A DNA stretch of 64,000 nucleotides. Origin: Paenibacillus polymyxa (GTDB lineage Bacteria; Bacillota; Bacilli; Paenibacillales; Paenibacillaceae). A model generated the notes under the pieces. The model saw nothing but the letters and a program-made list of their open reading frames with translations. It was not told where the DNA came from and did no database searches. The stretch spans positions 1,302,001-1,366,000 of the forward strand of contig NZ_CP015423.1 in NCBI RefSeq assembly GCF_001719045.1, written 5' to 3'. Positions 1 to 64,000 of this stretch are shown one piece after another. Each line of letters begins with the position of its first letter. The stretch's first letter is position 1. The translations under genes were made by a program, and so were the position numbers.

Positions 1-134
1 GCCGGAGACGGTACCCAATCCCCTAAGGTCCGAATCACAAGCCAGATCAATCCAATTATTAAAAATACAAACCATACAATAAGGCTATCGATGATATAAG
101 CCAAAGTTCGTTTCCAAAAACCTGCATACAGCAC
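1..134 (-). CDS. RDD family membrane protein (5' part only)
   Basis: Only the first 44 or so codons are inside the window; the gene continues past the left edge. Translation from the GTG at 134 begins MLYAGFWKRTLAYIIDSLIV and continues into a hydrophobic helix. The aromatic-Gly-x-Trp-x-Arg...Asp opening followed by a membrane helix is the hallmark of RDD-family proteins, small integral membrane proteins of mostly unknown transport role. A GGAGGGG ribosome binding site lies five bases upstream. It is the last visible gene of the minus-strand train that starts near 12.3 kb, 62 bases after the Hsp70-like gene, so it is probably co-transcribed and may be a membrane partner of that system. Confidence 0.72.
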   Translation of the reverse strand, partial: MLYAGFWKRTLAYIIDSLIVWFVFLIIGLIWLVIRTLGDWVPSP

Positions 135-196
135 GTTATCCCCTCCAAATGTTGTGTACTTTTCTGATTTCAGCATTTTGCGAAATCCTTAATTTA

Positions 197-2848
197 CTAT
201 TTCGTGCCGTCAAAGAAATCCAGCTCGGAGAGATCATTTTCGAAAGCAAAAAAGCGTTTGGGTCCCAGATGCAGCAATTCATCTCGGCGGGTAATCGGGA
301 CTACATAAAAGCCCCAGCGGCTATCTCCGACAAAAACAAAATATTTCGTTTCCCCATTACGGATGGAGTCCGTATCATCCTGCGGGATATCCCGCCCGTA
401 CAGCACGGCAATTTCCTCATACGGCATGGGTTCAAAAGCTTCTGGCCGACTACGGTACACATGACGCTGACGCAGCTTGCCGCCGTCGGCCGTCAGGAAG
501 AACTCTACCTCAGCCGCATGAGACGGCCGGGAAATAGAACCGCGTACCCGGTTGCTTTCCAAATTCGCAATCAGCTCTTTCTCGCGTCCCGTATGTGTCC
601 ATGCGCTGACCGTGTACGGAATAGCCGGAATATGATTGGTAATGACAGGCTCAATCGTGCCCATTTTTTTAGCGTTCAGGTAACGGATAGCCCCGCGCAG
701 ACAGGCCATTTTCAACTCAGGTACCCGGCTGAGGTCCTCTGCCTTTTGACGGAACTCAATACTGCGCCCTGGTACAAATTCCTTGAGTGCTTCGCGAAAT
801 ACGTCAATCCGGCAGGACTGCCCAGTTAGCTTGATAATCGAATAATCCTGCAAGCGCCCCTCCAGATAAAACTCATCCAGAAACTTGCGCACAATATTGT
901 AGATGTCTGCCTTAAGAAGCTGCTGTATCTCCCGAATGTTAAACACCACATCAGGCAACCCATATTCATCACGAAACCGTCCGTTCTCGATGACTGATAC
1001 TAGCCAACGATCCATCACTGCAATGTTCAGGTCGCTTTCAGCAGATAATACCTGCTCGGATTCGAAGCGGCTGCGCAAGATCCCCGTACGTAGAAAAAAT
1101 TCCTTTTTCATATTTTCTGCCGCGCTCCACAATAGATGAAAATTACTCAGTACCCGCTGATATTCATCCCGTGTAGCATGCTCATACTGTTTGAACGCGG
1201 TAGGCAAGATGGCCTCTGCCTCTCGGTAGCGCTCCTCCAGTCCCGCATATACAGCATCTACACCAAACTCATCCACATGACGGTACAAATCTCCTGAAGG
1301 AATACCGATCAGGGCATCAATATCGGTGTCAGGCAAACGAGTCTCGGCAGCATAATAACCTGCAAATACAATTTTCATAAACTGCATAATCCGATACGTC
1401 AGATTGTTTCCACCAAAATTGGTATCCCCATTTTCATACGTTGTGTGAATATCCAGCTTGTAAGCAATACGTCCGTCCTCAATTCGGAATCGGCAGGAAG
1501 ACAAATCTGTGGTGCCTCCACCACAATCAATGACAAGTGCCTGATACTCCTCACCGTCCGCAAAAGTCCCTCGTTCCATCTGGTCTGCCAGCGTGTTGTA
1601 CAGCACAGCCAGCCCTTCGTCCAGCGCATCCTCCGCTTCGATCTGGTAATCAGGCAAAATATCACTAAACATCTCTATAAACTGGGGCTGCAGCTTGACC
1701 GGAGCAGAAAAGTGCAGGTTGCGGAACCGACACTTAAATTGCTGCTCGGCTGTAGCAATCACATAACGGATAAAAGCAGCTAAAATATCACTGCGGGAAG
1801 CGGTTGCTGTATTCCCCTCGGAATCCATTAATTCCTCGATTCGCTTATAATCGTTGACCCACCGCTTGATCCCTCGCAATACTGTCGCACGGCTGCCTGC
1901 CACGTCAGATCCACGTAGTGCATCCTCCCCAAATACATAAAGGATATGTTCCGGATTGGAGCAGTCTGCGACGCGAATAGCAGTCGGCAATACTTCGATC
2001 CAGTCGCCCTCTGCCCCTTCTGGGCCGGGGAATGACACATAATTGATGGCGTTCAGCCTTACCGTGCTGCTCATACCTGTATCAGGGGCCGTAACGTAGG
2101 AACTATCCAAATAAGCACCTGCTGTGGTGTTCGAGGTGCCAAAATCAATCGCAAGTACCGCATCTGTAGTTTCAGTGCCCCGAATGATCAGCTCTGCCAC
2201 CGGAACCCGGTGACCTTGAAGCTTCAGCGGCAGCATTGGCTTATCTCCATAGTAGAGGTTATAGAAATATTCTGATTCCTGTCTTCGCAGAAATAATAGG
2301 CTATAACTATGATTAGACGTCTCTCGCAGTTCAGCATCACGATGACGAGAAAGATAATATACGCCTGTTCGCCCCTCATCCTTCACCAAATTCAAAACAC
2401 CGCCCAACTCTCCCATCGCATTCACCAGCAGCACATTAGATGAGCTCAGCCAAGGCAAATCGGATTCGATCCGGTAGTTGTCCATGCGACCTGTGCGTAC
2501 ACCCTGATACAGTGTGATTTTGGCGGGAACCCGGATACCGCTACTCTCCTGCCGACGGTCATTCCAATTTCGCTGTAGTGCCGATTCCATGCGTTCAAAA
2601 CCACCAGGATTCGGCCTTGTGATGAGTAAATGCTCTTCCGCACTCCGAAATCGCAAAATCACGCGAATCAATTCTTCACGTGCCAGGCGATTGGCAAATC
2701 CCTCGACCAGTCGTTCCTTATCGCATATCCCGCGTAACTGAAAGGTCGTCATTTGCTCCAATTCCGCCCGCGTGTATTTCGCCGTGAAGCGTATGCTTTT
2801 TCGATCGGTGAGCGGGTCTAGCAACCTGTATGTATAGGGTCCGTTCAT
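197..2848 (-). CDS. Large Hsp70/actin-fold ATPase with novel N-terminal extension
   Basis: 883 residues. The first 230 residues match no Hsp70 region I know; residues 27-65 have a helix-turn-helix look reminiscent of a SAP motif. The ATPase begins at about residue 233 with the phosphate-1 loop AIDFGTSNTT, followed by the phosphate-2 loop IDCGGGTTDLSS and a late adenosine-type motif (KLTGQSCRIDVF). The fold is therefore Hsp70/actin-like, but the usual DnaK substrate-binding domain is not recognisable, and the C-terminal 150 residues are beta-rich and unassigned. It lies 31 bases after the 231-aa gene in the same train, which also encodes a J-domain protein, a natural co-chaperone. No grpE is present. 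I infer a dedicated chaperone or assembly ATPase for this cluster; the client is unknown. Confidence 0.8.
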   Translation of the reverse strand: MNGPYTYRLLDPLTDRKSIRFTAKYTRAELEQMTTFQLRGICDKERLVEGFANRLAREELIRVILRFRSAEEHLLITRPNPGGFERMESALQRNWNDRRQESSGIRVPAKITLYQGVRTGRMDNYRIESDLPWLSSSNVLLVNAMGELGGVLNLVKDEGRTGVYYLSRHRDAELRETSNHSYSLLFLRRQESEYFYNLYYGDKPMLPLKLQGHRVPVAELIIRGTETTDAVLAIDFGTSNTTAGAYLDSSYVTAPDTGMSSTVRLNAINYVSFPGPEGAEGDWIEVLPTAIRVADCSNPEHILYVFGEDALRGSDVAGSRATVLRGIKRWVNDYKRIEELMDSEGNTATASRSDILAAFIRYVIATAEQQFKCRFRNLHFSAPVKLQPQFIEMFSDILPDYQIEAEDALDEGLAVLYNTLADQMERGTFADGEEYQALVIDCGGGTTDLSSCRFRIEDGRIAYKLDIHTTYENGDTNFGGNNLTYRIMQFMKIVFAGYYAAETRLPDTDIDALIGIPSGDLYRHVDEFGVDAVYAGLEERYREAEAILPTAFKQYEHATRDEYQRVLSNFHLLWSAAENMKKEFFLRTGILRSRFESEQVLSAESDLNIAVMDRWLVSVIENGRFRDEYGLPDVVFNIREIQQLLKADIYNIVRKFLDEFYLEGRLQDYSIIKLTGQSCRIDVFREALKEFVPGRSIEFRQKAEDLSRVPELKMACLRGAIRYLNAKKMGTIEPVITNHIPAIPYTVSAWTHTGREKELIANLESNRVRGSISRPSHAAEVEFFLTADGGKLRQRHVYRSRPEAFEPMPYEEIAVLYGRDIPQDDTDSIRNGETKYFVFVGDSRWGFYVVPITRRDELLHLGPKRFFAFENDLSELDFFDGTK

Positions 2849-2879
2849 CGTTCACATGTCCTTTCTTAGCCATTTAGCC

Positions 2880-3575
2880 TTAATAGAGGGCGATAGCGTC
2901 TATTTTCATCGTAGGATCTTCCTCTAAAATGCCGAAATGACTTGTCCAATACAATTCCGTCGTAAAACGTGCCGGAAGAAACAAATCCAGAATCAAATCC
3001 ACTTTAATCCGTGACAATGGCGTCTCCTCTTGGCCGATATAGATGAGTAATTCGTCTTTTTCCTCACAATTGGTGTAAATGATTGAGCGATGAAAGACGC
3101 GCCGCATCGTTTCTTTTAGCAGATGTACGGCTTCTCCCGTCTCATACAGGCGCAGTAATCCTTCAGCAATCGCGTCCTGATCCTCACGGTTTAATTGTCC
3201 AAAGCCTTCCTTTACCTTCGGGCCAAAAATGCCCTCTGCAATATCACGCCGAACAAACCGGATATGGTACTCCCGCCGATTCATCCCTTGATACAAGTCC
3301 ATTTCCGCCAGAAAATGCATCATAATATCAAATAGCGATTCTCTCAGCTCCAGATACTCTTCAGCATCCGGTGGAAACAGATCCCGAAAAATAGAATAAA
3401 AGCGGTAGTACGGATTGATTTCCACTACCTGCTCCAAATGGGAAGTATTCAACTCTGCCAGACTAAGCTCCATATACGGAGAGTAGCTGACAGCGGGTAC
3501 GAAGCGGAATTTATCTACATCCAGCCCCTGTTCCCTCGCGCGCATGAGCAAATCCCAGACGTAATTCACACCCAT
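2880..3575 (-). CDS. Uncharacterised protein, 231 aa, of the FHA/PP2C/Hsp70 cluster
   Basis: A soluble, acidic, mostly helical protein with no signal peptide or membrane segment. It carries several aromatic-rich stretches (such as YYRFYSIFRDLF) and ends in a beta-rich segment with TTELYWTSHFG. Its ATG overlaps the stop of the preceding 439-aa gene by ten bases, so the two are translationally coupled and probably form a complex. I do not recognise a family. In a contractile-injection reading of this cluster it would be a candidate baseplate component together with the 439-aa protein, but that rests on context only. Confidence 0.7.
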   Translation of the reverse strand: MGVNYVWDLLMRAREQGLDVDKFRFVPAVSYSPYMELSLAELNTSHLEQVVEINPYYRFYSIFRDLFPPDAEEYLELRESLFDIMMHFLAEMDLYQGMNRREYHIRFVRRDIAEGIFGPKVKEGFGQLNREDQDAIAEGLLRLYETGEAVHLLKETMRRVFHRSIIYTNCEEKDELLIYIGQEETPLSRIKVDLILDLFLPARFTTELYWTSHFGILEEDPTMKIDAIALY

Positions 3576-4885
3576 TCTCCTTCACACTTGTACTCTGGAA
3601 AATACATCTGCACTTCCGATACCAGAAAGCTCATTAAATCGGATAAAATATAAGCAGGCGCGGTTGGCGAAACATCGTCAGAACCACGTCTGAACCCCAA
3701 ACGCATGGTCTGCTTGCCTTCCTCTGTCCGTACGTTATCGCTGACAAACGGATTTAACGGATACGTCTGGGTTTTGGTTACAAGGTTGCTTACATCATTT
3801 CTCCCTGCACCTCCCCAGATGTCCACACGTTCCAGCTCCAGCCCCTGCGCTGCTTCAAACGAGTTTACGATGCGCATGATTTCCGCTTTGGCACGGACAA
3901 TCACGGCCTGTTTTCCTGCATAGCGGCCCAAAAAGCTGTCCTGTCGCCGATTAGACAATAACGGATAAGTCTGACGACTAAGTCTCGTTGTAACAGGCTT
4001 CGTAACCTTCAACACATTCCATTCGCCAGATTTATCACGTGGTGTGACAATCGTCAGTTCCTCTTCTGTACGCTTGATATACCGGATATCGCCTTCAGTC
4101 CCGTCAATCAAGTAACCATGCTCAGGACCTGTTTTTCGCAAAGGCAGCACATGCTCATAGTTCACACGATCCATAGCGGGTATAGGAAAACCGCTGTTCT
4201 TTAGAGATAGCCTTTCAATGTTCCAAAGCGGAAAAACGTCGCCCTTCTTAAAAACGTCGAATTCCTCCAATGAAATTGTAATTTCATGAATTTCTTCATG
4301 GGCGGCCGGCTCGCCGTCTCCACCAATCAATACACAGTCCACAAACTTATAAGCGTACGGGTGATTAATTGTTTTCCATGGCATACCATTTTGCATAAAC
4401 GTGTGATATAACTGCTCAATTTCCAAAATATAAGAACGGTTATGCTCCAGACGAAAACGAATCGGATAATTGCCGGTTTCCGTGACCAACATTCCTGAGA
4501 AAATTCGCTTGCTGCGCACCAGCGCTGAGATACGTTCGGTCTCCATCTCAAGAAAAAGCGTAAACAGCGGCATCGCACCGCCTTCGCGTACCACCTCTGC
4601 CACACGGCTGATGTCCATCTGCTTTTCCTCCGTATCAGACGGTAACACAGGATATAAAAATTCATGAATTGGGTCATAGTCCTCACGCGATGTCAATGAC
4701 ACGTACACATCAATCTTTTCTTCCGTATTCTCAATTTCCTCAAATACCCGCCGTTCTAGCTGGCGGGTCATTTCTTCCTGATATTCGACGAGGTTCATAA
4801 ATACCCCCGCCATCATATTTTTCAGTAAACGTCTCTGCTCTAAATCGTCCATCTTGCTCAAACGGTCCTGTACCAGCTCTTTCAC
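3566..4885 (-). CDS. Uncharacterised protein, 439 aa, of the FHA/PP2C/Hsp70 cluster
   Basis: GTG start with AAAGGAG ribosome binding site 11 bases upstream. The N-terminal 50 residues are helical and charged (an MKELVQDRLSKMDDLEQRR opening); the rest is mixed alpha/beta with no membrane segment. Late in the protein a segment KTQTYPLNPFVSDN is followed by a helical C-terminus. I cannot place it in a family. It directly follows the PP2C-like membrane protein and overlaps the next gene, so the pair is likely to act together. Its length is near that of T6SS TssK, but I see no sequence motif supporting that identity. Confidence 0.7.
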   Translation of the reverse strand: MKELVQDRLSKMDDLEQRRLLKNMMAGVFMNLVEYQEEMTRQLERRVFEEIENTEEKIDVYVSLTSREDYDPIHEFLYPVLPSDTEEKQMDISRVAEVVREGGAMPLFTLFLEMETERISALVRSKRIFSGMLVTETGNYPIRFRLEHNRSYILEIEQLYHTFMQNGMPWKTINHPYAYKFVDCVLIGGDGEPAAHEEIHEITISLEEFDVFKKGDVFPLWNIERLSLKNSGFPIPAMDRVNYEHVLPLRKTGPEHGYLIDGTEGDIRYIKRTEEELTIVTPRDKSGEWNVLKVTKPVTTRLSRQTYPLLSNRRQDSFLGRYAGKQAVIVRAKAEIMRIVNSFEAAQGLELERVDIWGGAGRNDVSNLVTKTQTYPLNPFVSDNVRTEEGKQTMRLGFRRGSDDVSPTAPAYILSDLMSFLVSEVQMYFPEYKCEGEWV

Positions 4886-4932
4886 GACGTCTCACTCCTT
4901 TCCGGCTCCAGCATTCATTGAACATGAAAAAC

Positions 4933-6810
4933 TTAACCTCCGTTCGCAGCAGCCCGATCTTGGTTCTCTGAATCAGACGCCCCTGCTGCTTTAGAAGCGG
5001 AATCAGCAGTTCCTTGCTCTTTGTTGGTATCCACCTTGGCCGAAGGGGCAGTTCCATCGCCTGTACCACTGCTCTTTGCAGCCGAAGAGGCTTCCTTCTT
5101 CGCGGGTGTAGTTCCCGCTGAAGCCGTTGGCGCAGCCTTCGTTTGCGATTCTGCAGCAGGGGTTGCAGCAGCGGAAGATGAAGCTTCACTCGCTGTGTCC
5201 CCTGCGTCCGTGTCGTTCAACGCTCCGTCAGACAATCCCAATCCAGCAGGAAGCTGACCATTTTTCTGCTGTTCCGCGCTCTGCTTTTCCTCCGCCTTGG
5301 CAATGCTCCGTTCCAATGCCAGAACACTTTCGAGCTTATCAATCTCCTGATAAATTTCCTGTGCCCCGCTATAGGCATCAATGGCTCCTTCATAATCGAG
5401 ATCCTTCATCATCCGATCCCCTTTGGCCTGAAGTTTTCCAGCTTGAATCTCCTTGAGCTGCTGCTGAATAGCTGTCAATTTATCGTTGGCCTCGGTAATT
5501 TTCTTCTCCAGTTCTTTTTGCGCGGACGTATAACCGGATTCCATCGCAGCCTTGTTTGCTTTCTTGTATAGCTTAAGCGCATTCGTGTAATCGCCGCCCT
5601 GAAATTTTAAATCTCCGTCCTTCATCCAGCTCGCTGTCTCGGCATAGCTGTCCAATTGATCGATTTTATGCTCAATATCCTTCACATTAAACGGTGGATA
5701 TAGCCCGGCGCTTTTCCGTGCTTTCTCGTAGCTGGCTTCAGCTTTGGTAAAGTCCGCCTTTTCCACGTAGCCGTCTCCGTCCACCAGCAATTGAGATAGT
5801 TTCTGCTCGGCTGTATACAGTCGCTTATGAATCTTATCGTTAATTTTAACCGCCGCGTTTTTCGCTTCGCTGTAGGACTTGAGCGCCTTCGCATAATCTC
5901 CTGTCCTTGCATAATCGTCTGCGGCTTGGGCTGATTCGATCATCGTTTCCAGTGCAGCTGCCTTATTCGCAGCCATACGAGCCAGCGTAATCCATGCTCC
6001 CCCGCCCACAACAATAAAAACAAGCAAAGCAAGCAAAATCCGTTTGATCAACTTGCGGCGGTTTTTAGGCTTTTCCTGAAAAACTTTATTTACATAAATG
6101 GCCGCAGCCGTGTAATTATTCACCGTCCGATGCTGTTTGCTTAGCAGAACCTCTTCCAAGGTGTCCGTCAGCATGACCGGGTGCTTCGCTTCCTCCAGCG
6201 CCCCCAGCATTTCCGCCAGCTCAACATCCTCCCACATCCCTGAGGTGGCAAGCAGGATTACATCTCCATCTGCAAGCTGCGTCTTTTTGGCGTAATGGGC
6301 ATGAACTCCATTCGGATTTCCCAAGTATTCCAGCAGATTACCTCGTTCCTCATGTGTGCTGGTCGCTTCGTCTGGAATGCGTCCATCATCTGCCAATGAC
6401 TGAGCCAGACTATGATCCTTACTGCGAAAATTAAGCCTTCCATTGCGAAAATGATATAGCCGCACATTACCGCACGAAACATACACCATTTTGTTATAGT
6501 TGGTCACTACCATCAGCAGACTGGCTTTGAGCCGAACACGACGGCTTTCAAATTGCAGCCATTCCTGCGCTTCACGCAGATCTCTCATCAAGCGCCGTTT
6601 GGACATGGAAGGCTTCTCCATGAAGTTTTCCAGCACCGTTTTGACAACCATTTCTGCGCTGCGCAGCTCCTGATCCGAATCCAGACCGTCTGCGAGGACA
6701 TAACAGGCCATGTCGTCCGTCTCCATGAATGCAAAATAGTCCCGGTTGTCTATGTAAGAGCCCGCTTCCGACACAAAGGCGGTACTAAAATCGCTGTTGT
6801 CCTTGCGCAT
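4933..6810 (-). CDS. Membrane PP2C-like protein with degenerate metal site and cytoplasm-distal helical repeat region
   Basis: 625 residues. Residues 1-240 have the PP2C layout: an N-terminal Asp in DNRDYFAF, ADG at the second metal motif, then LATSGMWE where active enzymes have SDG, and VNNYTAAAI where they have DN. Two of the metal-ligand Asp are therefore replaced by Ser and Asn, so this is probably a pseudophosphatase. A single membrane helix lies at about 258-277, followed by a helical, TPR-like repeat region (about 285-490) and a 110-residue Ala/Ser/Thr-rich tail with low complexity. In the train it follows the intact PP2C gene by 22 bases. It may sense or scaffold phosphorylated partners across the membrane. 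Confidence 0.75.
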   Translation of the reverse strand: MRKDNSDFSTAFVSEAGSYIDNRDYFAFMETDDMACYVLADGLDSDQELRSAEMVVKTVLENFMEKPSMSKRRLMRDLREAQEWLQFESRRVRLKASLLMVVTNYNKMVYVSCGNVRLYHFRNGRLNFRSKDHSLAQSLADDGRIPDEATSTHEERGNLLEYLGNPNGVHAHYAKKTQLADGDVILLATSGMWEDVELAEMLGALEEAKHPVMLTDTLEEVLLSKQHRTVNNYTAAAIYVNKVFQEKPKNRRKLIKRILLALLVFIVVGGGAWITLARMAANKAAALETMIESAQAADDYARTGDYAKALKSYSEAKNAAVKINDKIHKRLYTAEQKLSQLLVDGDGYVEKADFTKAEASYEKARKSAGLYPPFNVKDIEHKIDQLDSYAETASWMKDGDLKFQGGDYTNALKLYKKANKAAMESGYTSAQKELEKKITEANDKLTAIQQQLKEIQAGKLQAKGDRMMKDLDYEGAIDAYSGAQEIYQEIDKLESVLALERSIAKAEEKQSAEQQKNGQLPAGLGLSDGALNDTDAGDTASEASSSAAATPAAESQTKAAPTASAGTTPAKKEASSAAKSSGTGDGTAPSAKVDTNKEQGTADSASKAAGASDSENQDRAAANGG

Positions 6811-6832
6811 CGCTACCCCCGTCTTTCTTGTT

Positions 6833-7663
6833 TCATCCTATCGCCAAAATAAGTACTGTCGCATTATCCTGACTTTTAAAGCCTTTATCATCAATGGCGT
6901 CGATCATGGCATCCGCTGTTTCCTGCGGTGTTCCACCCTTGCGCATAATCTCTTCCAATTCAATCTCCGTCAGCGCCTCCTGAATGCCATCGCTGCACAG
7001 CAGCACATGATCGCCTGAATACAAACGAATCGGTGCATTACCCATTTCCATGCTCTCAAAGCCCTCATAGCCCAAGTAGTTGACCAGTTGATTGCGCACT
7101 GGACTCGTTTTGGCTTCCTCCGAGGTCATTTGTCCAGCAAGCACTCGTTCCTCCAGCAGTGTTTCTGCTGTATGCTTGGAATTGACTGTCTGGAAATGAC
7201 CATTGCGGTAAATCGTAATCAAGCTGTCGCCCACCGCTCCGTAATACAGCTGATAGCCGCACACAATGACCGCAGCCAGCGTCGTTCCTCCGCCCTGTCC
7301 GTTCAAATTTTGCAAAATGCCGCGATTGCTTTGAGTTGCCGCCTCTGTAAAATATCCATTCAAATTCGTTGCATCTTCCAGCTTGGCAAACGCCTTCGTA
7401 AAAGTAGTCACAGCCAAGGTACTGGACATACGCCCATTGGCCAGCCCACTAATACCGTCTGCGACAACAGCCAGCGTACCGACAGGTGTCGTCATACTGG
7501 AGAAATAATCATCCTGCTCGCTCCGGCTCCCGATCGTTTGACCATTTCCGATCTCAATTCCACTCACGGTACGGCTGCCGGAACTTCGCGTCAGTCGTAT
7601 ACGGATCATAAGCAGAACAGCGAATAGTACCGCAGCTCCACTTACAACAAAATAAGGCTGCAT
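6833..7663 (-). CDS. Membrane-anchored PP2C-type Ser/Thr protein phosphatase
   Basis: 276 residues from the ATG at 7663, chosen because GGGAGGT lies six bases upstream; a longer reading from 7684 would swallow that site. An N-terminal membrane helix (about 6-25) is followed by a complete PP2C domain: RSEQDDYF, VVADGISG, LLCSDGIQEAL and SQDNATVLIL supply all the Asp residues that bind the two Mn/Mg ions. It should dephosphorylate Ser/Thr-phosphorylated proteins in the cytoplasm. Logical opponents are the soluble kinase at 14939-15850 and phospho-targets read by the two FHA proteins just upstream in the same transcript. Comparable to PppA of type VI secretion loci, or the PP2C of TerY-P triads. 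Confidence 0.9.
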   Translation of the reverse strand: MQPYFVVSGAAVLFAVLLMIRIRLTRSSGSRTVSGIEIGNGQTIGSRSEQDDYFSSMTTPVGTLAVVADGISGLANGRMSSTLAVTTFTKAFAKLEDATNLNGYFTEAATQSNRGILQNLNGQGGGTTLAAVIVCGYQLYYGAVGDSLITIYRNGHFQTVNSKHTAETLLEERVLAGQMTSEEAKTSPVRNQLVNYLGYEGFESMEMGNAPIRLYSGDHVLLCSDGIQEALTEIELEEIMRKGGTPQETADAMIDAIDDKGFKSQDNATVLILAIG

Positions 7664-7698
7664 ATCGTTACCTCCCTGCACCATTGCCCAATTCCGTC

Positions 7699-8226
7699 CT
7701 AGTTTTCGTTATCCCACTCAAAATGGGCGCCACACAGCGGGATAAAGATAAATTTGCTGTGTCCCAGCTGAATCACGTCATAGGCAGCCAGCTCTGCTGG
7801 TGAATATACCGCCTCGTTATTGTGGTACGCCAAACCTGATGAATCGCCTGGCAACAAGTAAAAGTTACGTTTCTTCGGATCATACACAATGACCGCATGA
7901 TTTCTACGGGAAATCGTGTTGTCCCCGATAATGCGGACATGCATTTCCTCTGCGCGCCCGATAAAGTTTTTCTCCGCCATAATGCGATAATCCTGACCCA
8001 CCTGTGCTCCTTCGATGCATACCAGCCATCCGGTTACCGGATGAATGCCCACCGTCTCGCCCAAATACGGCATTGTTTTGTCGTTATCTCCTGCGACGTT
8101 TGTTTTCGCCACTGGCTCTGCGCTCTTGGGTGCAGCTACATTTACTACCGTATTGCAATAAGGACACGTATTTCCGTGCTTTCGTGTACTGAACATGTGT
8201 CCGTTCGGGCATCTTGTCAAACTCAT
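7699..8226 (-). CDS. Zinc-ribbon FHA-domain protein
   Basis: 175 residues. The N-terminus has a zinc ribbon with Cys6, His10, Cys21 and Cys24 (CPNGH and CPYC knuckles). A linker follows with NDKTMPYLGE, where Thr51 sits in a spot resembling the phospho-acceptor Thr ahead of the FHA domain in GarA/Fha-type proteins. The FHA domain spans about 62-165 with the core signature FIGRAEEMHV...ISRRNHA, the phosphothreonine-binding Arg/Ser/Arg-Asn-His set. Ribosome binding site GGAAGGA precedes the ATG. It lies 35 bases before the PP2C gene in the train. I infer a phospho-switched adaptor that binds itself or a partner. Confidence 0.88.
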   Translation of the reverse strand: MSLTRCPNGHMFSTRKHGNTCPYCNTVVNVAAPKSAEPVAKTNVAGDNDKTMPYLGETVGIHPVTGWLVCIEGAQVGQDYRIMAEKNFIGRAEEMHVRIIGDNTISRRNHAVIVYDPKKRNFYLLPGDSSGLAYHNNEAVYSPAELAAYDVIQLGHSKFIFIPLCGAHFEWDNEN

Positions 8227-8294
8227 AGTCGGTTCCTTCCCCCATTGTCATGATTGTCTTTTCAAGCGATCTGAGGATTTTGCAGCATCCTCAT

Positions 8295-8843
8295 CTATTT
8301 AACGAGCAGTCTCGTATTGGCAATATATAATAAATCACCTGAGTAAATCCGGTATGGCTCACCGCTTTCCAACTTCTTGGTTACACTTTCGTTAGCAGAC
8401 CGCAAGCCTGTACCATTACCGGAATCCACATCCTCCACAAACCAGTCGCTGTTCACCCGGTTGAGCACCGCATGCTCCACACTTACCAGGGAGGCATAAT
8501 CTGTACCTACCAAATCAATATCCGCCTCCGAACGTGACGTTGTTTTACCGATTAATAGCGACGTTTCGCCTTCGATATACCATTCTTTAATGGACTCGCC
8601 CTCTTCATCAATCAACACCAGCTTGGCAATCCGCTGACGCTGTGCCTTTGGCTTAGCCACAGGTACAACGGACACCAGATTACGCAGTATGTATACAAGC
8701 ACGCCGATTCCAATACCTATCGCGACCACGGTTTTCAAACCGCTGTAGCCTGTACGATTAAACACATAAAAGGCGATCGCCAGCATCAGCCCGAACATGG
8801 CAACATCTATGATGAAAACCCATCTGTTCTGCGCCGTTTTCAC
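8295..8843 (-). CDS. Membrane-bound FHA-domain protein
   Basis: 182 residues from a GTG with GGGGGAA upstream. Two membrane helices (about 10-28 and 36-54) form a hairpin, so both ends face the cytoplasm. A C-terminal FHA domain (about 90-182) contains SLLIGKTTSRSEADIDL, then VSVEHAVLNR and a DVDSGNGTGL loop typical of FHA folds. It would recruit phosphothreonine proteins to the membrane. Together with the zinc-ribbon FHA protein, the PP2C enzymes and the kinase it completes a phospho-signalling set inside one gene cluster. Confidence 0.87.
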   Translation of the reverse strand: MKTAQNRWVFIIDVAMFGLMLAIAFYVFNRTGYSGLKTVVAIGIGIGVLVYILRNLVSVVPVAKPKAQRQRIAKLVLIDEEGESIKEWYIEGETSLLIGKTTSRSEADIDLVGTDYASLVSVEHAVLNRVNSDWFVEDVDSGNGTGLRSANESVTKKLESGEPYRIYSGDLLYIANTRLLVK

Positions 8844-8875
8844 TGCTTGCTTCCCCCATTTCTATCCTGAAATCA

Positions 8876-9390
<515 letters not shown>

Positions 9391-9455
9391 CCACCCTGCA
9401 CTTGTGTGCCGGATGAGTGTGTGTTTAAGCTGCACTTAACGTGAAGACGTTAAGC

Positions 9456-9881
9456 TTAAACCGGATATCCGCCGTCGATTGTAGCCAGCTCGGTTTTGTC
9501 TTTCTTTTGTTTGATGTAGAGTGTAAATGCACCTACACCTTCTGTGTCGCCGAAGTGCTCGTTGTAGTCTACAACGAAAGCATTCGGGAAGTGGATTTTA
9601 CGCACAACTTGATCAGCTGCGATAACTTCCAGTGTTACTTTACGGTAGCTGTCTGCTTTTTCAGCAGGAACCAGAGACCACAAAGCCAGTTTCAGCGTGT
9701 CATCCGCGCTGTCACCGTCTACGGCTGTGATGATTTTACCGCTGATGCGCAGCGTGGAGCCTACGTCAGTGGAGCGTGCATTGGAATCGTCCGGTGTATC
9801 GGTGTCATAAATAACCGTTTGGATGTTATCCAAGCCCAGCTCGATTGTTTCTTGTCCTTCTACTTTCAATCTGAATCCCAT
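9456..9881 (-). CDS. Hcp/tail-tube-like protein (putative)
   Basis: 141 residues from the ATG at 9881, chosen because AAGGAGG lies seven to eight bases upstream; the open frame extends to 10004 but that stretch has no ribosome binding site and an unrelated composition. The protein is almost all beta strand, with no signal peptide or membrane helix. The pattern of strands, the segment FPNAFVVDYNEHFGD and the closing strand GAFTLYIKQKK resemble Hcp and phage tail-tube proteins, which are 140-170 residues. That is a visual fold guess, not a family match. It follows the 752-aa gene by 119 bases and is itself followed by a strong terminator, as expected for an abundant structural protein. Confidence 0.55.
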   Translation of the reverse strand: MGFRLKVEGQETIELGLDNIQTVIYDTDTPDDSNARSTDVGSTLRISGKIITAVDGDSADDTLKLALWSLVPAEKADSYRKVTLEVIAADQVVRKIHFPNAFVVDYNEHFGDTEGVGAFTLYIKQKKDKTELATIDGGYPV

Positions 9882-10000
9882 GTGTGTTGCCTCCTTGAAA
9901 TTAGGTAATATGATGGCGGGAGATGCAAAGCTTCTCCGCGATTTATGTATAAAGGCGGTTCTGGATAGAAACGCCTCTAACATCTTTCGTAGTGCTCGGA

Positions 10001-12259
10001 TCATGATTTGACCGAGCTGGTTCCCTTAGTGATCATGACTTCCAGGTTCTTCACATTACCGTTGAAGACCAGATCGATATGGCACATATTGCTTTTCTCA
10101 TCAATAATGAAGCTCATATCGTCTCCATCCTGAATGATCGAGTTAACAGATCCTCTGCTGCTCAGCCACTTGCTCTTCTGACTGCTCGGATTGTTACTGA
10201 AGAAGCGGACGATATTTTCGTGTTTGAAGTCCCCTGTCTGGTAGCGTAAAATACGTTCAATGTACGTGCTGACCAGCGTCTTGTAGATGGAGTCAAAACC
10301 GTCCTCGGACATCGCCATGCTTCTCGCCTTGTAGACGGTAATCCGGCGGATATCCTTATCCTGGATCTGAGCATTCTCCGACGAGAATACAAAGCCGAAG
10401 TTTTTACGGTTGATGGCATCCTTGATCGTGTTGGTGAATCCGGTGATTTCCTTGGCCATCGTCGTTACCGTGCGCAGGCTGTTGTCTCCGGCTTCAATGT
10501 CGAAGCGTACGCCAGGGAAGTTTTTATTGACCGTTTTGAACGTCTCACGCAAGTACTCAGGACACTGATAGGAAGCGACCAAGCCAGCAGCAACGTAGGC
10601 TGCACCTACATAAACACCCTCGATCCACAGCTTGAGAATATCCTCTTTCTCCTTAGAGAGCTGTACACCGTCTTCGGTCTGTAGCATTTTGCTGTCGATA
10701 ATGACACCCGATTTGTCCTTCGGAATAATCGTAAAGTTCGGTACGCAAGGAATGGCAAATTCGCTATATTCTCTGCGAACGAGACTGGCGCATTTATCGA
10801 CATATTTGTCGATGCCTGCTGTCGCCATACTGTTGAAAGTCGTTTCTTCACCGGATTCAAAGTTAAAGAACATTTGAATTTTGTAATCCTTCACGACTTG
10901 CAGCAGCATCGAGAGCGATTCCATAGAATTTCCGCCCTGCTTAACGACCTTCTCGTTGCCCTTGAAGCGTTCACGTGAAACCTTTACCTTACCGGCTGCT
11001 TCCAGCTCGACGGATGGAACGATACCGAACCAGATCGTGTCGCTGAATTCATTCTTAGCATTCACAGTGTTCAGGTACGTTTCCAGGCGCGGGATATTGC
11101 TGCTTTTCACCAGCATGTCCAGCTTGTTGTTCGCCACCAGCATTGTCGGCAGCATGCCTTTGCTCTTCGTTGCATATTGATCGAAGAACATTTTGACACC
11201 GAGGATTTTCTCCACAAGCGGCTTAACCGCCTTTACGAAATCGTCCTTGGCATTTTTATAGAACTCCAGATACGTGTTGTAGTTTTGAACTTCAACCGCT
11301 GTATCCACCTTGGTCTGAACAGCTGGCAGTGGCACAAATGTGCGAACCACCAAATCCTTCACATAGTCAGAAGGCGTATCTGTGATGGAGTTATAATCCT
11401 CTTCGAATACTTGGGAGAGATCGCCAGTGCTGTTTTCATCCAACAGCATCAGCTCAGTGCTGTCGCTCTTCGGCGCTTCAATAATTTTCAGTTCGCCGCT
11501 TTCCCCAATGGAGAGCATACCCACCTGGATCAGTTCACCGGAGTTTTCCTCTTGGGCGCCACCGAGCAGAAGGCGGGTTTTGATGTCCTCAATTGCCAGT
11601 GGGAGCATAGCCATAACGTTGTTATAGTTCTGACTCGCTTCCTCGAACATTCCATTCAGCTTGTCACCCATGTCGAGTTTCTTCGGATCGCCATCATCCA
11701 GCTTGTCGTATTCACCGTACATATAGTGAATCTCTTTGCGGACTTGACGAATATCATCCATAACCTTTTTCGGTGAAATCATATCCAGCAGATTTTCAAA
11801 TTTGAAATCTACATTGGTGATTCCTTGACTGCGCTTGGTATCAATGAGCGTAAACAACATTTTCAGAAAATCATTACTTTGATTTACACGAATTTCAGAA
11901 ATGCTATCCTCATCAATTCCCTCTGGCTTTTTAAGGGTGTAGACGACTTTTTGATTGGCCGCGTTAAAAAACGAATACACGGTCGGTGAAAACTTATCCA
12001 AAAATTCGTCAAAGCTGCGCACCAGAAGGTGCTGATTAATTTCCTTGATCTTCTCATCGCTCAAGCTGTCAATACCCTTCACATCACCTACAATGGTGAT
12101 CAGGTCCAGCTTTTCCGGGTTAATCTCTTCAAAAAGCATTGTCCGGTTGGTTTGATAAATGATTTCCATCGCTGTCGGCAAATGAACAAAGTATGAGTTA
12201 TAGGTCCATTGCTCCATATACGGACATGGGATGTCCAATTTGAAACGGACGAAACTCAT
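10001..12259 (-). CDS. Large uncharacterised protein, possible contractile-sheath-like component
   Basis: 752 residues from the ATG at 12259 (GGAGGAGG about 14 bases upstream); an in-frame ATG at 12295 lies upstream of that ribosome binding site and is less likely. Soluble, with no membrane helix. Residues 70-110 (RSFDEFLDKFSPTVYSFF) faintly recall the TssB region of type VI sheaths. The segment GVYVGAAYVAAGLVASYQ and a C-terminal alpha/beta region recall the conserved C-terminal part of sheath proteins. I see no decisive motif. Being first in the operon, directly ahead of a tube-like gene, fits a sheath (TssB/TssC or gp18-like) but a different role is possible. An alternative reading is a large scaffold protein for the phospho-signalling genes downstream. 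Confidence 0.6.
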   Translation of the reverse strand: MSFVRFKLDIPCPYMEQWTYNSYFVHLPTAMEIIYQTNRTMLFEEINPEKLDLITIVGDVKGIDSLSDEKIKEINQHLLVRSFDEFLDKFSPTVYSFFNAANQKVVYTLKKPEGIDEDSISEIRVNQSNDFLKMLFTLIDTKRSQGITNVDFKFENLLDMISPKKVMDDIRQVRKEIHYMYGEYDKLDDGDPKKLDMGDKLNGMFEEASQNYNNVMAMLPLAIEDIKTRLLLGGAQEENSGELIQVGMLSIGESGELKIIEAPKSDSTELMLLDENSTGDLSQVFEEDYNSITDTPSDYVKDLVVRTFVPLPAVQTKVDTAVEVQNYNTYLEFYKNAKDDFVKAVKPLVEKILGVKMFFDQYATKSKGMLPTMLVANNKLDMLVKSSNIPRLETYLNTVNAKNEFSDTIWFGIVPSVELEAAGKVKVSRERFKGNEKVVKQGGNSMESLSMLLQVVKDYKIQMFFNFESGEETTFNSMATAGIDKYVDKCASLVRREYSEFAIPCVPNFTIIPKDKSGVIIDSKMLQTEDGVQLSKEKEDILKLWIEGVYVGAAYVAAGLVASYQCPEYLRETFKTVNKNFPGVRFDIEAGDNSLRTVTTMAKEITGFTNTIKDAINRKNFGFVFSSENAQIQDKDIRRITVYKARSMAMSEDGFDSIYKTLVSTYIERILRYQTGDFKHENIVRFFSNNPSSQKSKWLSSRGSVNSIIQDGDDMSFIIDEKSNMCHIDLVFNGNVKNLEVMITKGTSSVKS

Positions 12260-12807
12260 TTTTAGTTCTTTTGCCTCCTCCCCCCTACTTAACATTTAAA
12301 TTCGTCAAAGGATTGAGCTTATACCACATTTAAGGTACAGGCATGTAACCTCGAAAATCGGTCCGAAGCGTTATTCGGCTTTTAACGGCAAAGCATGCAA
12401 ATGAGATGTATTTCCAAAATCAAAAGTCAGATAACACAGAAATTTTAAATTTATGATTTCGTATTCCTAACTTCAATCCCAATTTTTGCCGTTGATACGA
12501 GAGCTATCATACAAAGCACCCTTCAGTTTTGTCAATTTCTGTAGTCTCAGATTGAAACAGGGCATTTTGACTCATTTTATGCGTGAATACGTAATTTTCA
12601 TGATATGTTAGACCTGTTTCTTCAGGGAAATATTCACAAATGGAACTCAATTACCGATAGAAGTCCATTGGATATTTCTGATAAGCGTAAAAGAATCAAA
12701 TTCATGGCTAATGTGAGGGTTATCAGCTGTTTTGATCCTTTATCCCTTATATCCCAAGGATTAGGAGAGCTGATCCCCCCACGTTGGCCTCGGCGATGGA
12801 GGAGCTT
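12260..12807. other. Divergent intergenic region between the 752-aa gene and the VWA gene
   Basis: About 550 AT-rich bases without a supported gene. It holds the minus-strand promoter at 12506-12535, giving a leader of roughly 240 bases ahead of the 752-aa gene, and must hold a promoter for the VWA gene, for which I see no convincing pair of hexamers. The long leader contains no riboswitch that I recognise. Confidence 0.6.
12506..12535 (-). promoter_or_regulatory. Sigma-A-like promoter of the 752-aa/tube-like operon
   Basis: On the minus strand a perfect TTGACA (12535-12530) is followed after 18 bases by TATGAT (12511-12506), placing the start near 12499 and leaving a leader of about 240 bases before the ATG at 12259. 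Confidence 0.6.
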
Positions 12808-14895
12808 ATGTTCAGAATAAGGAAACTAGGGATTATCGTTTTCATGACTTTTGTACTATTTTTACAAATGAGCCTAAACGGGGTCATTTGCACTGTAAAT
12901 CAGGCTAATGCAGCATCTTTAGGTGCTGTCCCGATCGAGGGTTACGATGCCGTTTTTGTACTGGATACCAGTTATTCCATGAGGGATACCGATCCTGAAG
13001 GCATTGCGGCCGAAGTCATCAATATGTTTATGGATTTGAGTGATGCAGACCGTACGCGCGTCGGATTCGTTGCCTACAATCACCATGTGGTCGCCTCGAA
13101 ACCACTAACTTCGATTGCCGTGGCAGCGCAAAAATCCCAGATCCAACAGGAAATCAGAACGCTAAATCGTTCCGGTTATACGGATTTGGGACTTGGGCTG
13201 CGCAAAGGCTCAGAGCTGCTAGCGGCAGGAGCATCCCAAGGGCGTCAGCCTTTTATGATTCTGTTGTCTGATGGAGAGACTGATTTTGGTGCCTCCTCTG
13301 GTTCCCGATCCAAAGGTGACTCCAATAACGATGTGTCCTCTGTCATCAAATCTGCACAGACCAAGGGATATCCGGTGTACACAATTGGTCTGAACCATGA
13401 TGGCACAGTGAACCGACAAGAACTCGAACGGATCGCTTCTCAAACGGGTGGAGCTTCTTTTATTACGAGTAGTGCCGAGGATCTGCCGGAAATTCTGAAC
13501 CGTATTTTCGCCAGTCAAATTCGTTCCAAGCTCGTCCCAATTGCTGCAATTACGACTACTGGCGAGATGCAAGAATTAACTGTAACTCTACCTGATTCTA
13601 GTATGGAGGAAGCCAATTTGGTGCTTTTGTCGGAGCATCCCCTTCTGGAAACACAGCTATATTCCAATTCAGAAAATGTCCGCAGGTACAAGTCGAGCCG
13701 CTATGCGATTTTAAAAATCGAGCATCCACAGGCAGGTAAAGTGAAGTTGAAGCTACGGGGCATACGCGGGGATTTGGTGAAAATCAATTTACTTGGCAGC
13801 TATCGACTGGAAGCCGAAGCTACCATGGGAGCAAAGCAAGCAACGGCAACTCATGGCGACAAGCCTGTGCAGTTGCTGAAAGGTCAAGCGACACCGTTTC
13901 AAGCTCAGCTTCTGTTGCCGAACAATCAAAAGCTTACAGATGAAGCCGTATATACGTCTCTCCAAGCCCATATTGTAGTTACTCCCAAGGGGGGCACAGC
14001 CAAAAAGGTGCCTATGACCTATAAGTCAGGAGCCTTTCATACCGAATATGCGTTCCCTCAAACCGGGGATTATACATGGCAGCTATCTCTGGATAGTCCG
14101 CAATGGTACCGTAAGGGAATTGTACATAAGGTTCACGCGGCCAATGCAGCACCACAGGTCTTAAAAGACCTGACGATTCACCTGGTAAAAGAAGACGGCG
14201 ATTCCCGTCGAAGTTTATCAGATTTTATTGTTGACCCCAATCATGACAAGCTGAACTATAAGCTGGATTCAGAAGTCGCTGGGGATACGGTCCATGCTGA
14301 GATTAACGGTAATGATCTGCTGCTATCCGAGCTCCACACAGGTGACTCTCAGCTGAAGATTAAAGCTACCGATCCGGAAGGAGCATCCAGCAGCGCTACA
14401 CTAACCGTTTCTGTACAATCCCGGTATACAGCCATTAAATGGACGGTAGCCATCAGTGTCGTAGTAGCCGCTCTTCTGTATTGGTTCTTGCGGCCGAAGC
14501 CGCAGTTTGCCGGAAGAATTGAAGGATATTTTCTCGCTACAGCAAGTGGACAGGAGATTCCGGTAAAATCTTGGCCGCTCACCTCCTTTCCGGGCCGTAA
14601 GGTCAGCTTGCAGGAATTGTTCCGTACGCTTGACGTTCACGAACCGTTGCCAGAAGCGGAACGGATCGTATTTTCCGCAGGTAAAAAAGGGAGCCTAATC
14701 GTAAAACATGATACACGCTGTGCCTTACAGCATGGAAAGGTCAGATTAGCCCGCAACAAAAAAGCGGTCATGGAGTACAGTGACAAACTGTACATTACAT
14801 TCGAGGATGGTGTCACTGAAATCGAGCTGCGATACAAAGCGATTAAACCGAATACTTCAGTGTACACCGACCATATCCAAGCTCCGACAGGATAA
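12808..14895 (+). CDS. Membrane-anchored von Willebrand factor A (VWA) protein
   Basis: 695 residues from the ATG at 12808, chosen because GGAGGAG lies directly upstream; an in-frame TTG at 12784 is less likely. A signal peptide or anchor occupies the first 36 residues (basic start, hydrophobic core, ANAA). The VWA domain follows with the metal-binding MIDAS motif DTSYS in VFVLDTSYSMRD. The middle is beta-rich with cadherin- or Ig-like character (DPEGASSSATLTVSV), then a membrane helix at about 541-561 and a 130-residue, beta-rich cytoplasmic domain. The large part is thus outside, and the tail inside, where it could meet FHA proteins or the kinase. Convergent with the kinase gene and divergent from the structural-type operon, completing a TerY-P-like set (VWA, PP2C, kinase). 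Confidence 0.82.
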   Translation: MFRIRKLGIIVFMTFVLFLQMSLNGVICTVNQANAASLGAVPIEGYDAVFVLDTSYSMRDTDPEGIAAEVINMFMDLSDADRTRVGFVAYNHHVVASKPLTSIAVAAQKSQIQQEIRTLNRSGYTDLGLGLRKGSELLAAGASQGRQPFMILLSDGETDFGASSGSRSKGDSNNDVSSVIKSAQTKGYPVYTIGLNHDGTVNRQELERIASQTGGASFITSSAEDLPEILNRIFASQIRSKLVPIAAITTTGEMQELTVTLPDSSMEEANLVLLSEHPLLETQLYSNSENVRRYKSSRYAILKIEHPQAGKVKLKLRGIRGDLVKINLLGSYRLEAEATMGAKQATATHGDKPVQLLKGQATPFQAQLLLPNNQKLTDEAVYTSLQAHIVVTPKGGTAKKVPMTYKSGAFHTEYAFPQTGDYTWQLSLDSPQWYRKGIVHKVHAANAAPQVLKDLTIHLVKEDGDSRRSLSDFIVDPNHDKLNYKLDSEVAGDTVHAEINGNDLLLSELHTGDSQLKIKATDPEGASSSATLTVSVQSRYTAIKWTVAISVVVAALLYWFLRPKPQFAGRIEGYFLATASGQEIPVKSWPLTSFPGRKVSLQELFRTLDVHEPLPEAERIVFSAGKKGSLIVKHDTRCALQHGKVRLARNKKAVMEYSDKLYITFEDGVTEIELRYKAIKPNTSVYTDHIQAPTG

Positions 14896-14910
14896 TGTCC
14901 GTCACAACGT

Positions 14911-14975
14911 AAAAAAAGAGAAGCGCCGTCTCTTACGATTAATGAACCGTAAGAGTAGGGCGCTTCCCTTTTTTT
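14911..14975. terminator. Bidirectional terminator between VWA and kinase genes
   Basis: Arms around AAGCGCC..TCTTACG (14920-14937) and CGTAAGAG..GGCGCTT (14948-14964) pair, with A7 on the left and T7 on the right, so it can stop transcripts from both convergent genes. The right arm lies within the last codons of the kinase gene. Confidence 0.8.
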
Positions 14976-15850
14976 ATCCAATATTCCGCACGTAGTGCGG
15001 CTTTAAACCATCGAAGTGAACGGCAACGCTTGTTAGCCTGTACCTCCAGACCACGCCGAATGACATACGGCAGCAGAGAAAGTCCCGCATTTTCAATCTG
15101 AATCCGCTCAGAATGATCTGCAAACAATCGGCCTGGCACATCTGGCGGAGGTGTTCCTTTTCGGCAATAATACAGCGTGGCGGCCAAACTATAGATATCC
15201 GACACAGGCCCCTGCTGCGAACGATTAGAGTAAAATTCCAGCGGAGAATAGCCCGCCGTAGTAAAGATCGGATGCTCTTTGCCTTCAAAATGCACAGCCG
15301 AACCAAAATCAATCAGCTTGATGTTGCCATTTTCCCCAATCATAATGTTGCCCGGCTTAATATCCCGGTGAATAATTCCTTTGTCGTGAATGTACTCCAT
15401 GGCATCAATTAAAGGTAGCACCGTGTGGTACAAAAAAGTGGGATCAGATGTTGGCACAGCTTCTTCTTTCATCATTCGATCCAATGTCTTGCCTGCACAG
15501 TATTCCATGACCAGATAGGCTGTTCCATTTTCCTCAAAGTGATCTATATAACCGACAATTCCCGGATGACTTAACTCCTTCAACATTTGCCCTTCACGCA
15601 AAAAATAATGCATAAACTCCACGTATTTGGATTGCATAGAAGTACCGCAAGTGACCGTTTTTCGATCCATCCCTCGCAAAGCCAGGGCATTCGGAAAAAA
15701 TTCCTTCACAATGACCTTTTCTCGGTTATCCAACAGCCTTGCCGTATACACGATGGCCAGCTCACTGCGGGACAAGGCGCTTCGAATTTGATATGTATTT
15801 CGCAGCTTCGTATTGCGGGCAAGCAGATTCCCGCTTGTATCCACGATCAT
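14939..15850 (-). CDS. Soluble Ser/Thr protein kinase of the cluster
   Basis: 303 residues, one kinase domain and no membrane helix or PASTA repeats. Catalytic elements are intact: Lys in VIVKEFFP, HRDIKPGN, IDFGSA and the SDIYSLAATLYY helix. The nucleotide-binding glycine-rich loop is degenerate, reading ALSRSELAIVY where GxGxxG is usual. The VKEFFP form of the lysine motif is common in bacterial kinases that sit beside VWA and PP2C genes. A GACAGGAGG ribosome binding site precedes the ATG, and a TATAAT at 15923-15918 may be its -10. Its substrates are probably the Thr-rich partners of the two FHA proteins encoded across the VWA gene. Confidence 0.9.
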   Translation of the reverse strand: MIVDTSGNLLARNTKLRNTYQIRSALSRSELAIVYTARLLDNREKVIVKEFFPNALALRGMDRKTVTCGTSMQSKYVEFMHYFLREGQMLKELSHPGIVGYIDHFEENGTAYLVMEYCAGKTLDRMMKEEAVPTSDPTFLYHTVLPLIDAMEYIHDKGIIHRDIKPGNIMIGENGNIKLIDFGSAVHFEGKEHPIFTTAGYSPLEFYSNRSQQGPVSDIYSLAATLYYCRKGTPPPDVPGRLFADHSERIQIENAGLSLLPYVIRRGLEVQANKRCRSLRWFKAALRAEYWIKKGKRPTLTVH

Positions 15851-15940
15851 GACTCGTCCTCCTGTCAGGTTCTTAGCTTATGTCTTTTGTATATATCGGC
15901 TTATTACACATCTTTTTATTATACCGTAAAATAGATTATT

Positions 15941-15990
15941 GGAAAAACAAATAACCTGCCATAATCTCCCTTAGAGAAATGATGACAGGT
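15941..15990 (-). terminator. Terminator of the MFS transporter gene
   Basis: On the minus strand, ACCTGTCATCATTTCTC pairs across a TAA loop with GGGAGATTATGGCAGGT (15954-15990, a few wobbles), followed by a T-rich run. Confidence 0.78.
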
Positions 15991-16027
15991 CTTTTGGCAT
16001 TCATCTGGTTCTTTGTTCTTAAATCGT

Positions 16028-17281
16028 TTAACCCAGTTTCGTTCCAGGCTTCATGCTGCGCACACTGTTGGTATTTTTCTTCCGTTCACTGCGCAGTTTG
16101 CCTTTGCCTTGTTCTGGGGTGCGAATGGTGAGGGCAATTAGGAACGATACGACACACAGCACAGCAATCGTGGTAAAGGTCGGGATGAATCCACCAAGCA
16201 AGGCTGCGATAAATGACCCCGCCAGCGCACCGAGGCCAAAGCCTTGATACACAACACCATAGTTTTTGCTTTGATTTTTCAGACCGAAGAAATCAGCTAC
16301 AATGGCAGGAAAGACTGTAATGTTGCCGCCGAAGCAAAAAGCAATTCCTGCTACACAGGCAAAGAATAAACCAAAATTCAGCGGTACCAGACTCAGCACT
16401 GTGACTGCGACCGCCGTTGTCAGCAACGCACCCGCTACTACTTTCAGACGACCTACTTTATCCGATAGCGCACCCAGTATGATCCGGCCCGCCGTGTTGA
16501 AAATTGCGACCATAGCGACCGCATTAGCAGCTGTTGCTACATCTAGGCCGGCCATCCGTACGCCGATATCTTTGACTACCCCAATCAGGTAGAGACCACT
16601 CATACAAGCGGTAAAGAACATTACGAACAACAGATATGCCTGCTTAGTGCGCAGCATTTCTTTGACGGTGTAATCTCGCTGTACAACCCCATTTTGTACC
16701 GAAGGCTTGTTCACGACTACAGCTTCTCTTACCAGGAAGGAACCACCCACAATCATAATCAGCACGATCATTCCCCAATATAAAAACGCTTGTGATACGC
16801 CAACGGACTGAATCAACGAACCATTAATATACTTGAATATAAGACTGCCTGTTCCATATGCCCCAACCGAAATACCGGAAATAAGTCCTTTTTTCTCAGG
16901 AAACCATTTAATCAGATTCGACAGTGATGTAATATATGCCGTTCCATCCGCAAAACCTACAACAATACCCGCCAAAATGTAAAGCAGGGACAGCGATGTT
17001 ACCTGCGAACTGAGCATGAGACCGGCTCCTAAGACGACACCTGCACACAAAATCAGACGACGTAGTCCCCATTTATCCTGTAGCTTGCCTGCGAATAACG
17101 TAGCAAACGCCAGTGCAAAACTGGTAATTGAAAATGTAATGGCGACCGAACTGAGGTTCCAGCCAAAGCGGTCCACCAACGGTTGATTAAATAAACTCCA
17201 TGTGTAAATGGTTCCTAATCCCATCTGGACAATAATCGTTCCAAGTACAACCAGCCAACGGTTTCCGCTGTTTGTTTTCAT
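16028..17281 (-). CDS. OFA-family MFS transporter, probably pyruvate-responsive (YhjX-like)
   Basis: 417 residues with twelve membrane helices. The opening RWLVVLGTIIVQMGLGTIYTW and the DKWGLRR loop between helices 2 and 3 are typical of the oxalate/formate-antiporter (OFA) branch of the major facilitator family, which includes OxlT and E. coli YhjX. It should move small monocarboxylates or dicarboxylates across the membrane. AGAGGAGA precedes the ATG. The gene lies 190 bases downstream of a LytTR regulator/LytS kinase pair, and a direct repeat matching the YpdB operator sits upstream of its promoter. This copies the E. coli YpdA/YpdB-yhjX arrangement that responds to pyruvate, so regulation by the neighbouring pair is likely; the true substrate is not known. 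Confidence 0.85.
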   Translation of the reverse strand: MKTNSGNRWLVVLGTIIVQMGLGTIYTWSLFNQPLVDRFGWNLSSVAITFSITSFALAFATLFAGKLQDKWGLRRLILCAGVVLGAGLMLSSQVTSLSLLYILAGIVVGFADGTAYITSLSNLIKWFPEKKGLISGISVGAYGTGSLIFKYINGSLIQSVGVSQAFLYWGMIVLIMIVGGSFLVREAVVVNKPSVQNGVVQRDYTVKEMLRTKQAYLLFVMFFTACMSGLYLIGVVKDIGVRMAGLDVATAANAVAMVAIFNTAGRIILGALSDKVGRLKVVAGALLTTAVAVTVLSLVPLNFGLFFACVAGIAFCFGGNITVFPAIVADFFGLKNQSKNYGVVYQGFGLGALAGSFIAALLGGFIPTFTTIAVLCVVSFLIALTIRTPEQGKGKLRSERKKNTNSVRSMKPGTKLG

Positions 17282-17401
17282 ATAAATCTCCTCTTTTCAT
17301 TCCGGCTCTACAGCGTCAATTTGTGATCATCATAACCGGGAATCCAGTACGCTTTGCGCCTGTGGAGGAGCAAGTCTGTAAGGATTCTCTCTACATGGAT
17401 T

Positions 17402-17430
17402 ATTATAACCCTGCATGTTAGCCAGAAATC
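17402..17430 (-). promoter_or_regulatory. Promoter of the OFA transporter
   Basis: A perfect TATAAT (17407-17402) with only a weak -35 (GATTTC) 17 bases upstream, which is what an activator-dependent promoter looks like. Confidence 0.55.
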
Positions 17431-17439
17431 GTTTGAGGA

Positions 17440-17470
17440 ATGAAATGCACATATAGCGGAATGAAATGCC
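17440..17470 (-). promoter_or_regulatory. YpdB-type LytTR operator (direct repeat)
   Basis: On the plus strand ATGAAATGCA (17440-17449) and ATGAAATGCC (17461-17470) are separated by exactly 11 bases. Read in the direction of the transporter this is GGCATTTCAT-N11-TGCATTTCAT. As I recall it, the E. coli YpdB site upstream of yhjX is a direct repeat of GGCATTTCAT with an 11-base spacer, so one half-site is identical and the other differs at one position. It ends nine bases upstream of the -35 position. Confidence 0.82.
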
Positions 17471-17471
17471 T

Positions 17472-18236
17472 TTAAAGTCGCATAATTTGCCGAAATTCCT
17501 TGGCCTTGCTACGGCTTACCGGAATTTCAGCTTCTAGTCCACGCAAACGCAAGAGATACGTATGATTAAACCAAGGTACAATTTCACGGATCTGCGACAG
17601 ATTCACCGTGTACGATCGGTGACAGCGGAAAAAGTCCTGCTGCGGCAGCCGGGCATGAAATTCCGAAATGCTCATCGGCATCGTATATTCTTCGTGCCTT
17701 GTAAAGACACGGGTCACCTTTTCCTGCGCACACGCATAGTAAATATCGTTTGCATCCGTTACGATGATTTTGTCATTTTTCAGCAGATTAATACGACCTG
17801 GCGCAGCAACGGTGCTGGCTTCGGCAGCTCGGGGTTGCGCCGTCTGGACAGGCTCCTGTATTGGAACGTTCTGCTGCTCATAAGCATTTTCCAGCTTACG
17901 TAGCATAGATGCGATCCTTTTTTCATCATATGGTTTGAGGATGTAGTCGAACGCCTCCAGTTCAAAAGCCTGCGCCGCATGTTCTTTATAGGCGGTCGTA
18001 AAAATAATATAGGGCTTTTTGGCAAATTTGCTAATGTTCTGTGCCAGTAGCATCCCGTCCAATGAAGGAATGTTAATGTCCAGAAAGATCGCGTCCGTCT
18101 CCTGATCTTGCAGAAACCGAAACACATCTAGCCCATCCTCGAAACTATCAGTCACCTCAATGTTGCTATGAGTCTGAATAAGATACTCCAGCTCTTCACG
18201 TGCCGGAAGCTCGTCTTCTACAATTATGGCCTTCAT
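17472..18236 (-). CDS. LytTR-family response regulator (YpdB-like)
   Basis: 254 residues. A receiver domain (about 1-120) has the acidic pair EDE at the start, the phospho-accepting Asp in [13 protein letters not shown] and the conserved Thr and Lys in the later part ([17 protein letters not shown]). A linker rich in Ala and Pro leads to a LytTR DNA-binding domain (about 150-254) with [12 protein letters not shown] and the closing [10 protein letters not shown]. Such domains bind direct repeats about 21 bases apart. The gene's ATG overlaps the kinase stop by four bases. The operator at 17440-17470, right after its stop codon, points to the OFA transporter as its target. Confidence 0.92.
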
Positions 18237-19894
18237 GACTTCTCCTTTGGTATGTCAAAATAAACTTCGGTGCCCGGCTCATGCTTTAGAATAATAACTC
18301 CCTCGCCGTACATAAGCTTGAGCCGTCTGTGCACATTGTACAAGCCGATCTGTTTAGCCGGAACCCGATCATGATAGAGGTTATCCACAACATCATCCCG
18401 TATACCTACCCCGGTATCCGCCACAGAAATACGCACCTTTTCTCCACGATCCTTTACAGAAATAGTTACTGTACCTGACCCCTTTTTCTTGAGGATTCCG
18501 TGATTAATCGCATTCTCAACCAGGGGCTGGATAATAAGACTTGGAATACGCACAGACACCTCATCCATTACATATTCTACCTGAAGCCGGTTGCCGAAGC
18601 GTGCTTTCTCAATTTCCACGTAATCAGACACCTGCTGAAGCTCTTTATGAATTTCGATCAAATCATCATTCAGTTCCAAATTATAGCGCAGGTAGCCCGA
18701 TAAATTAATGATCAGCTCTCGTGCCTTATCCGGCTTGGTGCGTGTCGTAGAGGCAATGGCGTTCAGCGCGTTAAACAGAAAATGGGGATTAATTTTCGTT
18801 TGGAGCGCCTTTAGCTCGGCTTTATTCGCCGCTTCCTTAATTTGCTCCACACGCGACACTTCCATTAACGTGGAAATGATTTGAGACAAGCCAATCGCCA
18901 TCGTCTGCAACGGATACGTGATTTTATAAGCTTTGCGATAATAAATCTTCAAGGTTCCAGTTACTTCTCCCCGCTCCTCTAACGGGATAATGAGCAAAGA
19001 CTGGATTTGGGGTGTTTTATCGTCTGCAATATGGTTGCGGATCGTGATTTTACCGCTGCGGATCGTCGATTTAGTCACATCGCTAATAATCTCATCTCCG
19101 ATGTGATAACGCTCTTCCCCAAAACCGACATAGGCCAGCACATCTCTGGTATCGGTAATCGCTACCGCGTCTGCCTTGATATCTTCTTTTATGATCGAAC
19201 AAATGGTATGCAAGGATTCCGCATTAATGGAGCGAAAATAAGGCAACGTCTTATTGGCAATATCCAGTGCCAGCTTGGCCTGTCTGGCCGCGATATTCTC
19301 CTTTTCCCCCTCCACACTCTGGATCAACAGAACGATTAAACCGATACTGACTTCTCCGATAATCATAGGTAGACCGATCTTGGAAACGATGTCCACACCA
19401 AGGCCATGGGGTTGTGCCATCACCAGAATGAGCAGCATCGTCAACGCTTCACAGACCATACCTGCGGCGATACCGACCAGCCATCTCTTGGAACGATTAA
19501 CCCGGCGACCGATATATCCTGACACCACACCTGCCAGAATACTTGTAATCAGACACGGAATCGAGGTCACTCCCCCGATATCAATTAGATAACGATGGAT
19601 ACCTGATACAATACCTGTAACGATCCCAACCCAGGGTCCAAACAAAATACCGCCCGCCATAATTGCAATGATTCGAACGTTAACCAGCGAACCTTCGACT
19701 TCAATCCCGGTGTACGTACCGAACAGTGCAAACATGCAAAAAATCAACGTTAGTAAGGTTAGCTCTGCCGGGGAATGACTGTTCTTTTGCAAGGTTTCCT
19801 TAAATCGTGGGATACGTGTAATAAAAAACAAACAAATCAGTAACAACGCTGCGCGCTCAAATAGCTGCATCAGCATTTCCAACAAGGCGTTCAC
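18233..19894 (-). CDS. LytS-type sensor histidine kinase (5TM-LYT, GAF)
   Basis: 553 residues from the GTG at 19894, chosen because GGGAGG lies seven bases upstream; starting at the TTG at 19909 would overlap that site. Five or six N-terminal membrane helices contain the LytS sensor signature ([21 protein letters not shown]). A GAF domain (about 215-345) follows, then the His-kinase region with the phospho-accepting His in [13 protein letters not shown] and a HATPase_c domain ([18 protein letters not shown]). This family includes YpdA, BtsS and LytS, which sense extracellular pyruvate or membrane state. It forms a two-gene unit with the response regulator. Confidence 0.92.
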
Positions 19895-19939
19895 CTGCGT
19901 TCCTCCCAAATAAAATCGGATATGCCTACATAGGTTATG

Positions 19940-20188
19940 TTATCGTGTACGTCGTTCATATACACCATACCCAAGTATCATCAAGCCACATACGAATAAA
20001 ATAATAACAAATATATTGTCAACAAAACTCGGCATATCAGGTTCTGACATAGAGATGCCCGAACTATTTAATTTAACAGGTACGGAATTCGCAGCCCATT
20101 GAATGACCGATATAAAGCGCTCCATCGTATAAATCACTCCGCTACCCAATAGGCTCAACACGCCGATCAACAAATATTTAAGCTCCAT
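19940..20188 (-). CDS. Small membrane protein, 82 aa
   Basis: Two membrane helices (residues 5-22 and 57-76) frame a short, probably external loop; a basic ERRTR tail suggests an inside C-terminus. A GGGGGA purine run lies about 12 bases before the ATG. It lies 45 bases upstream of the LytS-type kinase gene on the same strand and may be co-transcribed. I recognise no family. Confidence 0.55.
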   Translation of the reverse strand: MELKYLLIGVLSLLGSGVIYTMERFISVIQWAANSVPVKLNSSGISMSEPDMPSFVDNIFVIILFVCGLMILGYGVYERRTR

Positions 20189-20304
20189 AAGAATTTATTC
20201 CCCCTTAATTACAAAGCATTTAAACTGCCACAAATTATACCATCAACTTCCATCTAATTATAGCTTCTAGAAATCCCCTCTTCATTTCCCTTCTTCAAAC
20301 GCAG

Positions 20305-20345
20305 TAAAAAACCGGAGAGTACCGCTTGATAGCGATACTCCCCGG
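20305..20345 (-). terminator. Terminator of the chemoreceptor gene
   Basis: 14-bp stem with two wobbles (20312-20325 and 20332-20345) around a TATCAA loop, followed on the minus strand by TTTTTT. Confidence 0.87.
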
Positions 20346-20374
20346 ATCTCTAGTCCGATAAAGAAGCATTTCTG

Positions 20375-21871
20375 TTATTTGCTTTTGCTGATTTCGGTAG
20401 GAATGTTGTCCTCCTTCTGATCATGTACCAGTTCTTTTAACTGGATAATCAACGTCTCCAGCTCATTAAATCCGGTCACCATATTGGAGGTTATATTCAG
20501 TTGCTCCTCTACTCCAGCCAAAATTTGCTCTGACGCTGCACTCGCTTGTTCTGTAACGCTTGAAAACTCCTCCATCTCTTGAACGACCTGAGATGAGAAT
20601 TGCTGCATACTATTCGTACTGGCTTCCACCTCCACGGCCTGCAGCAGCACTTTATTGGCATTTTGCAGGATATCCTCCAGTACAATTTCGGTCGAATGGG
20701 CCGATTCCATACTCTGCTGTAGTCTTTGCTGTCCCAAGTCAAATTGGCTTACGACAGAATCCATCTGAGTTCTCAGTTGGGTCAAAATACCTTCCATTGC
20801 CACCGAGGTATTCCCTACCATTTCAGCCAAATTACGCACTTCGCCAGCCACGATGGCAAATCCTTTTCCATGCTCTCCCGCTCTGGCGGCCTCAATGGAT
20901 GCATTCAAGGACAGCAAATTAGTTTGTTTCGAGATTTGAGTAATATCTTTGAGCATGGCAGACATATTATCACTTTGTGTTTTAAACTCGTCCAATTCTT
21001 CTTTGGTACGACTCATAACCAGACCCAAATCCTTAATTTGAGACGTTAATGCAAGCAGTTGATTGCTCCCTCTGCTCCCGGCACTTTTCGTATCTTCGGA
21101 GAGCTGCTTCAATTCTCGGGAATGATCGGCAACCTCGCGCACGTGCTGGTCAGACTGAGCCAAGTTATCCGTTACCTCAGTGATATTCGAAGCTTGCATT
21201 TCTACCCCTTTGGCAACCTCCTGAAACCCGATGGCGACTTCATTCGTCACGCTGCCGGTAGCATCCACTTGATTCCTGAATCGTTCTGTGAAGCTATGCA
21301 ATCCAGCTACAGCCTGTCTCACTTGTTCAAACAAAAATTCAATACGTTGCCTTGTGGCATCCATATCTTTATTTTGCTCTTCCGTTTTCTTAAACTGCTT
21401 TTGATTTAACACCGATACCACTAACAATAGCAAACCAATCAGTAAAACAATAATAAACTCGTGTATATAACGCAAAGGACCGGTAACCGGGGGAGTTGCT
21501 GGCGTACCGATGGTAATTTGTATAAAAATATTACACAGATTTAAGACCATTGTTATCAAAAAGTATCGGTAAGATGGGTAGAGCAACAACAATGAGCAAA
21601 TAAAGATCGTAGTCACTGCCTCCACGCTAGATAAGTTCACAAATATACATATTAATACGCTATATAACGTAATAATCCAAGGAATAAGGCGGATTCCTTT
21701 CTTTTTCATATTCAGAATCGTCAACACTGCGGCGACTACAAATCCTACACCACTAGACACCCACACCGATGGATTAGATAATGCCGGGATGGTGCTGCTC
21801 AAGGTCATAATCCAAAAAATAATGATCACCAATTTGTTTCTTTGCCACAACAATTCATTTGTTCTGTCCAT
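20375..21871 (-). CDS. Methyl-accepting chemotaxis protein with polytopic membrane sensor
   Basis: 498 residues. The N-terminal 170 residues form about six membrane helices with only short loops, so there is no large extracellular ligand domain and I see no HAMP domain. The remainder is a cytoplasmic coiled coil with the signalling tip containing [31 protein letters not shown] split around the hairpin, the part that binds CheW and CheA. Receptors of this layout tend to sense membrane, redox or energy state, but the signal here is unknown. It is a single gene with its own terminator. Confidence 0.92.
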
Positions 21872-22066
21872 GATTGTGTACGCGCTCCTTAGATATATAT
21901 TAGGTATTTATAAAATAAATATGTAAATGCCATACTATATATATCGTCATATCAGAACGCGTATTGAATGAAAATCGTACGAACACCACATTCCCTTTTA
22001 AACACCAAATCACAACAGGACAACTTTTTAAAGAGAAAGAGTATGTAAGTGTAAATAAATGAATGC

Positions 22067-22097
22067 AAAAAATCGCCCCCTAGCAGGGAGCGATTTT
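22067..22097 (-). terminator. Terminator of the L25/Ctc gene
   Basis: Stem AAAATCGCTCCC/GGGGGCGATTTT around a short TGCTA loop, followed by T residues on the minus strand. Confidence 0.82.
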
Positions 22098-22155
22098 GAA
22101 TACCTTTTTGATGATCTTCTGCAATTGAAAAAGATTCATAAACCAACTGAAAACA

Positions 22156-22797
22156 TTAGGATTCCTTGTTTTCGGAAGCCTCTTCAGTGCCTTCAGTTGC
22201 CGCTGCATCACCTTCCACAGCAGCATTTTCTACTTCAACTGCACGCGGAACGATAATAGAAGCAAGCAGTTCTTCTTCAGGGACGTGCAGTGTTACTCCT
22301 TTAGGGAGCTTCAAGTCGCTAGCGCTCAGCTTGTCGCCAACATCCAGTGCGGATACATCCACTTCAATGGTAGATGGTAAATCAGCAGGAAGGCCTTCGA
22401 CTTCAACTTCCGTTTCCTGAACTTGCAGAATACCGCCTGTTTTTGTACCTACAGGTGTACCCTGATAATCAATAGAAACACGCACGCGAAGCGGTTTGTT
22501 TTTGGCAATTTTCAAAAAATCGGCATGCAGCCATTGGTTGTCACGCTGTTGATAATCTTTAATAATAACCGGAATGGTTTCTCCACCCTCTACAGTGAGG
22601 TTGAACACCTCTGAACGTCCGGTTTTGACTACTTTATTAAATTCCTTGGCATCGACATGTACAGGGGTTCCTTCAAGCTCAGAGCCGTAAACCACAGCTG
22701 GAATCCGTCCTTTTAACCTCAATTCACGAATAGCCGAACCCTTCTTCTCTGTTCTCGGCTGGGCGGTCAGTTGAATACTTCCTCCATTAGAACTCAT
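22156..22797 (-). CDS. rplY: Ribosomal protein bL25 / general stress protein Ctc
   Basis: 213 residues from the ATG at 22797 (AAGGAGG nine bases upstream). The N-terminal 95 residues are the L25 domain that binds 5S rRNA (RLKGRIPAVVYGSELEGTPVHV). The TL5-type C-terminal beta domain (about 100-190) and an acidic Ala/Glu-rich tail mark the long Ctc form used by Bacillus and relatives under stress. Encoded alone with its own terminator. Confidence 0.95.
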   Translation of the reverse strand: MSSNGGSIQLTAQPRTEKKGSAIRELRLKGRIPAVVYGSELEGTPVHVDAKEFNKVVKTGRSEVFNLTVEGGETIPVIIKDYQQRDNQWLHADFLKIAKNKPLRVRVSIDYQGTPVGTKTGGILQVQETEVEVEGLPADLPSTIEVDVSALDVGDKLSASDLKLPKGVTLHVPEEELLASIIVPRAVEVENAAVEGDAAATEGTEEASENKES

Positions 22798-22957
22798 GAT
22801 ATACAACCTCCTTCAGGTTACCTTACAAATGATTTTCCTCCAAGAATCTTGCCTGTTTACCAGTCGTACTACAGGATATAAGCCAGCAAGCTGGCAAAAC
22901 TAAACAAGTCCATAATTCTATTTTACCCCTTTTTTCTGAAACTGACACACGTTTACA

Positions 22958-22996
22958 TAAAAAAATAGCATTTCTCGAAATAATCGAAAAATGCTA
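22958..22996 (-). terminator. Terminator of the pullulanase gene
   Basis: TAGCATT...TCGA hairpin (22966-22996) followed on the minus strand by eight bases that are all T apart from one A. Confidence 0.85.
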
Positions 22997-23028
22997 CTTT
23001 CGTATATATAGCGACCAAGCATACAAGT

Positions 23029-25563
23029 CTATCCGGCCCGATTATCATTTACCAGTAGCAAATATTCTTCTCTGCCACTATGAATCAATACCTGCATCAC
23101 AGACTGGTTCAGGTTTATATCAATATAGCGATCTGCCTCAACATCCTTGGCATCCCAGTGATTAAGCCGGACAATGTAGCCAATTCGCTGTATATCAGGA
23201 GACACCTGAATACGCGCTATTGCACGACCGTCATCCAAATCACGAAATTCAACATGTCCGTCGCGGTGCCCAGTTCCCCATACCCATACGTTCCAGCCAG
23301 TGTATTGCCGATCTGCACGCTCGTATATCAGTTCAATCGTGCGAAATGGAGCGACTTCCCTATCGTTTCCAAGCTGCACATCTGTCAACGTCATAGCTGT
23401 ACCTGCAATTTCTTGATCTGTTCCCTCATCCGAGTCTTCCAATTCGTTCTCCGCCTGACGATTAACCTGATCTTGTTCAGTCAAAAAGGAGACTCGTGCA
23501 GGTTCTTCCTGATCATATAACACCATCATCGACCAGCGCGATACAGTCACACGATGGCCTACCACTTCATACCGTGTCTCATTACCAGCCCCGTGTGCGT
23601 CCACGACCACATGCCAACGATCCGATTCCGCAGGCAATAATATCGTTTGCTCTGTATCCGAGCCGTTATAAATCACCACAATATGATTCCAGGCATCGCC
23701 GTTAGCATGGTGCCTCAAAGCAAAAGCCACCACATGCCCATTGCTTTGCAGCACTTCCATATGCTGCTCCACCAGCTCACGATGGTCCATTCGGAATGCC
23801 GGGTGGTTGCGCCGCAAAGCAATTAAACCTTGGTAGTAATCAAACACTGGGCGAAACCTCGCCTTGTTATGCCAATGGATGGCATTCACCACATCTGGGC
23901 TTCGGTAGCTATTATGGTCTCCATATTTGGAGCGCAGCAGTTCATCCCCTGCATGAATAAAAGGAATGCCTTGCGATGTGAGTACCATACCGTTAGCCAA
24001 CAGGGACTTGCGTACGGTTTCGTTCTCTAGCAAGTTATCTTCATCCAGTTCCCAATACGGGTCTGCTTCGGCAACAGCTTGTTCCGGTGTCCTCCCATCC
24101 TGTGGCTTCCCCTGCTCCCATTGTGGAAAACGACAGTGCTCCCGCAAATGTCTTACTGTCAAAATTTTATCCCACAGATTGAGATTATCGTGGGCAGTTA
24201 CATAATTGACGGTCTCCGATGGCTGAGCTGTGAAATCATGAATAGCCCCAAAAGTACCTTTGAGCACCTGCTCCTCCTGATGTTCTGCCCCCGTGGCAAA
24301 CCCGCTCCCAGTACCGTCGCTATCTCCCTTAATAGCAGAACGGTAGTTGTCGTTAAAAACGGCAAAGCCTTTGTCGCGTTGCGTTCCTTTTAGCGTAAGC
24401 AAGGGTTGCGGAGATTCTCCTCCCGTCCAAGGCTCACCATAGATCAGCAGATCGGGACGCACTTCAGAGCGAAGCTCCTGGGTAAGCTGCTCTACGGTCG
24501 GTGTATCAATCAGCCCCATCAGATCAAATCGAAAGCCGTCTATATGATATTCCTCTGCCCAATAGCGTAGTGAATCCTTGATATACTTGCGCACCATCGG
24601 ACGTTCGGTTGCCACCTCATTACCTACACCTGATCCATTGGTGAGCTGCCCTTGCTCATCCGTGCGGTAATAATATCCAGGTACAACAGGCTCAAATGGC
24701 CCCTTTTCCACCGAATAAGTATGGTTGTACACGACGTCCATAATGACACCGATGCCGACAGTATGCAAAGACTGTACCAGCAGTTTCAGCTCTCGTATGC
24801 GTGTCTCCGGATCAGCCGGATTGGAAGAATAAGACCCCTCCGGCACATTATAATGTTGCGGATCATAGCCCCAGTTATATTCAGTTTCTAATTCTGCAAA
24901 GTCATTCACCGTATGAAAATCAGCCACTGGAAGCAAATGAACATGTGTAATGCCCAGCTCCAGCAGATGATCCAGCCCGATGCTGTTCCCCTCAGTATCC
25001 TTCAATCCCGTATACGTAAAGGCCTCAAACCGTCCCTGAGCAGCAGATAAGTCTTTTTTCCCCGTATTAAAATGGGTATCCATCGAAAAATCACGCACAT
25101 GAAGCTCATAGAGAATGGCATCTGTCGGCCGCTTAAGGGTAGGCCCCGCATCCAATTCCCATCCGTCCGGGTTGGTTTGAGCCAAATCAATGATCGCTGT
25201 ACGCTGCCCGTTGGCTGATACCCCTGTGGCATATGGATCGGCAGCATAATGAATGGTGTTGTCCGCCCACTCCAGCCTGTACATGTAATAATATTTGTTC
25301 CAGTCCCCTTCCAGCTCTATAGACCATACACCTTGATCACCACGGCTCATGAGAAATTCCTGACCACCGCTGTGCTCCTGAACGTTCCCCTCCTGATCGT
25401 ACACCCCCGCATCGTTATACAACGCTATATGGACCTGCTGCGCAGTCGGTGCCCATACCTTGAACTTGCTGCCCGCAGGCGTATAAGTAAGACCCAAATC
25501 ATAGCCTTCATATATGGGATATGTTGTGTGCTCAAGCTCATTGAGCTGATTGAAATCTGACAT
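23029..25563 (-). CDS. pulA: Type I pullulanase, cytoplasmic, with C-terminal CBM41/PUD-like domain
   Basis: 844 residues. It hydrolyses alpha-1,6 branch points of pullulan and limit dextrins. A CBM48 domain (about 20-115) precedes the GH13 barrel, which shows the type I signature YNWGYDP, then DVVYNHTYS, the nucleophile Asp in GFRFDLMGL, the acid Glu in IYGEPWTGG and VTAHDNLNLWDK. There is no signal peptide, so it acts inside the cell like B. subtilis AmyX. The last 110 residues (YTGWNVWVWGTG, then GYIVRLNHWDAKD) look like a PUD/CBM41 starch-binding domain, which usually sits at the N-terminus of secreted pullulanases. Single gene with its own terminator. Confidence 0.94.
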   Translation of the reverse strand: MSDFNQLNELEHTTYPIYEGYDLGLTYTPAGSKFKVWAPTAQQVHIALYNDAGVYDQEGNVQEHSGGQEFLMSRGDQGVWSIELEGDWNKYYYMYRLEWADNTIHYAADPYATGVSANGQRTAIIDLAQTNPDGWELDAGPTLKRPTDAILYELHVRDFSMDTHFNTGKKDLSAAQGRFEAFTYTGLKDTEGNSIGLDHLLELGITHVHLLPVADFHTVNDFAELETEYNWGYDPQHYNVPEGSYSSNPADPETRIRELKLLVQSLHTVGIGVIMDVVYNHTYSVEKGPFEPVVPGYYYRTDEQGQLTNGSGVGNEVATERPMVRKYIKDSLRYWAEEYHIDGFRFDLMGLIDTPTVEQLTQELRSEVRPDLLIYGEPWTGGESPQPLLTLKGTQRDKGFAVFNDNYRSAIKGDSDGTGSGFATGAEHQEEQVLKGTFGAIHDFTAQPSETVNYVTAHDNLNLWDKILTVRHLREHCRFPQWEQGKPQDGRTPEQAVAEADPYWELDEDNLLENETVRKSLLANGMVLTSQGIPFIHAGDELLRSKYGDHNSYRSPDVVNAIHWHNKARFRPVFDYYQGLIALRRNHPAFRMDHRELVEQHMEVLQSNGHVVAFALRHHANGDAWNHIVVIYNGSDTEQTILLPAESDRWHVVVDAHGAGNETRYEVVGHRVTVSRWSMMVLYDQEEPARVSFLTEQDQVNRQAENELEDSDEGTDQEIAGTAMTLTDVQLGNDREVAPFRTIELIYERADRQYTGWNVWVWGTGHRDGHVEFRDLDDGRAIARIQVSPDIQRIGYIVRLNHWDAKDVEADRYIDINLNQSVMQVLIHSGREEYLLLVNDNRAG

Positions 25564-25818
25564 TCCTGTTCACCACCCATTTCTGTACATCGGCTTACAG
25601 CCTCTGTTCATCCATCATTTATGATGTTTATGACTTGTCAATATACCTCAGGATTTTGTGAAATCTTCACCTAATAGGCTATCAAAATAAGACAAGTTTG
25701 AAAAGCTGGATGATTTAAATAAGGATGACGCTTCCATTTCAACGCACACTCCATTTTATGACAAAACTATGAACAGGCTACAGCTTTTGCCCTTAAGGTA
25801 TAACAATAGTTAGAAAAG

Positions 25819-27474
25819 TCAGGACAATCTACGGTTATCCATTTCAAAAATATCGTCTGCAATCCGCATGGTAGAACTTCGGTGCGAAACAAGGACAATC
25901 GTTTTATCTTGCTGCTGTTCCTTTAACGATTTTAAAATAATTGCCTCGTTCAGGCTGTCCAAATTGCTGGTAGGCTCGTCGAGCAGTAAGAGAGGCGCAT
26001 TATGGACAAAGGCTCTGGCCAGTCCCAAGCGTTGACGTTCTCCACCGGACAGCCTGTCCCCCAATTCTCCAACTCGGCTGTCATACCCTTGAGGCAAGGT
26101 CATAATAAAATCGTGCACGGATGCCTTACGTGCTGCTTCCACCACCTGCTCATGTGTAGCATCAGGCTTTCCGATTTTGATATTAGCTGCAATTGAATCA
26201 TCAAACAGGAACGTATGCTGGTCTACATAGCTCTGTAAGCCTCTCAAATGTCGGGTCCCAATTTCCTTCAAATCGTGTCCGGATAGCAAAATTTCACCTT
26301 GCTGCGGGTCCCTAAATCGCATCAGCAACTTTAGCAGTGTAGACTTGCCAGAGCCGCTTTTACCCTGAATGCCTAAAATCCGCTTATGCGGTATCGTAAG
26401 ACTTACATCATTCAGCACCGTTTGACCATCGTATGCAAAAGTCACCTTGTCTACTCGTGCCCCAGTAAAGGCAACACTCATCCCTTCGATATTTTCCTCA
26501 ACCTCCGGGGTTTCCTCCAATAGACTCAACACTCGTTCCCCGCTCGCCAGCGTTTGAAGCAAATTGTTGGACAAGTTGCTCAGTGCGACGACCGGACCAA
26601 ATGAACTAAACAGTGCAATGACAGAAATTAGCATACCTGTAAAGTCAACCTGACCATTAGACATACCGTACAATCCAGCCAGCAGCATCAAGAATGAGAA
26701 TCCAACTACAGCCGCATCTGTGATCGCTCTTGTGATGCCTTCATGATGCTTCAAGTCCTTCTGCTTGTCATCCAATTGATCCGTACGACGGTTAATCTCA
26801 TTCAAACGTTGTTCTCCTTGTCCATATTGCACAATTTCCTTCATCCCCCGTAAGCTGTCCAAAAAATAACTGCTCAGCTTGCCAAAGCTGCTTCGGTATT
26901 CCATCCCCTGACGTTTGACCATACGTGACGTGAATAAGGGAATAAATAAACCGACAGTTAGGTAAGCAAGCGCAGCGAGCCAGCCTAATAGAGGCTCATA
27001 AGAACCGATAAAAAATACCATGAGCAGTGAAGTGATGATGCCGATCATTACAGGCGCTATCGTATGCGCATAAAATACTTCCAGCAGCTCAATATCACTC
27101 GTAATGAGTGATATCAGATTCCCCTTGTCCTTGCCTTCCAATTTGGCTGAAGCGAGTCTGCGCAGGGCTTGAAGCACCTTGTCACGCAGTACAGCCAGTA
27201 GCTTGAAAGCGAGATAATGACCACTCATTTGCTCGCCATAACGGAATACGCCGCGCAGTACGGCAAAAACCACGATCGACGTCAGCAAAAACGACATGGT
27301 GTAGCCTGTCGTGATGCCCGTTGCTGTAAGCAGAGCAAGGGCTCCGTACACTATAATGCCAATAGCACAAATAAAACCAAGCACTCCTGTCACAATCGTG
27401 ATGAGCAGTACAGGTAAAAGAGGTTCCGCCAATACCCATAATTGGCCCATGATCCGTAATCCGTGTCTACGCAT
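25819..27474 (-). CDS. Exporter-fold ABC protein, CydC-like half of a heterodimer
   Basis: 551 residues from the ATG at 27474 (AAAGGAGGGG eight bases upstream), overlapping the stop of the upstream partner by eight bases. An exporter-type membrane domain with six helices (about 10-300) is followed by the ATPase: Walker A GKSGSGKST, signature LSGGERQRLG, Walker B LLLLDEPTSNLD and switch His in VLVSHR. CydC-type proteins pair with CydD-type proteins to move thiols or heme-related compounds. Placement behind a Fur box suggests an iron- or heme-linked role here rather than cytochrome bd assembly, since no cydAB is nearby. Confidence 0.87.
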   Translation of the reverse strand: MRRHGLRIMGQLWVLAEPLLPVLLITIVTGVLGFICAIGIIVYGALALLTATGITTGYTMSFLLTSIVVFAVLRGVFRYGEQMSGHYLAFKLLAVLRDKVLQALRRLASAKLEGKDKGNLISLITSDIELLEVFYAHTIAPVMIGIITSLLMVFFIGSYEPLLGWLAALAYLTVGLFIPLFTSRMVKRQGMEYRSSFGKLSSYFLDSLRGMKEIVQYGQGEQRLNEINRRTDQLDDKQKDLKHHEGITRAITDAAVVGFSFLMLLAGLYGMSNGQVDFTGMLISVIALFSSFGPVVALSNLSNNLLQTLASGERVLSLLEETPEVEENIEGMSVAFTGARVDKVTFAYDGQTVLNDVSLTIPHKRILGIQGKSGSGKSTLLKLLMRFRDPQQGEILLSGHDLKEIGTRHLRGLQSYVDQHTFLFDDSIAANIKIGKPDATHEQVVEAARKASVHDFIMTLPQGYDSRVGELGDRLSGGERQRLGLARAFVHNAPLLLLDEPTSNLDSLNEAIILKSLKEQQQDKTIVLVSHRSSTMRIADDIFEMDNRRLS

Positions 27475-29632
27475 ATACAGCCCCTCCTTTTGCAAACTGC
27501 TCTACCCGGTGTTGACTGAGATACATATCCGCATAGTGCCCTTGCTGGCTCAACAGTTCATGATGCGTTCCGGATTCTGCCACCAATCCGTTTTGCAGCA
27601 CATAGATACAGTCGGATTGAACTACATTTTCCAGTCTATGAGAGATAAGAATCACTGTTTTTTGACCTGCCAGCGCATGTATTACCTCCATAATGCCTTC
27701 CTCACTCTCACTGTCAATGTTAGAGGTGGCTTCGTCAAAAATGTACACACGACTATCATGCAGCAATGCTCTGGCTAGTGCTAGCCGTTGGCGCTGTCCT
27801 CCTGACAGATTTGCCCCCTGCTCCTCCAGTTCTGCTTCCAGTCCTCCTTCTGAGAGAATAAAATCATACAGCTTCACTTGTCGCAAAGCTTCCAGCATTT
27901 GTTGCTCATCCGCGTACTCATTGCCCATTTTTAAATTTGCTTCCACTGTGCCTTTAAAAATATAGCTGTTAAAACCGATCCAGGTCATGTGACGCATGCG
28001 GCTTTCTTCCGAAATATCAGTAAGCTCGGTTCCTCCAATCGTCAGACTTCCTCGATACCCCTCGTGATGCCCAACGATCAATCCGGCTACCGTACTTTTA
28101 CCAGAGCCTGATTCCCCAACAATTGAAACCAAGCTGCCCTGGGGAATATCCATGGATATATTTCGTAAGGTATCTCTTTCCTCGTAGGCGAAACTCACCT
28201 GTTTCAGTCGAATATCTGTGTTTTCTATGCTTTCTTGTCCTTGTATAAGATCCTCTGTACTCAACATTTGGAATATTTTGTCACTTGCTGCCATTCCGTT
28301 CATGGCGATATGAAAGTAAGAGCCCAGCAAACGCAGAGGAATGAAAAACTCTGCTGACAGCAAAACAATGATGATCGCTCCTGCCAAGCCAATATGGCCT
28401 GAAGAATATTCACTTATCGCGACCAGTACACCCGCAGCAGCACCACCAAATGCGATAAGATCCATAATGGCCACGGAGTTAAGCTGCATAGTCAGCACTT
28501 TCATCGTCATTTTGCGAAATTCCTCAGCTGCTGTGTTCATTTCCTGATGTTTATCCTGGTCTGTTCCGTACATTTTGAGCGTAGTCAGACCTTGTACATT
28601 CTCCAAAAAGCTGTGGCCCAGATTGACGTAACTGCCCCAATATTTCCGAAACAGCTTTTTAGCCATCCTCATAATGACAATGATCGACACTGGAATTAAG
28701 GGAACGCAGATCAATAGTATAATGGCTGCTTTGAAGCTGACAAAAGAGAGGGTTATGAATAACGTTACGGGGGCAAGCAGACTGTAAAATAGCTGAGGCA
28801 TATATCTACCGAAATAGGTTTCAAGCTGCTCTACCCCTTCTACAGCAACCTGAATAACCCCCGAGGTGGAGGTATGATCTGTATATGCGGGTCCCATCTT
28901 CAGCAACTTGCCGTAAATTTGCGAGCGCAGCGTTTTTTTAGCATTTACCGAAGCACGATAGGATAACATACTGGCTGCATAATTGCTCAGGCAGCGAACT
29001 GCAATAGCAGCAATAACAATGACCGTCATAGATAGAATCAGCTTGCAAGTCACTTGTCCTTCCCATGCCTGCTGCATAACAAAGGCCATAGACAACACAG
29101 CGGCTATACTCCCCAAAAGACCGATCCACTGCACAAGCACACCCAAGACGATATATTTCCGAGAATGTTCCACTAGACCGAGCAGACGGCTGTCGACCAT
29201 TTTAGACCTTTTTTTTGGAGTAGGTGTAGGTATAGGTTCAGATGAACATGAAGGCGTTATTTCTGCTGCAGCATTTCTTATTGTTCCGATGCGGAATATA
29301 AAGTAATAATATTTAAAAAGGATGACCAAGACGATGAGCGCTTTCCCCCACACATTAGGGGTGAAAATAAAGCCTGTAATCAGCATCGCTGACGCTAAGC
29401 CCAATGTCGTGATTTTCGTAGACAGCTTCAACGACCTTGTTTGGACAAAACTCTCTAGATGCTTTTGGTATAGAGAGGTATTCGAAAACCACTGGTGAAT
29501 CCTTTCGGACCCCCGCATAAAGAAAAAGGTCGCTAGCAGTAGAAACGGTGTAGTCGGTAGCAACGGTAGCACTACACCAATAACTCCAAGCGCCAAAAAT
29601 AAAAACCCTAAGGTAATATAGATCGGTTTCAC
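27467..29632 (-). CDS. DUF454 (YbaN-like)-ABC fusion, CydD-like half of a heterodimer
   Basis: 721 residues from a GTG with GGGAGG upstream. Residues 1-120 are a complete DUF454/YbaN domain (LGVIGVVLPLLPTTPFLLLATFFFMRGS), normally a free-standing small membrane protein. A Pro/Ser/Lys linker joins it to a six-helix exporter domain (about 150-440) and an ATPase with Walker A GESGSGKST, signature LSGGQRQRLA and Walker B VYIFDEATSNID. It would form a heterodimer with the next gene product. A promoter overlapped by a perfect Fur box lies upstream, so it should be induced by iron limitation. A siderophore- or heme-related substrate is an inference. Confidence 0.87.
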   Translation of the reverse strand: MKPIYITLGFLFLALGVIGVVLPLLPTTPFLLLATFFFMRGSERIHQWFSNTSLYQKHLESFVQTRSLKLSTKITTLGLASAMLITGFIFTPNVWGKALIVLVILFKYYYFIFRIGTIRNAAAEITPSCSSEPIPTPTPKKRSKMVDSRLLGLVEHSRKYIVLGVLVQWIGLLGSIAAVLSMAFVMQQAWEGQVTCKLILSMTVIVIAAIAVRCLSNYAASMLSYRASVNAKKTLRSQIYGKLLKMGPAYTDHTSTSGVIQVAVEGVEQLETYFGRYMPQLFYSLLAPVTLFITLSFVSFKAAIILLICVPLIPVSIIVIMRMAKKLFRKYWGSYVNLGHSFLENVQGLTTLKMYGTDQDKHQEMNTAAEEFRKMTMKVLTMQLNSVAIMDLIAFGGAAAGVLVAISEYSSGHIGLAGAIIIVLLSAEFFIPLRLLGSYFHIAMNGMAASDKIFQMLSTEDLIQGQESIENTDIRLKQVSFAYEERDTLRNISMDIPQGSLVSIVGESGSGKSTVAGLIVGHHEGYRGSLTIGGTELTDISEESRMRHMTWIGFNSYIFKGTVEANLKMGNEYADEQQMLEALRQVKLYDFILSEGGLEAELEEQGANLSGGQRQRLALARALLHDSRVYIFDEATSNIDSESEEGIMEVIHALAGQKTVILISHRLENVVQSDCIYVLQNGLVAESGTHHELLSQQGHYADMYLSQHRVEQFAKGGAVYA

Positions 29633-29669
29633 TATAATCCTCCCTAATAGTTATAATAGTAATGATTTC

Positions 29670-29698
29670 ATTTTATAGATAATGATAATCATTATCAA
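29670..29698 (-). promoter_or_regulatory. Fur box overlapping the ABC operon promoter
   Basis: GATAATGATAATCATTATC at 29678-29696 is identical to the 19-base Fur consensus and is palindromic. A minus-strand promoter TTGATA (29698-29693)-N17-TAAAAT (29675-29670) encloses it, so iron-loaded Fur would block RNA polymerase directly. Confidence 0.92.
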
Positions 29699-29723
29699 TA
29701 TAAACAATTTAAGCAGGTTGTTA

Positions 29724-29739
29724 TGTGATGTAAATCACG
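29724..29739. promoter_or_regulatory. CRP/FNR-like palindrome upstream of the ABC operon
   Basis: TGTGA-N6-TCACG, one base off the TGTGA-N6-TCACA pattern recognised by FNR/CRP-type regulators of Bacilli, 26 bases upstream of the -35 of the Fur-controlled promoter. Confidence 0.4.
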
Positions 29740-29740
29740 T

Positions 29741-29816
29741 ATATAAAAATCCTCTTGAAGCACATCTCTACAGAACACGTTAGTGTTGATGTGAATGCTT
29801 TGTCTTCAAGAGGATT
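29741..29816 (-). terminator. Terminator of the mannitol operon
   Basis: A perfect 13-bp outer stem (29748-29760 with 29804-29816) encloses a second stem of CACATC/GATGTG type; on the minus strand TTTTTATAT follows. Confidence 0.82.
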
Positions 29817-29846
29817 ATCGAAAGTATATGTTGATAATTCGTTGTT

Positions 29847-30992
29847 TTATGAATTTATAATATCATATTGCTCCAATACCTGCCGATGTAACGGGTGGTC
29901 TGCGGTTATGGAAGTATAACGCGTCAGCGCCGCACCCAGTCCTTCACTGCGGATCACCTGCTGAAGCTCGACTGCCTCGGGGTCTTCCGTAATATCAAAT
30001 TTACAGGCAGCAGCCATTCCTAACGCCAGATGATCCGTAGGGATGCCATACTCCTGCGCTTGAAGCGCGGGACGTACAAGACGATCATTTGGAGACAGCT
30101 TGCGCAACGGTGAACGTCCGACCCGAGTAACATCGTCTGTCAGATTAGGATTGCGGAAGCGATCCAAAATTTTAGAGATGTACTTCTTATGCTCCCCTTG
30201 ATCCAAACCGAAGCGCTTCACAAGCACTGCTCCTGTCTCCTCCAGTGACCCTTGTATCGAATCCACCACCTTGCTATCCTTCATGGCCTCCTGGATGGTA
30301 GCATAACCTGCGGTATAACCAAGATAGGCTGCCACGCAATGCCCCGTATTCACCGTGAACAGCTTTCGTTCAATGTAAGGCTCTAGATCCTGCACGTACA
30401 GGATGCCTTCGATTTCTTCATGCTCAGGTGCCATTTGTGAACGATCCACCACCCACTCGTAAAAAGGCTCTACCTGCACATGTAACGGGTCCTCGTGGTG
30501 TTGGATCGGCACAATCCGGTCTACAGCAGCATTGGGGAAATATACCGAAGCCTCTGCCTTGGCACGAGTCGCCTCATCCAGTAGCGCAAAAACATGCTCT
30601 TTCAGTTGGGCGCTGCCTCCGATTGCATTTTCGCAAGCAATCACATGCAGCGGGCCTGCCCCTCGCTCCACCCGCCGCGCTATTCCCTCGGCAATACCTG
30701 CTGCAATATGCCTGAGGATGCTAACCCCTACCGCGGTTGTTACCAGATCAGCATGGTCTACCGCATCGGCTACAGCCGCTGCATCCTTGCCGTCAATCGC
30801 CGTTACATTCGTGACCAGCTCCGTATCCTTTGTATCATTGGCTAACTCTACGGTATATTGTTTACGACGGCGTAACTCGGATACAAGGGTGTCGTTGACA
30901 TCTGAAAAGACAACCTCATAGCCTGCACGCGACAGAATTAATCCGATAAAGCCGCGACCGATATTTCCTGCTCCAAAGTGGACGGCTCTCAT
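29847..30992 (-). CDS. mtlD: Mannitol-1-phosphate 5-dehydrogenase
   Basis: 381 residues. It oxidises mannitol 1-phosphate to fructose 6-phosphate with NAD. The N-terminal Rossmann motif is VHFGAGNIGRGFIG; the central catalytic region contains TVNTGHCVAAYLGY, with the polyol-dehydrogenase Lys nearby (ERKLF). The ATG overlaps the mtlF stop by four bases, so it is the last gene of mtlA-mtlR-mtlF-mtlD and is followed by a strong terminator. Confidence 0.97.
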   Translation of the reverse strand: MRAVHFGAGNIGRGFIGLILSRAGYEVVFSDVNDTLVSELRRRKQYTVELANDTKDTELVTNVTAIDGKDAAAVADAVDHADLVTTAVGVSILRHIAAGIAEGIARRVERGAGPLHVIACENAIGGSAQLKEHVFALLDEATRAKAEASVYFPNAAVDRIVPIQHHEDPLHVQVEPFYEWVVDRSQMAPEHEEIEGILYVQDLEPYIERKLFTVNTGHCVAAYLGYTAGYATIQEAMKDSKVVDSIQGSLEETGAVLVKRFGLDQGEHKKYISKILDRFRNPNLTDDVTRVGRSPLRKLSPNDRLVRPALQAQEYGIPTDHLALGMAAACKFDITEDPEAVELQQVIRSEGLGAALTRYTSITADHPLHRQVLEQYDIINS

Positions 30993-31423
30993 AGCTCCAT
31001 CTCACTTTCGAACAGATCTATAATTTCCTGTGGGGTCACCGCGTTGCGAAGTTTATCCATATTTTCTTCCTCCGCACACACCACAGCGATACTCGTCAAA
31101 ATCTCCATATGATCGCCGCCTTGTGCTGCAATGCCGATCACCATATATGCTTTCTCTTCCCCAAAATCTACGCCTTGCGGGAACTGAACGATGGAGATGC
31201 CTGTGGATTGAATAAGCGTCTTGGATTCCTTGGTGCCATGTGGAATAGCCAGCCCATTCCCGATGTAGGTAGACACGATCTCCTCGCGTTCCAGCATCTT
31301 GTCAATGTACTCACTTGAAATATGTCCCGCATCCAGCAGGATTTGTCCAGCCATACGAATCGCCTCATATTTGTCTTTGGCGGTTGCGTTCATTTTTACT
31401 TTGTCTATCGTCATAATACTCAC
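30989..31423 (-). CDS. mtlF: Mannitol PTS enzyme IIA
   Basis: 144 residues from a GTG overlapping the mtlR stop by four bases, with GGAGG eight bases upstream. The phospho-accepting His lies in GLAIPHGTKES and the fold matches the mannitol/fructose IIA family (SIVQFPQGVDF...AAQGGDHMEIL). It passes phosphate from HPr to the IIB domain of MtlA and probably also modulates MtlR. Confidence 0.96.
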   Translation of the reverse strand: MSIMTIDKVKMNATAKDKYEAIRMAGQILLDAGHISSEYIDKMLEREEIVSTYIGNGLAIPHGTKESKTLIQSTGISIVQFPQGVDFGEEKAYMVIGIAAQGGDHMEILTSIAVVCAEEENMDKLRNAVTPQEIIDLFESEMEL

Positions 31424-33498
31424 GGTAGGTTCCTCCCTGTCCCTAATTTACTGTGGAAAAATTCAGCCAGCTCACTCGATATATAATTGACAATATGATC
31501 CCTGCTACCGTGTTCCAGTAGCGTAACCATGTCTTCCTGCAAAAGTAATGCACTAATCTCGCTCAATACCTCCAAGCTTTCTCTCGGCAGCTCACGAGGC
31601 CCCAACATGAGCAGCACGCATTCTACCTGTTCACCTGTATCCGCCAACAGCGGCTCTGCCAGCTTATACAAGGTAAGCGAAGGCTTGCGAATATAGTGGC
31701 TGCGCGTATGAACTAAAGCAATGGAGGTATCAGAGATCACCTGACTACCTTGGCGCTCTCTTTCCATGAGTTGTGCAGCAACCACAGAAGGCTCTGTAAC
31801 ATTTCCCCGCTCCGCCTCCAGCATGCATATCGCCTCTACGGTCGCCGCCATATCCATCCCTTGATTTTCCAGCGGATACACTTGAAATTGCTGTACAATG
31901 TGTACAATCTCCTCGAGACTTTTCCGCAGACCGGTAAGCCACTCCATATCCTGGCCAGGCTGAACGGCCTGTTCCTGCTGATGATCATTGAGATGATGGA
32001 GTGTAATATGCTGGATGAAATGACGTAGACGGTCACTCTCCTCCTGCGTTAGCAGCGGACTGATCTTAAGATACCGATCTGGTTCAAGCGGTAGCTCTAC
32101 TGTCGAAATGATCAGATCATAATCCTCCTTGGGAATCCGCGCCGCCTCGTACCATGAAGCCCTATCCACAATTTTGATCTGTGGGAGCTCTTTGGCGAGC
32201 CTTGTTGCCAGAAGTCTGGATGATCCAATGCCGCTCGTGCAGACTACAATGGCCCGCACCTCCCGACGCAATTGTCGCAGCCGCTCCAGCGAAGCGCCGA
32301 AATGCATGACGAGAAATCCGATCTCTTCATCAGGCACTTTCATTTCTGTCATGCTCGCCGCAGCCTTTTTCACTGAGTCAAATAAGCTGCTGTAATCCTT
32401 GCGGATTTGCTGAAGGAGAGGGTTACGAATCGACCTGCCTTCCTTCAAACGTTTGAATACCGGAGCCATATGGGCAATCAGTCCTTCACGCAGAACACGG
32501 TCCTCTTTCAATGGCGTGCCTGTCTCTTCCTCCACACGACGAATCAACTCATGAACCGACTCCAACAGTACGAGATCATCCAACGGCAGTAGTCGGGTAG
32601 AGTGATCTTCGGCATCACGAAATAGCAGCCTGAGATAAGATCGTTCCGGCTCTGGAAATTCAATATCCAGCGCCTCTGACAACTCCGTACATATGCGTTC
32701 CACCATAGCTGTGCGAAGCATGATATTTTCATCTGAATCTGTTTTTAAATACGAGAGAAGAGGATCTATAACATACCCGAGTCGCAGACGTACCAGCGAA
32801 ACGCAAATTTGAATCAGCAGCTCCATGTATTTGCTTTCCACCATGTTTTCCAACCATTTTTCATGGGGCTGCCAGAGGGCCTTTTCCACGATTAGCAGGT
32901 TATCTCTGCCAATCATCTCCAGCAACTTGTCGGCAACACGGGTTACAGGACGAAGTTCTTCCCGGGCTGAAAACAGATCGGATTCATCCAAATATTCGAG
33001 AGCCAGCTCGGAAATCGCCCGTCTTTTGTCTGTCTCCCGCCCTGTAATCTCGACCCCGTACCCCCGTCTGCGCACAAGCATGAGTCCACGTTTCCCAATC
33101 CAGTCTTGCAATTCGTCTAGATCATGACTGACCGTAGTTACCGTGACTTTCAGATCTGAAGCCAGCGCCAACAGCTTGATCGGCTCCCGTGTATCCAGCA
33201 GCATGCAGAGTACCACGATCTTTCTCTCCTCAGCCGAATATTCGTCTGACTTCGTATGCAGCAATTGTTTTCGCAGGCATACAAGCTGAGCTGGATCAGC
33301 ATCTATACAGATACCGATCCCTGACTTTTTCTCCAGCTTCACCTCATGAGCTGCCAGCCAATGCTCGACTGCACCCAGTTCCCGATGAACCGTCCTTGTG
33401 CTGACATTGATCTTCGTAGCAATTTCCCCGGCTGTAACCTCTTGTGGCTGCTCCAAAAGATACTCCACAATGTCAGATTGTCGTTTTGTAATATTCAT
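31420..33498 (-). CDS. mtlR: Mannitol operon transcriptional activator (PRD family)
   Basis: 692 residues: an N-terminal winged helix (TAGEIATKINVSTRTVHREL), a second DNA-binding/coil part, two PTS-regulation domains (about 190-395), an IIB-like domain with Cys in IVVCTSGIGSSRLLA (about 410-500) and a C-terminal IIA-like domain with His in SIALVHTRSHY (about 550-690). In Bacilli MtlR activates the mtl promoter when phosphorylated by HPr on PRD2 and dephosphorylated on its IIB-like domain. Here it is encoded inside the operon it controls, between mtlA and mtlF. Confidence 0.94.
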   Translation of the reverse strand: MNITKRQSDIVEYLLEQPQEVTAGEIATKINVSTRTVHRELGAVEHWLAAHEVKLEKKSGIGICIDADPAQLVCLRKQLLHTKSDEYSAEERKIVVLCMLLDTREPIKLLALASDLKVTVTTVSHDLDELQDWIGKRGLMLVRRRGYGVEITGRETDKRRAISELALEYLDESDLFSAREELRPVTRVADKLLEMIGRDNLLIVEKALWQPHEKWLENMVESKYMELLIQICVSLVRLRLGYVIDPLLSYLKTDSDENIMLRTAMVERICTELSEALDIEFPEPERSYLRLLFRDAEDHSTRLLPLDDLVLLESVHELIRRVEEETGTPLKEDRVLREGLIAHMAPVFKRLKEGRSIRNPLLQQIRKDYSSLFDSVKKAAASMTEMKVPDEEIGFLVMHFGASLERLRQLRREVRAIVVCTSGIGSSRLLATRLAKELPQIKIVDRASWYEAARIPKEDYDLIISTVELPLEPDRYLKISPLLTQEESDRLRHFIQHITLHHLNDHQQEQAVQPGQDMEWLTGLRKSLEEIVHIVQQFQVYPLENQGMDMAATVEAICMLEAERGNVTEPSVVAAQLMERERQGSQVISDTSIALVHTRSHYIRKPSLTLYKLAEPLLADTGEQVECVLLMLGPRELPRESLEVLSEISALLLQEDMVTLLEHGSRDHIVNYISSELAEFFHSKLGTGRNLP

Positions 33499-33582
33499 AA
33501 GCGCATACCGTTCCTTCCCAAGCTCTCATCCCTTCCAGCAGGAAATAACAAACTGTATACAGCCGGCCTGACTTTATGGGGA

Positions 33583-35061
33583 TTAAGAATCGGATTTCAG
33601 CCGTTCAACCAGCGCTTCGTATTCAGGGCTCTTCAGAAAATTGTCAATGGAAATGTGCTCAGCTTTCGGAGCTACTGTTTTAGCCCGATCTGTCAACGTT
33701 TTTTGCGTAATGACAATATCCGCATCCTGTGGAATTTCACTGATTGCCGTATTCGTAACTGTTACGCCCACACCCGCCTGCTTCATTTTTTTGCGTAAAA
33801 TCGAGGCACCCATAGCGCTTGAACCCATACCTGCATCACAGGAAAAGACGATTTTGTTCACTTCGGATTTATCCTTGAGCGTTCGATCTGCAGCAATTTC
33901 TGCAGCACGATCAGATTCGTGGTTATCTTCCATTACAGTGGCGTTAGCACTTGCACTCTTGCTTTGATTTTTCATATCTTTCAGGCGGGATGCAGCTTCC
34001 TCCAGCCCCTCTTCTTGTTGCTTACCAGTCTTGAGTAACACTGCGGCAACAGCAAAAGATACGACCGCAGCAGCGATCACCCCGCTTAGCATTGGCAAAT
34101 ATCCGCCTTTTGGCGTCATTAGAAAATAGGCGATGATGCTGCCCGGCGAAGGAGCAGCAACCAGTCCGGCACCTGTCAACATGAAACAGAAGGTTCCCAC
34201 AACGCCCCCAGCTATAGCAGCAAGAATCAAAATCGGCTTCATCAAAATATAAGGGAAATAAATTTCATGAATCCCGCCGAAAAAATGAATGATGACTGCG
34301 CCAGGAGCCGACGACTTCGCAGAGCCTTTACCGAACAGGCAGTAGGCCAGCAAAATACCGAGCCCCGGCCCAGGGTTGGATTCCAGCATGAACAGTACGG
34401 ATTTCCCTGTTCTTGCAGCTTCCTCCAACGCAATCGGACTTAATACTCCGTGATTCAGCGCGTTGTTTAAAAATAATACTTTTCCGGGCTCAATAATGAG
34501 GTTGACAAGCGGCAGTAGCCCTGCGTTCACGAGGAACTGTACCCCTGCCGACAATACTTGACTGATCATTTGTACAACCGGGCCGATCGCCACATGGGCA
34601 AGCAGTGCTAGAATGGCACCGATAATCCCGGCCGAAAAATTATTGACCAGCATTTCAAAGCCTGATCTGACTTTGCCTTCAATGGCCTTGTCGAACTTCT
34701 TCAATATCCACGCAGCCAGCGGACCAGCGACCATCGCGCCCAGGAACATCGGGATATCGGCTCCCACTATGACACCCATCGTCATAATGGCACCAATCAC
34801 ACCTCCACGTTGTCCGTGAATCATCGTGCCTCCCGTGTAACCAATCAGCAGCGGCAGCAAATAATTTTTCATCGGATCAACCAGTTGTGCAAAACCTTCG
34901 TTCGGGAACCACCCGGTCGGAATAAAGAGTGCCGTAATCAATCCCCACGCGATAAAGGCTCCCATATTGGGCATAACCATACCGCTGAGAAAACGGCCAA
35001 AACGCTGTACGGCGACACGAGTGCCTCCTTTTGAACTTGGCTTTGCGTCCAATGTACTCAT
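33583..35061 (-). CDS. mtlA: Mannitol PTS enzyme IICB
   Basis: 492 residues from the ATG at 35061 (AAGGAGG upstream); an in-frame ATG at 35091 lies before that site. The membrane IIC domain (about 15-345) has GGTMIHGQRGGV and the conserved FFGGIHEIYFPY substrate loop. A charged linker leads to the IIB domain (about 400-490) with the phospho-accepting Cys in VFSCDAGMGSSAMG. It imports mannitol as mannitol 1-phosphate. There is no IIA domain, matching the separate mtlF. Confidence 0.96.
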   Translation of the reverse strand: MSTLDAKPSSKGGTRVAVQRFGRFLSGMVMPNMGAFIAWGLITALFIPTGWFPNEGFAQLVDPMKNYLLPLLIGYTGGTMIHGQRGGVIGAIMTMGVIVGADIPMFLGAMVAGPLAAWILKKFDKAIEGKVRSGFEMLVNNFSAGIIGAILALLAHVAIGPVVQMISQVLSAGVQFLVNAGLLPLVNLIIEPGKVLFLNNALNHGVLSPIALEEAARTGKSVLFMLESNPGPGLGILLAYCLFGKGSAKSSAPGAVIIHFFGGIHEIYFPYILMKPILILAAIAGGVVGTFCFMLTGAGLVAAPSPGSIIAYFLMTPKGGYLPMLSGVIAAAVVSFAVAAVLLKTGKQQEEGLEEAASRLKDMKNQSKSASANATVMEDNHESDRAAEIAADRTLKDKSEVNKIVFSCDAGMGSSAMGASILRKKMKQAGVGVTVTNTAISEIPQDADIVITQKTLTDRAKTVAPKAEHISIDNFLKSPEYEALVERLKSDS

Positions 35062-35133
35062 ATTCAAATCCTCCTTGTAGGTAAGCATCACTACCTTTTC
35101 TTAAAATTCATACTAAATGACAGCGCTATCTTC

Positions 35134-35176
35134 ATCAACGAAATGAAAACGTACTTTCGTCATGAACGTTGATGAC
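35134..35176 (-). promoter_or_regulatory. Candidate MtlR operator upstream of mtlA
   Basis: Nested inverted repeats: CATCAACG...CGTTGATG (outer) and GTCAT-N8-ATGAC (35159-35176). They lie immediately upstream of a possible mtlA -35, where MtlR-type activators bind in other Bacilli. No exact consensus match can be claimed. Confidence 0.35.
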
Positions 35177-35345
35177 AACATTTAAATTTAAATTATCCGA
35201 GAAGGTATTATACCTGCATAATTCTTCTTAATATGACCTGTAGCTATAGAAATTAGTCGAAAAACCGTGCTGGATTATGTATGATTCTTACTATAGGGAC
35301 AACCCTCTACATCAGAATAAAACACGTAATTACGTCTGAAAAAAG

Positions 35346-35382
35346 ACAAAAAAAATAGCCGCTATGTCAAATCATAGCGACT
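35346..35382 (-). terminator. Terminator of gcvH
   Basis: AGTCGCTATG pairs with CATAGCGGCT (35357-35382) around a short loop, followed on the minus strand by eight T. Confidence 0.87.
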
Positions 35383-35439
35383 GTTGTATACAAAAATCAG
35401 CAGACAAATAACACTCTTATTCCATACTACATTGCTCCA

Positions 35440-35838
35440 TTACTGCTCATCGGAAATCAACTGCTCGTATTGATCCGCAGACAGTAGCTTGCCCAATGCT
35501 TCCTCCACATCTTTACCCATCTCTACTTCGATCATCCAACCTTTTTCATAGGGAGATTCATTCACTAGCTCAGGCGTACTTTCCAGCGCTTCATTCACTT
35601 TTAATACGGTTCCCGTCACCGGAGCAAAAAGGTCGGATACCGTCTTCACCGATTCAATCGTACCGATCTCCGCTCCCTGCTCAATCGTTACTCCCACCTC
35701 AGGTAATTCTACAAAAACAATATCACCCAGTTGATGCTGTGCAAAGTCTGTAATACCAATCCGCAACGTCCCATCCGCTGTGCGCTGAACCCACTCATGT
35801 TCGTCTGTATACCAAAGTTGCTGCTTTACTTCACTCAT
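35440..35838 (-). CDS. gcvH: Glycine cleavage system H protein
   Basis: 132 residues, the normal length. It carries the lipoyl group that shuttles the aminomethyl moiety between the P, T and L proteins; the lipoyl Lys lies in GTIESVKTVSDL. It is transcribed away from gcvT-gcvPA-gcvPB, so the glycine riboswitch on the other side of the intergenic region cannot control it. Its own promoter is TTGACA-N16-CATAAT at 35902-35929. Confidence 0.97.
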   Translation of the reverse strand: MSEVKQQLWYTDEHEWVQRTADGTLRIGITDFAQHQLGDIVFVELPEVGVTIEQGAEIGTIESVKTVSDLFAPVTGTVLKVNEALESTPELVNESPYEKGWMIEVEMGKDVEEALGKLLSADQYEQLISDEQ

Positions 35839-35901
35839 CCTGTTCCCCTCACTTCCATATGAATAAAATCGCTTTTGCTCACCTGTATTAGACAGGTTAA
35901 G

Positions 35902-35929
35902 ATTATGACAACAAGAACACTCATGTCAA
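35902..35929 (-). promoter_or_regulatory. Promoter of gcvH
   Basis: Minus-strand TTGACA (35929-35924), 16-base spacer, CATAAT (35907-35902). A small ACCTGTC/GACAGGT hairpin sits in the resulting leader at about 35881-35897. Confidence 0.65.
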
Positions 35930-36061
35930 TAATACTAACAAAAATACTTCATATCACCTCATATGGCGTACTATATAAAAATATGATAGCTTATAACAAA
36001 CGCTTACATATCCTTATTTATATATTAAATGTTTTTTCTATTGTTTTTGATGACATTTTTA

Positions 36062-36090
36062 TTGACATTTTGAATGAATTTGCGTATTAA
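36062..36090 (+). promoter_or_regulatory. Promoter of the gcvT-gcvPA-gcvPB operon
   Basis: TTGACA (36062-36067), 17-base spacer, TATTAA (36085-36090), about 57 bases upstream of the first riboswitch aptamer. Confidence 0.72.
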
Positions 36091-36139
36091 TGGGTTATAG
36101 CAAATGCTTTGGGAAACACCCCGACAACTGCAAACGCGG

Positions 36140-36421
36140 ATGAACGCGGAGGGAGAGACTGCCAAAAAGATTCGCATAGCTGTTGCGGCTTATGAAACAT
36201 AAGTTCACGCGAATCGGATCAAGTTGTTATCTGCAAAGCCAGGTAATATACTGTTGATCCCGAAGGTAGCGCCGAAGGAGTAAGCCTGCATTGCAGGTGA
36301 ATCTCTCAGGCAAAAGGACCTCTGCCGGACGCATCTCTGGAGAGCATTCGCTATTGGAGCGGATCACCCAAGGGGAAACCCGGTACATACCGGGGTAACT
36401 TTCTGGTATCAAGGACAGAGC
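36140..36421 (+). ncRNA. Tandem glycine riboswitch
   Basis: Two glycine aptamers in a row. The first (about 36148-36326) has GGAGGGAGAG at its start, GCCGAAGGAGTAAGCC, and CTCTCAGGCAAAAGGACC at its end. The second (about 36334-36420) has GGAGAGC, GGGGAAACCCGG and TATCAAGGACAGAG. The first aptamer carries an unusually long internal hairpin (GATTCGC at 36169 paired with GCGAATC at 36209). Binding of two glycines is expected to favour antitermination ahead of gcvT. Confidence 0.93.
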
Positions 36422-36431
36422 TGAAAAAAGA

Positions 36432-36459
36432 GTGTAGACTGCCGTCTATACGTTTTTTT
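36432..36459 (+). terminator. Riboswitch expression-platform terminator
   Basis: GTGTAGAC (36432-36439) pairs with GTCTATAC (36444-36451), followed by T7. It lies between the second aptamer and gcvT, so glycine would have to prevent its formation for readthrough. Confidence 0.82.
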
Positions 36460-36507
36460 CGGCCTGTCTTTTTTGTTTAGCCGATCACACCGGATAGGAG
36501 TGGAAAA

Positions 36508-37608
36508 ATGACTAATTTGCGAAAAACACCGCTATATTCGTCCTACGGGACGCAGTCTGGGGTTCGTTGTATTGACTTTGGCGGCTGGGAGCTCCCCGTT
36601 CAGTTTAGCGGCATTCAAAAGGAGCATGAGGCCGTCCGGCAACGTGCGGGTTTATTCGATGTATCGCATATGGGCGAATTTTTGGTTGAAGGCAAAGAGG
36701 CCGAAGCTTTTCTGCAAAGGGTGACCACGAATGATGTCAGCCAGTTGGAACCAGGTCAGGCACAATATTCACTCCTGTGTTACCCCGATGGAGGGGTAGT
36801 AGACGACCTGCTTGTTTACTGCAAAGGACCGGAGCGCTACATGCTCGTTGTGAACGCCTCTAACATCGATAAGGATTGGGATTGGCTAATTCGCCATATG
36901 CCTGCATCCGTTCACATGGAGAATATGTCTGATGCGATAGCATTGCTGGCGTTGCAAGGACCGGAAGCAGCACGAATTGCCGCAGCCGTGGCAGATACGG
37001 ACATTACGAATCTGGCATCTTTCCGCTTCCATGAGAATGTGCCATTGTTCGGAGCAAAAGCACTCGTCTCACGAACCGGATATACGGGTGAAGACGGTTT
37101 TGAATTTTACGTACCTGCCGCGGAAGCACCAGTCGTATGGGAGGGTTTGCTTCGTTCCGGTGAGTCGTATGGGCTGATTCCCGCTGGACTTGGTGCTCGG
37201 GATACCCTACGCTTTGAGGCACGGTTGCCGCTGTACGGACAGGAGTTATCTGCCACGATTTCACCGCTCGAAGCCGGTCTAGGGTTCTTCGTCAAGCTGA
37301 ATAAAGGAGATTTTATCGGTAGAGAAGCACTGCAACGTCAGAAAGAACAAGGGATTCCTCGCAAATTGATCGGGCTGGAAATGATGGATCGCGGTATCCC
37401 TCGCGCCCATTACCCGGTATTCGCAGAAGGACAACGCATCGGTGAGGTCACAACGGGGACTCAGTCTCCCACCTTGAAGCGTAATCTCGGCCTCGCCTTG
37501 GTGGACAGTCGTTTTAGCGCCCTCTCCACACCGCTGGAGGTTGAGATTCGTGGCAAACGCCTGCGTGCCGAGGTGGTAGCAGCCCCCTTTTATAAACGCC
37601 CGCGCTGA
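36508..37608 (+). CDS. gcvT: Aminomethyltransferase (glycine cleavage T protein)
   Basis: 366 residues. It transfers the methylene group from the H protein to tetrahydrofolate and releases ammonia. The family signature [19 protein letters not shown] is split across about 33-51; folate-site residues occur in [17 protein letters not shown] lies upstream of the ATG. First gene behind the glycine riboswitch; a 125-base gap without a terminator separates it from gcvPA. Confidence 0.97.
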
Positions 37609-37733
37609 TCTTAAACTCTCTTCATTTCAATAAAGCAAACATGTCAGATATGAACTTCTGGGTTTTCCACCTCACACTTTTTTATTAGCTAATTTACGAT
37701 TTAAATTTTGCTTTTCGAAAGGAGCCAGAACCT

Positions 37734-39089
37734 ATGAAGCAGCATCGCTATCTCCCTATGACTGAACAGGATCAAACCGAAATGCTGCGTGTGGTCGGCG
37801 TTTCATCCATCGATGATTTATTCAGTGACATTCCTGAGGCCATTCGATATCAAGGGGAACTCCCTCTTTCTTCTCGGCTCGACGAGAGAGCCTTGACCCG
37901 ACATTTGGCCGAGCTGGCTGGACACAACGCCAATACAGACACACATGCCAGCTTTCTTGGCGCAGGAATTTATGATCATCATATTCCGTCTGTCATCCAG
38001 CACATCACTTCACGCTCGGAATTCTATACAGCCTACACCCCCTATCAGCCGGAAGTAAGCCAAGGCGAGCTACAAGCCATTTTCGAATTTCAGTCGTATA
38101 TTTGCGAATTGACGGGCATGGCTGTAGCTAATGCCAGCATGTACGACGGAGCGACTGCACTGGCGGAAGCGGGCTCACTGTCCGCTGCGGCTACCCGCCG
38201 TAAACAGCTTATCGTATCAAGGTCTGTCCATCCGGAGGCACGTCAGGTATTGGCAGCCTATGCACGTGGATTGGATTTGGACATCGTGGAAATCGGCTGT
38301 TCGGACGGCGTAACGGATGCTGATGCGTTAGCGGCGGCCGTATCGGAACAGACCGCGGCTGTATTGGTCCAAAGCCCCAACTTTTTCGGAGCCGTGGAAA
38401 ACCTGAAGCCGATGGCTGATCTCATCCATGCGCACAAAGGTCTTTTGGTCGTCAGTGCCAACCCACTGGCACTTGGCTTGCTGGAGACACCCGCCAAACA
38501 GGGCGCGGATATTGTGGTAGGAGATGCGCAGCCACTTGGCATCTCCTCTTCTCTCGGCGGTCCGACCTGTGGATACTTTGCCGTTTCTCAGGCACATATG
38601 CGCCGTATCCCCGGCCGTATTGTGGGTCAGACCACAGACCGTAACGGTAAACGCGGCTTCGTGCTGACCTTGCAAGCGCGGGAACAGCATATCCGCCGCG
38701 AAAAGGCCACGTCTAACATTTGCTCCAATCAAGCGTTGCTAGCTTTATCTGCATCTGTATACTTGTCTGTCATGGGTAGACAGGGGATCAAGGAAGTAGC
38801 CGAGCTAAATTTGCATAAAAGCCGTTATGCTTTAGAGCAATTGCTGAGCTTGAAGGGCGTAACAGCCTCGTTTAACGCACCGACCTTTAACGAATTTGCC
38901 CTTAAACTGCCTGAGGGTACAGATATGAGCAAACTCCAGACCGAGCTGCTAGCTGCTGGATTTATCGCTGGCTACGATTTGGGCCGGGACTATGAGGAAC
39001 TTGCTGGTCACATGTTGATTGCCGTGACGGAGCAAAGAACCAAAGAAGAGATTGACCAATTTGTACACACCTTGGGGGGATTGCTATGA
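37734..39089 (+). CDS. gcvPA: Glycine dehydrogenase (decarboxylating) subunit 1
   Basis: 451 residues, the N-terminal half of the split P protein found in Firmicutes and archaea. Typical early motifs are [15 protein letters not shown] and [16 protein letters not shown]. It lacks the PLP-binding Lys, which resides in subunit 2. Start ATG with AAAGGAG upstream; its stop overlaps the gcvPB start by four bases, giving coupled synthesis of the heterodimer that decarboxylates glycine. Confidence 0.97.
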
Positions 39090-40582
39090 CACACACCGGA
39101 CAGGATCAGAAACAAGGGCTGTTGAAGGAACACGATCAAGCGCTCATTTTTGAATTGAGCCGTCCGGGTCGCATCGCCTATTCCCTTCCCGAGTGCGACG
39201 TTCCCCGTCGCCCGGTGGCAGAGCTTTTGCCAGATTATGCACTGCGCAGCGAACCTGCGGCATTACCCGAGGTATACGAAGTAGACGTTATTCGGCATTA
39301 TACCGCCTTGTCCCGGCGCAATTTCGGCGTGGACAACGGATTTTATCCGCTCGGCTCCTGTACGATGAAATACAATCCGAAAGTGAATGAGGATGTCGCC
39401 CGATATACAGGCTTCGCCAAAATCCATCCATATCAGCCCGAGGAGAGCATCCAGGGTGCTATGGAGCTGCTGCATACGCTCCAAAATGATTTGGCTGCAT
39501 TAACTGGTATGGATGCCGTCACACTTCAGCCCGCCGCGGGCGCCCATGGCGAATGGACCGGGCTGATGATGATTCGCTCATACCACGAAGCACGTGGTGA
39601 GCGACGTACCAAGGTGCTCGTGCCGGATTCCTCGCACGGAACGAACCCCGCCAGCGCAACCGTCGCGGGCTTCGAAACAGTCACCCTGCCCTCCACCCCT
39701 GAGGGGCTGGTGGATCTGGATGCGTTACGTCAAGCCGTAGGCAACGACACCGCTGCGCTCATGCTGACCAACCCGAACACGCTTGGACTGTTCGAGAAGC
39801 AAATCACTGACATTGCTGCCATCGTGCATGACGCGGGTGGTCTGCTCTACTATGACGGGGCGAACTCCAACGCCATCATGGGAATTACCCGCCCCGGGGA
39901 TATGGGCTTCGATGTAGTGCATCTCAATTTGCACAAAACGATGAGTACCCCGCACGGCGGCGGCGGCCCCGGCGCTGGGCCTGTCGGCGTAAAGCAACGG
40001 CTCATCCCTTATTTGCCCAAGCCGCTTGTCGTACGTGATCCGCAGGGGGTGTACCACTGGGATCGGGAACAGGGAGATTCTATTGGACGGGTTAAAGCCT
40101 TTTACGGCAACTTCGGTATTCTCGTTCGTGCCTACGCCTATATCCGTAGCTACGGTCCTGATGGCTTAAAGCGTGTATCGGAATGCGCTGTGCTCAATGC
40201 CAATTACATGATGCATCGGCTCGCTCCACATTTTGACCTGCCCTACCCTGGACATTGCAAACACGAGTTCGTAATGTCGGGGCGAGGCTTGAAAAAATTT
40301 GGAGTGCGCACGCTTGATGTAGCCAAACGGCTGCTTGATTTCGGCTACCATCCCCCTACAATTTACTTCCCGCTGAATGTAGAGGAGTGCATCATGATCG
40401 AGCCCACGGAGACGGAAAGTAAGGAAACACTTGATGCTTTTGTCGACACTATGATTCATATTGCGCGGGAAGCAGAAGAGAACCCTGAGCTGGTGCTCAA
40501 TGCACCATATACTACTCCAGTCACACGATTGGACGAAACTACCGCAGCCCGCAAACCTGTACTGAATTGCTCATGCAGTTAA
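39086..40582 (+). CDS. gcvPB: Glycine dehydrogenase (decarboxylating) subunit 2
   Basis: 498 residues, the catalytic C-terminal half of the P protein. The PLP Schiff-base Lys is in [18 protein letters not shown]; other family motifs are [10 protein letters not shown] and [12 protein letters not shown]. Last gene of the riboswitch-controlled unit, followed by its own terminator at 40638-40661. Confidence 0.97.
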
Positions 40583-40605
40583 AAACAAATTCTACTTAAA
40601 GGATG

Positions 40606-40637
40606 CAAAAAAGCCGGTATCTAAATAGATACCGGCT
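40606..40637 (-). terminator. Terminator of ptsI
   Basis: A perfect 10-bp stem AGCCGGTATC/GATACCGGCT (40612-40637) with a TATTTA loop, followed on the minus strand by T6. Confidence 0.88.
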
Positions 40638-40661
40638 GCTGTATGTACACAGCAATTTTTT
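40638..40661 (+). terminator. Terminator of gcvPB
   Basis: GCTGT (40638-40642) and ACAGC (40649-40653) form a short stem followed by AATTTTTT on the plus strand, directly adjoining the ptsI terminator. Confidence 0.6.
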
Positions 40662-40701
40662 GTTGGAAAAAGATATAACCTTTGAAATGTAATACCCTTC
40701 C

Positions 40702-42414
40702 TTAGCCTTCGATGCTTTGAACCAATTCAACAACCTGTTCTGCTGTTTGCATGTCCAGAGCTTTTGTAGCCAGTTTTTCCATGTCCGCACGGGACAACTT
40801 GGAGATTTGACTACGTGCTGGCAGAATGGAAGTTGCGCTCATACTGAACTCATCAAGTCCAAGACCCAGCAGCAACGGAATTGCTGTTGTATCTCCTGCC
40901 ATTTCACCACACATACCAACCCAACGTCCTTCACGGTGAGCGGCATCAATAACCATTTTCACCAGACGCAGAATGGATGGATTGTATGGTTGATACAGGT
41001 AAGAAACTCGCTCGTTCATGCGATCCGCTGCCATTGTGTATTGAATCAGATCGTTTGTACCGATACTGAAGAAATCCACTTCTTTTGCGAATTGGTCAGC
41101 CAATACCGCTGTAGAAGGAATTTCTACCATGATGCCCAACTGAATTTCTTCAGATACGGATACACCCTCGGCTATCAACTTTTCCTTTTCTTCCAACAAA
41201 ACAGCTTTAGCTTCACGGAATTCGTTCAGCGTAGCAATCATCGGGAACATGATGCGCAGGTTACCATGCACACTCGCACGCAACAAAGCACGCAATTGAG
41301 TGCGGAAAATATCCTGGCGATCCAGACACAGACGAATAGCACGGAATCCGAGGAACGGATTCATTTCTTTCGGCAGGTCCAGATAAGGAAGTTCTTTGTC
41401 GCCACCGATATCCAAAGTACGGACTACAACCGGCTTACCTTCCATTCTTTCCAGAACGGTTTTGTACGCCGTATACTGTACTTCTTCGGATGGAAGCTTA
41501 TCGCGTCCCATGTACAAGAACTCCGTACGGTACAAGCCAACGCCTTCACCACCGTTGTCCAGAACACCAGCTACATCATTAGGCGTACCAATATTGGCTG
41601 CCAGTTCGACATGGACACCATCGACAGAAACTGTAGCTTCGCCGCGCAGCTTGCGCCACTCTTCGCGTTGCTTGTCGTATGCCACCTGTTTAGCACGGTA
41701 TTCCGCAACAATCTCTTCGGTAGGGTTCACGAATACGTGACCATCCAAACCATCAACGATAATCAAATCGCCGCTTTTAGCTTGAGACAATATATTTTTC
41801 GTTCCCACAACTGCAGGAATTTCAAGTGAGCGAGCCATAATAGCCGAATGCGAAGTACGTCCGCCGATGTTCGTTGCAAAACCTTTAACAAATTCACGGT
41901 TCAGCTGAGCTGTGTCGGAAGGTGTCAAATCTTCTGCAAGCACAATCGTTTCTTCGGCAATTTCTGCAGGACTAACAAAATGAACACCAAGCAGGTGATT
42001 CAGGATCCGCTTGGTTACATCACGCATGTCCGATGCGCGTTCTTGCAAATAGGCACTTTTCATGTTTTCAAACATGGAAATGAACTGTGTAGCTACTTCA
42101 TTCAAAGCATAGTCAGCATTAAGCTGCTCGTCTCTGATTTTAGCTTTAACCGGATCGATCAATTCAGGATCATTCAGGATGAGCAGGTGAGATGCAAAAA
42201 TTTCTGCTTTTTTCTCTCCCAGCTCCTGAAGCGTTTTCTCCTTAATCGATTCCAATTCGGTTTGAGATTGTACCAAAGCCGCATCTAATCTCGCGATTTC
42301 AGCCTCAACATCACCAACCGCGCGTCTCTCTACAGCGTAATTCGGATGCTCCAAGATAAACGCCCGGGCAATGGCTATGCCTGCCGAAGCGGCAATCCCG
42401 GAAATTTTAAGCAT
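40702..42414 (-). CDS. ptsI: Phosphoenolpyruvate-protein phosphotransferase (PTS enzyme I)
   Basis: 570 residues, normal length. It takes phosphate from phosphoenolpyruvate and gives it to HPr. The active His is in [14 protein letters not shown]; the PEP-binding domain has the [11 protein letters not shown] and MCGEMAGD motifs. Its ATG overlaps the ptsH stop by eight bases. It serves both sugar permeases seen in this window (PtsG and MtlA). Confidence 0.97.
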
Positions 42415-42682
42415 GAACTTCGCCCAGCCCTTCGTTAACGATTACATTTTCAAGAGCTTTCAGTGCTTCGGCAGCTTCAGCGCCTTCGCAGATAATGTTA
42501 ATAGTATCACCTTGTTCCAGACCCAGAGACAATACACCCAGAATGGATTTCAAAGTTACTTTTTTACCGTTAGCTTCGGCAAAAGATTCAGCACCGCTGA
42601 ATTTGTTAGCTGTATTTACCAGTGCAGTTGCAGGACGTGCATGGATACCGTCTTCATCCGTAATTCTAAAAGTTGTTTGCAT
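42407..42682 (-). CDS. ptsH: Phosphocarrier protein HPr
   Basis: 91 residues from the ATG at 42682 (GGGAGGA upstream); the frame is open to 42742 but without another site. His15 in [11 protein letters not shown] takes phosphate from enzyme I. The Ser46-region ([14 protein letters not shown]) is the target of HPr kinase and hence of CcpA-dependent carbon control. An extended -10 (TGGTATACT) just upstream may give it a promoter separate from ptsG, 110 bases further upstream. Confidence 0.97.
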
Positions 42683-42792
42683 AATTTGTTCCTCCCACTT
42701 TCCTAAAGATAATATTTGTTTACACGCAGTATACCAGATCATTGATCAGACGGCCTAAGCCGCCTAATCAACTAATCCGAAACACATAGAGT

Positions 42793-44838
42793 TTATTTTA
42801 TCGTAATTATACCATCTTCGCCAGCCTTCAATACTCCAGTTTTGTTTAAAGTTACCGAAGAACCTTCTGGAAGGTTGGTAAAAATGACAGGTGAAATGAT
42901 GGATTTAGCGTTTGCCTTCACGTATTCCAGGTCTACTTTCATAATAGGCTGGCCAGCTGACACAAGATCGCCTTCGTTCACCAAAACGTCAAATCCTTGC
43001 CCTTTAAGCTTCACTGTATTCACCCCGATATGAACAAGCACTTCTTTACCACCATCGGATTGAATACCAATCGCATGCTTGCTCGGGAATACATTGAATA
43101 CTTTACCATAAACAGGGGACACAATCGTTCCATCATTTGGCACGACCGCAAAGCCGTCACCTGTCATACGTTCTGCAAATACCGGATCGGGAACCGTCGA
43201 GATATCAACCAATTCGCCGTTAACAGGCATTACAATATCTTCTACAATAATGGTTTGTTGTTCTTCCCCAGCTTCCTTCTCCTCTTGTGGAGCAGGTTGC
43301 GCCGGAGCTGGTGCAGGTGTACGTCCAGCCATGATATCAGCCATTTGAGTTTTAATGGTGTCGGAACGTGTACCGAAAATTGCCTGTACGTTGTTGCCGA
43401 CTTCAAGGACACCCGATGCGCCAAGTTGTTTCAGACGAGCTTTGTCAACGTTCGATTTCTCATTAACCTCGATCCGAAGACGTGTGATACAAGCATCCAG
43501 GTGCTTGATATTTGATGAACCACCGAAAGCTGCCAAAATGTTGTGCGGGAGCTCATCACTACTACCGGCTGCTGCACCATCCACATTTTCTGTAGCTTCT
43601 TCACGTCCTGGTGTTTTCAAGTTGAACTTCCGTATGATGAACCGGAATCCGAAGTAGTAAATCACTGCCAAAATCAGACCGACGATGATTACATACCACC
43701 AAGGCGTACGGGTTGGAATAATCCCGAAAATCAGGAAGTCAATGAATCCGCCTGAGAAGGTCATACCGATTTTGACATGTAAAATTTGCATGGTCATAAA
43801 TGACAGACCTGCGAATATACAGTGTACTGCAAACAGCAGTGGAGCTACGAACAGGAAGGAAAATTCCAGTGGCTCCGTAATACCTGTCAAGAACGAAGTC
43901 AATGCTGCTGAACCCATGATACCTGCTACATATTTTTTATGTTCTGGTCTTGCTTCATGGTACATTGCAAGCGCTGCTGCCGGCAAACCGAACATCATGA
44001 ATGGGAATTTACCCACTTGGAACGTACTTGCTGTCAACGCCACTCCATCACGAAGCTGGCTGAAGAAGATCTGCTGGTCACCGTGAACGGTTTGACCTGC
44101 TTTGTTAACATATTCACCAAATTCAAACCAGAACGGTGAATACCAGATGTGATGCAAACCAAATGGAATAAGCGCGCGTTCGATAACCCCGAACAGGAAC
44201 GCCGACAAAGTCGGGTTGGAATACACCATAAAGTGAGATACTGCGTTAAGTCCTTGTTGAACTGGAGGCCAGATCAGAACCAGCGCAAGCCCGACAATCA
44301 GTGAGGACACCGCCGTTGCAATTGGAACGAAACGCTTACCCGCGAAAAAGCCCAGATACGAAGGAAGCTCAATTTTGAAAAAGCGGTTGTACATGGCCGC
44401 GGCCAGTATACCGATGATTATCCCGCCGAACACCCCGGTTTGAAGCGTTGGAATACCCAACACGTTCGCATAACCCGGTATTTTTTGAGCAATCAGACCA
44501 GGTGTGACACCCACGGCTGTACCCAAAGTAATGTTCATAACGAGGTAACCGATGATGGCAGCCAAACCGGCTACACCTTCACCGCCCGCCAGACCGACGG
44601 CTACGCCGACTGCGAACAACAGGGCCAGATTATCAAAAACGATTTGTCCGGCATTCATCATGATCGTCGCTACCGATTGAACCCAGCCCGCATTTAATGC
44701 CGGAATGTACTGGAGAAAATCAGGATTGACCAGCATGTTACCGATACCCAACAAAAGCCCCGCAGCTGGCAAAATCGCTACAGGAAGCATTAATGCTTTA
44801 CCGACACGCTGTAAAACGCCGAAAAGCTTTTTAAACAT
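42793..44838 (-). CDS. ptsG: Glucose PTS enzyme IICBA
   Basis: 681 residues from the ATG at 44838 (AAGGA ten bases upstream); a GTG three codons earlier is too close to that site. Domain order is C-B-A: ten or so membrane helices (about 10-390) with ITEPLEFSFLFVAP, a IIB domain with phospho-Cys in LDACITRLRIEV, then a long Ala/Pro/Glu linker and a IIA domain with the phospho-His in VLVHIGVNTVKLKG. It imports and phosphorylates glucose. A leader hairpin under GlcT control precedes it. Confidence 0.96.
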   Translation of the reverse strand: MFKKLFGVLQRVGKALMLPVAILPAAGLLLGIGNMLVNPDFLQYIPALNAGWVQSVATIMMNAGQIVFDNLALLFAVGVAVGLAGGEGVAGLAAIIGYLVMNITLGTAVGVTPGLIAQKIPGYANVLGIPTLQTGVFGGIIIGILAAAMYNRFFKIELPSYLGFFAGKRFVPIATAVSSLIVGLALVLIWPPVQQGLNAVSHFMVYSNPTLSAFLFGVIERALIPFGLHHIWYSPFWFEFGEYVNKAGQTVHGDQQIFFSQLRDGVALTASTFQVGKFPFMMFGLPAAALAMYHEARPEHKKYVAGIMGSAALTSFLTGITEPLEFSFLFVAPLLFAVHCIFAGLSFMTMQILHVKIGMTFSGGFIDFLIFGIIPTRTPWWYVIIVGLILAVIYYFGFRFIIRKFNLKTPGREEATENVDGAAAGSSDELPHNILAAFGGSSNIKHLDACITRLRIEVNEKSNVDKARLKQLGASGVLEVGNNVQAIFGTRSDTIKTQMADIMAGRTPAPAPAQPAPQEEKEAGEEQQTIIVEDIVMPVNGELVDISTVPDPVFAERMTGDGFAVVPNDGTIVSPVYGKVFNVFPSKHAIGIQSDGGKEVLVHIGVNTVKLKGQGFDVLVNEGDLVSAGQPIMKVDLEYVKANAKSIISPVIFTNLPEGSSVTLNKTGVLKAGEDGIITIK

Positions 44839-44882
44839 ACCTTCCACATCCTTCTCTGAAATTTAGAACAGAGGCAAAACAA

Positions 44883-44984
44883 CAAAAAAGGCATGAGCCG
44901 ATTTAAGTATGTTTGAAAACAACCTTGGGATATAGCTTGCCCCAGTAGGCTGTAAACAATCATAACTTAAAACAACTCATGCCT
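44883..44984 (-). promoter_or_regulatory. ptsG leader: GlcT-type antiterminator/terminator region
   Basis: On the minus strand AGGCATGAG (44984-44976) pairs with CTCATGCCT (44898-44890), extended inward by TTTAAGT/ACTTAAA, and is followed by TTTTTT: a terminator between glcT and ptsG. The closing part would overlap the RNA antiterminator bound by GlcT when glucose is present. Confidence 0.72.
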
Positions 44985-45079
44985 GATCGAATCAGTAACA
45001 CGTTAAATGTTCAGTTGTTGTCTTCCTCATTGCAGAATTGATTATAGCACCCCACTAAATGCGAGGCAATACTTTTTTA

Positions 45080-45940
45080 TCACTTTTGTTGCTCCCCCTG
45101 CTCTTTGCGTTGGGACAACCGTTGCAGATGCATTGTCAAATAACTAACCTCAGCCGGGTACACAGATTTACGGAGTCTTTTCTCCATAATTTTCGTGAGC
45201 TTCCAGGCCAGCATATACATTTCCGGATACTCGTCATTCAAAAGCTTGTCCAATCGATAAATCTCCTGCACAATTTCTCCCCGGCGCACACGTTCAATCG
45301 CAAACCTCAGATGAGTCAGCAGTCGAGAATAATCAAGAGATTGAAGAGGAATACGATAATCCAGTGTCGTCTCGACAACCTGAACCATATCAGCAATCAG
45401 ACGAGAATCCTTCCTAACCTCGGAGATATGCTGGTTTGTCATGGCGCTATAAATATGCAGGGCCACGAATCCGATTTCATCTTCTCCCAGATCTACATCC
45501 ATCTTATCCCTGATTAAAGCAACAGCCTGCTCAGCCATCTTGTATTCCTGAGGATATATTTCCCTAGTCTCATACAAAAACGGATTATGAATCGTAATTC
45601 CCTGTTTATGACGGTTGATGGAAAAAGCGATATGGTCAGTTAAAGCAATCAGTATGTGCTCATTTAGAGGCTTCTTAGCTTGAAGCTGAACAAGATGAAG
45701 CACCTCACCGATGACCTCAATGAGCTTTTCATCCAGCTCAGGAAGCAACCGTTTGTACTGCTCCTGTTCTTCATGGCTTTTTAATATAAATAATTTTTCA
45801 ACTGAATCCAACGGCATAAGATCGCCGGGTCTGCGATTGAAACCGATTCCTTTTCCAATCACGACAACCTCATCATGCTCGGGATGCATCCCTATAATCA
45901 CATTGTTATTCAGCGCTTTGGCCACTTTTAGGCTGCTCAC
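45080..45940 (-). CDS. glcT: Transcriptional antiterminator of ptsG (BglG/LicT family)
   Basis: 286 residues from a GTG with AAGAGGTG upstream. The N-terminal 60 residues are a CAT RNA-binding domain (LKVAKALNNNVIIG). Two PRDs follow with the regulatory His residues in LTDHIAFSINRH and in EIGFVALHIYSA. Length and position directly upstream of ptsG match GlcT, which is inactivated by EII-Glc phosphorylation and otherwise stops the leader terminator from forming. Confidence 0.94.
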   Translation of the reverse strand: MSSLKVAKALNNNVIIGMHPEHDEVVVIGKGIGFNRRPGDLMPLDSVEKLFILKSHEEQEQYKRLLPELDEKLIEVIGEVLHLVQLQAKKPLNEHILIALTDHIAFSINRHKQGITIHNPFLYETREIYPQEYKMAEQAVALIRDKMDVDLGEDEIGFVALHIYSAMTNQHISEVRKDSRLIADMVQVVETTLDYRIPLQSLDYSRLLTHLRFAIERVRRGEIVQEIYRLDKLLNDEYPEMYMLAWKLTKIMEKRLRKSVYPAEVSYLTMHLQRLSQRKEQGEQQK

Positions 45941-46035
45941 ATCCGCACCTCTTTTATCAGAACCTTGATCCTAAGAATTATAGCATGAAGCTCAGAGGAA
46001 TCCACGTTAAAGTACCAAATATTCGGCTAAAGGTC

Positions 46036-46090
46036 AATAAAAAGAAAACGCTTTTCATCACATTGCCGGGAAATGCTGTGATGAAAAGCG
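46036..46090 (-). terminator. Terminator of the flotillin gene
   Basis: A perfect 14-bp stem (46049-46062 with 46077-46090; arms CGCTTTTCATCACA and complement) followed on the minus strand by a T-rich run. Confidence 0.88.
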
Positions 46091-46130
46091 GTCTTTTGGT
46101 TAGGGATAGATGCTCCCCAAAGACTTATTG

Positions 46131-47675
46131 TTATTCTTTATCAGTTAGCGCTACCCCCACCGAGGCTGGAAGAGGCTGCTTATTCGCTTCACCGGAAGGC
46201 GGCACGGAATGAAGGCCTTTTTTCCCCGTGGTCAACCCCTTGATTAACTGCTCCACATCAATACCGGATACACTCTTCAGCATCTCGGGTGCCGTAGCCA
46301 TGAGTTCGGTGACATAATTGCTGACACGCGCTGCTCCTTCTCCTTTTCCCGTATCAACTACGGTGAGTTTATCAATGGACGCAATCGGTTCGGCAATACG
46401 TCCAGCCAGATCAGGCAACATTTTCACGATAATATCGAGCACGGCAGCCTCTCCAAACTTTTGGAACGCCTCCGCCAGTTTTTCCTTGGCCTCCGCTTCT
46501 GCAAGTCCACGCAAACGGATGACATCTGCGTCTGCCGTACCTTTGGCGCGTTCGGCATCCGCTTCTGCTTGCCCGTTGAGACGTTTTTGTTCAGCTGACG
46601 CTTTAGCCTGTGTCTCAATCGAGTATTGCAGCGATTCAGCCTCACGCATTTTACGCGATTTATCTGCTTCCGCCGCTTGCTCGACCGCATACCGATCGGC
46701 TTCTGCCTTCTTTTTCACTTCCGCATCATATTGCTTTTCACGTACCTGTATTTCCTTGGATTGAAGATCAATTTCCCGTTCTTTGCGCACCAGCTCGACC
46801 TTCATCTGCTCTTCGACAGCAGTCTGCTTGGCACGGGCCTCCTGAATGTGATAAGCCTGATCGGCTTCTGCCTTCGCTGTATCCTGTTCTTTCTTAAACG
46901 AAGCCACTTTCAGTTCCTTCTCCTTGGCTGCCTCCGCAATGTTGGTATCCCGCAGCAGTTCGGCCTTCTGGCCTTCCTGTTCCGCACGCGCCTTCTGAAT
47001 CCGTGCATCCCGCACAGCCTCGGCTTCTGCAATCTCAGCATCCCGTTTCACAGCGGCAATTCTCGGCTTACCAAGCGCATCCAGATATCCGTGCTTATCA
47101 CGCACATCTTTGATGGTGAATGAAACGATTTGCAAGCCCATCTTTTTCAGATCACGAGCAGCCACGCCCTGTACTTCCTGCGCAAACCGATCCCGATTAC
47201 GATAAACTTCTTCCACTGTCATCGAACCGAGGATTGCGCGCAAATGTCCCTCCAGCACTTCCTGAGCCTCTCCTCTAAGAGCCTCCAGTGGCTTCCCGAT
47301 GAACTGCTCGGCTGCTGTAGCCACATCCTCAATAGAACTGCCGACCTTGATAATCGCCACACCATCCGCAATCACGGGAACTCCTTGCTCCGTATACACT
47401 TCCGGTGTGGTTACGTCCAGTTTATGGGACAACAGAGAGATGAATTCGGACTGCTGGAAAATTGGCCAAATGAAGGCCCCCCCGCCGCGTACAATTTTAA
47501 TTTTGCGTCCAGAGTCATCCTCGGAAATATTTTTATTTCCCAGAAAAGAGCCCGTCACGATCATCCCTTCATCCGGTCCTACCGTTTTGTAACGGGCCCA
47601 AAAAGCGATCCCTAATATAACGATAACGATGACAACAATCCCAGGGACCAACACAATATCTTGCAAATTTGACAC
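46131..47675 (-). CDS. floT: Flotillin-like membrane scaffold protein
   Basis: 514 residues from a GTG. An N-terminal membrane hairpin (VPGIVVIVIVILGIAFWARY) is followed by a PHB/SPFH domain (about 30-210) and a long Ala/Glu/Lys-rich coiled coil with repeated EA-rich heptads (about 215-410), the standard flotillin design. Such proteins organise functional membrane microdomains. The NfeD-family gene lies 39 bases upstream in the same direction, as in the yuaF-floT pair of B. subtilis. Confidence 0.94.
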   Translation of the reverse strand: MSNLQDIVLVPGIVVIVIVILGIAFWARYKTVGPDEGMIVTGSFLGNKNISEDDSGRKIKIVRGGGAFIWPIFQQSEFISLLSHKLDVTTPEVYTEQGVPVIADGVAIIKVGSSIEDVATAAEQFIGKPLEALRGEAQEVLEGHLRAILGSMTVEEVYRNRDRFAQEVQGVAARDLKKMGLQIVSFTIKDVRDKHGYLDALGKPRIAAVKRDAEIAEAEAVRDARIQKARAEQEGQKAELLRDTNIAEAAKEKELKVASFKKEQDTAKAEADQAYHIQEARAKQTAVEEQMKVELVRKEREIDLQSKEIQVREKQYDAEVKKKAEADRYAVEQAAEADKSRKMREAESLQYSIETQAKASAEQKRLNGQAEADAERAKGTADADVIRLRGLAEAEAKEKLAEAFQKFGEAAVLDIIVKMLPDLAGRIAEPIASIDKLTVVDTGKGEGAARVSNYVTELMATAPEMLKSVSGIDVEQLIKGLTTGKKGLHSVPPSGEANKQPLPASVGVALTDKE

Positions 47676-47714
47676 TCCCGATCACGCTCCCTTCAAGTTA
47701 AGCGAATGCGCCGT

Positions 47715-48233
47715 CTATGTGTCCAGGTACGCTACGCGGACGACGCCCTCTGCGACCTCAACCACGACGATACGGGTTCCCGCAGCAAGCGGTTTGTGAT
47801 CGAAGCTCGATGCTGTATGTATGGTGTTGCCTGCACCCAAGCGGATCATAACCTCCCCGTAACCAACCTCAGGTACAGGAATGGTGACCTCACCGATCCG
47901 GCCAGTCAGCTCACGCATGGAGAAACCGCTGGATACTTCCGAATTCGCCATGGGCTTGATAAACGCAAAGAACACGAGTATTCCGATGACAAACGCAATC
48001 CCTAAAGCAAGCACGACGACCCACCCCATGCTCAGCCCAGTATACTTTGTCAGCAGAACTCCAGCTCCGCCAAAAGCGGTCATGGCTCCAAGTAAAACGA
48101 CAGGTCTGAACCAATCGAGGCTCGGTAGCTCCAATGCACCATCCAGCCAACCACCGAGTACATCTCCAATCAGCACACTGACTACGGTAAAGATAGCGCC
48201 CCCTGCCAATAACCACCAAAATATGGTTTCCAT
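47715..48233 (-). CDS. NfeD-family membrane protein (YuaF-like)
   Basis: 172 residues with GGAAGGAGG before the ATG. Four membrane helices (about 1-105) precede a C-terminal OB-fold (GRIGEVTIPVPEVGYGEVMIRLG), with no protease domain, matching the short NfeD proteins that partner flotillins. Upstream member of the two-gene unit. Confidence 0.92.
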   Translation of the reverse strand: METIFWWLLAGGAIFTVVSVLIGDVLGGWLDGALELPSLDWFRPVVLLGAMTAFGGAGVLLTKYTGLSMGWVVVLALGIAFVIGILVFFAFIKPMANSEVSSGFSMRELTGRIGEVTIPVPEVGYGEVMIRLGAGNTIHTASSFDHKPLAAGTRIVVVEVAEGVVRVAYLDT

Positions 48234-48345
48234 GCGACTCCTCCTTCCATGTACCTTTTCAGTCTGGTTTCCAGTCTATAACTATGTTTACGTATTCAAC
48301 CTTAAAAAGTTTCAAAATTTTCCTCCAAAATCCCACGTTGAACCC

Positions 48346-48386
48346 AAAAAAGCACGTTCGTACGTCGAATGACGCACAAACGTGCT
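48346..48386 (-). terminator. Terminator of the alcohol dehydrogenase gene
   Basis: Long stem with AGCACGTT at 48351 paired to AACGTGCT ending at 48386, followed on the minus strand by T6. Confidence 0.87.
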
Positions 48387-48407
48387 TAAAATGATACAAG
48401 TATCAGT

Positions 48408-49571
48408 TTACAGAGATGCTTTGTAAATTTCGACTACATCTTCGCGATTGAGCTTATTAAAACCACCAAAAGATCCGAATTTCACAGCTTTATCAGCCAT
48501 AACATCGATCTGGGACGCATCAATATCGTAATCAGCCAGACGGCTTGGTGCACCAATCGAGTTCCAGAAATCACGCAACGCCTGAATACCTTCCAGCGCC
48601 ACTTCTTCATCACTCTTGCCTTCTGGGTTTACATGGAACACATTGACGGCCAGTTGTTTGAAGCGTTCAGGCTTCACATGCAGATTGTGTTTCATCCAGT
48701 TCGGGAACAGAATAGCCAGTCCTCCACCATGTGGAATATCATAAACAGCAGACACAGCATGTTCGATATTGTGAGTAGCCCAGTCACCTGTCAGCCCCAT
48801 GTTCAGGAAGCCGTTCAGCGCCATCGTACCACAATACATAATCGTTTCACGCAGCTCGTAGTTTTCCAGATCGTTGACCAGACCTGGAGCCGCATCCATG
48901 ACCGTACGCAAAATCGTTTCGCACCAGCCAAGTTGGACCGGAGTATTGGATTCCAAATGGAAATAATGCTCCAGCGTATGTGACATCATATCTACGATTC
49001 CGTAAACGGTTTGATTTTGTGGCAGTGAGTATGTGTTTACAGGGTCAAGAATAGAAAACGCAGGGAACGCAAATACGCTACCCCATCCCAATTTTTCCTG
49101 TGTTTTTTCATTTGTAATAACAGAACCCGCATTCATTTCAGAACCGGTAGCTGCCATGGTCAAAACTGTACCTAATGGCAATGCTGCCTGTGGTGCCGCT
49201 TTACGCTCTGCAAAATCCCACATGTCGCCATCATATTTTGCACCAACAGCAATGGCTTTGGAACAATCCAGCACACTACCACCGCCTACAGCCAGAACGA
49301 GGTCGATTTGATGTGTTTTACACAATTCCACGCCTTTATGTACTGTAGATAAGCGAGGATTCGGCTCTACACCAGCCAGTTCCGTTACCTCTGCACCAAT
49401 TTCACCAAGCAAACTTATTACATTATCGTACAAACCGCTGCGCTTAATGCTGCCGCCGCCATATACAAGTAGTACACGTTTACCATATTTAGGAACTTCA
49501 CGCTTGAGAGCCTCCAATTGTCCTTTACCGAAGATCAATTGTGTAGGATTATAAAATTCGAATGCTTTCAT
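48408..49571 (-). CDS. Iron-dependent alcohol dehydrogenase (butanol dehydrogenase type)
   Basis: 387 residues. NAD(P)-binding [13 protein letters not shown] and iron ligands in [10 protein letters not shown] and [17 protein letters not shown] place it in the class III (iron) alcohol dehydrogenases; overall sequence resembles YugJ/BdhA-type NADH-dependent butanol dehydrogenases. It would reduce aldehydes to alcohols in fermentation. Monocistronic; TTGGAGG precedes the ATG and a TATAAT lies at 49629-49624. Confidence 0.93.
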
Positions 49572-49670
49572 CGCAAACGCTCGCCTCCAATAGTTCTAAA
49601 GTTTAATGTTAAGAAACTACTCTATTATAACCTTTTCGGTTACAGGAAACAAATATGCTTTATTTTCAGA

Positions 49671-49699
49671 AAAAAACCACACTCCTTGAGGAGCATGGT
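49671..49699 (-). terminator. Terminator of galT
   Basis: 10-bp stem with two wobbles, ACCATGCTCC/GGAGTGTGGT, around TCAA, followed on the minus strand by T6. Confidence 0.75.
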
Positions 49700-49755
49700 T
49701 CCATGTCATATCTTGGGAGGGTTCTCGTAGTGTATTATGTGCTGTGCCAGCGATT

Positions 49756-51399
49756 TTATTCTCCCAAAGTATATCCCAATTGTTTCATAAAACGACCAAA
49801 CGCCTGCTGCCCCGACTCATTCCGTTTATACACTCCTGCATGCTCTAAAATTTCACTGAATTTCAGTCCAACTTCATTTTGTACGGTACGAACAGCCGTT
49901 TCCTTGTCAGGCAAACGACCGAACCGAGTGTTTAACTGATAAATCCAGTCTGCATGCTTAAACAGTGGATGTCCTTCCTGCTGCATAGCCACAGCCAGTT
50001 TGTCATCCCCACACAAAATATCTGCAATCCCATCCAGTTCATCCTTGAGCCGGCCCGGTAATATGGCAAGTCCCATGACTTCGATTAGACCGATATTTTC
50101 CTTCTTGATGTGATGCATATCGCGGTGAGGATGGAAAATACCTTCTGGATACTTTTCACTCGTTCGGTTGTTGCGCAGTACGAGATCCATCTGATACCTG
50201 CCTTCGGAATCTCGGCGCACAATCGGCGTCACAGTATTATGTGGAATCGTTTCCCCCTCCTGCTCTGTATGAGAGAGGACATCAGCTACAGGATCACTAT
50301 AAGCTTTCCAGGCTTCAAAAGCAGCATTTCCCGCCTCCAACAGCGCCTCGGCATCTGTTGACGTAAAACGGATGACCGACATCGGCCAGTTTACGATCCC
50401 TGCTGTAACCTGCGGGAACGCTTCATTATGGTATACGCCGTCCACACCCGCTTTTTCAATTGGGAATGTATGACGACCACCCTGAAAATGATCATGGGTC
50501 AGGATCGATCCGCCGACAATCGGCAGATCCGCATTGGAGCCAATAAAATAATGCGGAAACGCTTTCGTAAAGGCCAGCAAGCGCCGCAGTGTATCCTTCG
50601 TAAGCTTCATCGGTACATGATCATGATGGAACACGATGCAATGCTCGTTATAATACACATAGGGTGAGTATTGAAAAAACCACGGCTCCCCATTCAATTC
50701 CACCGGAATGATACGCAGATTTTGACGGGACGGATGATTTACTCTTCCTGCATATCCGACGTTTTCACGGCATAATTGACACTTGGGATAAACAGGCGGC
50801 GGCAAAAGCTTCGCCATCGCAATTTCCTTAGGACTTTTTTCTGGCTTGGACAAATTAATCGTGATTTCCATATCTCCGTAAGATGTCGACTGATTCCAGT
50901 ACACATTGCTGGCAACCCGATCCATTCGGATGTAGTTCGAATCGATGGATAATTGATAAAAAGCATCTGTCGCCGCCTCTATGCCACGTTCAGCCTCCGT
51001 TTGATGAAAGTCACGGATGACTTCAGACGGTCTCGCCATCAGTAGTCCCATGATTTTGGAATCAAGCAAATCGCGATACGTATCTGTGTTTTCAGGGATA
51101 AGTCCTATGGCAAAACCATAATCTATCAATATATTAAGCACAGGCTGGAGAGCTTCGGGGGCCATAACGCCCCCTGCTTCCCCACCTGAATAAGGCTCCG
51201 AAAACCCAAACTGCTCCAACAGCAGATTACGGCTGTAATCTGTATCTTGCGGACCGATCAAGCCCTTGTTTTGTGCGAATGCAACCAGTTGTTCCACCGC
51301 ATATAGAGCCGATTGCTGCACAGTTTCGTCGATGTCATGGGCCAGATGCCGGGAATGTTCCCGGCCTGGGCCTTTATCTGTGGATTGGCGCTCGCTCAT
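49756..51399 (-). CDS. galT: UDP-glucose-hexose-1-phosphate uridylyltransferase (class 2 GalT)
   Basis: 547 residues, the long Gram-positive form. It swaps UMP between UDP-glucose and galactose 1-phosphate. The region FQGGRHTFPIEKAG with GGSILTHDHFQGG holds the active-site His; further motifs are PYVYYNEHCIVF and NHPSRQNLRIIP. Third gene of galK-galE-galT, 17 bases after galE. Confidence 0.96.
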   Translation of the reverse strand: MSERQSTDKGPGREHSRHLAHDIDETVQQSALYAVEQLVAFAQNKGLIGPQDTDYSRNLLLEQFGFSEPYSGGEAGGVMAPEALQPVLNILIDYGFAIGLIPENTDTYRDLLDSKIMGLLMARPSEVIRDFHQTEAERGIEAATDAFYQLSIDSNYIRMDRVASNVYWNQSTSYGDMEITINLSKPEKSPKEIAMAKLLPPPVYPKCQLCRENVGYAGRVNHPSRQNLRIIPVELNGEPWFFQYSPYVYYNEHCIVFHHDHVPMKLTKDTLRRLLAFTKAFPHYFIGSNADLPIVGGSILTHDHFQGGRHTFPIEKAGVDGVYHNEAFPQVTAGIVNWPMSVIRFTSTDAEALLEAGNAAFEAWKAYSDPVADVLSHTEQEGETIPHNTVTPIVRRDSEGRYQMDLVLRNNRTSEKYPEGIFHPHRDMHHIKKENIGLIEVMGLAILPGRLKDELDGIADILCGDDKLAVAMQQEGHPLFKHADWIYQLNTRFGRLPDKETAVRTVQNEVGLKFSEILEHAGVYKRNESGQQAFGRFMKQLGYTLGE

Positions 51400-51416
51400 A
51401 TGTCATCGTCTCCCGT

Positions 51417-52406
51417 CTATTCGTCGCCGTAGCCGTGAGGGTGCGACTGATGCCATCCCCATGCTCCGCTAATAATATCCTCCAATTGGGTACGTGCTGG
51501 ACTCCAGCCCAACACCGAACGAGCCTTGTCAGAAGATGCAACCAATATCGCTGGATCGCCTGCGCGGCGTGGCTCTGTAACAACTGGAATGTCGAGTCCA
51601 GTGACCTTGCGTGCCGTCTCAATAACTTCTTTCACAGAGAAGCCCTGTCCATTGCCCAAGTTGAATACGTTGCTGTCATTGCCTTCGCGCAAGTAATTTA
51701 CTGCACGCACATGAGCATCCGCCAGGTCACTCACGTGAATGTAATCCCGAACACACGTGCCGTCAGGTGTCGCATAATCCTCACCAAACACAGCGATGTG
51801 TGGACGTTGCTTCAAGGCTGTCTGGAGCACTAACGGGATCAGATGGCTTTCTGGTCGGTGATCTTCACCGATCTTGCCGCTCTCATGCGCACCAGCCGCA
51901 TTAAAATACCGTAAAGAAACATATTTGATGCCTAAAACTTTATCAAACCACGACATCATGCGCTCCATCATCAGCTTTGTTTCACCATACACGTTGGTAG
52001 GCTCTGTACGGTCTCCCTCTTCAATCGGCACCTTTTCCGGTTCGCCGTAGGTAGCCGCAGTAGAGGAAAACACGATTCGGCGCACTCCAGCATCCTTCAT
52101 CGCCTCCAGCAAGCTCAGCGTGCCAAATACATTGTTGTCGTAATATTTACCAGGATTTTGCATGCTTTCTCCAACCAGCGAATTGGCTGCAAAATGGATA
52201 ACTGCATCGATACTATTTTCAGAGAACAGTTTGGACAGTAGTTCTTTATCCCTCAAATCCCCTTCATACAACTTGCCTCCAAGCAATGCTGCTTTGTGCC
52301 CGGTTTGCAAATTGTCCAGCACCACAACTTCTTCTCCCAGATCCAACAGTTCTGCTACGGTATGTGAACCGATATATCCAGCTCCACCTGTGACTAAAAT
52401 GGCCAT
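51417..52406 (-). CDS. galE: UDP-glucose 4-epimerase
   Basis: 329 residues. NAD-binding GGAGYIGSHT at the N-terminus, catalytic Ser/Thr and Tyr-x3-Lys in SSTAATYGEP and NVYGETKLMME. It regenerates UDP-glucose from UDP-galactose. AGGAGG overlaps the end of galK, whose stop lies one base upstream of its ATG. Confidence 0.97.
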   Translation of the reverse strand: MAILVTGGAGYIGSHTVAELLDLGEEVVVLDNLQTGHKAALLGGKLYEGDLRDKELLSKLFSENSIDAVIHFAANSLVGESMQNPGKYYDNNVFGTLSLLEAMKDAGVRRIVFSSTAATYGEPEKVPIEEGDRTEPTNVYGETKLMMERMMSWFDKVLGIKYVSLRYFNAAGAHESGKIGEDHRPESHLIPLVLQTALKQRPHIAVFGEDYATPDGTCVRDYIHVSDLADAHVRAVNYLREGNDSNVFNLGNGQGFSVKEVIETARKVTGLDIPVVTEPRRAGDPAILVASSDKARSVLGWSPARTQLEDIISGAWGWHQSHPHGYGDE

Positions 52407-52407
52407 G

Positions 52408-53586
52408 TTATTCGTCCTCCTTCAGTTCTTTTACTCCGTCTCCTGCCTTGCATACATAAAAGCTGGCTTCCAGCCCTGTGCGGGTCTGATAAGCTTCGCC
52501 GACTTCCTTCACAAAACGTTCCACATCGTCCTCATGAACCAATGAAACCGTACAACCTCCAAATCCGGCTCCTGTCATACGAGCACCCAGCGTGCCAGGA
52601 ATGCGTCGTGCTTCTTCAACCATGACGTCCAGCTCCGTGCAGCTGACCTCATACAAATCGCGCAATGAATCATGAGAAGCATTCATTAACTGACCAAAAG
52701 CTGCAAGTTCATTCGCTGCGAGAGCATCGACAGAGGCCAACACACGAGCGTTTTCCTCCACCACATGCTGTGCCCGCCGACGCACTGTTTGGTCCGCGAT
52801 GTGATGCTGAAGCTCTCCGAAACGTGCCTCATCCAGCTGAGCGAGGTATTCCAGTGATGGCTCCTGCTGCTGTAAAATGGACAGTGCTTCGGCACACTGG
52901 CTACGACGCTCGTTATAGGCTGAGTCCACCAAACCGCGACGCTTGTTTGTATTGCCGATCACGAGCTTATAAGCCCCCGTGCGGAATGGCACTTTACGGT
53001 ACTCCAACGTATCGCACATCAGCAGAATTGCATGATCAGCTGCTCCGTTCGCTACAGCGAACTGGTCCATAATACCGCAATTGACACCAACGTAATTGTT
53101 TTCTGCCCGCTGGGACAACAAAGCGATTTCGACCGTATCTGTTTCCTGTTTTTCGATCGTGAGGAACGCGTATCCTGTAACAACCTCAATGGAGGCTGAG
53201 GAGGATAATCCAGCACCATTCGGTATTTCTCCATGATAGAGCAGGTCATATCCGTTAGACGGATGAACTCCCTTTTCAGCCAACTCCACCAGCACACCCA
53301 CCGGATAGTCCACCCACTCATCCGTTTTGTTTTTACCTATTTCTCCACGGGGGATAGACACTTCATACGACAGGTTTGTCGAAGCAAAATGAATTTCATC
53401 ATCATTGCGCGCACGAAGGATTAGCGTCGTTCCGAATTCCAGCGCAGCCGGGAGTACATAACCACCGTTATAGTCGATATGCTCTCCAATCAGATTGACA
53501 CGTCCAGGTGCATGAAATATCCGCAGTTCATTGCTGCTTTCACCATATTTTTCAATAAAATGTTTCTTTAATTCAGTAGAGTTCAT
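52408..53586 (-). CDS. galK: Galactokinase
   Basis: 392 residues from the ATG at 53586 (GAGGTGG eight bases upstream); a GTG at 53598 sits on that site. The GHMP kinase signature is complete: APGRVNLIGEHIDYNGG, the ATP loop GAGLSSSASIEV and the C-terminal GARMTGAGFGGCTVSL. First gene of the galactose unit, divergent from the AraC regulator. Confidence 0.97.
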   Translation of the reverse strand: MNSTELKKHFIEKYGESSNELRIFHAPGRVNLIGEHIDYNGGYVLPAALEFGTTLILRARNDDEIHFASTNLSYEVSIPRGEIGKNKTDEWVDYPVGVLVELAEKGVHPSNGYDLLYHGEIPNGAGLSSSASIEVVTGYAFLTIEKQETDTVEIALLSQRAENNYVGVNCGIMDQFAVANGAADHAILLMCDTLEYRKVPFRTGAYKLVIGNTNKRRGLVDSAYNERRSQCAEALSILQQQEPSLEYLAQLDEARFGELQHHIADQTVRRRAQHVVEENARVLASVDALAANELAAFGQLMNASHDSLRDLYEVSCTELDVMVEEARRIPGTLGARMTGAGFGGCTVSLVHEDDVERFVKEVGEAYQTRTGLEASFYVCKAGDGVKELKEDE

Positions 53587-53652
53587 ATCCGCATCCACCT
53601 CATATACCGTTAGTAAAGGTCTCCCTGATTTCCCTGTAACATCTTAATCAGG

Positions 53653-53680
53653 TTGACATCTCTTATGATTTCAGTATAAA
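53653..53680 (+). promoter_or_regulatory. Promoter candidate for the AraC regulator in the gal divergent region
   Basis: TTGACA (53653-53658), 16-base spacer, TATAAA (53675-53680) on the plus strand. A minus-strand TATACT (53680-53675 region) overlaps it and could serve galK, so the two promoters would face each other. Confidence 0.45.
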
Positions 53681-53806
53681 TGAAAGCGTCACACAATGTA
53701 ATGCATCCATGTGTTTAAGCTATGGATAAATGTGACTTGGATATGTACAATGTAAGTATACCGCATCCGCTAAACCATTCACAAATGCAGGAAGGATGAC
53801 CCTATT

Positions 53807-54673
53807 TTGCAAGCGCATTCATATAGTTATGCCGTCGCCTCTAATCCGGTGTTTTATGAAAATAGCCCGCTGCATGTGCTTTTTGCAGGAGAGAGCCAAA
53901 CCAAATCCGGTCATGCCGTGGGGCCGAAAATCTATGATTACTATCTGCTACACTTTGTAGAATCGGGCAGAGGTATCTTCCGAACGGAACAGCACACATA
54001 TCAGCTTGAAGAAAACGATTTTTTCCTTATTCATCCCGGTCAGCTGGTGAGCTATACCTCTGATGAAGAGGAACCGTGGCGTTATCGTTGGTCTGCGTTT
54101 ACCGGGCACCATACTGAGCAGGTGGTGCAGGAGGCCGGGCTACGTGTTCACCAGCCTGTCTTTCATGCTTCCGATCAAAGTCCCATTCCCGGTTATTTGG
54201 AGCAAATGCAATTGGCCTTTTATAGCAGAAAATCTAGTTCTCATCTATCAGCCTTGGGGTATTTGTATCTGATTATGGGGGAAGCAGGCAATTACCTGAG
54301 TGACTGGACTGATCCGTCCGGGGCGGATTCGCAAATTCAACGTACAGTCAAGCAGATGGTTCAATATATGTCCACTCAGTACGCACACCCCGTTTCCATT
54401 GAGCAAATGTCTGAAGGACTTGGTTATAATCGTGCGTATTTGTCACGGATATTTAAAAAGGAAACGGGGATCTCCCCCGTTACCTATCTGCTTAAGCTAA
54501 GAATCGACAAATCACGTCAACTGCTGCGTGAGCGTCCGGAACTATCGGTAGAGCAAGTGGCCGCTTCGGTCGGACTAACCGATGCCTTATATTTCTCACG
54601 TCAATTCAAACGCTTCTGTGGTCAGTCTCCAACCGAGTACCGAAGCAAGGTTAAGCAGTATCCACAGTCGTAA
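53807..54673 (+). CDS. AraC-family regulator next to the galactose genes
   Basis: 288 residues, starting at a TTG with GGAAGGA about ten bases upstream; no in-frame ATG lies near. An N-terminal cupin-like sugar-sensing domain (YLLHFVESGRGIF...YQLEENDFFLIHPGQ) precedes two helix-turn-helices at about 185-280 (LGYNRAYLSRIFKKETG and VGLTDALYFSRQFKRF). Divergent placement suggests that it controls galK-galE-galT, probably as an activator, in place of the usual LacI-type GalR. Confidence 0.9.
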   Translation: MQAHSYSYAVASNPVFYENSPLHVLFAGESQTKSGHAVGPKIYDYYLLHFVESGRGIFRTEQHTYQLEENDFFLIHPGQLVSYTSDEEEPWRYRWSAFTGHHTEQVVQEAGLRVHQPVFHASDQSPIPGYLEQMQLAFYSRKSSSHLSALGYLYLIMGEAGNYLSDWTDPSGADSQIQRTVKQMVQYMSTQYAHPVSIEQMSEGLGYNRAYLSRIFKKETGISPVTYLLKLRIDKSRQLLRERPELSVEQVAASVGLTDALYFSRQFKRFCGQSPTEYRSKVKQYPQS

Positions 54674-54683
54674 AACAGACTTA

Positions 54684-54718
54684 AACAGCCCGCATCCTTC
54701 AAACGGATACGGGCTGTT
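54684..54718. terminator. Bidirectional terminator between AraC and aldo/keto reductase genes
   Basis: Perfect 14-bp inverted repeat AACAGCCCGxATCC with a seven-base loop; T-runs on both sides are weak. Confidence 0.65.
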
Positions 54719-54799
54719 AATTTATATTGTATAAGAGAACACGAAATTAGGCCGATGACTACAAATTAACTTTCACCATTAGGCTGTGCCGCCGTCCTG

Positions 54800-55798
54800 T
54801 CAGTTCCCGGCATTCAGAATCGAATCAATCCGATCCAATTCCTCCTGAGAAAAGTCCAGATTGGATAAGGTAGCAACATTTTCTTCAATTTGGCTTACAC
54901 GGCTTGCCCCAATCAAGACAGAGGTCAGACGTTCGCCGCGCAGAGCCCAGGCCAGCGAAAATTGAGCCAAACTTTGTCCGCGTGCAGCAGCCATCTGATT
55001 CAGGGCGCGTACCTTGCGAAGTGTCTCTGGCGTCACATGGTTCTCATTCAGGAAAACCGAAGTACTCGCTGCACGTGAATCCTCGGGAATTCCGTTCAAA
55101 TATTTATTGGTCAGCAATCCCTGCGCCAGCGGGCAAAAGGCAATGCTGCCTACCCCGTTTTCGTCCAGTACATCTTGTAATCCGTTTTCAATCCAGCGGT
55201 CGAGCAAGGAGTATTTCGGCTGATGAATCAGAAGCGGTGTTCCCAGCTCCTTCAGAATGCGAGCTGCTTCTGCTGTTTGCTCCGCACTATAATTGGACAC
55301 ACCCACATACAGCGCTTTGCCGGATCGTACGATATGATCCAGTGCTCCCATCGTTTCTTCCAGCGGCGTATCAGGATCAAATCGGTGAGAGTAGAATATG
55401 TCGACATAGTCCAGCCCCATCCGCTTCAGGCTCTGATCCAGACTAGATATCATATACTTGCGAGATCCCCAGTCACCATAAGGCCCTGCCCACATATTGT
55501 AGCCCGCTTTGGTGGAGATGACCAACTCATCCCGGTACGGTTTCATATCACTGGCTAATACTTGTCCAAAAAATTCCTCAGCTGATCCCGCAGGAGGGCC
55601 ATAGTTATTAGCTAAATCAAAATGCGTAATTCCCAGATCAAAGGAGCGAGTAATCATGCTACGGCCATTCTCCGCGTTGTTAATCCCGCCAAAATTGTGC
55701 CACAAGCCCAGCGAAATAGCGGGCAGTTTTAGACCTGATCTCCCTGTACGGTTATATTTCATAGTTTCATAACGATCTTCGCCAGCTAAATAAACCAT
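54800..55798 (-). CDS. Aldo/keto reductase (YghZ / glyceraldehyde-3-phosphate reductase type)
   Basis: 332 residues. The opening YNRTGRSGLKLPAISLGLW, the catalytic Tyr in FDLANNYGPPAGSAEEFFG and the Lys in VISTKAGY identify the AKR14-like group. NADPH-binding residues appear in IGASRVSQIEEN. It should reduce small aldehydes such as methylglyoxal or L-glyceraldehyde 3-phosphate. GAGGGTGGG precedes the first ATG. Single gene. Confidence 0.93.
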   Translation of the reverse strand: MVYLAGEDRYETMKYNRTGRSGLKLPAISLGLWHNFGGINNAENGRSMITRSFDLGITHFDLANNYGPPAGSAEEFFGQVLASDMKPYRDELVISTKAGYNMWAGPYGDWGSRKYMISSLDQSLKRMGLDYVDIFYSHRFDPDTPLEETMGALDHIVRSGKALYVGVSNYSAEQTAEAARILKELGTPLLIHQPKYSLLDRWIENGLQDVLDENGVGSIAFCPLAQGLLTNKYLNGIPEDSRAASTSVFLNENHVTPETLRKVRALNQMAAARGQSLAQFSLAWALRGERLTSVLIGASRVSQIEENVATLSNLDFSQEELDRIDSILNAGN

Positions 55799-55882
55799 GC
55801 TATCCCACCCTCTCTCGAAACATTGTAATGTCCATCACAACATCATCATAGCGCTTTTATCCAGGCGTTGACAAGAAAACGA

Positions 55883-56623
55883 TTACAGACCTAATTGATG
55901 AGCAAGTTTTTCCATAACTTTACCGATTGGATCGGTGATCAAAAGATCCGCCTTATGATCATACGAGGTGGGATCTGTATTCAGCAGCACCGTATGTTTA
56001 CCACGAAAATAAGTAATCAAGCCCGCAGCAGGATGTACTGTCAGCGACGTTCCTCCAATTAACAGCAGATCAGCCTGCGAAATAGCCTGAACGGATTGAA
56101 TAATGGTATCCTGATTCAGCTCCTCCTCATATAAAACGACATCCGGTTTGATAATTCCTCCATCTATTGGACATTTAGGTACAACCTCAGAGCTGTTCAT
56201 CACTTCATCTAGGCTGTAAAAGCGTCCGCATTCCATACATTGGTTCCGATGCACCGAGCCGTGAAGTTCCAATACATTCACACTGCCGGCAGCCTGATGT
56301 AAGCCGTCAATATTTTGGGTCACAACCGCTTTTAGACGGCCTTGCTTTTCCAATGACGCGAGGAAATGATGACAACCGTTCGGCTCCGCATCGGGATGCA
56401 GCATTTTGCTGCGATAGAAGTCAAAGAACACTTCAGGATGCTTCACAAAAAATGAACGGCTCAGCATAACCTCAGGCGAATAAGGCAATTTCTCCTCACT
56501 TTGATACAGGCCAGCTGCCGAACGAAAATCCGGAATACCACTTTCCGTCGATGTGCCTGCACCGCCGAAAAAAACAATATTCTGCGATTGCTGTATCCAT
56601 TCCGCCAACGTATTAACTTTCAT
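55883..56623 (-). CDS. NAD-dependent protein deacylase (sirtuin), atypical zinc site
   Basis: 246 residues. NAD-binding FFGGAGTSTESGIPDFRS, QNIDGLHQAAG with the catalytic His in LHGSVHRNQC, and GGTSLTVHPAA are all present. The zinc module has the first pair (CMEC) and the third Cys (PKCPIDGG) but Asp stands where the fourth Cys is expected (CPxCGG in relatives). It may still bind zinc with Asp as ligand. The ATG overlaps the HAD gene stop by four bases, so the two are coupled. Confidence 0.93.
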   Translation of the reverse strand: MKVNTLAEWIQQSQNIVFFGGAGTSTESGIPDFRSAAGLYQSEEKLPYSPEVMLSRSFFVKHPEVFFDFYRSKMLHPDAEPNGCHHFLASLEKQGRLKAVVTQNIDGLHQAAGSVNVLELHGSVHRNQCMECGRFYSLDEVMNSSEVVPKCPIDGGIIKPDVVLYEEELNQDTIIQSVQAISQADLLLIGGTSLTVHPAAGLITYFRGKHTVLLNTDPTSYDHKADLLITDPIGKVMEKLAHQLGL

Positions 56624-57390
56624 ACCCTACGCACCTCCAGTTCTTCATATCCACGAACAACCTTATCGGCATCCAGCAAATGACCAGAACGTTCTGCTTC
56701 TGGCGCAAATCCAATAGCGAGCCGCACTCCGGCACGTTTGCCCATCTGCATGTCCCCATTGCTGTCTCCGATGACTACCACGTCCGCCGGCGACAAGCCT
56801 AGTAATGCGCAGGCTTTTTCAGCCATTTCCGGGTCAGGCTTACCATATGTAACCCTATCATGTCCGATAATCTCATCAAAATAGGATGTCAGCCCCATCC
56901 ACTCCAAATGCTCCTGTGCAGCCTCTGTACTGTCAGAGGTCACAACCGCTAGCTTCAGCCCGGCATGGCGGCTTTGCTCCAGCAATGTCCGCAACCCTGG
57001 AAACACCTTCGCTGCCCGATGTCGCCGAATATCAGCCATGGCCGTTTTATTAAAGTCGCGGACAAGCCGGACCGCTTCATTCCACGGTACACCAGTATTA
57101 TAAAGCTGCCAAGCCAGTACCCCCGTACTTTCGTCCACCGTCCCCATGGCCAGCGGGCCAGAAGGGTCGTAACCGATCACACGTCCCTCCTGATCGTGAA
57201 CAGTACCTAGAACGGTACCTTTTTCCACCGTAAAACCGGCACCTGCCACGGTAAGATGCTGCTCCATCATATCCAGTATAGAACGAGCCCAGGGGCCCCA
57301 CAACTGAATAAAATCCAGCAACGTTCCATCTTTATCTAATAAAATACCACGGCATGGGTACCGCTCCCCCTGCACGATCAGCTCAGACAT
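56620..57390 (-). CDS. HAD-superfamily phosphatase
   Basis: 256 residues from the ATG at 57390 (GGAGG eight bases upstream). Motif I is LLDKDGTLLDF, motif II VVTSDST, Lys motif YGKPDPEMA, motif IV VVIGDSNGDMQMGKRAG; a helical cap lies between. It resembles phosphoglycolate-phosphatase-like enzymes; the substrate is not evident. Coupled to the sirtuin gene downstream and 14 bases after the hydrolase gene. Confidence 0.9.
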   Translation of the reverse strand: MSELIVQGERYPCRGILLDKDGTLLDFIQLWGPWARSILDMMEQHLTVAGAGFTVEKGTVLGTVHDQEGRVIGYDPSGPLAMGTVDESTGVLAWQLYNTGVPWNEAVRLVRDFNKTAMADIRRHRAAKVFPGLRTLLEQSRHAGLKLAVVTSDSTEAAQEHLEWMGLTSYFDEIIGHDRVTYGKPDPEMAEKACALLGLSPADVVVIGDSNGDMQMGKRAGVRLAIGFAPEAERSGHLLDADKVVRGYEELEVRRV

Positions 57391-57404
57391 GCAGCACACC
57401 TCCT

Positions 57405-58211
57405 TTACTGATTCTTAGCAGCCACATCCACACTCTCTTTCATCCAGTCCTGTAAAGCCGTTACCGTCTGATTCCATTGCTCGGCAGCGCTAATTTTTGC
57501 AGGATTATCCCCTTTTTGGACACCATAACTGCCGAATTGGGCATGATTCCCCCCTTCAACTGTAAAATACAGCGTGTTGGCTGGTAAATAAGTTCTTCCA
57601 CTTTGAACATTTTCCATCTGGACGACTCCATCATCACTTCCCAGTAGAGAAATAACGGGCAGATTTTTATCCTTTAAATTACCCTTGTTATCCGGGTAGG
57701 AGGCGAGGAAAAATACACCTTTGACCTGATCAGGATGTGCAGCTGCATATCGGGCCGCCATCACACCGCCTAACGAATGGCCTCCAATAACAAACGCTTC
57801 TTTCGGATATGCCTTTAGCACTTCATTCGCTAAATCCGGGGAGATCAAAGCAAGGTTCAGTGGCATTTTTGCAATGATCACATGATGACCCTTTTCCGCC
57901 AGACGGCGTGCCAAGGGCGCATAACTTTCGGGCTTCACCAACGCCCCTGGATACAAAATGACACCAGTTCCGCTTCTTTTTACAGGCTCAAAACCAACCC
58001 AATGTTCTTGTTCATTTACTTTCACAGCATCCGCTACTTCGGCTAATGCAGCAGCAGCCGTCTCATCAGGCTGATAAGGCGTAAATACCTTCCATGCCCC
58101 CCACCCTGCGATCAGTACAATGACAATCAGGATGCCTAAGAGAATTTTCCATATTTTCCGAGGACCACGTGTCCCATATGAATTGTATGATCTTCTTGTT
58201 CTTCTTCTCAT
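57405..58211 (-). CDS. Membrane-anchored alpha/beta hydrolase
   Basis: 268 residues. An Arg-rich start and one membrane helix (about 21-42) anchor an external domain. The nucleophile elbow is GGHSLGGV; Asp in LGSDDGVVQ and His in EGGNHAQFG complete the triad. The first core strand is VILYPGALVKPESY, as in the YdjP/dienelactone-hydrolase-like group. Function unknown. First of three close genes with the HAD phosphatase and sirtuin. Confidence 0.88.
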   Translation of the reverse strand: MRRRTRRSYNSYGTRGPRKIWKILLGILIVIVLIAGWGAWKVFTPYQPDETAAAALAEVADAVKVNEQEHWVGFEPVKRSGTGVILYPGALVKPESYAPLARRLAEKGHHVIIAKMPLNLALISPDLANEVLKAYPKEAFVIGGHSLGGVMAARYAAAHPDQVKGVFFLASYPDNKGNLKDKNLPVISLLGSDDGVVQMENVQSGRTYLPANTLYFTVEGGNHAQFGSYGVQKGDNPAKISAAEQWNQTVTALQDWMKESVDVAAKNQ

Positions 58212-58525
58212 TGTAAAAGTTCCTTTCGCCTTTTGTACCTCGAAATTCGTAATTTGAATATAAAATGTGTCGCTGTATTCATCAGCATAACTATAGCCTT
58301 GTTAGGGTAACATCGTTGTACATACAGGGTCAAATCAGCATACATTTCCAGGTATTAGCCCATCTTTGTCCCGTGTTCAAGCTTTCGCCACATAATAAGG
58401 ACATGGTAGCGCTTACTGTTGTGAAAAAAATCACAATGATAAAGTCCAGAGTATCGTACCTTGTTCCTTGTAAAGAATTATTTTTTAAATAGTTTAGTCG
58501 GCAGAAGCCGTTCGGAGGGAAACAC
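58212..58525. other. Divergent region between hydrolase and acyltransferase genes
   Basis: 314 bases without a gene. It contains the palindrome at 58419-58436 and probably promoters for both flanks, though no strong pair of hexamers is visible. Confidence 0.5.
58419..58436. promoter_or_regulatory. Fnr/CRP- or Rex-like operator
   Basis: TTGTGA-N6-TCACAA with an all-A spacer. It is a perfect match to the TGTGA-N6-TCACA pattern of FNR/CRP-type regulators and differs at one position from the Rex pattern TTGTGAA-N4-TTCACAA. It lies about 90 bases upstream of the acyltransferase start. Confidence 0.6.
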
Positions 58526-59560
58526 ATGACGACAAGCCATGATGTACAAGGGGAAAGCTTCTTTCTCAATCTGCGATTTCTGTTGATCATATGCGTATTT
58601 GCAGGAAATGCTCTGGAGCCTCTAGTCGGTTCACTTCATATTGCCCAACAATGGTTCAGCTGGATATTCATGTTCCATATGCCGTTGTTTGTACTCGTTA
58701 CAGGCTACTTTGCCAAATCATCTTTGACCGGACCCGCAGGCCAAAAAGTTCTGCTTCAGATCGGTATGCAATATCTTATTTTTCAATCTCTTTATTCGAT
58801 CTTGGATGTTGCACTCTTCCACGTTCCCCATATCCATCATTCGTTCTTTGCTCCTTATCTGCTCCTCTGGTTCCTTGCCAGCCATATCTGTTGGAGACTG
58901 CTGATGCTGACTTTTCAGAAAATACCACCTGTCCTCCAATTGGGTATATCCGTGCTGCTGGGTATCCTTGTCGGGTATCTCCCTGTGGATGGTATATGGC
59001 TGAGCGTATGCAGAACCTTTGTTTATTTACCTTACTTTGTAGCAGGTTATCATTTGAATTATGCGGACGTTCGACGGTTCTTCACAACACCAGTCCGCAT
59101 AATCGCTGGCATTGTATCTCTTCTGCTTATGATACTGGCGGGAACGTCGTATTTCGGCATCCCGGCAGGCTGGCTGTATGGTAATATGACTTACGGTGAA
59201 TTGGGCCATACCGAATGGTACGCAGGAATTTACCGCATCGGCATTTATGGAGTTCAATGGATAGCATCGATGGCGTTTCTAAGCTTTGTTCCGGCCGTGA
59301 CAGGACGTATAACTGAGATGGGAAGACGGACACTATATGTCTTTTTACTCCATGGCTTGATCGTCCGTACCGTCGTTGCAAAGGGAGTCTACGAATATAT
59401 AGATACTCCAGTGGAAGTCATGTTGATTGTAGTATGTGCTGCAGGTCTGTGCTGTATGTTGACCATGCCTTGGGTTCGAACTGCAACAAGACCTCTGATT
59501 GAGCCACAGGTAGAGTGGATGCTAAAGCCAGCTCCTTATCCTTTTAGACGGTCCGCGTAA
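58526..59560 (+). CDS. Membrane acyltransferase (acyltransferase 3 family)
   Basis: 344 residues, about ten membrane helices throughout. The opening FFLNLRFLLIICVFAGN and the MFHMPLFVLVTGYFAK segment are typical of acyltransferase 3 proteins that O-acetylate polysaccharides or other envelope molecules. No extracytoplasmic SGNH domain is fused. CGGAGGG lies before the ATG. It stands alone, with a possible oxygen- or redox-responsive operator upstream. Confidence 0.88.
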   Translation: MTTSHDVQGESFFLNLRFLLIICVFAGNALEPLVGSLHIAQQWFSWIFMFHMPLFVLVTGYFAKSSLTGPAGQKVLLQIGMQYLIFQSLYSILDVALFHVPHIHHSFFAPYLLLWFLASHICWRLLMLTFQKIPPVLQLGISVLLGILVGYLPVDGIWLSVCRTFVYLPYFVAGYHLNYADVRRFFTTPVRIIAGIVSLLLMILAGTSYFGIPAGWLYGNMTYGELGHTEWYAGIYRIGIYGVQWIASMAFLSFVPAVTGRITEMGRRTLYVFLLHGLIVRTVVAKGVYEYIDTPVEVMLIVVCAAGLCCMLTMPWVRTATRPLIEPQVEWMLKPAPYPFRRSA

Positions 59561-59736
59561 TCTTTTTATCCCTTTTTTATTTAACATTGAACACGCGACA
59601 ACCCACTCACAGACGAACATGTAAGCGAGTCTACCCTCTCTCTACTCCACTTGGAGCCTGTTTCATACAGGCGTGATGTGGTAAGTAAAGGATGCGCGCA
59701 ACAAAAAACAACTTTTTTATTAAGGAGTGATTTGTA

Positions 59737-59985
59737 ATGGCACGTAATCAAAATCAGGGGAAAATGAGTCGCGAAGAAGCAGGTCGTATGGGTGGAGAAG
59801 CTACTTCCAAGAAGCACAATAAGGAATTTTATCAGGAGATTGGTAAAAAAGGCGGGGAAGCAACCGCAAACTCTCATGATAAAGAATTTTATCAGGAAAT
59901 CGGCAAAAAGGGCGGCGATGCTACAGCTGAGTCGCATGACAAAAATTTCTACAGAGACATCGGTCGTAAAGGCGGCAGAAATTAA
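59737..59985 (+). CDS. KGG-repeat stress protein (GsiB/con-10 type)
   Basis: 82 hydrophilic residues made of three tandem 22-residue repeats after a short MSREEAGRMGGEAT start. Each repeat has the form GKKGGxATxxSHDKxFYxxI. Such KGG proteins are glycine-rich, probably disordered and induced by desiccation, heat or salt. AAGGAG precedes the ATG. A weak general-stress-sigma-like pair (GTTTCA-N14-GGTAAG at 59660-59685) lies upstream. Confidence 0.92.
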   Translation: MARNQNQGKMSREEAGRMGGEATSKKHNKEFYQEIGKKGGEATANSHDKEFYQEIGKKGGDATAESHDKNFYRDIGRKGGRN

Positions 59986-60029
59986 GGTGTATTGTCCTCT
60001 TCCGCCCTCCTTTAACATAAAACAAGCCT

Positions 60030-60070
60030 GAGCCCATCCGCTTTATTGAGGAATGGGCTCTTTCATATTT
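60030..60070 (+). terminator. Terminator after the KGG gene
   Basis: GAGCCCAT (60030-60037) pairs with ATGGGCTC (60053-60060), followed by TTTCATATTTT. Confidence 0.7.
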
Positions 60071-60137
60071 TACCTGATACGCAAACCTATCAGTATATAT
60101 ATTTCTAATAGAATCACATTCTAACCTCTTCTAAATG

Positions 60138-60177
60138 CAATATATAGACAAATAAAACTGGTCATATCTATATATTG
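60138..60177. repeat. AT-rich inverted repeat upstream of ilvD
   Basis: CAATATATAGA (60138-60148) and TCTATATATTG (60167-60177) are perfect complements with an 18-base spacer. It may be a regulator site or RNA hairpin; no T-rich tail follows. Confidence 0.5.
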
Positions 60178-60329
60178 TTGATTACAGAACACTTCTTGTA
60201 CTTTTTCAAAATCTTCATATATGTAGAAAAAAGCTCACATCTATGATAGACTCTTTAGAAAACATCTGCGCTATCACGGCGTCCATTGAACGCCATACTA
60301 TTTTTATACTTTGGGGGGAAACCAGCATC

Positions 60330-62018
60330 ATGACAGCTAAGACGAAAATGCGTTCCGATATGATTAAAAAAGGCTTTGACCGCGCTCCTCACCGCAGCTT
60401 GCTGCGTGCAGCGGGTGTCAAGGAAGAAGATTTTGACAAACCGTTTATTGCGGTATGCAACTCGTATATTGATATCGTACCGGGCCACGTCCATTTACAG
60501 GAATTTGGCAAAATTGTCAAGCAAGCCATTCGTGAGGCAGGCGGTGTACCATTTGAGTTTAACACCATCGGTGTAGATGACGGCATTGCCATGGGGCACA
60601 TCGGTATGCGTTATTCTCTGCCGAGCCGTGAAATCATAGCTGACTCTCTGGAAACTGTCGTTTCCGCTCACTGGTTTGACGGCATGGTTTGTATTCCTAA
60701 CTGTGATAAAATTACCCCTGGCATGATGATGGGCGCATTGCGCGTTAACATTCCAACTATTTTCGTCAGCGGCGGTCCTATGAAAGCTGGTAAAGACAAG
60801 AACGGACGCTCTATTTCCCTGACCTCCGTCTTTGAAGGCGTAGGTGCATATCAGGCTGGTAAAATCGACGATCAAAGCTTGCTTGAATTAGAACAATATG
60901 GCTGTCCGACATGTGGCTCCTGTTCAGGGATGTTCACAGCGAATTCCATGAACTGTCTTGCAGAAGCGATGGGTCTGGCTATGCCGGGTAACGGCACCAT
61001 TCTCGCTGTAGCAGAAGAACGTAAAGAATTCGTTAAACAATCTGCACGCCAATTAATGGAATTGATTAAGCTGGATCTTAAACCACGTGATATCGTGACT
61101 AAAGAAGCTATTGATAATGCATTTGCACTGGATATGGCAATGGGCGGTTCCACGAATACCGTATTGCATACATTGGCACTTGCCCATGAAGCAGAAGTTG
61201 ACTACCCTATCGAACGTATTAATGAAGTCGCAAACCGCGTACCTCATTTGTCCAAATTGGCACCTGCTTCCGACTATCATATCGAGGATGTTCATAATGC
61301 AGGCGGCGTAAGCGCAGTGCTAAATGAATTGTTGAAGAAACCGGGCGCACTGCATGGTGACTGTATTACTGTAACCGGAAAAACCATTCGTGAAAACGTA
61401 GAGGGTCAGGAAATTCTGGACACTAACGTTATCCATAAACTGGACAACCCGTATTCCGAACGTGGCGGTCTGGCTGTATTATTCGGTAATCTGGCACCGC
61501 AAGGCTCCATCATTAAAGTCGGTGCAGTTGATCCTTCGGTTGGTGGTTATCACAAAGGTCCTGCTATCTGCTTTGATTCACAGGAAGATGCACTGGCAGG
61601 TATCGCCAACGGTAAAATTAATGAAGGACACGTTGTTGTTATCCGTTATGAAGGTCCAAAGGGCGGACCTGGTATGCCTGAAATGCTCGCTCCAACTTCA
61701 CAAATCGTGGGCATGGGGCTTGGTGCCAAGGTGGGTCTGATTACAGACGGACGCTTCTCAGGTGCTTCCCGTGGTATCTCCATCGGTCATATTTCCCCCG
61801 AAGCCGCAGAAGGCGGACCTATCGCTTTTGTTGAGGACGGCGATATCATTGAGCTGGACTTGAACAATCGTAAGATTGAGCTCCACATTACGGACGAAGA
61901 ATTCGAACGTCGTCGCGCCAACTGGAAAGGCTTTGAGCCGAAGGTGAAAACGGGTTACCTGGCACGTTATTCCAAGCTGGTGACGAACGCAAGTAACGGC
62001 GGAATTATGAAAATCTAA
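60330..62018 (+). CDS. ilvD: Dihydroxy-acid dehydratase
   Basis: 562 residues from the ATG at 60330 (GGGGGG about 11 bases upstream); the frame is open 29 codons further but that part is unrelated to the family. Iron-sulfur Cys residues occur in [13 protein letters not shown] and [16 protein letters not shown]; substrate and Mg sites in [10 protein letters not shown] and [14 protein letters not shown]. It makes the 2-keto acid precursors of valine, isoleucine and pantothenate. Encoded alone, away from the other ilv-leu genes. Confidence 0.97.
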
Positions 62019-62053
62019 ATGCTTTGCCAAGATATGCTTTATGAACGGCTAAA

Positions 62054-62094
62054 AAGCCTCCCGACCCCTAACAAAGGATCGAGAGGCTTTTTTT
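62054..62094. terminator. Bidirectional terminator between ilvD and the deacetylase gene
   Basis: AAGCCTCCCGACCC pairs with GGATCGAGAGGCTT, followed by T7 on the plus strand and preceded by A5 for the opposite direction. Confidence 0.85.
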
Positions 62095-62100
62095 ATTAGG

Positions 62101-63549
62101 TCAATTGCTTGATCCTGTATCCGCTGCTTGTGAAGCCCTGACTGATGTCTGAACAGGATTAGCCTCTTCGGTCACTTCACAGTTGAGTGTATGGACAACA
62201 TCCCTCTGATCAGTTTGCTCAAGAGCTTCGTCTGAGCAGTGTGAGTCTCCCTGATGAAAACGGTCAAACAAGGTATCCATTGGCATCACAATCAGTTTCG
62301 GTACCATTACATCTTTTTTTTCACTCAATTGCTCTGAACCCGAAGGATGAATAACACGAAATAACAGCTTTAGATATACAGTGGACACATGCTTGAACAG
62401 TCCTTTGGGAAGCTCCCGAACTTGAAATCCCAACTTCTCTGGTCCCCGATGAATCATACTTACTGCATAGATCGCCTTTACACCCTTCATTTCAGAATCA
62501 TGTACAATGCGTTGGGCCAGATCAGGAAGTTGTTTTTTCACAATCCGAATCAATTGAATAGCTAGATGTACCATCGACTTTGCCGTCGACCCCAATTGAA
62601 ATAACTTTTTATTATCAAAATGAAGCTCGATTACCGGGTCCCCTTTTTCTAGCCACCTGCTGTTCTCCATATTTACATTTGGCCCATGATAGATACGGCG
62701 ACGATAATAAAAGATCGTATCCTCCTGACTTACGGGACGAAGACGAAACAAAACATGGAATAGCCGCTCATACTGGAGCCATCCACATACCAGCGTTCTT
62801 TTTGACCAGCTCGTACTGAACATCTCGGAGGCAGTAGGTTGATTGACAGACTGACGGCAAAACAATGTATCCACCCGTACGCTGCGCAATTGTCGTTCTT
62901 GGGCGACCCTCAGCAGCTTCTCCAGTGCGATTAGCATATTCTGGGGCGCTTCCGCGTCTGCCCCCAATGTCGTACCACAGTCATGGAGCAGCATCACCTC
63001 GCCCCCCCTCAGCTTTTTTAGCATTCTCTCCGCCAATTGTTTCGCTCCAATGCTTGCCTTCCAATCTCCGAACATGGAGGACCATAATACGATTCGACGA
63101 CCATGGGTGTTGGAAATATCAAAAAAGTTCACTATCCCCCAAGGTGGGCGATAAAAGGTCGTTCCCTCGCCAGTTACTCGACGAATGACTGACTCTGTCT
63201 GGGCAATTTGTCTTCTGACCGTAACAGGCCGCATAAGCCAATTCGATTTGTGCACATAATTATGAATACCGATTAGATGACCTTCATCATGCATGCGTTT
63301 CAGAAGTTCAGGGTATTTTTCTGCATTCATCCCAACAACAAAAAAAGTAGCCTTGGCATCAAAACGCTTCAGTAAATCAAGCAGCTGTGATGTATACACT
63401 GGATCAGGACCATCATCAAAGGTGAGTGCATATTCTTGCTCACTTTTGCCGCGCCTGAACACCCGGAAACCAAATATACGACTAACCAGCGCCGGAATAA
63501 AAGCATAAAAAGTTGAAATGTAAAACATCCATAACAGCAGAGTCTGCAC
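62101..63549 (-). CDS. Polysaccharide deacetylase with unassigned C-terminal domain
   Basis: 482 residues. A membrane helix (about 5-25) anchors a NodB domain (about 38-230) with all five motifs: TFDDGPDP, the His pair in IHNYVHKS, RPPWG, the Trp-Asp region (MFGDWKAS) and VMLLHDCG. It should remove acetyl groups from peptidoglycan or another N-acetylated glycan outside the cell. The last 240 residues, including a YYRRRIYHGP segment and an acidic tail, match nothing I know. Single gene. Confidence 0.9.
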   Translation of the reverse strand: MQTLLLWMFYISTFYAFIPALVSRIFGFRVFRRGKSEQEYALTFDDGPDPVYTSQLLDLLKRFDAKATFFVVGMNAEKYPELLKRMHDEGHLIGIHNYVHKSNWLMRPVTVRRQIAQTESVIRRVTGEGTTFYRPPWGIVNFFDISNTHGRRIVLWSSMFGDWKASIGAKQLAERMLKKLRGGEVMLLHDCGTTLGADAEAPQNMLIALEKLLRVAQERQLRSVRVDTLFCRQSVNQPTASEMFSTSWSKRTLVCGWLQYERLFHVLFRLRPVSQEDTIFYYRRRIYHGPNVNMENSRWLEKGDPVIELHFDNKKLFQLGSTAKSMVHLAIQLIRIVKKQLPDLAQRIVHDSEMKGVKAIYAVSMIHRGPEKLGFQVRELPKGLFKHVSTVYLKLLFRVIHPSGSEQLSEKKDVMVPKLIVMPMDTLFDRFHQGDSHCSDEALEQTDQRDVVHTLNCEVTEEANPVQTSVRASQAADTGSSN

Positions 63550-63728
63550 GTTTTATCCCCACTTTTCTATTCTGAACTCCCCAAGCAGGCTTCCTGAGGA
63601 AAACTCACTTACTTATATGTTATCACAATGACGTAAACATGCCGAGATTTCGCTATTGCATATGGTCAGCATTGAGGTCCAATTTAGTGTACAATAAATA
63701 AAAATCTAAAAGGAGTCGTTGTATACAT

Positions 63729-64000
63729 ATGCTTCCATTGTACAAAAAATATTGGCGTACCGTTTTTGATATCGGTCTGATCGTATTAACCGTGTATTTA
63801 ATTATGTTCGTATCCAGCAAACTCTATCAACTTGCCGCACCTGTGTTCCTTTCGTTTGTCGTGTTCTGGTGCATTGAACCTGCCGCTCGTTATTTTCATC
63901 GCAAGGGAATGAAGAAGCCCTTCGCGTCTGCGCTCTCCGTATTGCTGTTTATCATCCTTTTACTTGCTATTTTTTTCGGATTGGGCCTGATTCTGGTTAC
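63729..64000 (+). CDS. AI-2E/PerM-family transporter (5' part only)
   Basis: About 90 codons before the right edge. The ATG at 63729 follows AAAGGAG. The translation MLPLYKKYWRTVFDIGLIVL continues with two or three membrane helices and the segment APVFLSFVVFWCIEPAARYFHRKG, which matches the N-terminus of YtvI/PerM-type AI-2E-family permeases. The rest lies outside the window. Confidence 0.78.
   Translation, partial: MLPLYKKYWRTVFDIGLIVLTVYLIMFVSSKLYQLAAPVFLSFVVFWCIEPAARYFHRKGMKKPFASALSVLLFIILLLAIFFGLGLILV

Follow-up and report, generated by a model that had tools for sequence, protein, structure and literature searches.

Paenibacillus polymyxa carries a train of genes in which structural-type proteins stand beside a full set of signaling and chaperone proteins, raising the question of whether the locus encodes a contractile machine. 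In the type VI secretion system (T6SS), PpkA, PppA and Fha exert control through threonine phosphorylation. A preliminary description of positions 1..15850 of the window, the whole stretch of 64,000 nucleotides that was analyzed, had raised two possibilities for a machine under control of this kind, a Gram-positive relative of T6SS or something quite different. Each gene that it named in this region was found where it had been placed, including the RDD protein gene, which extends beyond the window.

Organization and conservation of the locus

The locus comprises the following genes, with the evidence for each in parentheses.

1..176, reverse strand: start of an RDD membrane protein gene, ending outside the window at L097:13622 (PF06271, E = 1.5e-23)
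197..2848, reverse strand: divergent Hsp70-like ATPase, 883 aa (N-terminal domain of ~230 aa; PF00012 below cut-off)
2880..3575, reverse strand: 231-aa protein, second wedge candidate (TssG-like by position only)
3566..4885, reverse strand: 439-aa TssF/gp6-like baseplate wedge candidate (structure model)
4933..6810, reverse strand: PP2C-like putative pseudophosphatase, predicted membrane helix 258-276, TPR-like C-terminal half (PF13672, E = 1.8e-4, below cut-off)
6833..7684, reverse strand: PP2C phosphatase, one predicted N-terminal membrane helix (PF13672, E = 1.7e-15)
7699..8226, reverse strand: FHA protein, N-terminal CxxC zinc-ribbon-like segment (PF00498, E = 8.4e-7; ribbon by eye)
8295..8843, reverse strand: FHA protein, two predicted N-terminal membrane helices (PF00498, E = 9.6e-8; hydropathy)
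8876..9325, reverse strand: J-domain co-chaperone (PF00226, E = 7.8e-27)
9456..9881, reverse strand: predicted Hcp/TssD-like tail tube protein, one copy (PF17642 TssD, E = 8.5e-4, below cut-off)
10001..12259, reverse strand: predicted single-chain contractile sheath protein (structure model against the PDB)
12784..14895, forward strand: VWA-domain membrane protein, divergently transcribed (PF00092, E = 3.6e-22)
14939..15850, reverse strand: Ser/Thr protein kinase (PF00069, E = 2e-35)

The RDD gene (L097:13622-14176) crosses the left edge of the window, and beyond it lie genes for 256-aa and 205-aa proteins, a VgrG (474 aa), a DUF4280 protein (140 aa), a VgrG-deaminase (1161 aa) and Imm3, the system reaching ~8 kb past that edge. 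Intergenic gaps in the ten-gene train measure -10 to 130 bp, and the order and strand of the ten genes are identical in 65 of 73 loci, all of them picked by their sheath gene. Given the small gaps and an order kept across Bacillota, in Bacilli and Clostridia alike, the grouping is not due to chance. The genome-neighborhood survey that the preliminary description had called for thus returned a conserved order together with VgrG, DUF4280 and toxin-immunity genes. Genes of the system are often misnamed, as "transcriptional regulator", "membrane-associated protease 1" or "normocyte-binding protein", and nearly all of the literature found under one misleading protein name is malaria-parasite work among the matches listed.

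The predicted sheath protein

The protein at 10001..12259 had been described as 752 aa long and guessed to be a sheath, a fold model being named as the check. The gene stands, and its product has either 752 aa, from a start at 12259 preceded by a good ribosome-binding site, or 722 aa, from a start at 12169, since homologues mostly align from about residue 31. Sequence comparison alone did not disclose a sheath: the 752-aa protein had no informative match in Pfam, NCBIfam or PHROGs, the PDB yielded only weak and unrelated hits to sequence and profile queries, and no Pfam sheath family was among the matches of 31 family members at E <= 1. A match of the family to TssG (E = 0.36, 1 of 31 members) was discounted as stray. 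The structure model bore the guess out: compared with the PDB, it placed chains of 44 contractile-tail entries ahead of any other fold, and the top three Foldseek matches were T6SS sheath entries (E = 2.2e-4 to 1.2e-3, probability 1.00), with low TM-scores of 0.28 of the query. Model residues 1-706 align to one-chain sheaths and residues 289-705 to VipB. Computation therefore assigns to the 722-aa single chain a predicted contractile sheath fold.

Tube and baseplate candidates

The 141-aa protein had been taken for an Hcp-like tube, and its family agrees with this: 26 of 35 members match PF17642 TssD at E <= 0.1 (best 4.7e-5) and 3 of 35 match T4 gp19 at the same threshold, so that by computation the family is predicted to be Hcp/TssD-like. 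The family profile found nothing among PDB sequences. The tube gene is present in two or more copies at 22 of the 73 loci.

For the 439-aa protein, the top structure match of the model was the TssK-TssF-TssG complex; short segments of it also match eCIS baseplate chains. The baseplate may include this protein as a TssF/gp6-like wedge candidate. The 231-aa gene begins 10 bp before the 439-aa gene ends, and the two genes have an identical distribution, 68 of 73 loci. Profiles of the 439-aa, 231-aa and 256-aa families matched no PDB sequence at E <= 10, Pfam scans of the three families gave scattered single-member matches only, and the 231-aa family matched neither Pfam nor PDB sequences consistently. 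A wedge role is nevertheless probable for the 231-aa protein and for the 256-aa one. A TssK assignment for the 256-aa protein, drawn only from its likeness by eye to the start of TssK, was dropped, as no test supports it. The TssE/gp25 profile (PF04965), which matched 2 of 14 control genomes, had no match in the genome at E <= 0.001, a divergent copy being possible.

Spike, toxins and immunity

Both VgrG-like proteins beside the locus match PF04717 over the cut-off and PF05954 below it, and the 140-aa protein matches DUF4280 at E = 1.2e-31. The 1161-aa VgrG-deaminase carries a toxin-deaminase domain (E = 5.6e-32), and the adjoining gene matches Imm3 (E = 4.6e-32). By computation, the locus therefore includes a predicted VgrG spike, a DUF4280 tip and a toxin-immunity pair. 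Elsewhere in this genome, satellite islands of VgrG and DUF4280 genes encode domains of the deaminase, WHH nuclease (with SUKH) and CdiI_3 types. Toxin fusions to DUF4280 are putative, judged by frame length only.

The machine genes and the spike genes are linked, and the operon is fixed. The 256-aa, 205-aa, VgrG and DUF4280 families were found in all 13 sheath regions fetched out of 15 sheath-positive genomes (L147-L159), the order differing in L151. In the class sample, DUF4280 is present in 15/15 sheath genomes and in 8/136 others (Fisher p = 2.7e-15, a significance inflated by kinship of the genomes), and in 14 of the 15 it lies 14.0-15.4 kb from the sheath gene. Among eight Paenibacillus genomes listed, four have both sheath and DUF4280 and four have neither, and in a phylum sample of 398 the sheath was found in 13, DUF4280 in 19 and both in 12. 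In seven of the eight regions of DUF4280-only genomes (G128 omitted), examined as a possible counter-example, no other machine family was detected within 20-kb stretches at E <= 1e-3; from sequence starts, we take the neighbors in three such regions to be eCIS- or phage-baseplate-like.

Signaling, membrane and chaperone proteins

The kinase, VWA and J-domain proteins of the preliminary description were upheld by Pfam matches and by conserved motifs. In 58 aligned kinases, the catalytic-loop H, D, K and N and the D and G of DFG are all invariant, and the VK lysine is present in 56, the remaining two being gaps. The VWA protein, with hydrophobic segments at 8-26 and 551-569, has an intact MIDAS (DxSxS in 52/52 aligned sequences), and the HPD motif of the J protein is conserved at H and P in 77/77 and at D in 76/77. 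Both proteins named as FHA exceed the Pfam cut-off for PF00498, the one at 7699..8226 keeping GR and NH in 66/66 aligned sequences; the whole-genome FHA search lists only 8295..8843.

Two PP2C-type proteins had been claimed, and both genes are present. The protein at 6833..7684 is phosphatase-like, its core aspartates being mostly conserved (78, 69 and 69 of 78). The protein at 4933..6810 is best read as a pseudophosphatase because the core Asp of its second DG motif is absent in 76/76 aligned sequences; TPR families match it, all below cut-off, and its TPR-like half probably lies outside the membrane, as predicted topology suggests.

The Hsp70-like gene was likewise found at 197..2848, its product being divergent: 7 of 11 family members match PF00012 at E <= 0.1 (best 0.0031), this copy falls below the cut-off, and the family profile matched no PDB sequence at E <= 0.01. 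The DFGT, DCGGGTTDLS and LTGQSC motifs, which we take to be phosphate and adenosine motifs, are invariant in all 11 members. In T6SS, sheath recycling is the function of ClpV; among the locus proteins scanned, no AAA+ ATPase family exceeded its Pfam cut-off and no TssJLM envelope protein had a Pfam match, the outer-membrane part of that complex not being expected in a Gram-positive bacterium.

Comparison with known systems and alternative explanations

With T6SS the locus has in common a predicted sheath, an Hcp/TssD-like tube, a VgrG spike, a PAAR-like tip, the TssF-like wedge candidate, a VgrG-fused toxin with an adjoining immunity gene, satellite VgrG islands, and a kinase, PP2C and FHA set. 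It differs in its one-chain sheath, where T6SS has the two proteins TssB and TssC, in lacking a TssE/gp25 profile match in the genome and recognizable ClpV and TssJLM among the locus proteins scanned, and in having an Hsp70-like ATPase, a J protein, a PP2C pseudophosphatase with TPR and Gram-positive hosts. Because several defining T6SS parts are not recognizable, the system is T6SS-like rather than a member of T6SS. With this qualification, the idea of a Gram-positive relative under similar control fits, phospho-control being probable and read from gene content only.

The one-chain sheath, the tube and the VgrG-like hub are equally shared with eCIS (Afp, PVC, AlgoCIS), a catalogue of which reportedly mentions Paenibacillus, and the locus could encode a free or cytoplasmic particle of the eCIS or Streptomyces type, released by lysis or acting within the producer. 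We consider this unlikely. The eCIS carry several sheath genes, whereas the sheath gene is single in 72 of 73 loci here; no Afp15-type AAA+ ATPase, gp25 or tail fiber was recognized among the scanned proteins; and the kinase/FHA/PP2C/Hsp70 set is, to our knowledge, not known in the Streptomyces contractile injection system. Predicted membrane helices in the FHA, PP2C-like and VWA proteins argue against a free particle, as do the toxin carried on VgrG and paired with immunity and the satellite VgrG islands, both as in T6SS; according to one review, fusions between VgrG and the toxins of PVC-type systems never occur (PMC3482391).

The phage ancestry common to sheath, tube and VgrG would also suit a domesticated or defective prophage tail. 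Such a tailocin is very improbable given an order fixed across two classes with signaling and chaperone genes and a near-constant sheath-DUF4280 distance; 0 of 8 locus proteins match PHROGs named tail or baseplate, with many weak matches of unknown function. Still more improbable is a separate phospho-signaling and chaperone system, serving conflict or a cytoskeleton, with an incidental tube-like protein. VWA, PP2C, kinase and HSP70 genes are indeed combined in other conflict systems according to the part of PMC7159879 available, but predicted sheath, tube, wedge-like and spike genes all lie within this locus, the sheath model contradicts such a reading, and the tube, J, two FHA and two PP2C genes accompany the sheath in 73/73 loci selected by it.

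Proposed machine

We conclude, with a probability of roughly 0.87, that these genes specify a contractile injection machine found in Gram-positive bacteria. The one-chain sheath would enclose an Hcp-type tube standing on a baseplate that contains the 439-aa wedge candidate and to which the 231-aa and 256-aa proteins probably belong as well. At its end the tube would bear the VgrG-like spike, with the PAAR-like DUF4280 protein as its point. Sheath contraction would push the spike and its VgrG-fused toxins out of the cell into a neighbor, the presumed target, and the Imm3 product would confer immunity. Assembly or firing is probably timed by the kinase, the PP2C phosphatase and the FHA proteins, as it is in T6SS by PpkA, PppA and Fha. 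The best candidates for a membrane anchor are the TPR-bearing pseudophosphatase, the FHA protein with two helices and the VWA protein. Folding, loading or recycling of the sheath is probably the task of the J protein and the Hsp70-like ATPase, in place of ClpV.

We give about even odds to a further reading, that of a distinct cell-anchored contractile class in Bacillota which lies behind the Firmicutes VgrG-DUF4280 toxins, uses the J protein and a dedicated Hsp70-like ATPase in place of ClpV to assemble or recycle the sheath, and is anchored to membrane and wall by the extracellular TPR part of the pseudophosphatase under kinase/phosphatase/FHA control.

Significance and distribution

In the parts available, PMC5349215 proposes DUF4280 as PAAR-like and raises the possibility of an undescribed delivery machine in Gram-positives, and PMC8651086 finds no conserved T6SS or eCIS genes adjacent to Firmicutes Phage_GPD and PAAR_H2 (DUF4280) pairs and speculates that some undescribed machine serves them; these parts name no sheath, tube or signaling cluster. 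The same VgrG-like and DUF4280 pair stands here beside machine genes. A literature search that left aside preprints and most subscription papers gave no description of this system among the matches listed. The delivery machine for DUF4280 and for VgrG-like and DUF4280 pairs had been left open earlier, and in this cluster a predicted sheath and tube and a candidate wedge come together with control genes. It also raises the question of whether Hsp70 machinery does the work of the AAA+ ATPase of other recyclable sheaths. T6SS-like weaponry would extend to Paenibacillus, Brevibacillus, Lysinibacillus, Clostridium and the gut Lachnospiraceae and Oscillospiraceae.

Organization of the locus

The window covers positions 1302001 to 1366000 of a 5.76-Mb single-contig genome, and its first 15.9 kb hold a minus-strand train of ten genes, with intergenic gaps of -10 to 130 bp, beside genes for a kinase and, in divergent orientation, a VWA protein. 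We read the locus as a Gram-positive contractile injection machine, with a probability of about 0.87, a value slightly lowered because the linkage described below is looser in the phylum sample and the baseplate matches are short. The closest named relatives of the sheath gene (10001-12259, minus strand) are in Paenibacillus maysiensis (100% in the best segment) and P. ottowii (99%), which makes the P. polymyxa group the probable home of the host. Database names among the relatives are often misleading, with the sheath called "transcriptional regulator," the tube "membrane-associated protease 1," and a wedge candidate "normocyte-binding protein."

The domain calls of the preliminary description were all borne out when checked, except for the supposed phosphatase at 4933-6810. 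This is indeed a PP2C-type protein, but a core aspartate is absent in 76/76 aligned sequences, and on that sequence evidence a pseudophosphatase is the best reading of it. The main locus continues just outside the window in this order:

RDD protein
256-aa protein
205-aa protein
VgrG-like protein, 474 aa
DUF4280 protein (E 1.2e-31)
VgrG-like protein, 1161 aa, with a C-terminal BURPS668_1122-family deaminase (E 5.6e-32)
Imm3 immunity protein (E 4.6e-32)

The 141-aa tube candidate of the window matches Pfam TssD with an E value of 8.5e-4, under the curated cut-off. Among 35 diverse members of the tube family, a match to TssD at E ≤ 0.1 is seen in 26 (best, 4.7e-5) and one to T4 gp19 in 3 (best, 0.024).

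Conservation and linkage to DUF4280

Conservation was counted over the 73 loci with sufficient downstream sequence. All 73 carry the genes for the sheath, the tube, the J protein, the two FHA proteins, and the two PP2C proteins; the 439-aa and 231-aa genes (baseplate wedge candidates) occur in 68 and Hsp70 in 67, with the whole ten-gene set kept in order and strand in 65; the tube gene occurs in at least two copies at 22/73. The six loci without one or more of the 439-aa, 231-aa, and Hsp70 genes in view have VgrG, DUF4280, or both farther downstream on that stretch, and one relative's locus (L070) has these three genes upstream on the opposite strand, adjoining a VgrG gene.

In a class sample of 151 genomes, the sheath was found in 15 and DUF4280 in 23, including all 15 sheath genomes. 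The DUF4280 gene lies 14.0 to 15.4 kb downstream of the sheath on the same contig in 14 of these; the fifteenth has its sheath at 1845-4007 of a contig with no DUF4280 match. All 13 sheath regions fetched contain the 256-aa, 205-aa, VgrG, and DUF4280 families. The phylum sample of 398 genomes, which overlaps the class sample, has DUF4280 in 12/13 sheath-positive genomes versus 7/385 others. The distance is looser here, being 14.0 to 15.6 kb downstream in 6/12 (four of them also in the class sample), within 6 kb but on the opposite side in 2/12, and ∼200 kb in 1/12, with the two genes on different contigs of fragmented assemblies in 3/12. The sole sheath-positive genome without DUF4280, G516, has a distant partial sheath match (E 1.2e-31), as does G390 (E 6.1e-22), where a DUF4280 match lies ∼4 kb away; these matches suggest that further-diverged variants of the system exist.

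In seven regions from genomes with DUF4280 and no sheath machine, the neighborhood is different, with proteins of ∼560 to 600, 680 to 770, and 750 aa in 6/7 stretches, and resembles that of another contractile or baseplate system.

The sheath leader

Among 80 leaders (that of the window, at 12169-12290, minus strand, and those of 79 loci), with near ribosome-binding sites scored by a simple motif rule, 31 have no such site adjoining the conserved sheath start. Fifteen of the 31, eight of them from close relatives of the window, have a strong site 55 to 119 nt upstream followed directly by one arm of a hairpin whose partner arm ends 6 to 9 nt before the start (GGCAAA/TTTGCC in the window). This arrangement is found in 0/49 leaders with a near site, and when leader halves were swapped between loci in 500 trials, the mean was 0.23 and the highest value 0.45, versus 0.48 observed. 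The hairpin may bridge the upstream site to the sheath start; alternatively, the gene may really begin at 12259.

Comparison with known systems

The type VI secretion system (T6SS) works alike. Its two-protein sheath, ClpV, and TssJLM were sought in the locus and not recognized within the limits of the tools, nor, within the same limits, was gp25, a feature also of extracellular contractile injection systems (eCIS); for this reason, we do not file the locus as a T6SS. A one-chain sheath is common to the locus and eCIS, but the eCIS ATPase, gp25, and fiber genes were not recognized in the locus, which also differs in carrying a toxin on VgrG. PMC5349215 raises an unknown delivery machine as a possibility from DUF4280 alone, and a 2012 review (PMC3482391) lists Firmicutes as hosts of T6SS-type toxins; no description of this cluster was found in the part of the open-access literature covered. 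The contractile injection system variant is real and widespread and, as far as we found, undescribed.

Proposed mechanism

On fold and family evidence, sheath, tube, spike, and tip form a contractile injector. Kinase, phosphatase, and FHA proteins may control it, judging from gene content and intact catalytic motifs: the kinase catalytic loop is intact in 58/58 aligned sequences, and the PP2C aspartates are kept in 78, 69, and 69 of 78. The machine would be anchored by membrane segments that are predicted for the pseudophosphatase, FHA, PP2C, and VWA proteins. With no AAA+ gene recognized in the locus and with conserved ATPase and HPD motifs, the Hsp70-J pair could replace ClpV; the Hsp70-like protein is divergent and scores under the Pfam cut-off. 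The sheath, tube, spike, and cargo identities are well supported, and the control wiring and Hsp70 role are proposed as hypotheses.

Cargo and satellite islands

In most of the 13 regions from sheath-positive genomes, two extra proteins of ∼370 to 480 and 170 to 230 aa lie between the spike and tip genes (e.g., L147:17216-18921), the larger with a C terminus that appears pentapeptide-like by eye. Both are absent from the window's main locus; two satellite islands of its genome (L178 and L179) have genes similar to them in size and place. DUF4280 also occurs elsewhere in long frames, up to 1264 aa, whose length suggests fused cargo.

More VgrG-like copies are present in the window's genome (13 matches, some being pieces of one frame). 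The six satellite regions fetched (L174 to L179) include several islands with VgrG, DUF4280, 205-aa-family, and toxin/immunity genes, and in one case a VgrG gene is adjoined by a protein carrying NADase_transloc/F5_F8 type C domains. Also encoded in these regions are a second VgrG-deaminase, a CdiI_3 immunity protein, and a WHH nuclease that has a SUKH immunity protein as its neighbor. The content of these islands and the main locus points to antagonism between bacteria.
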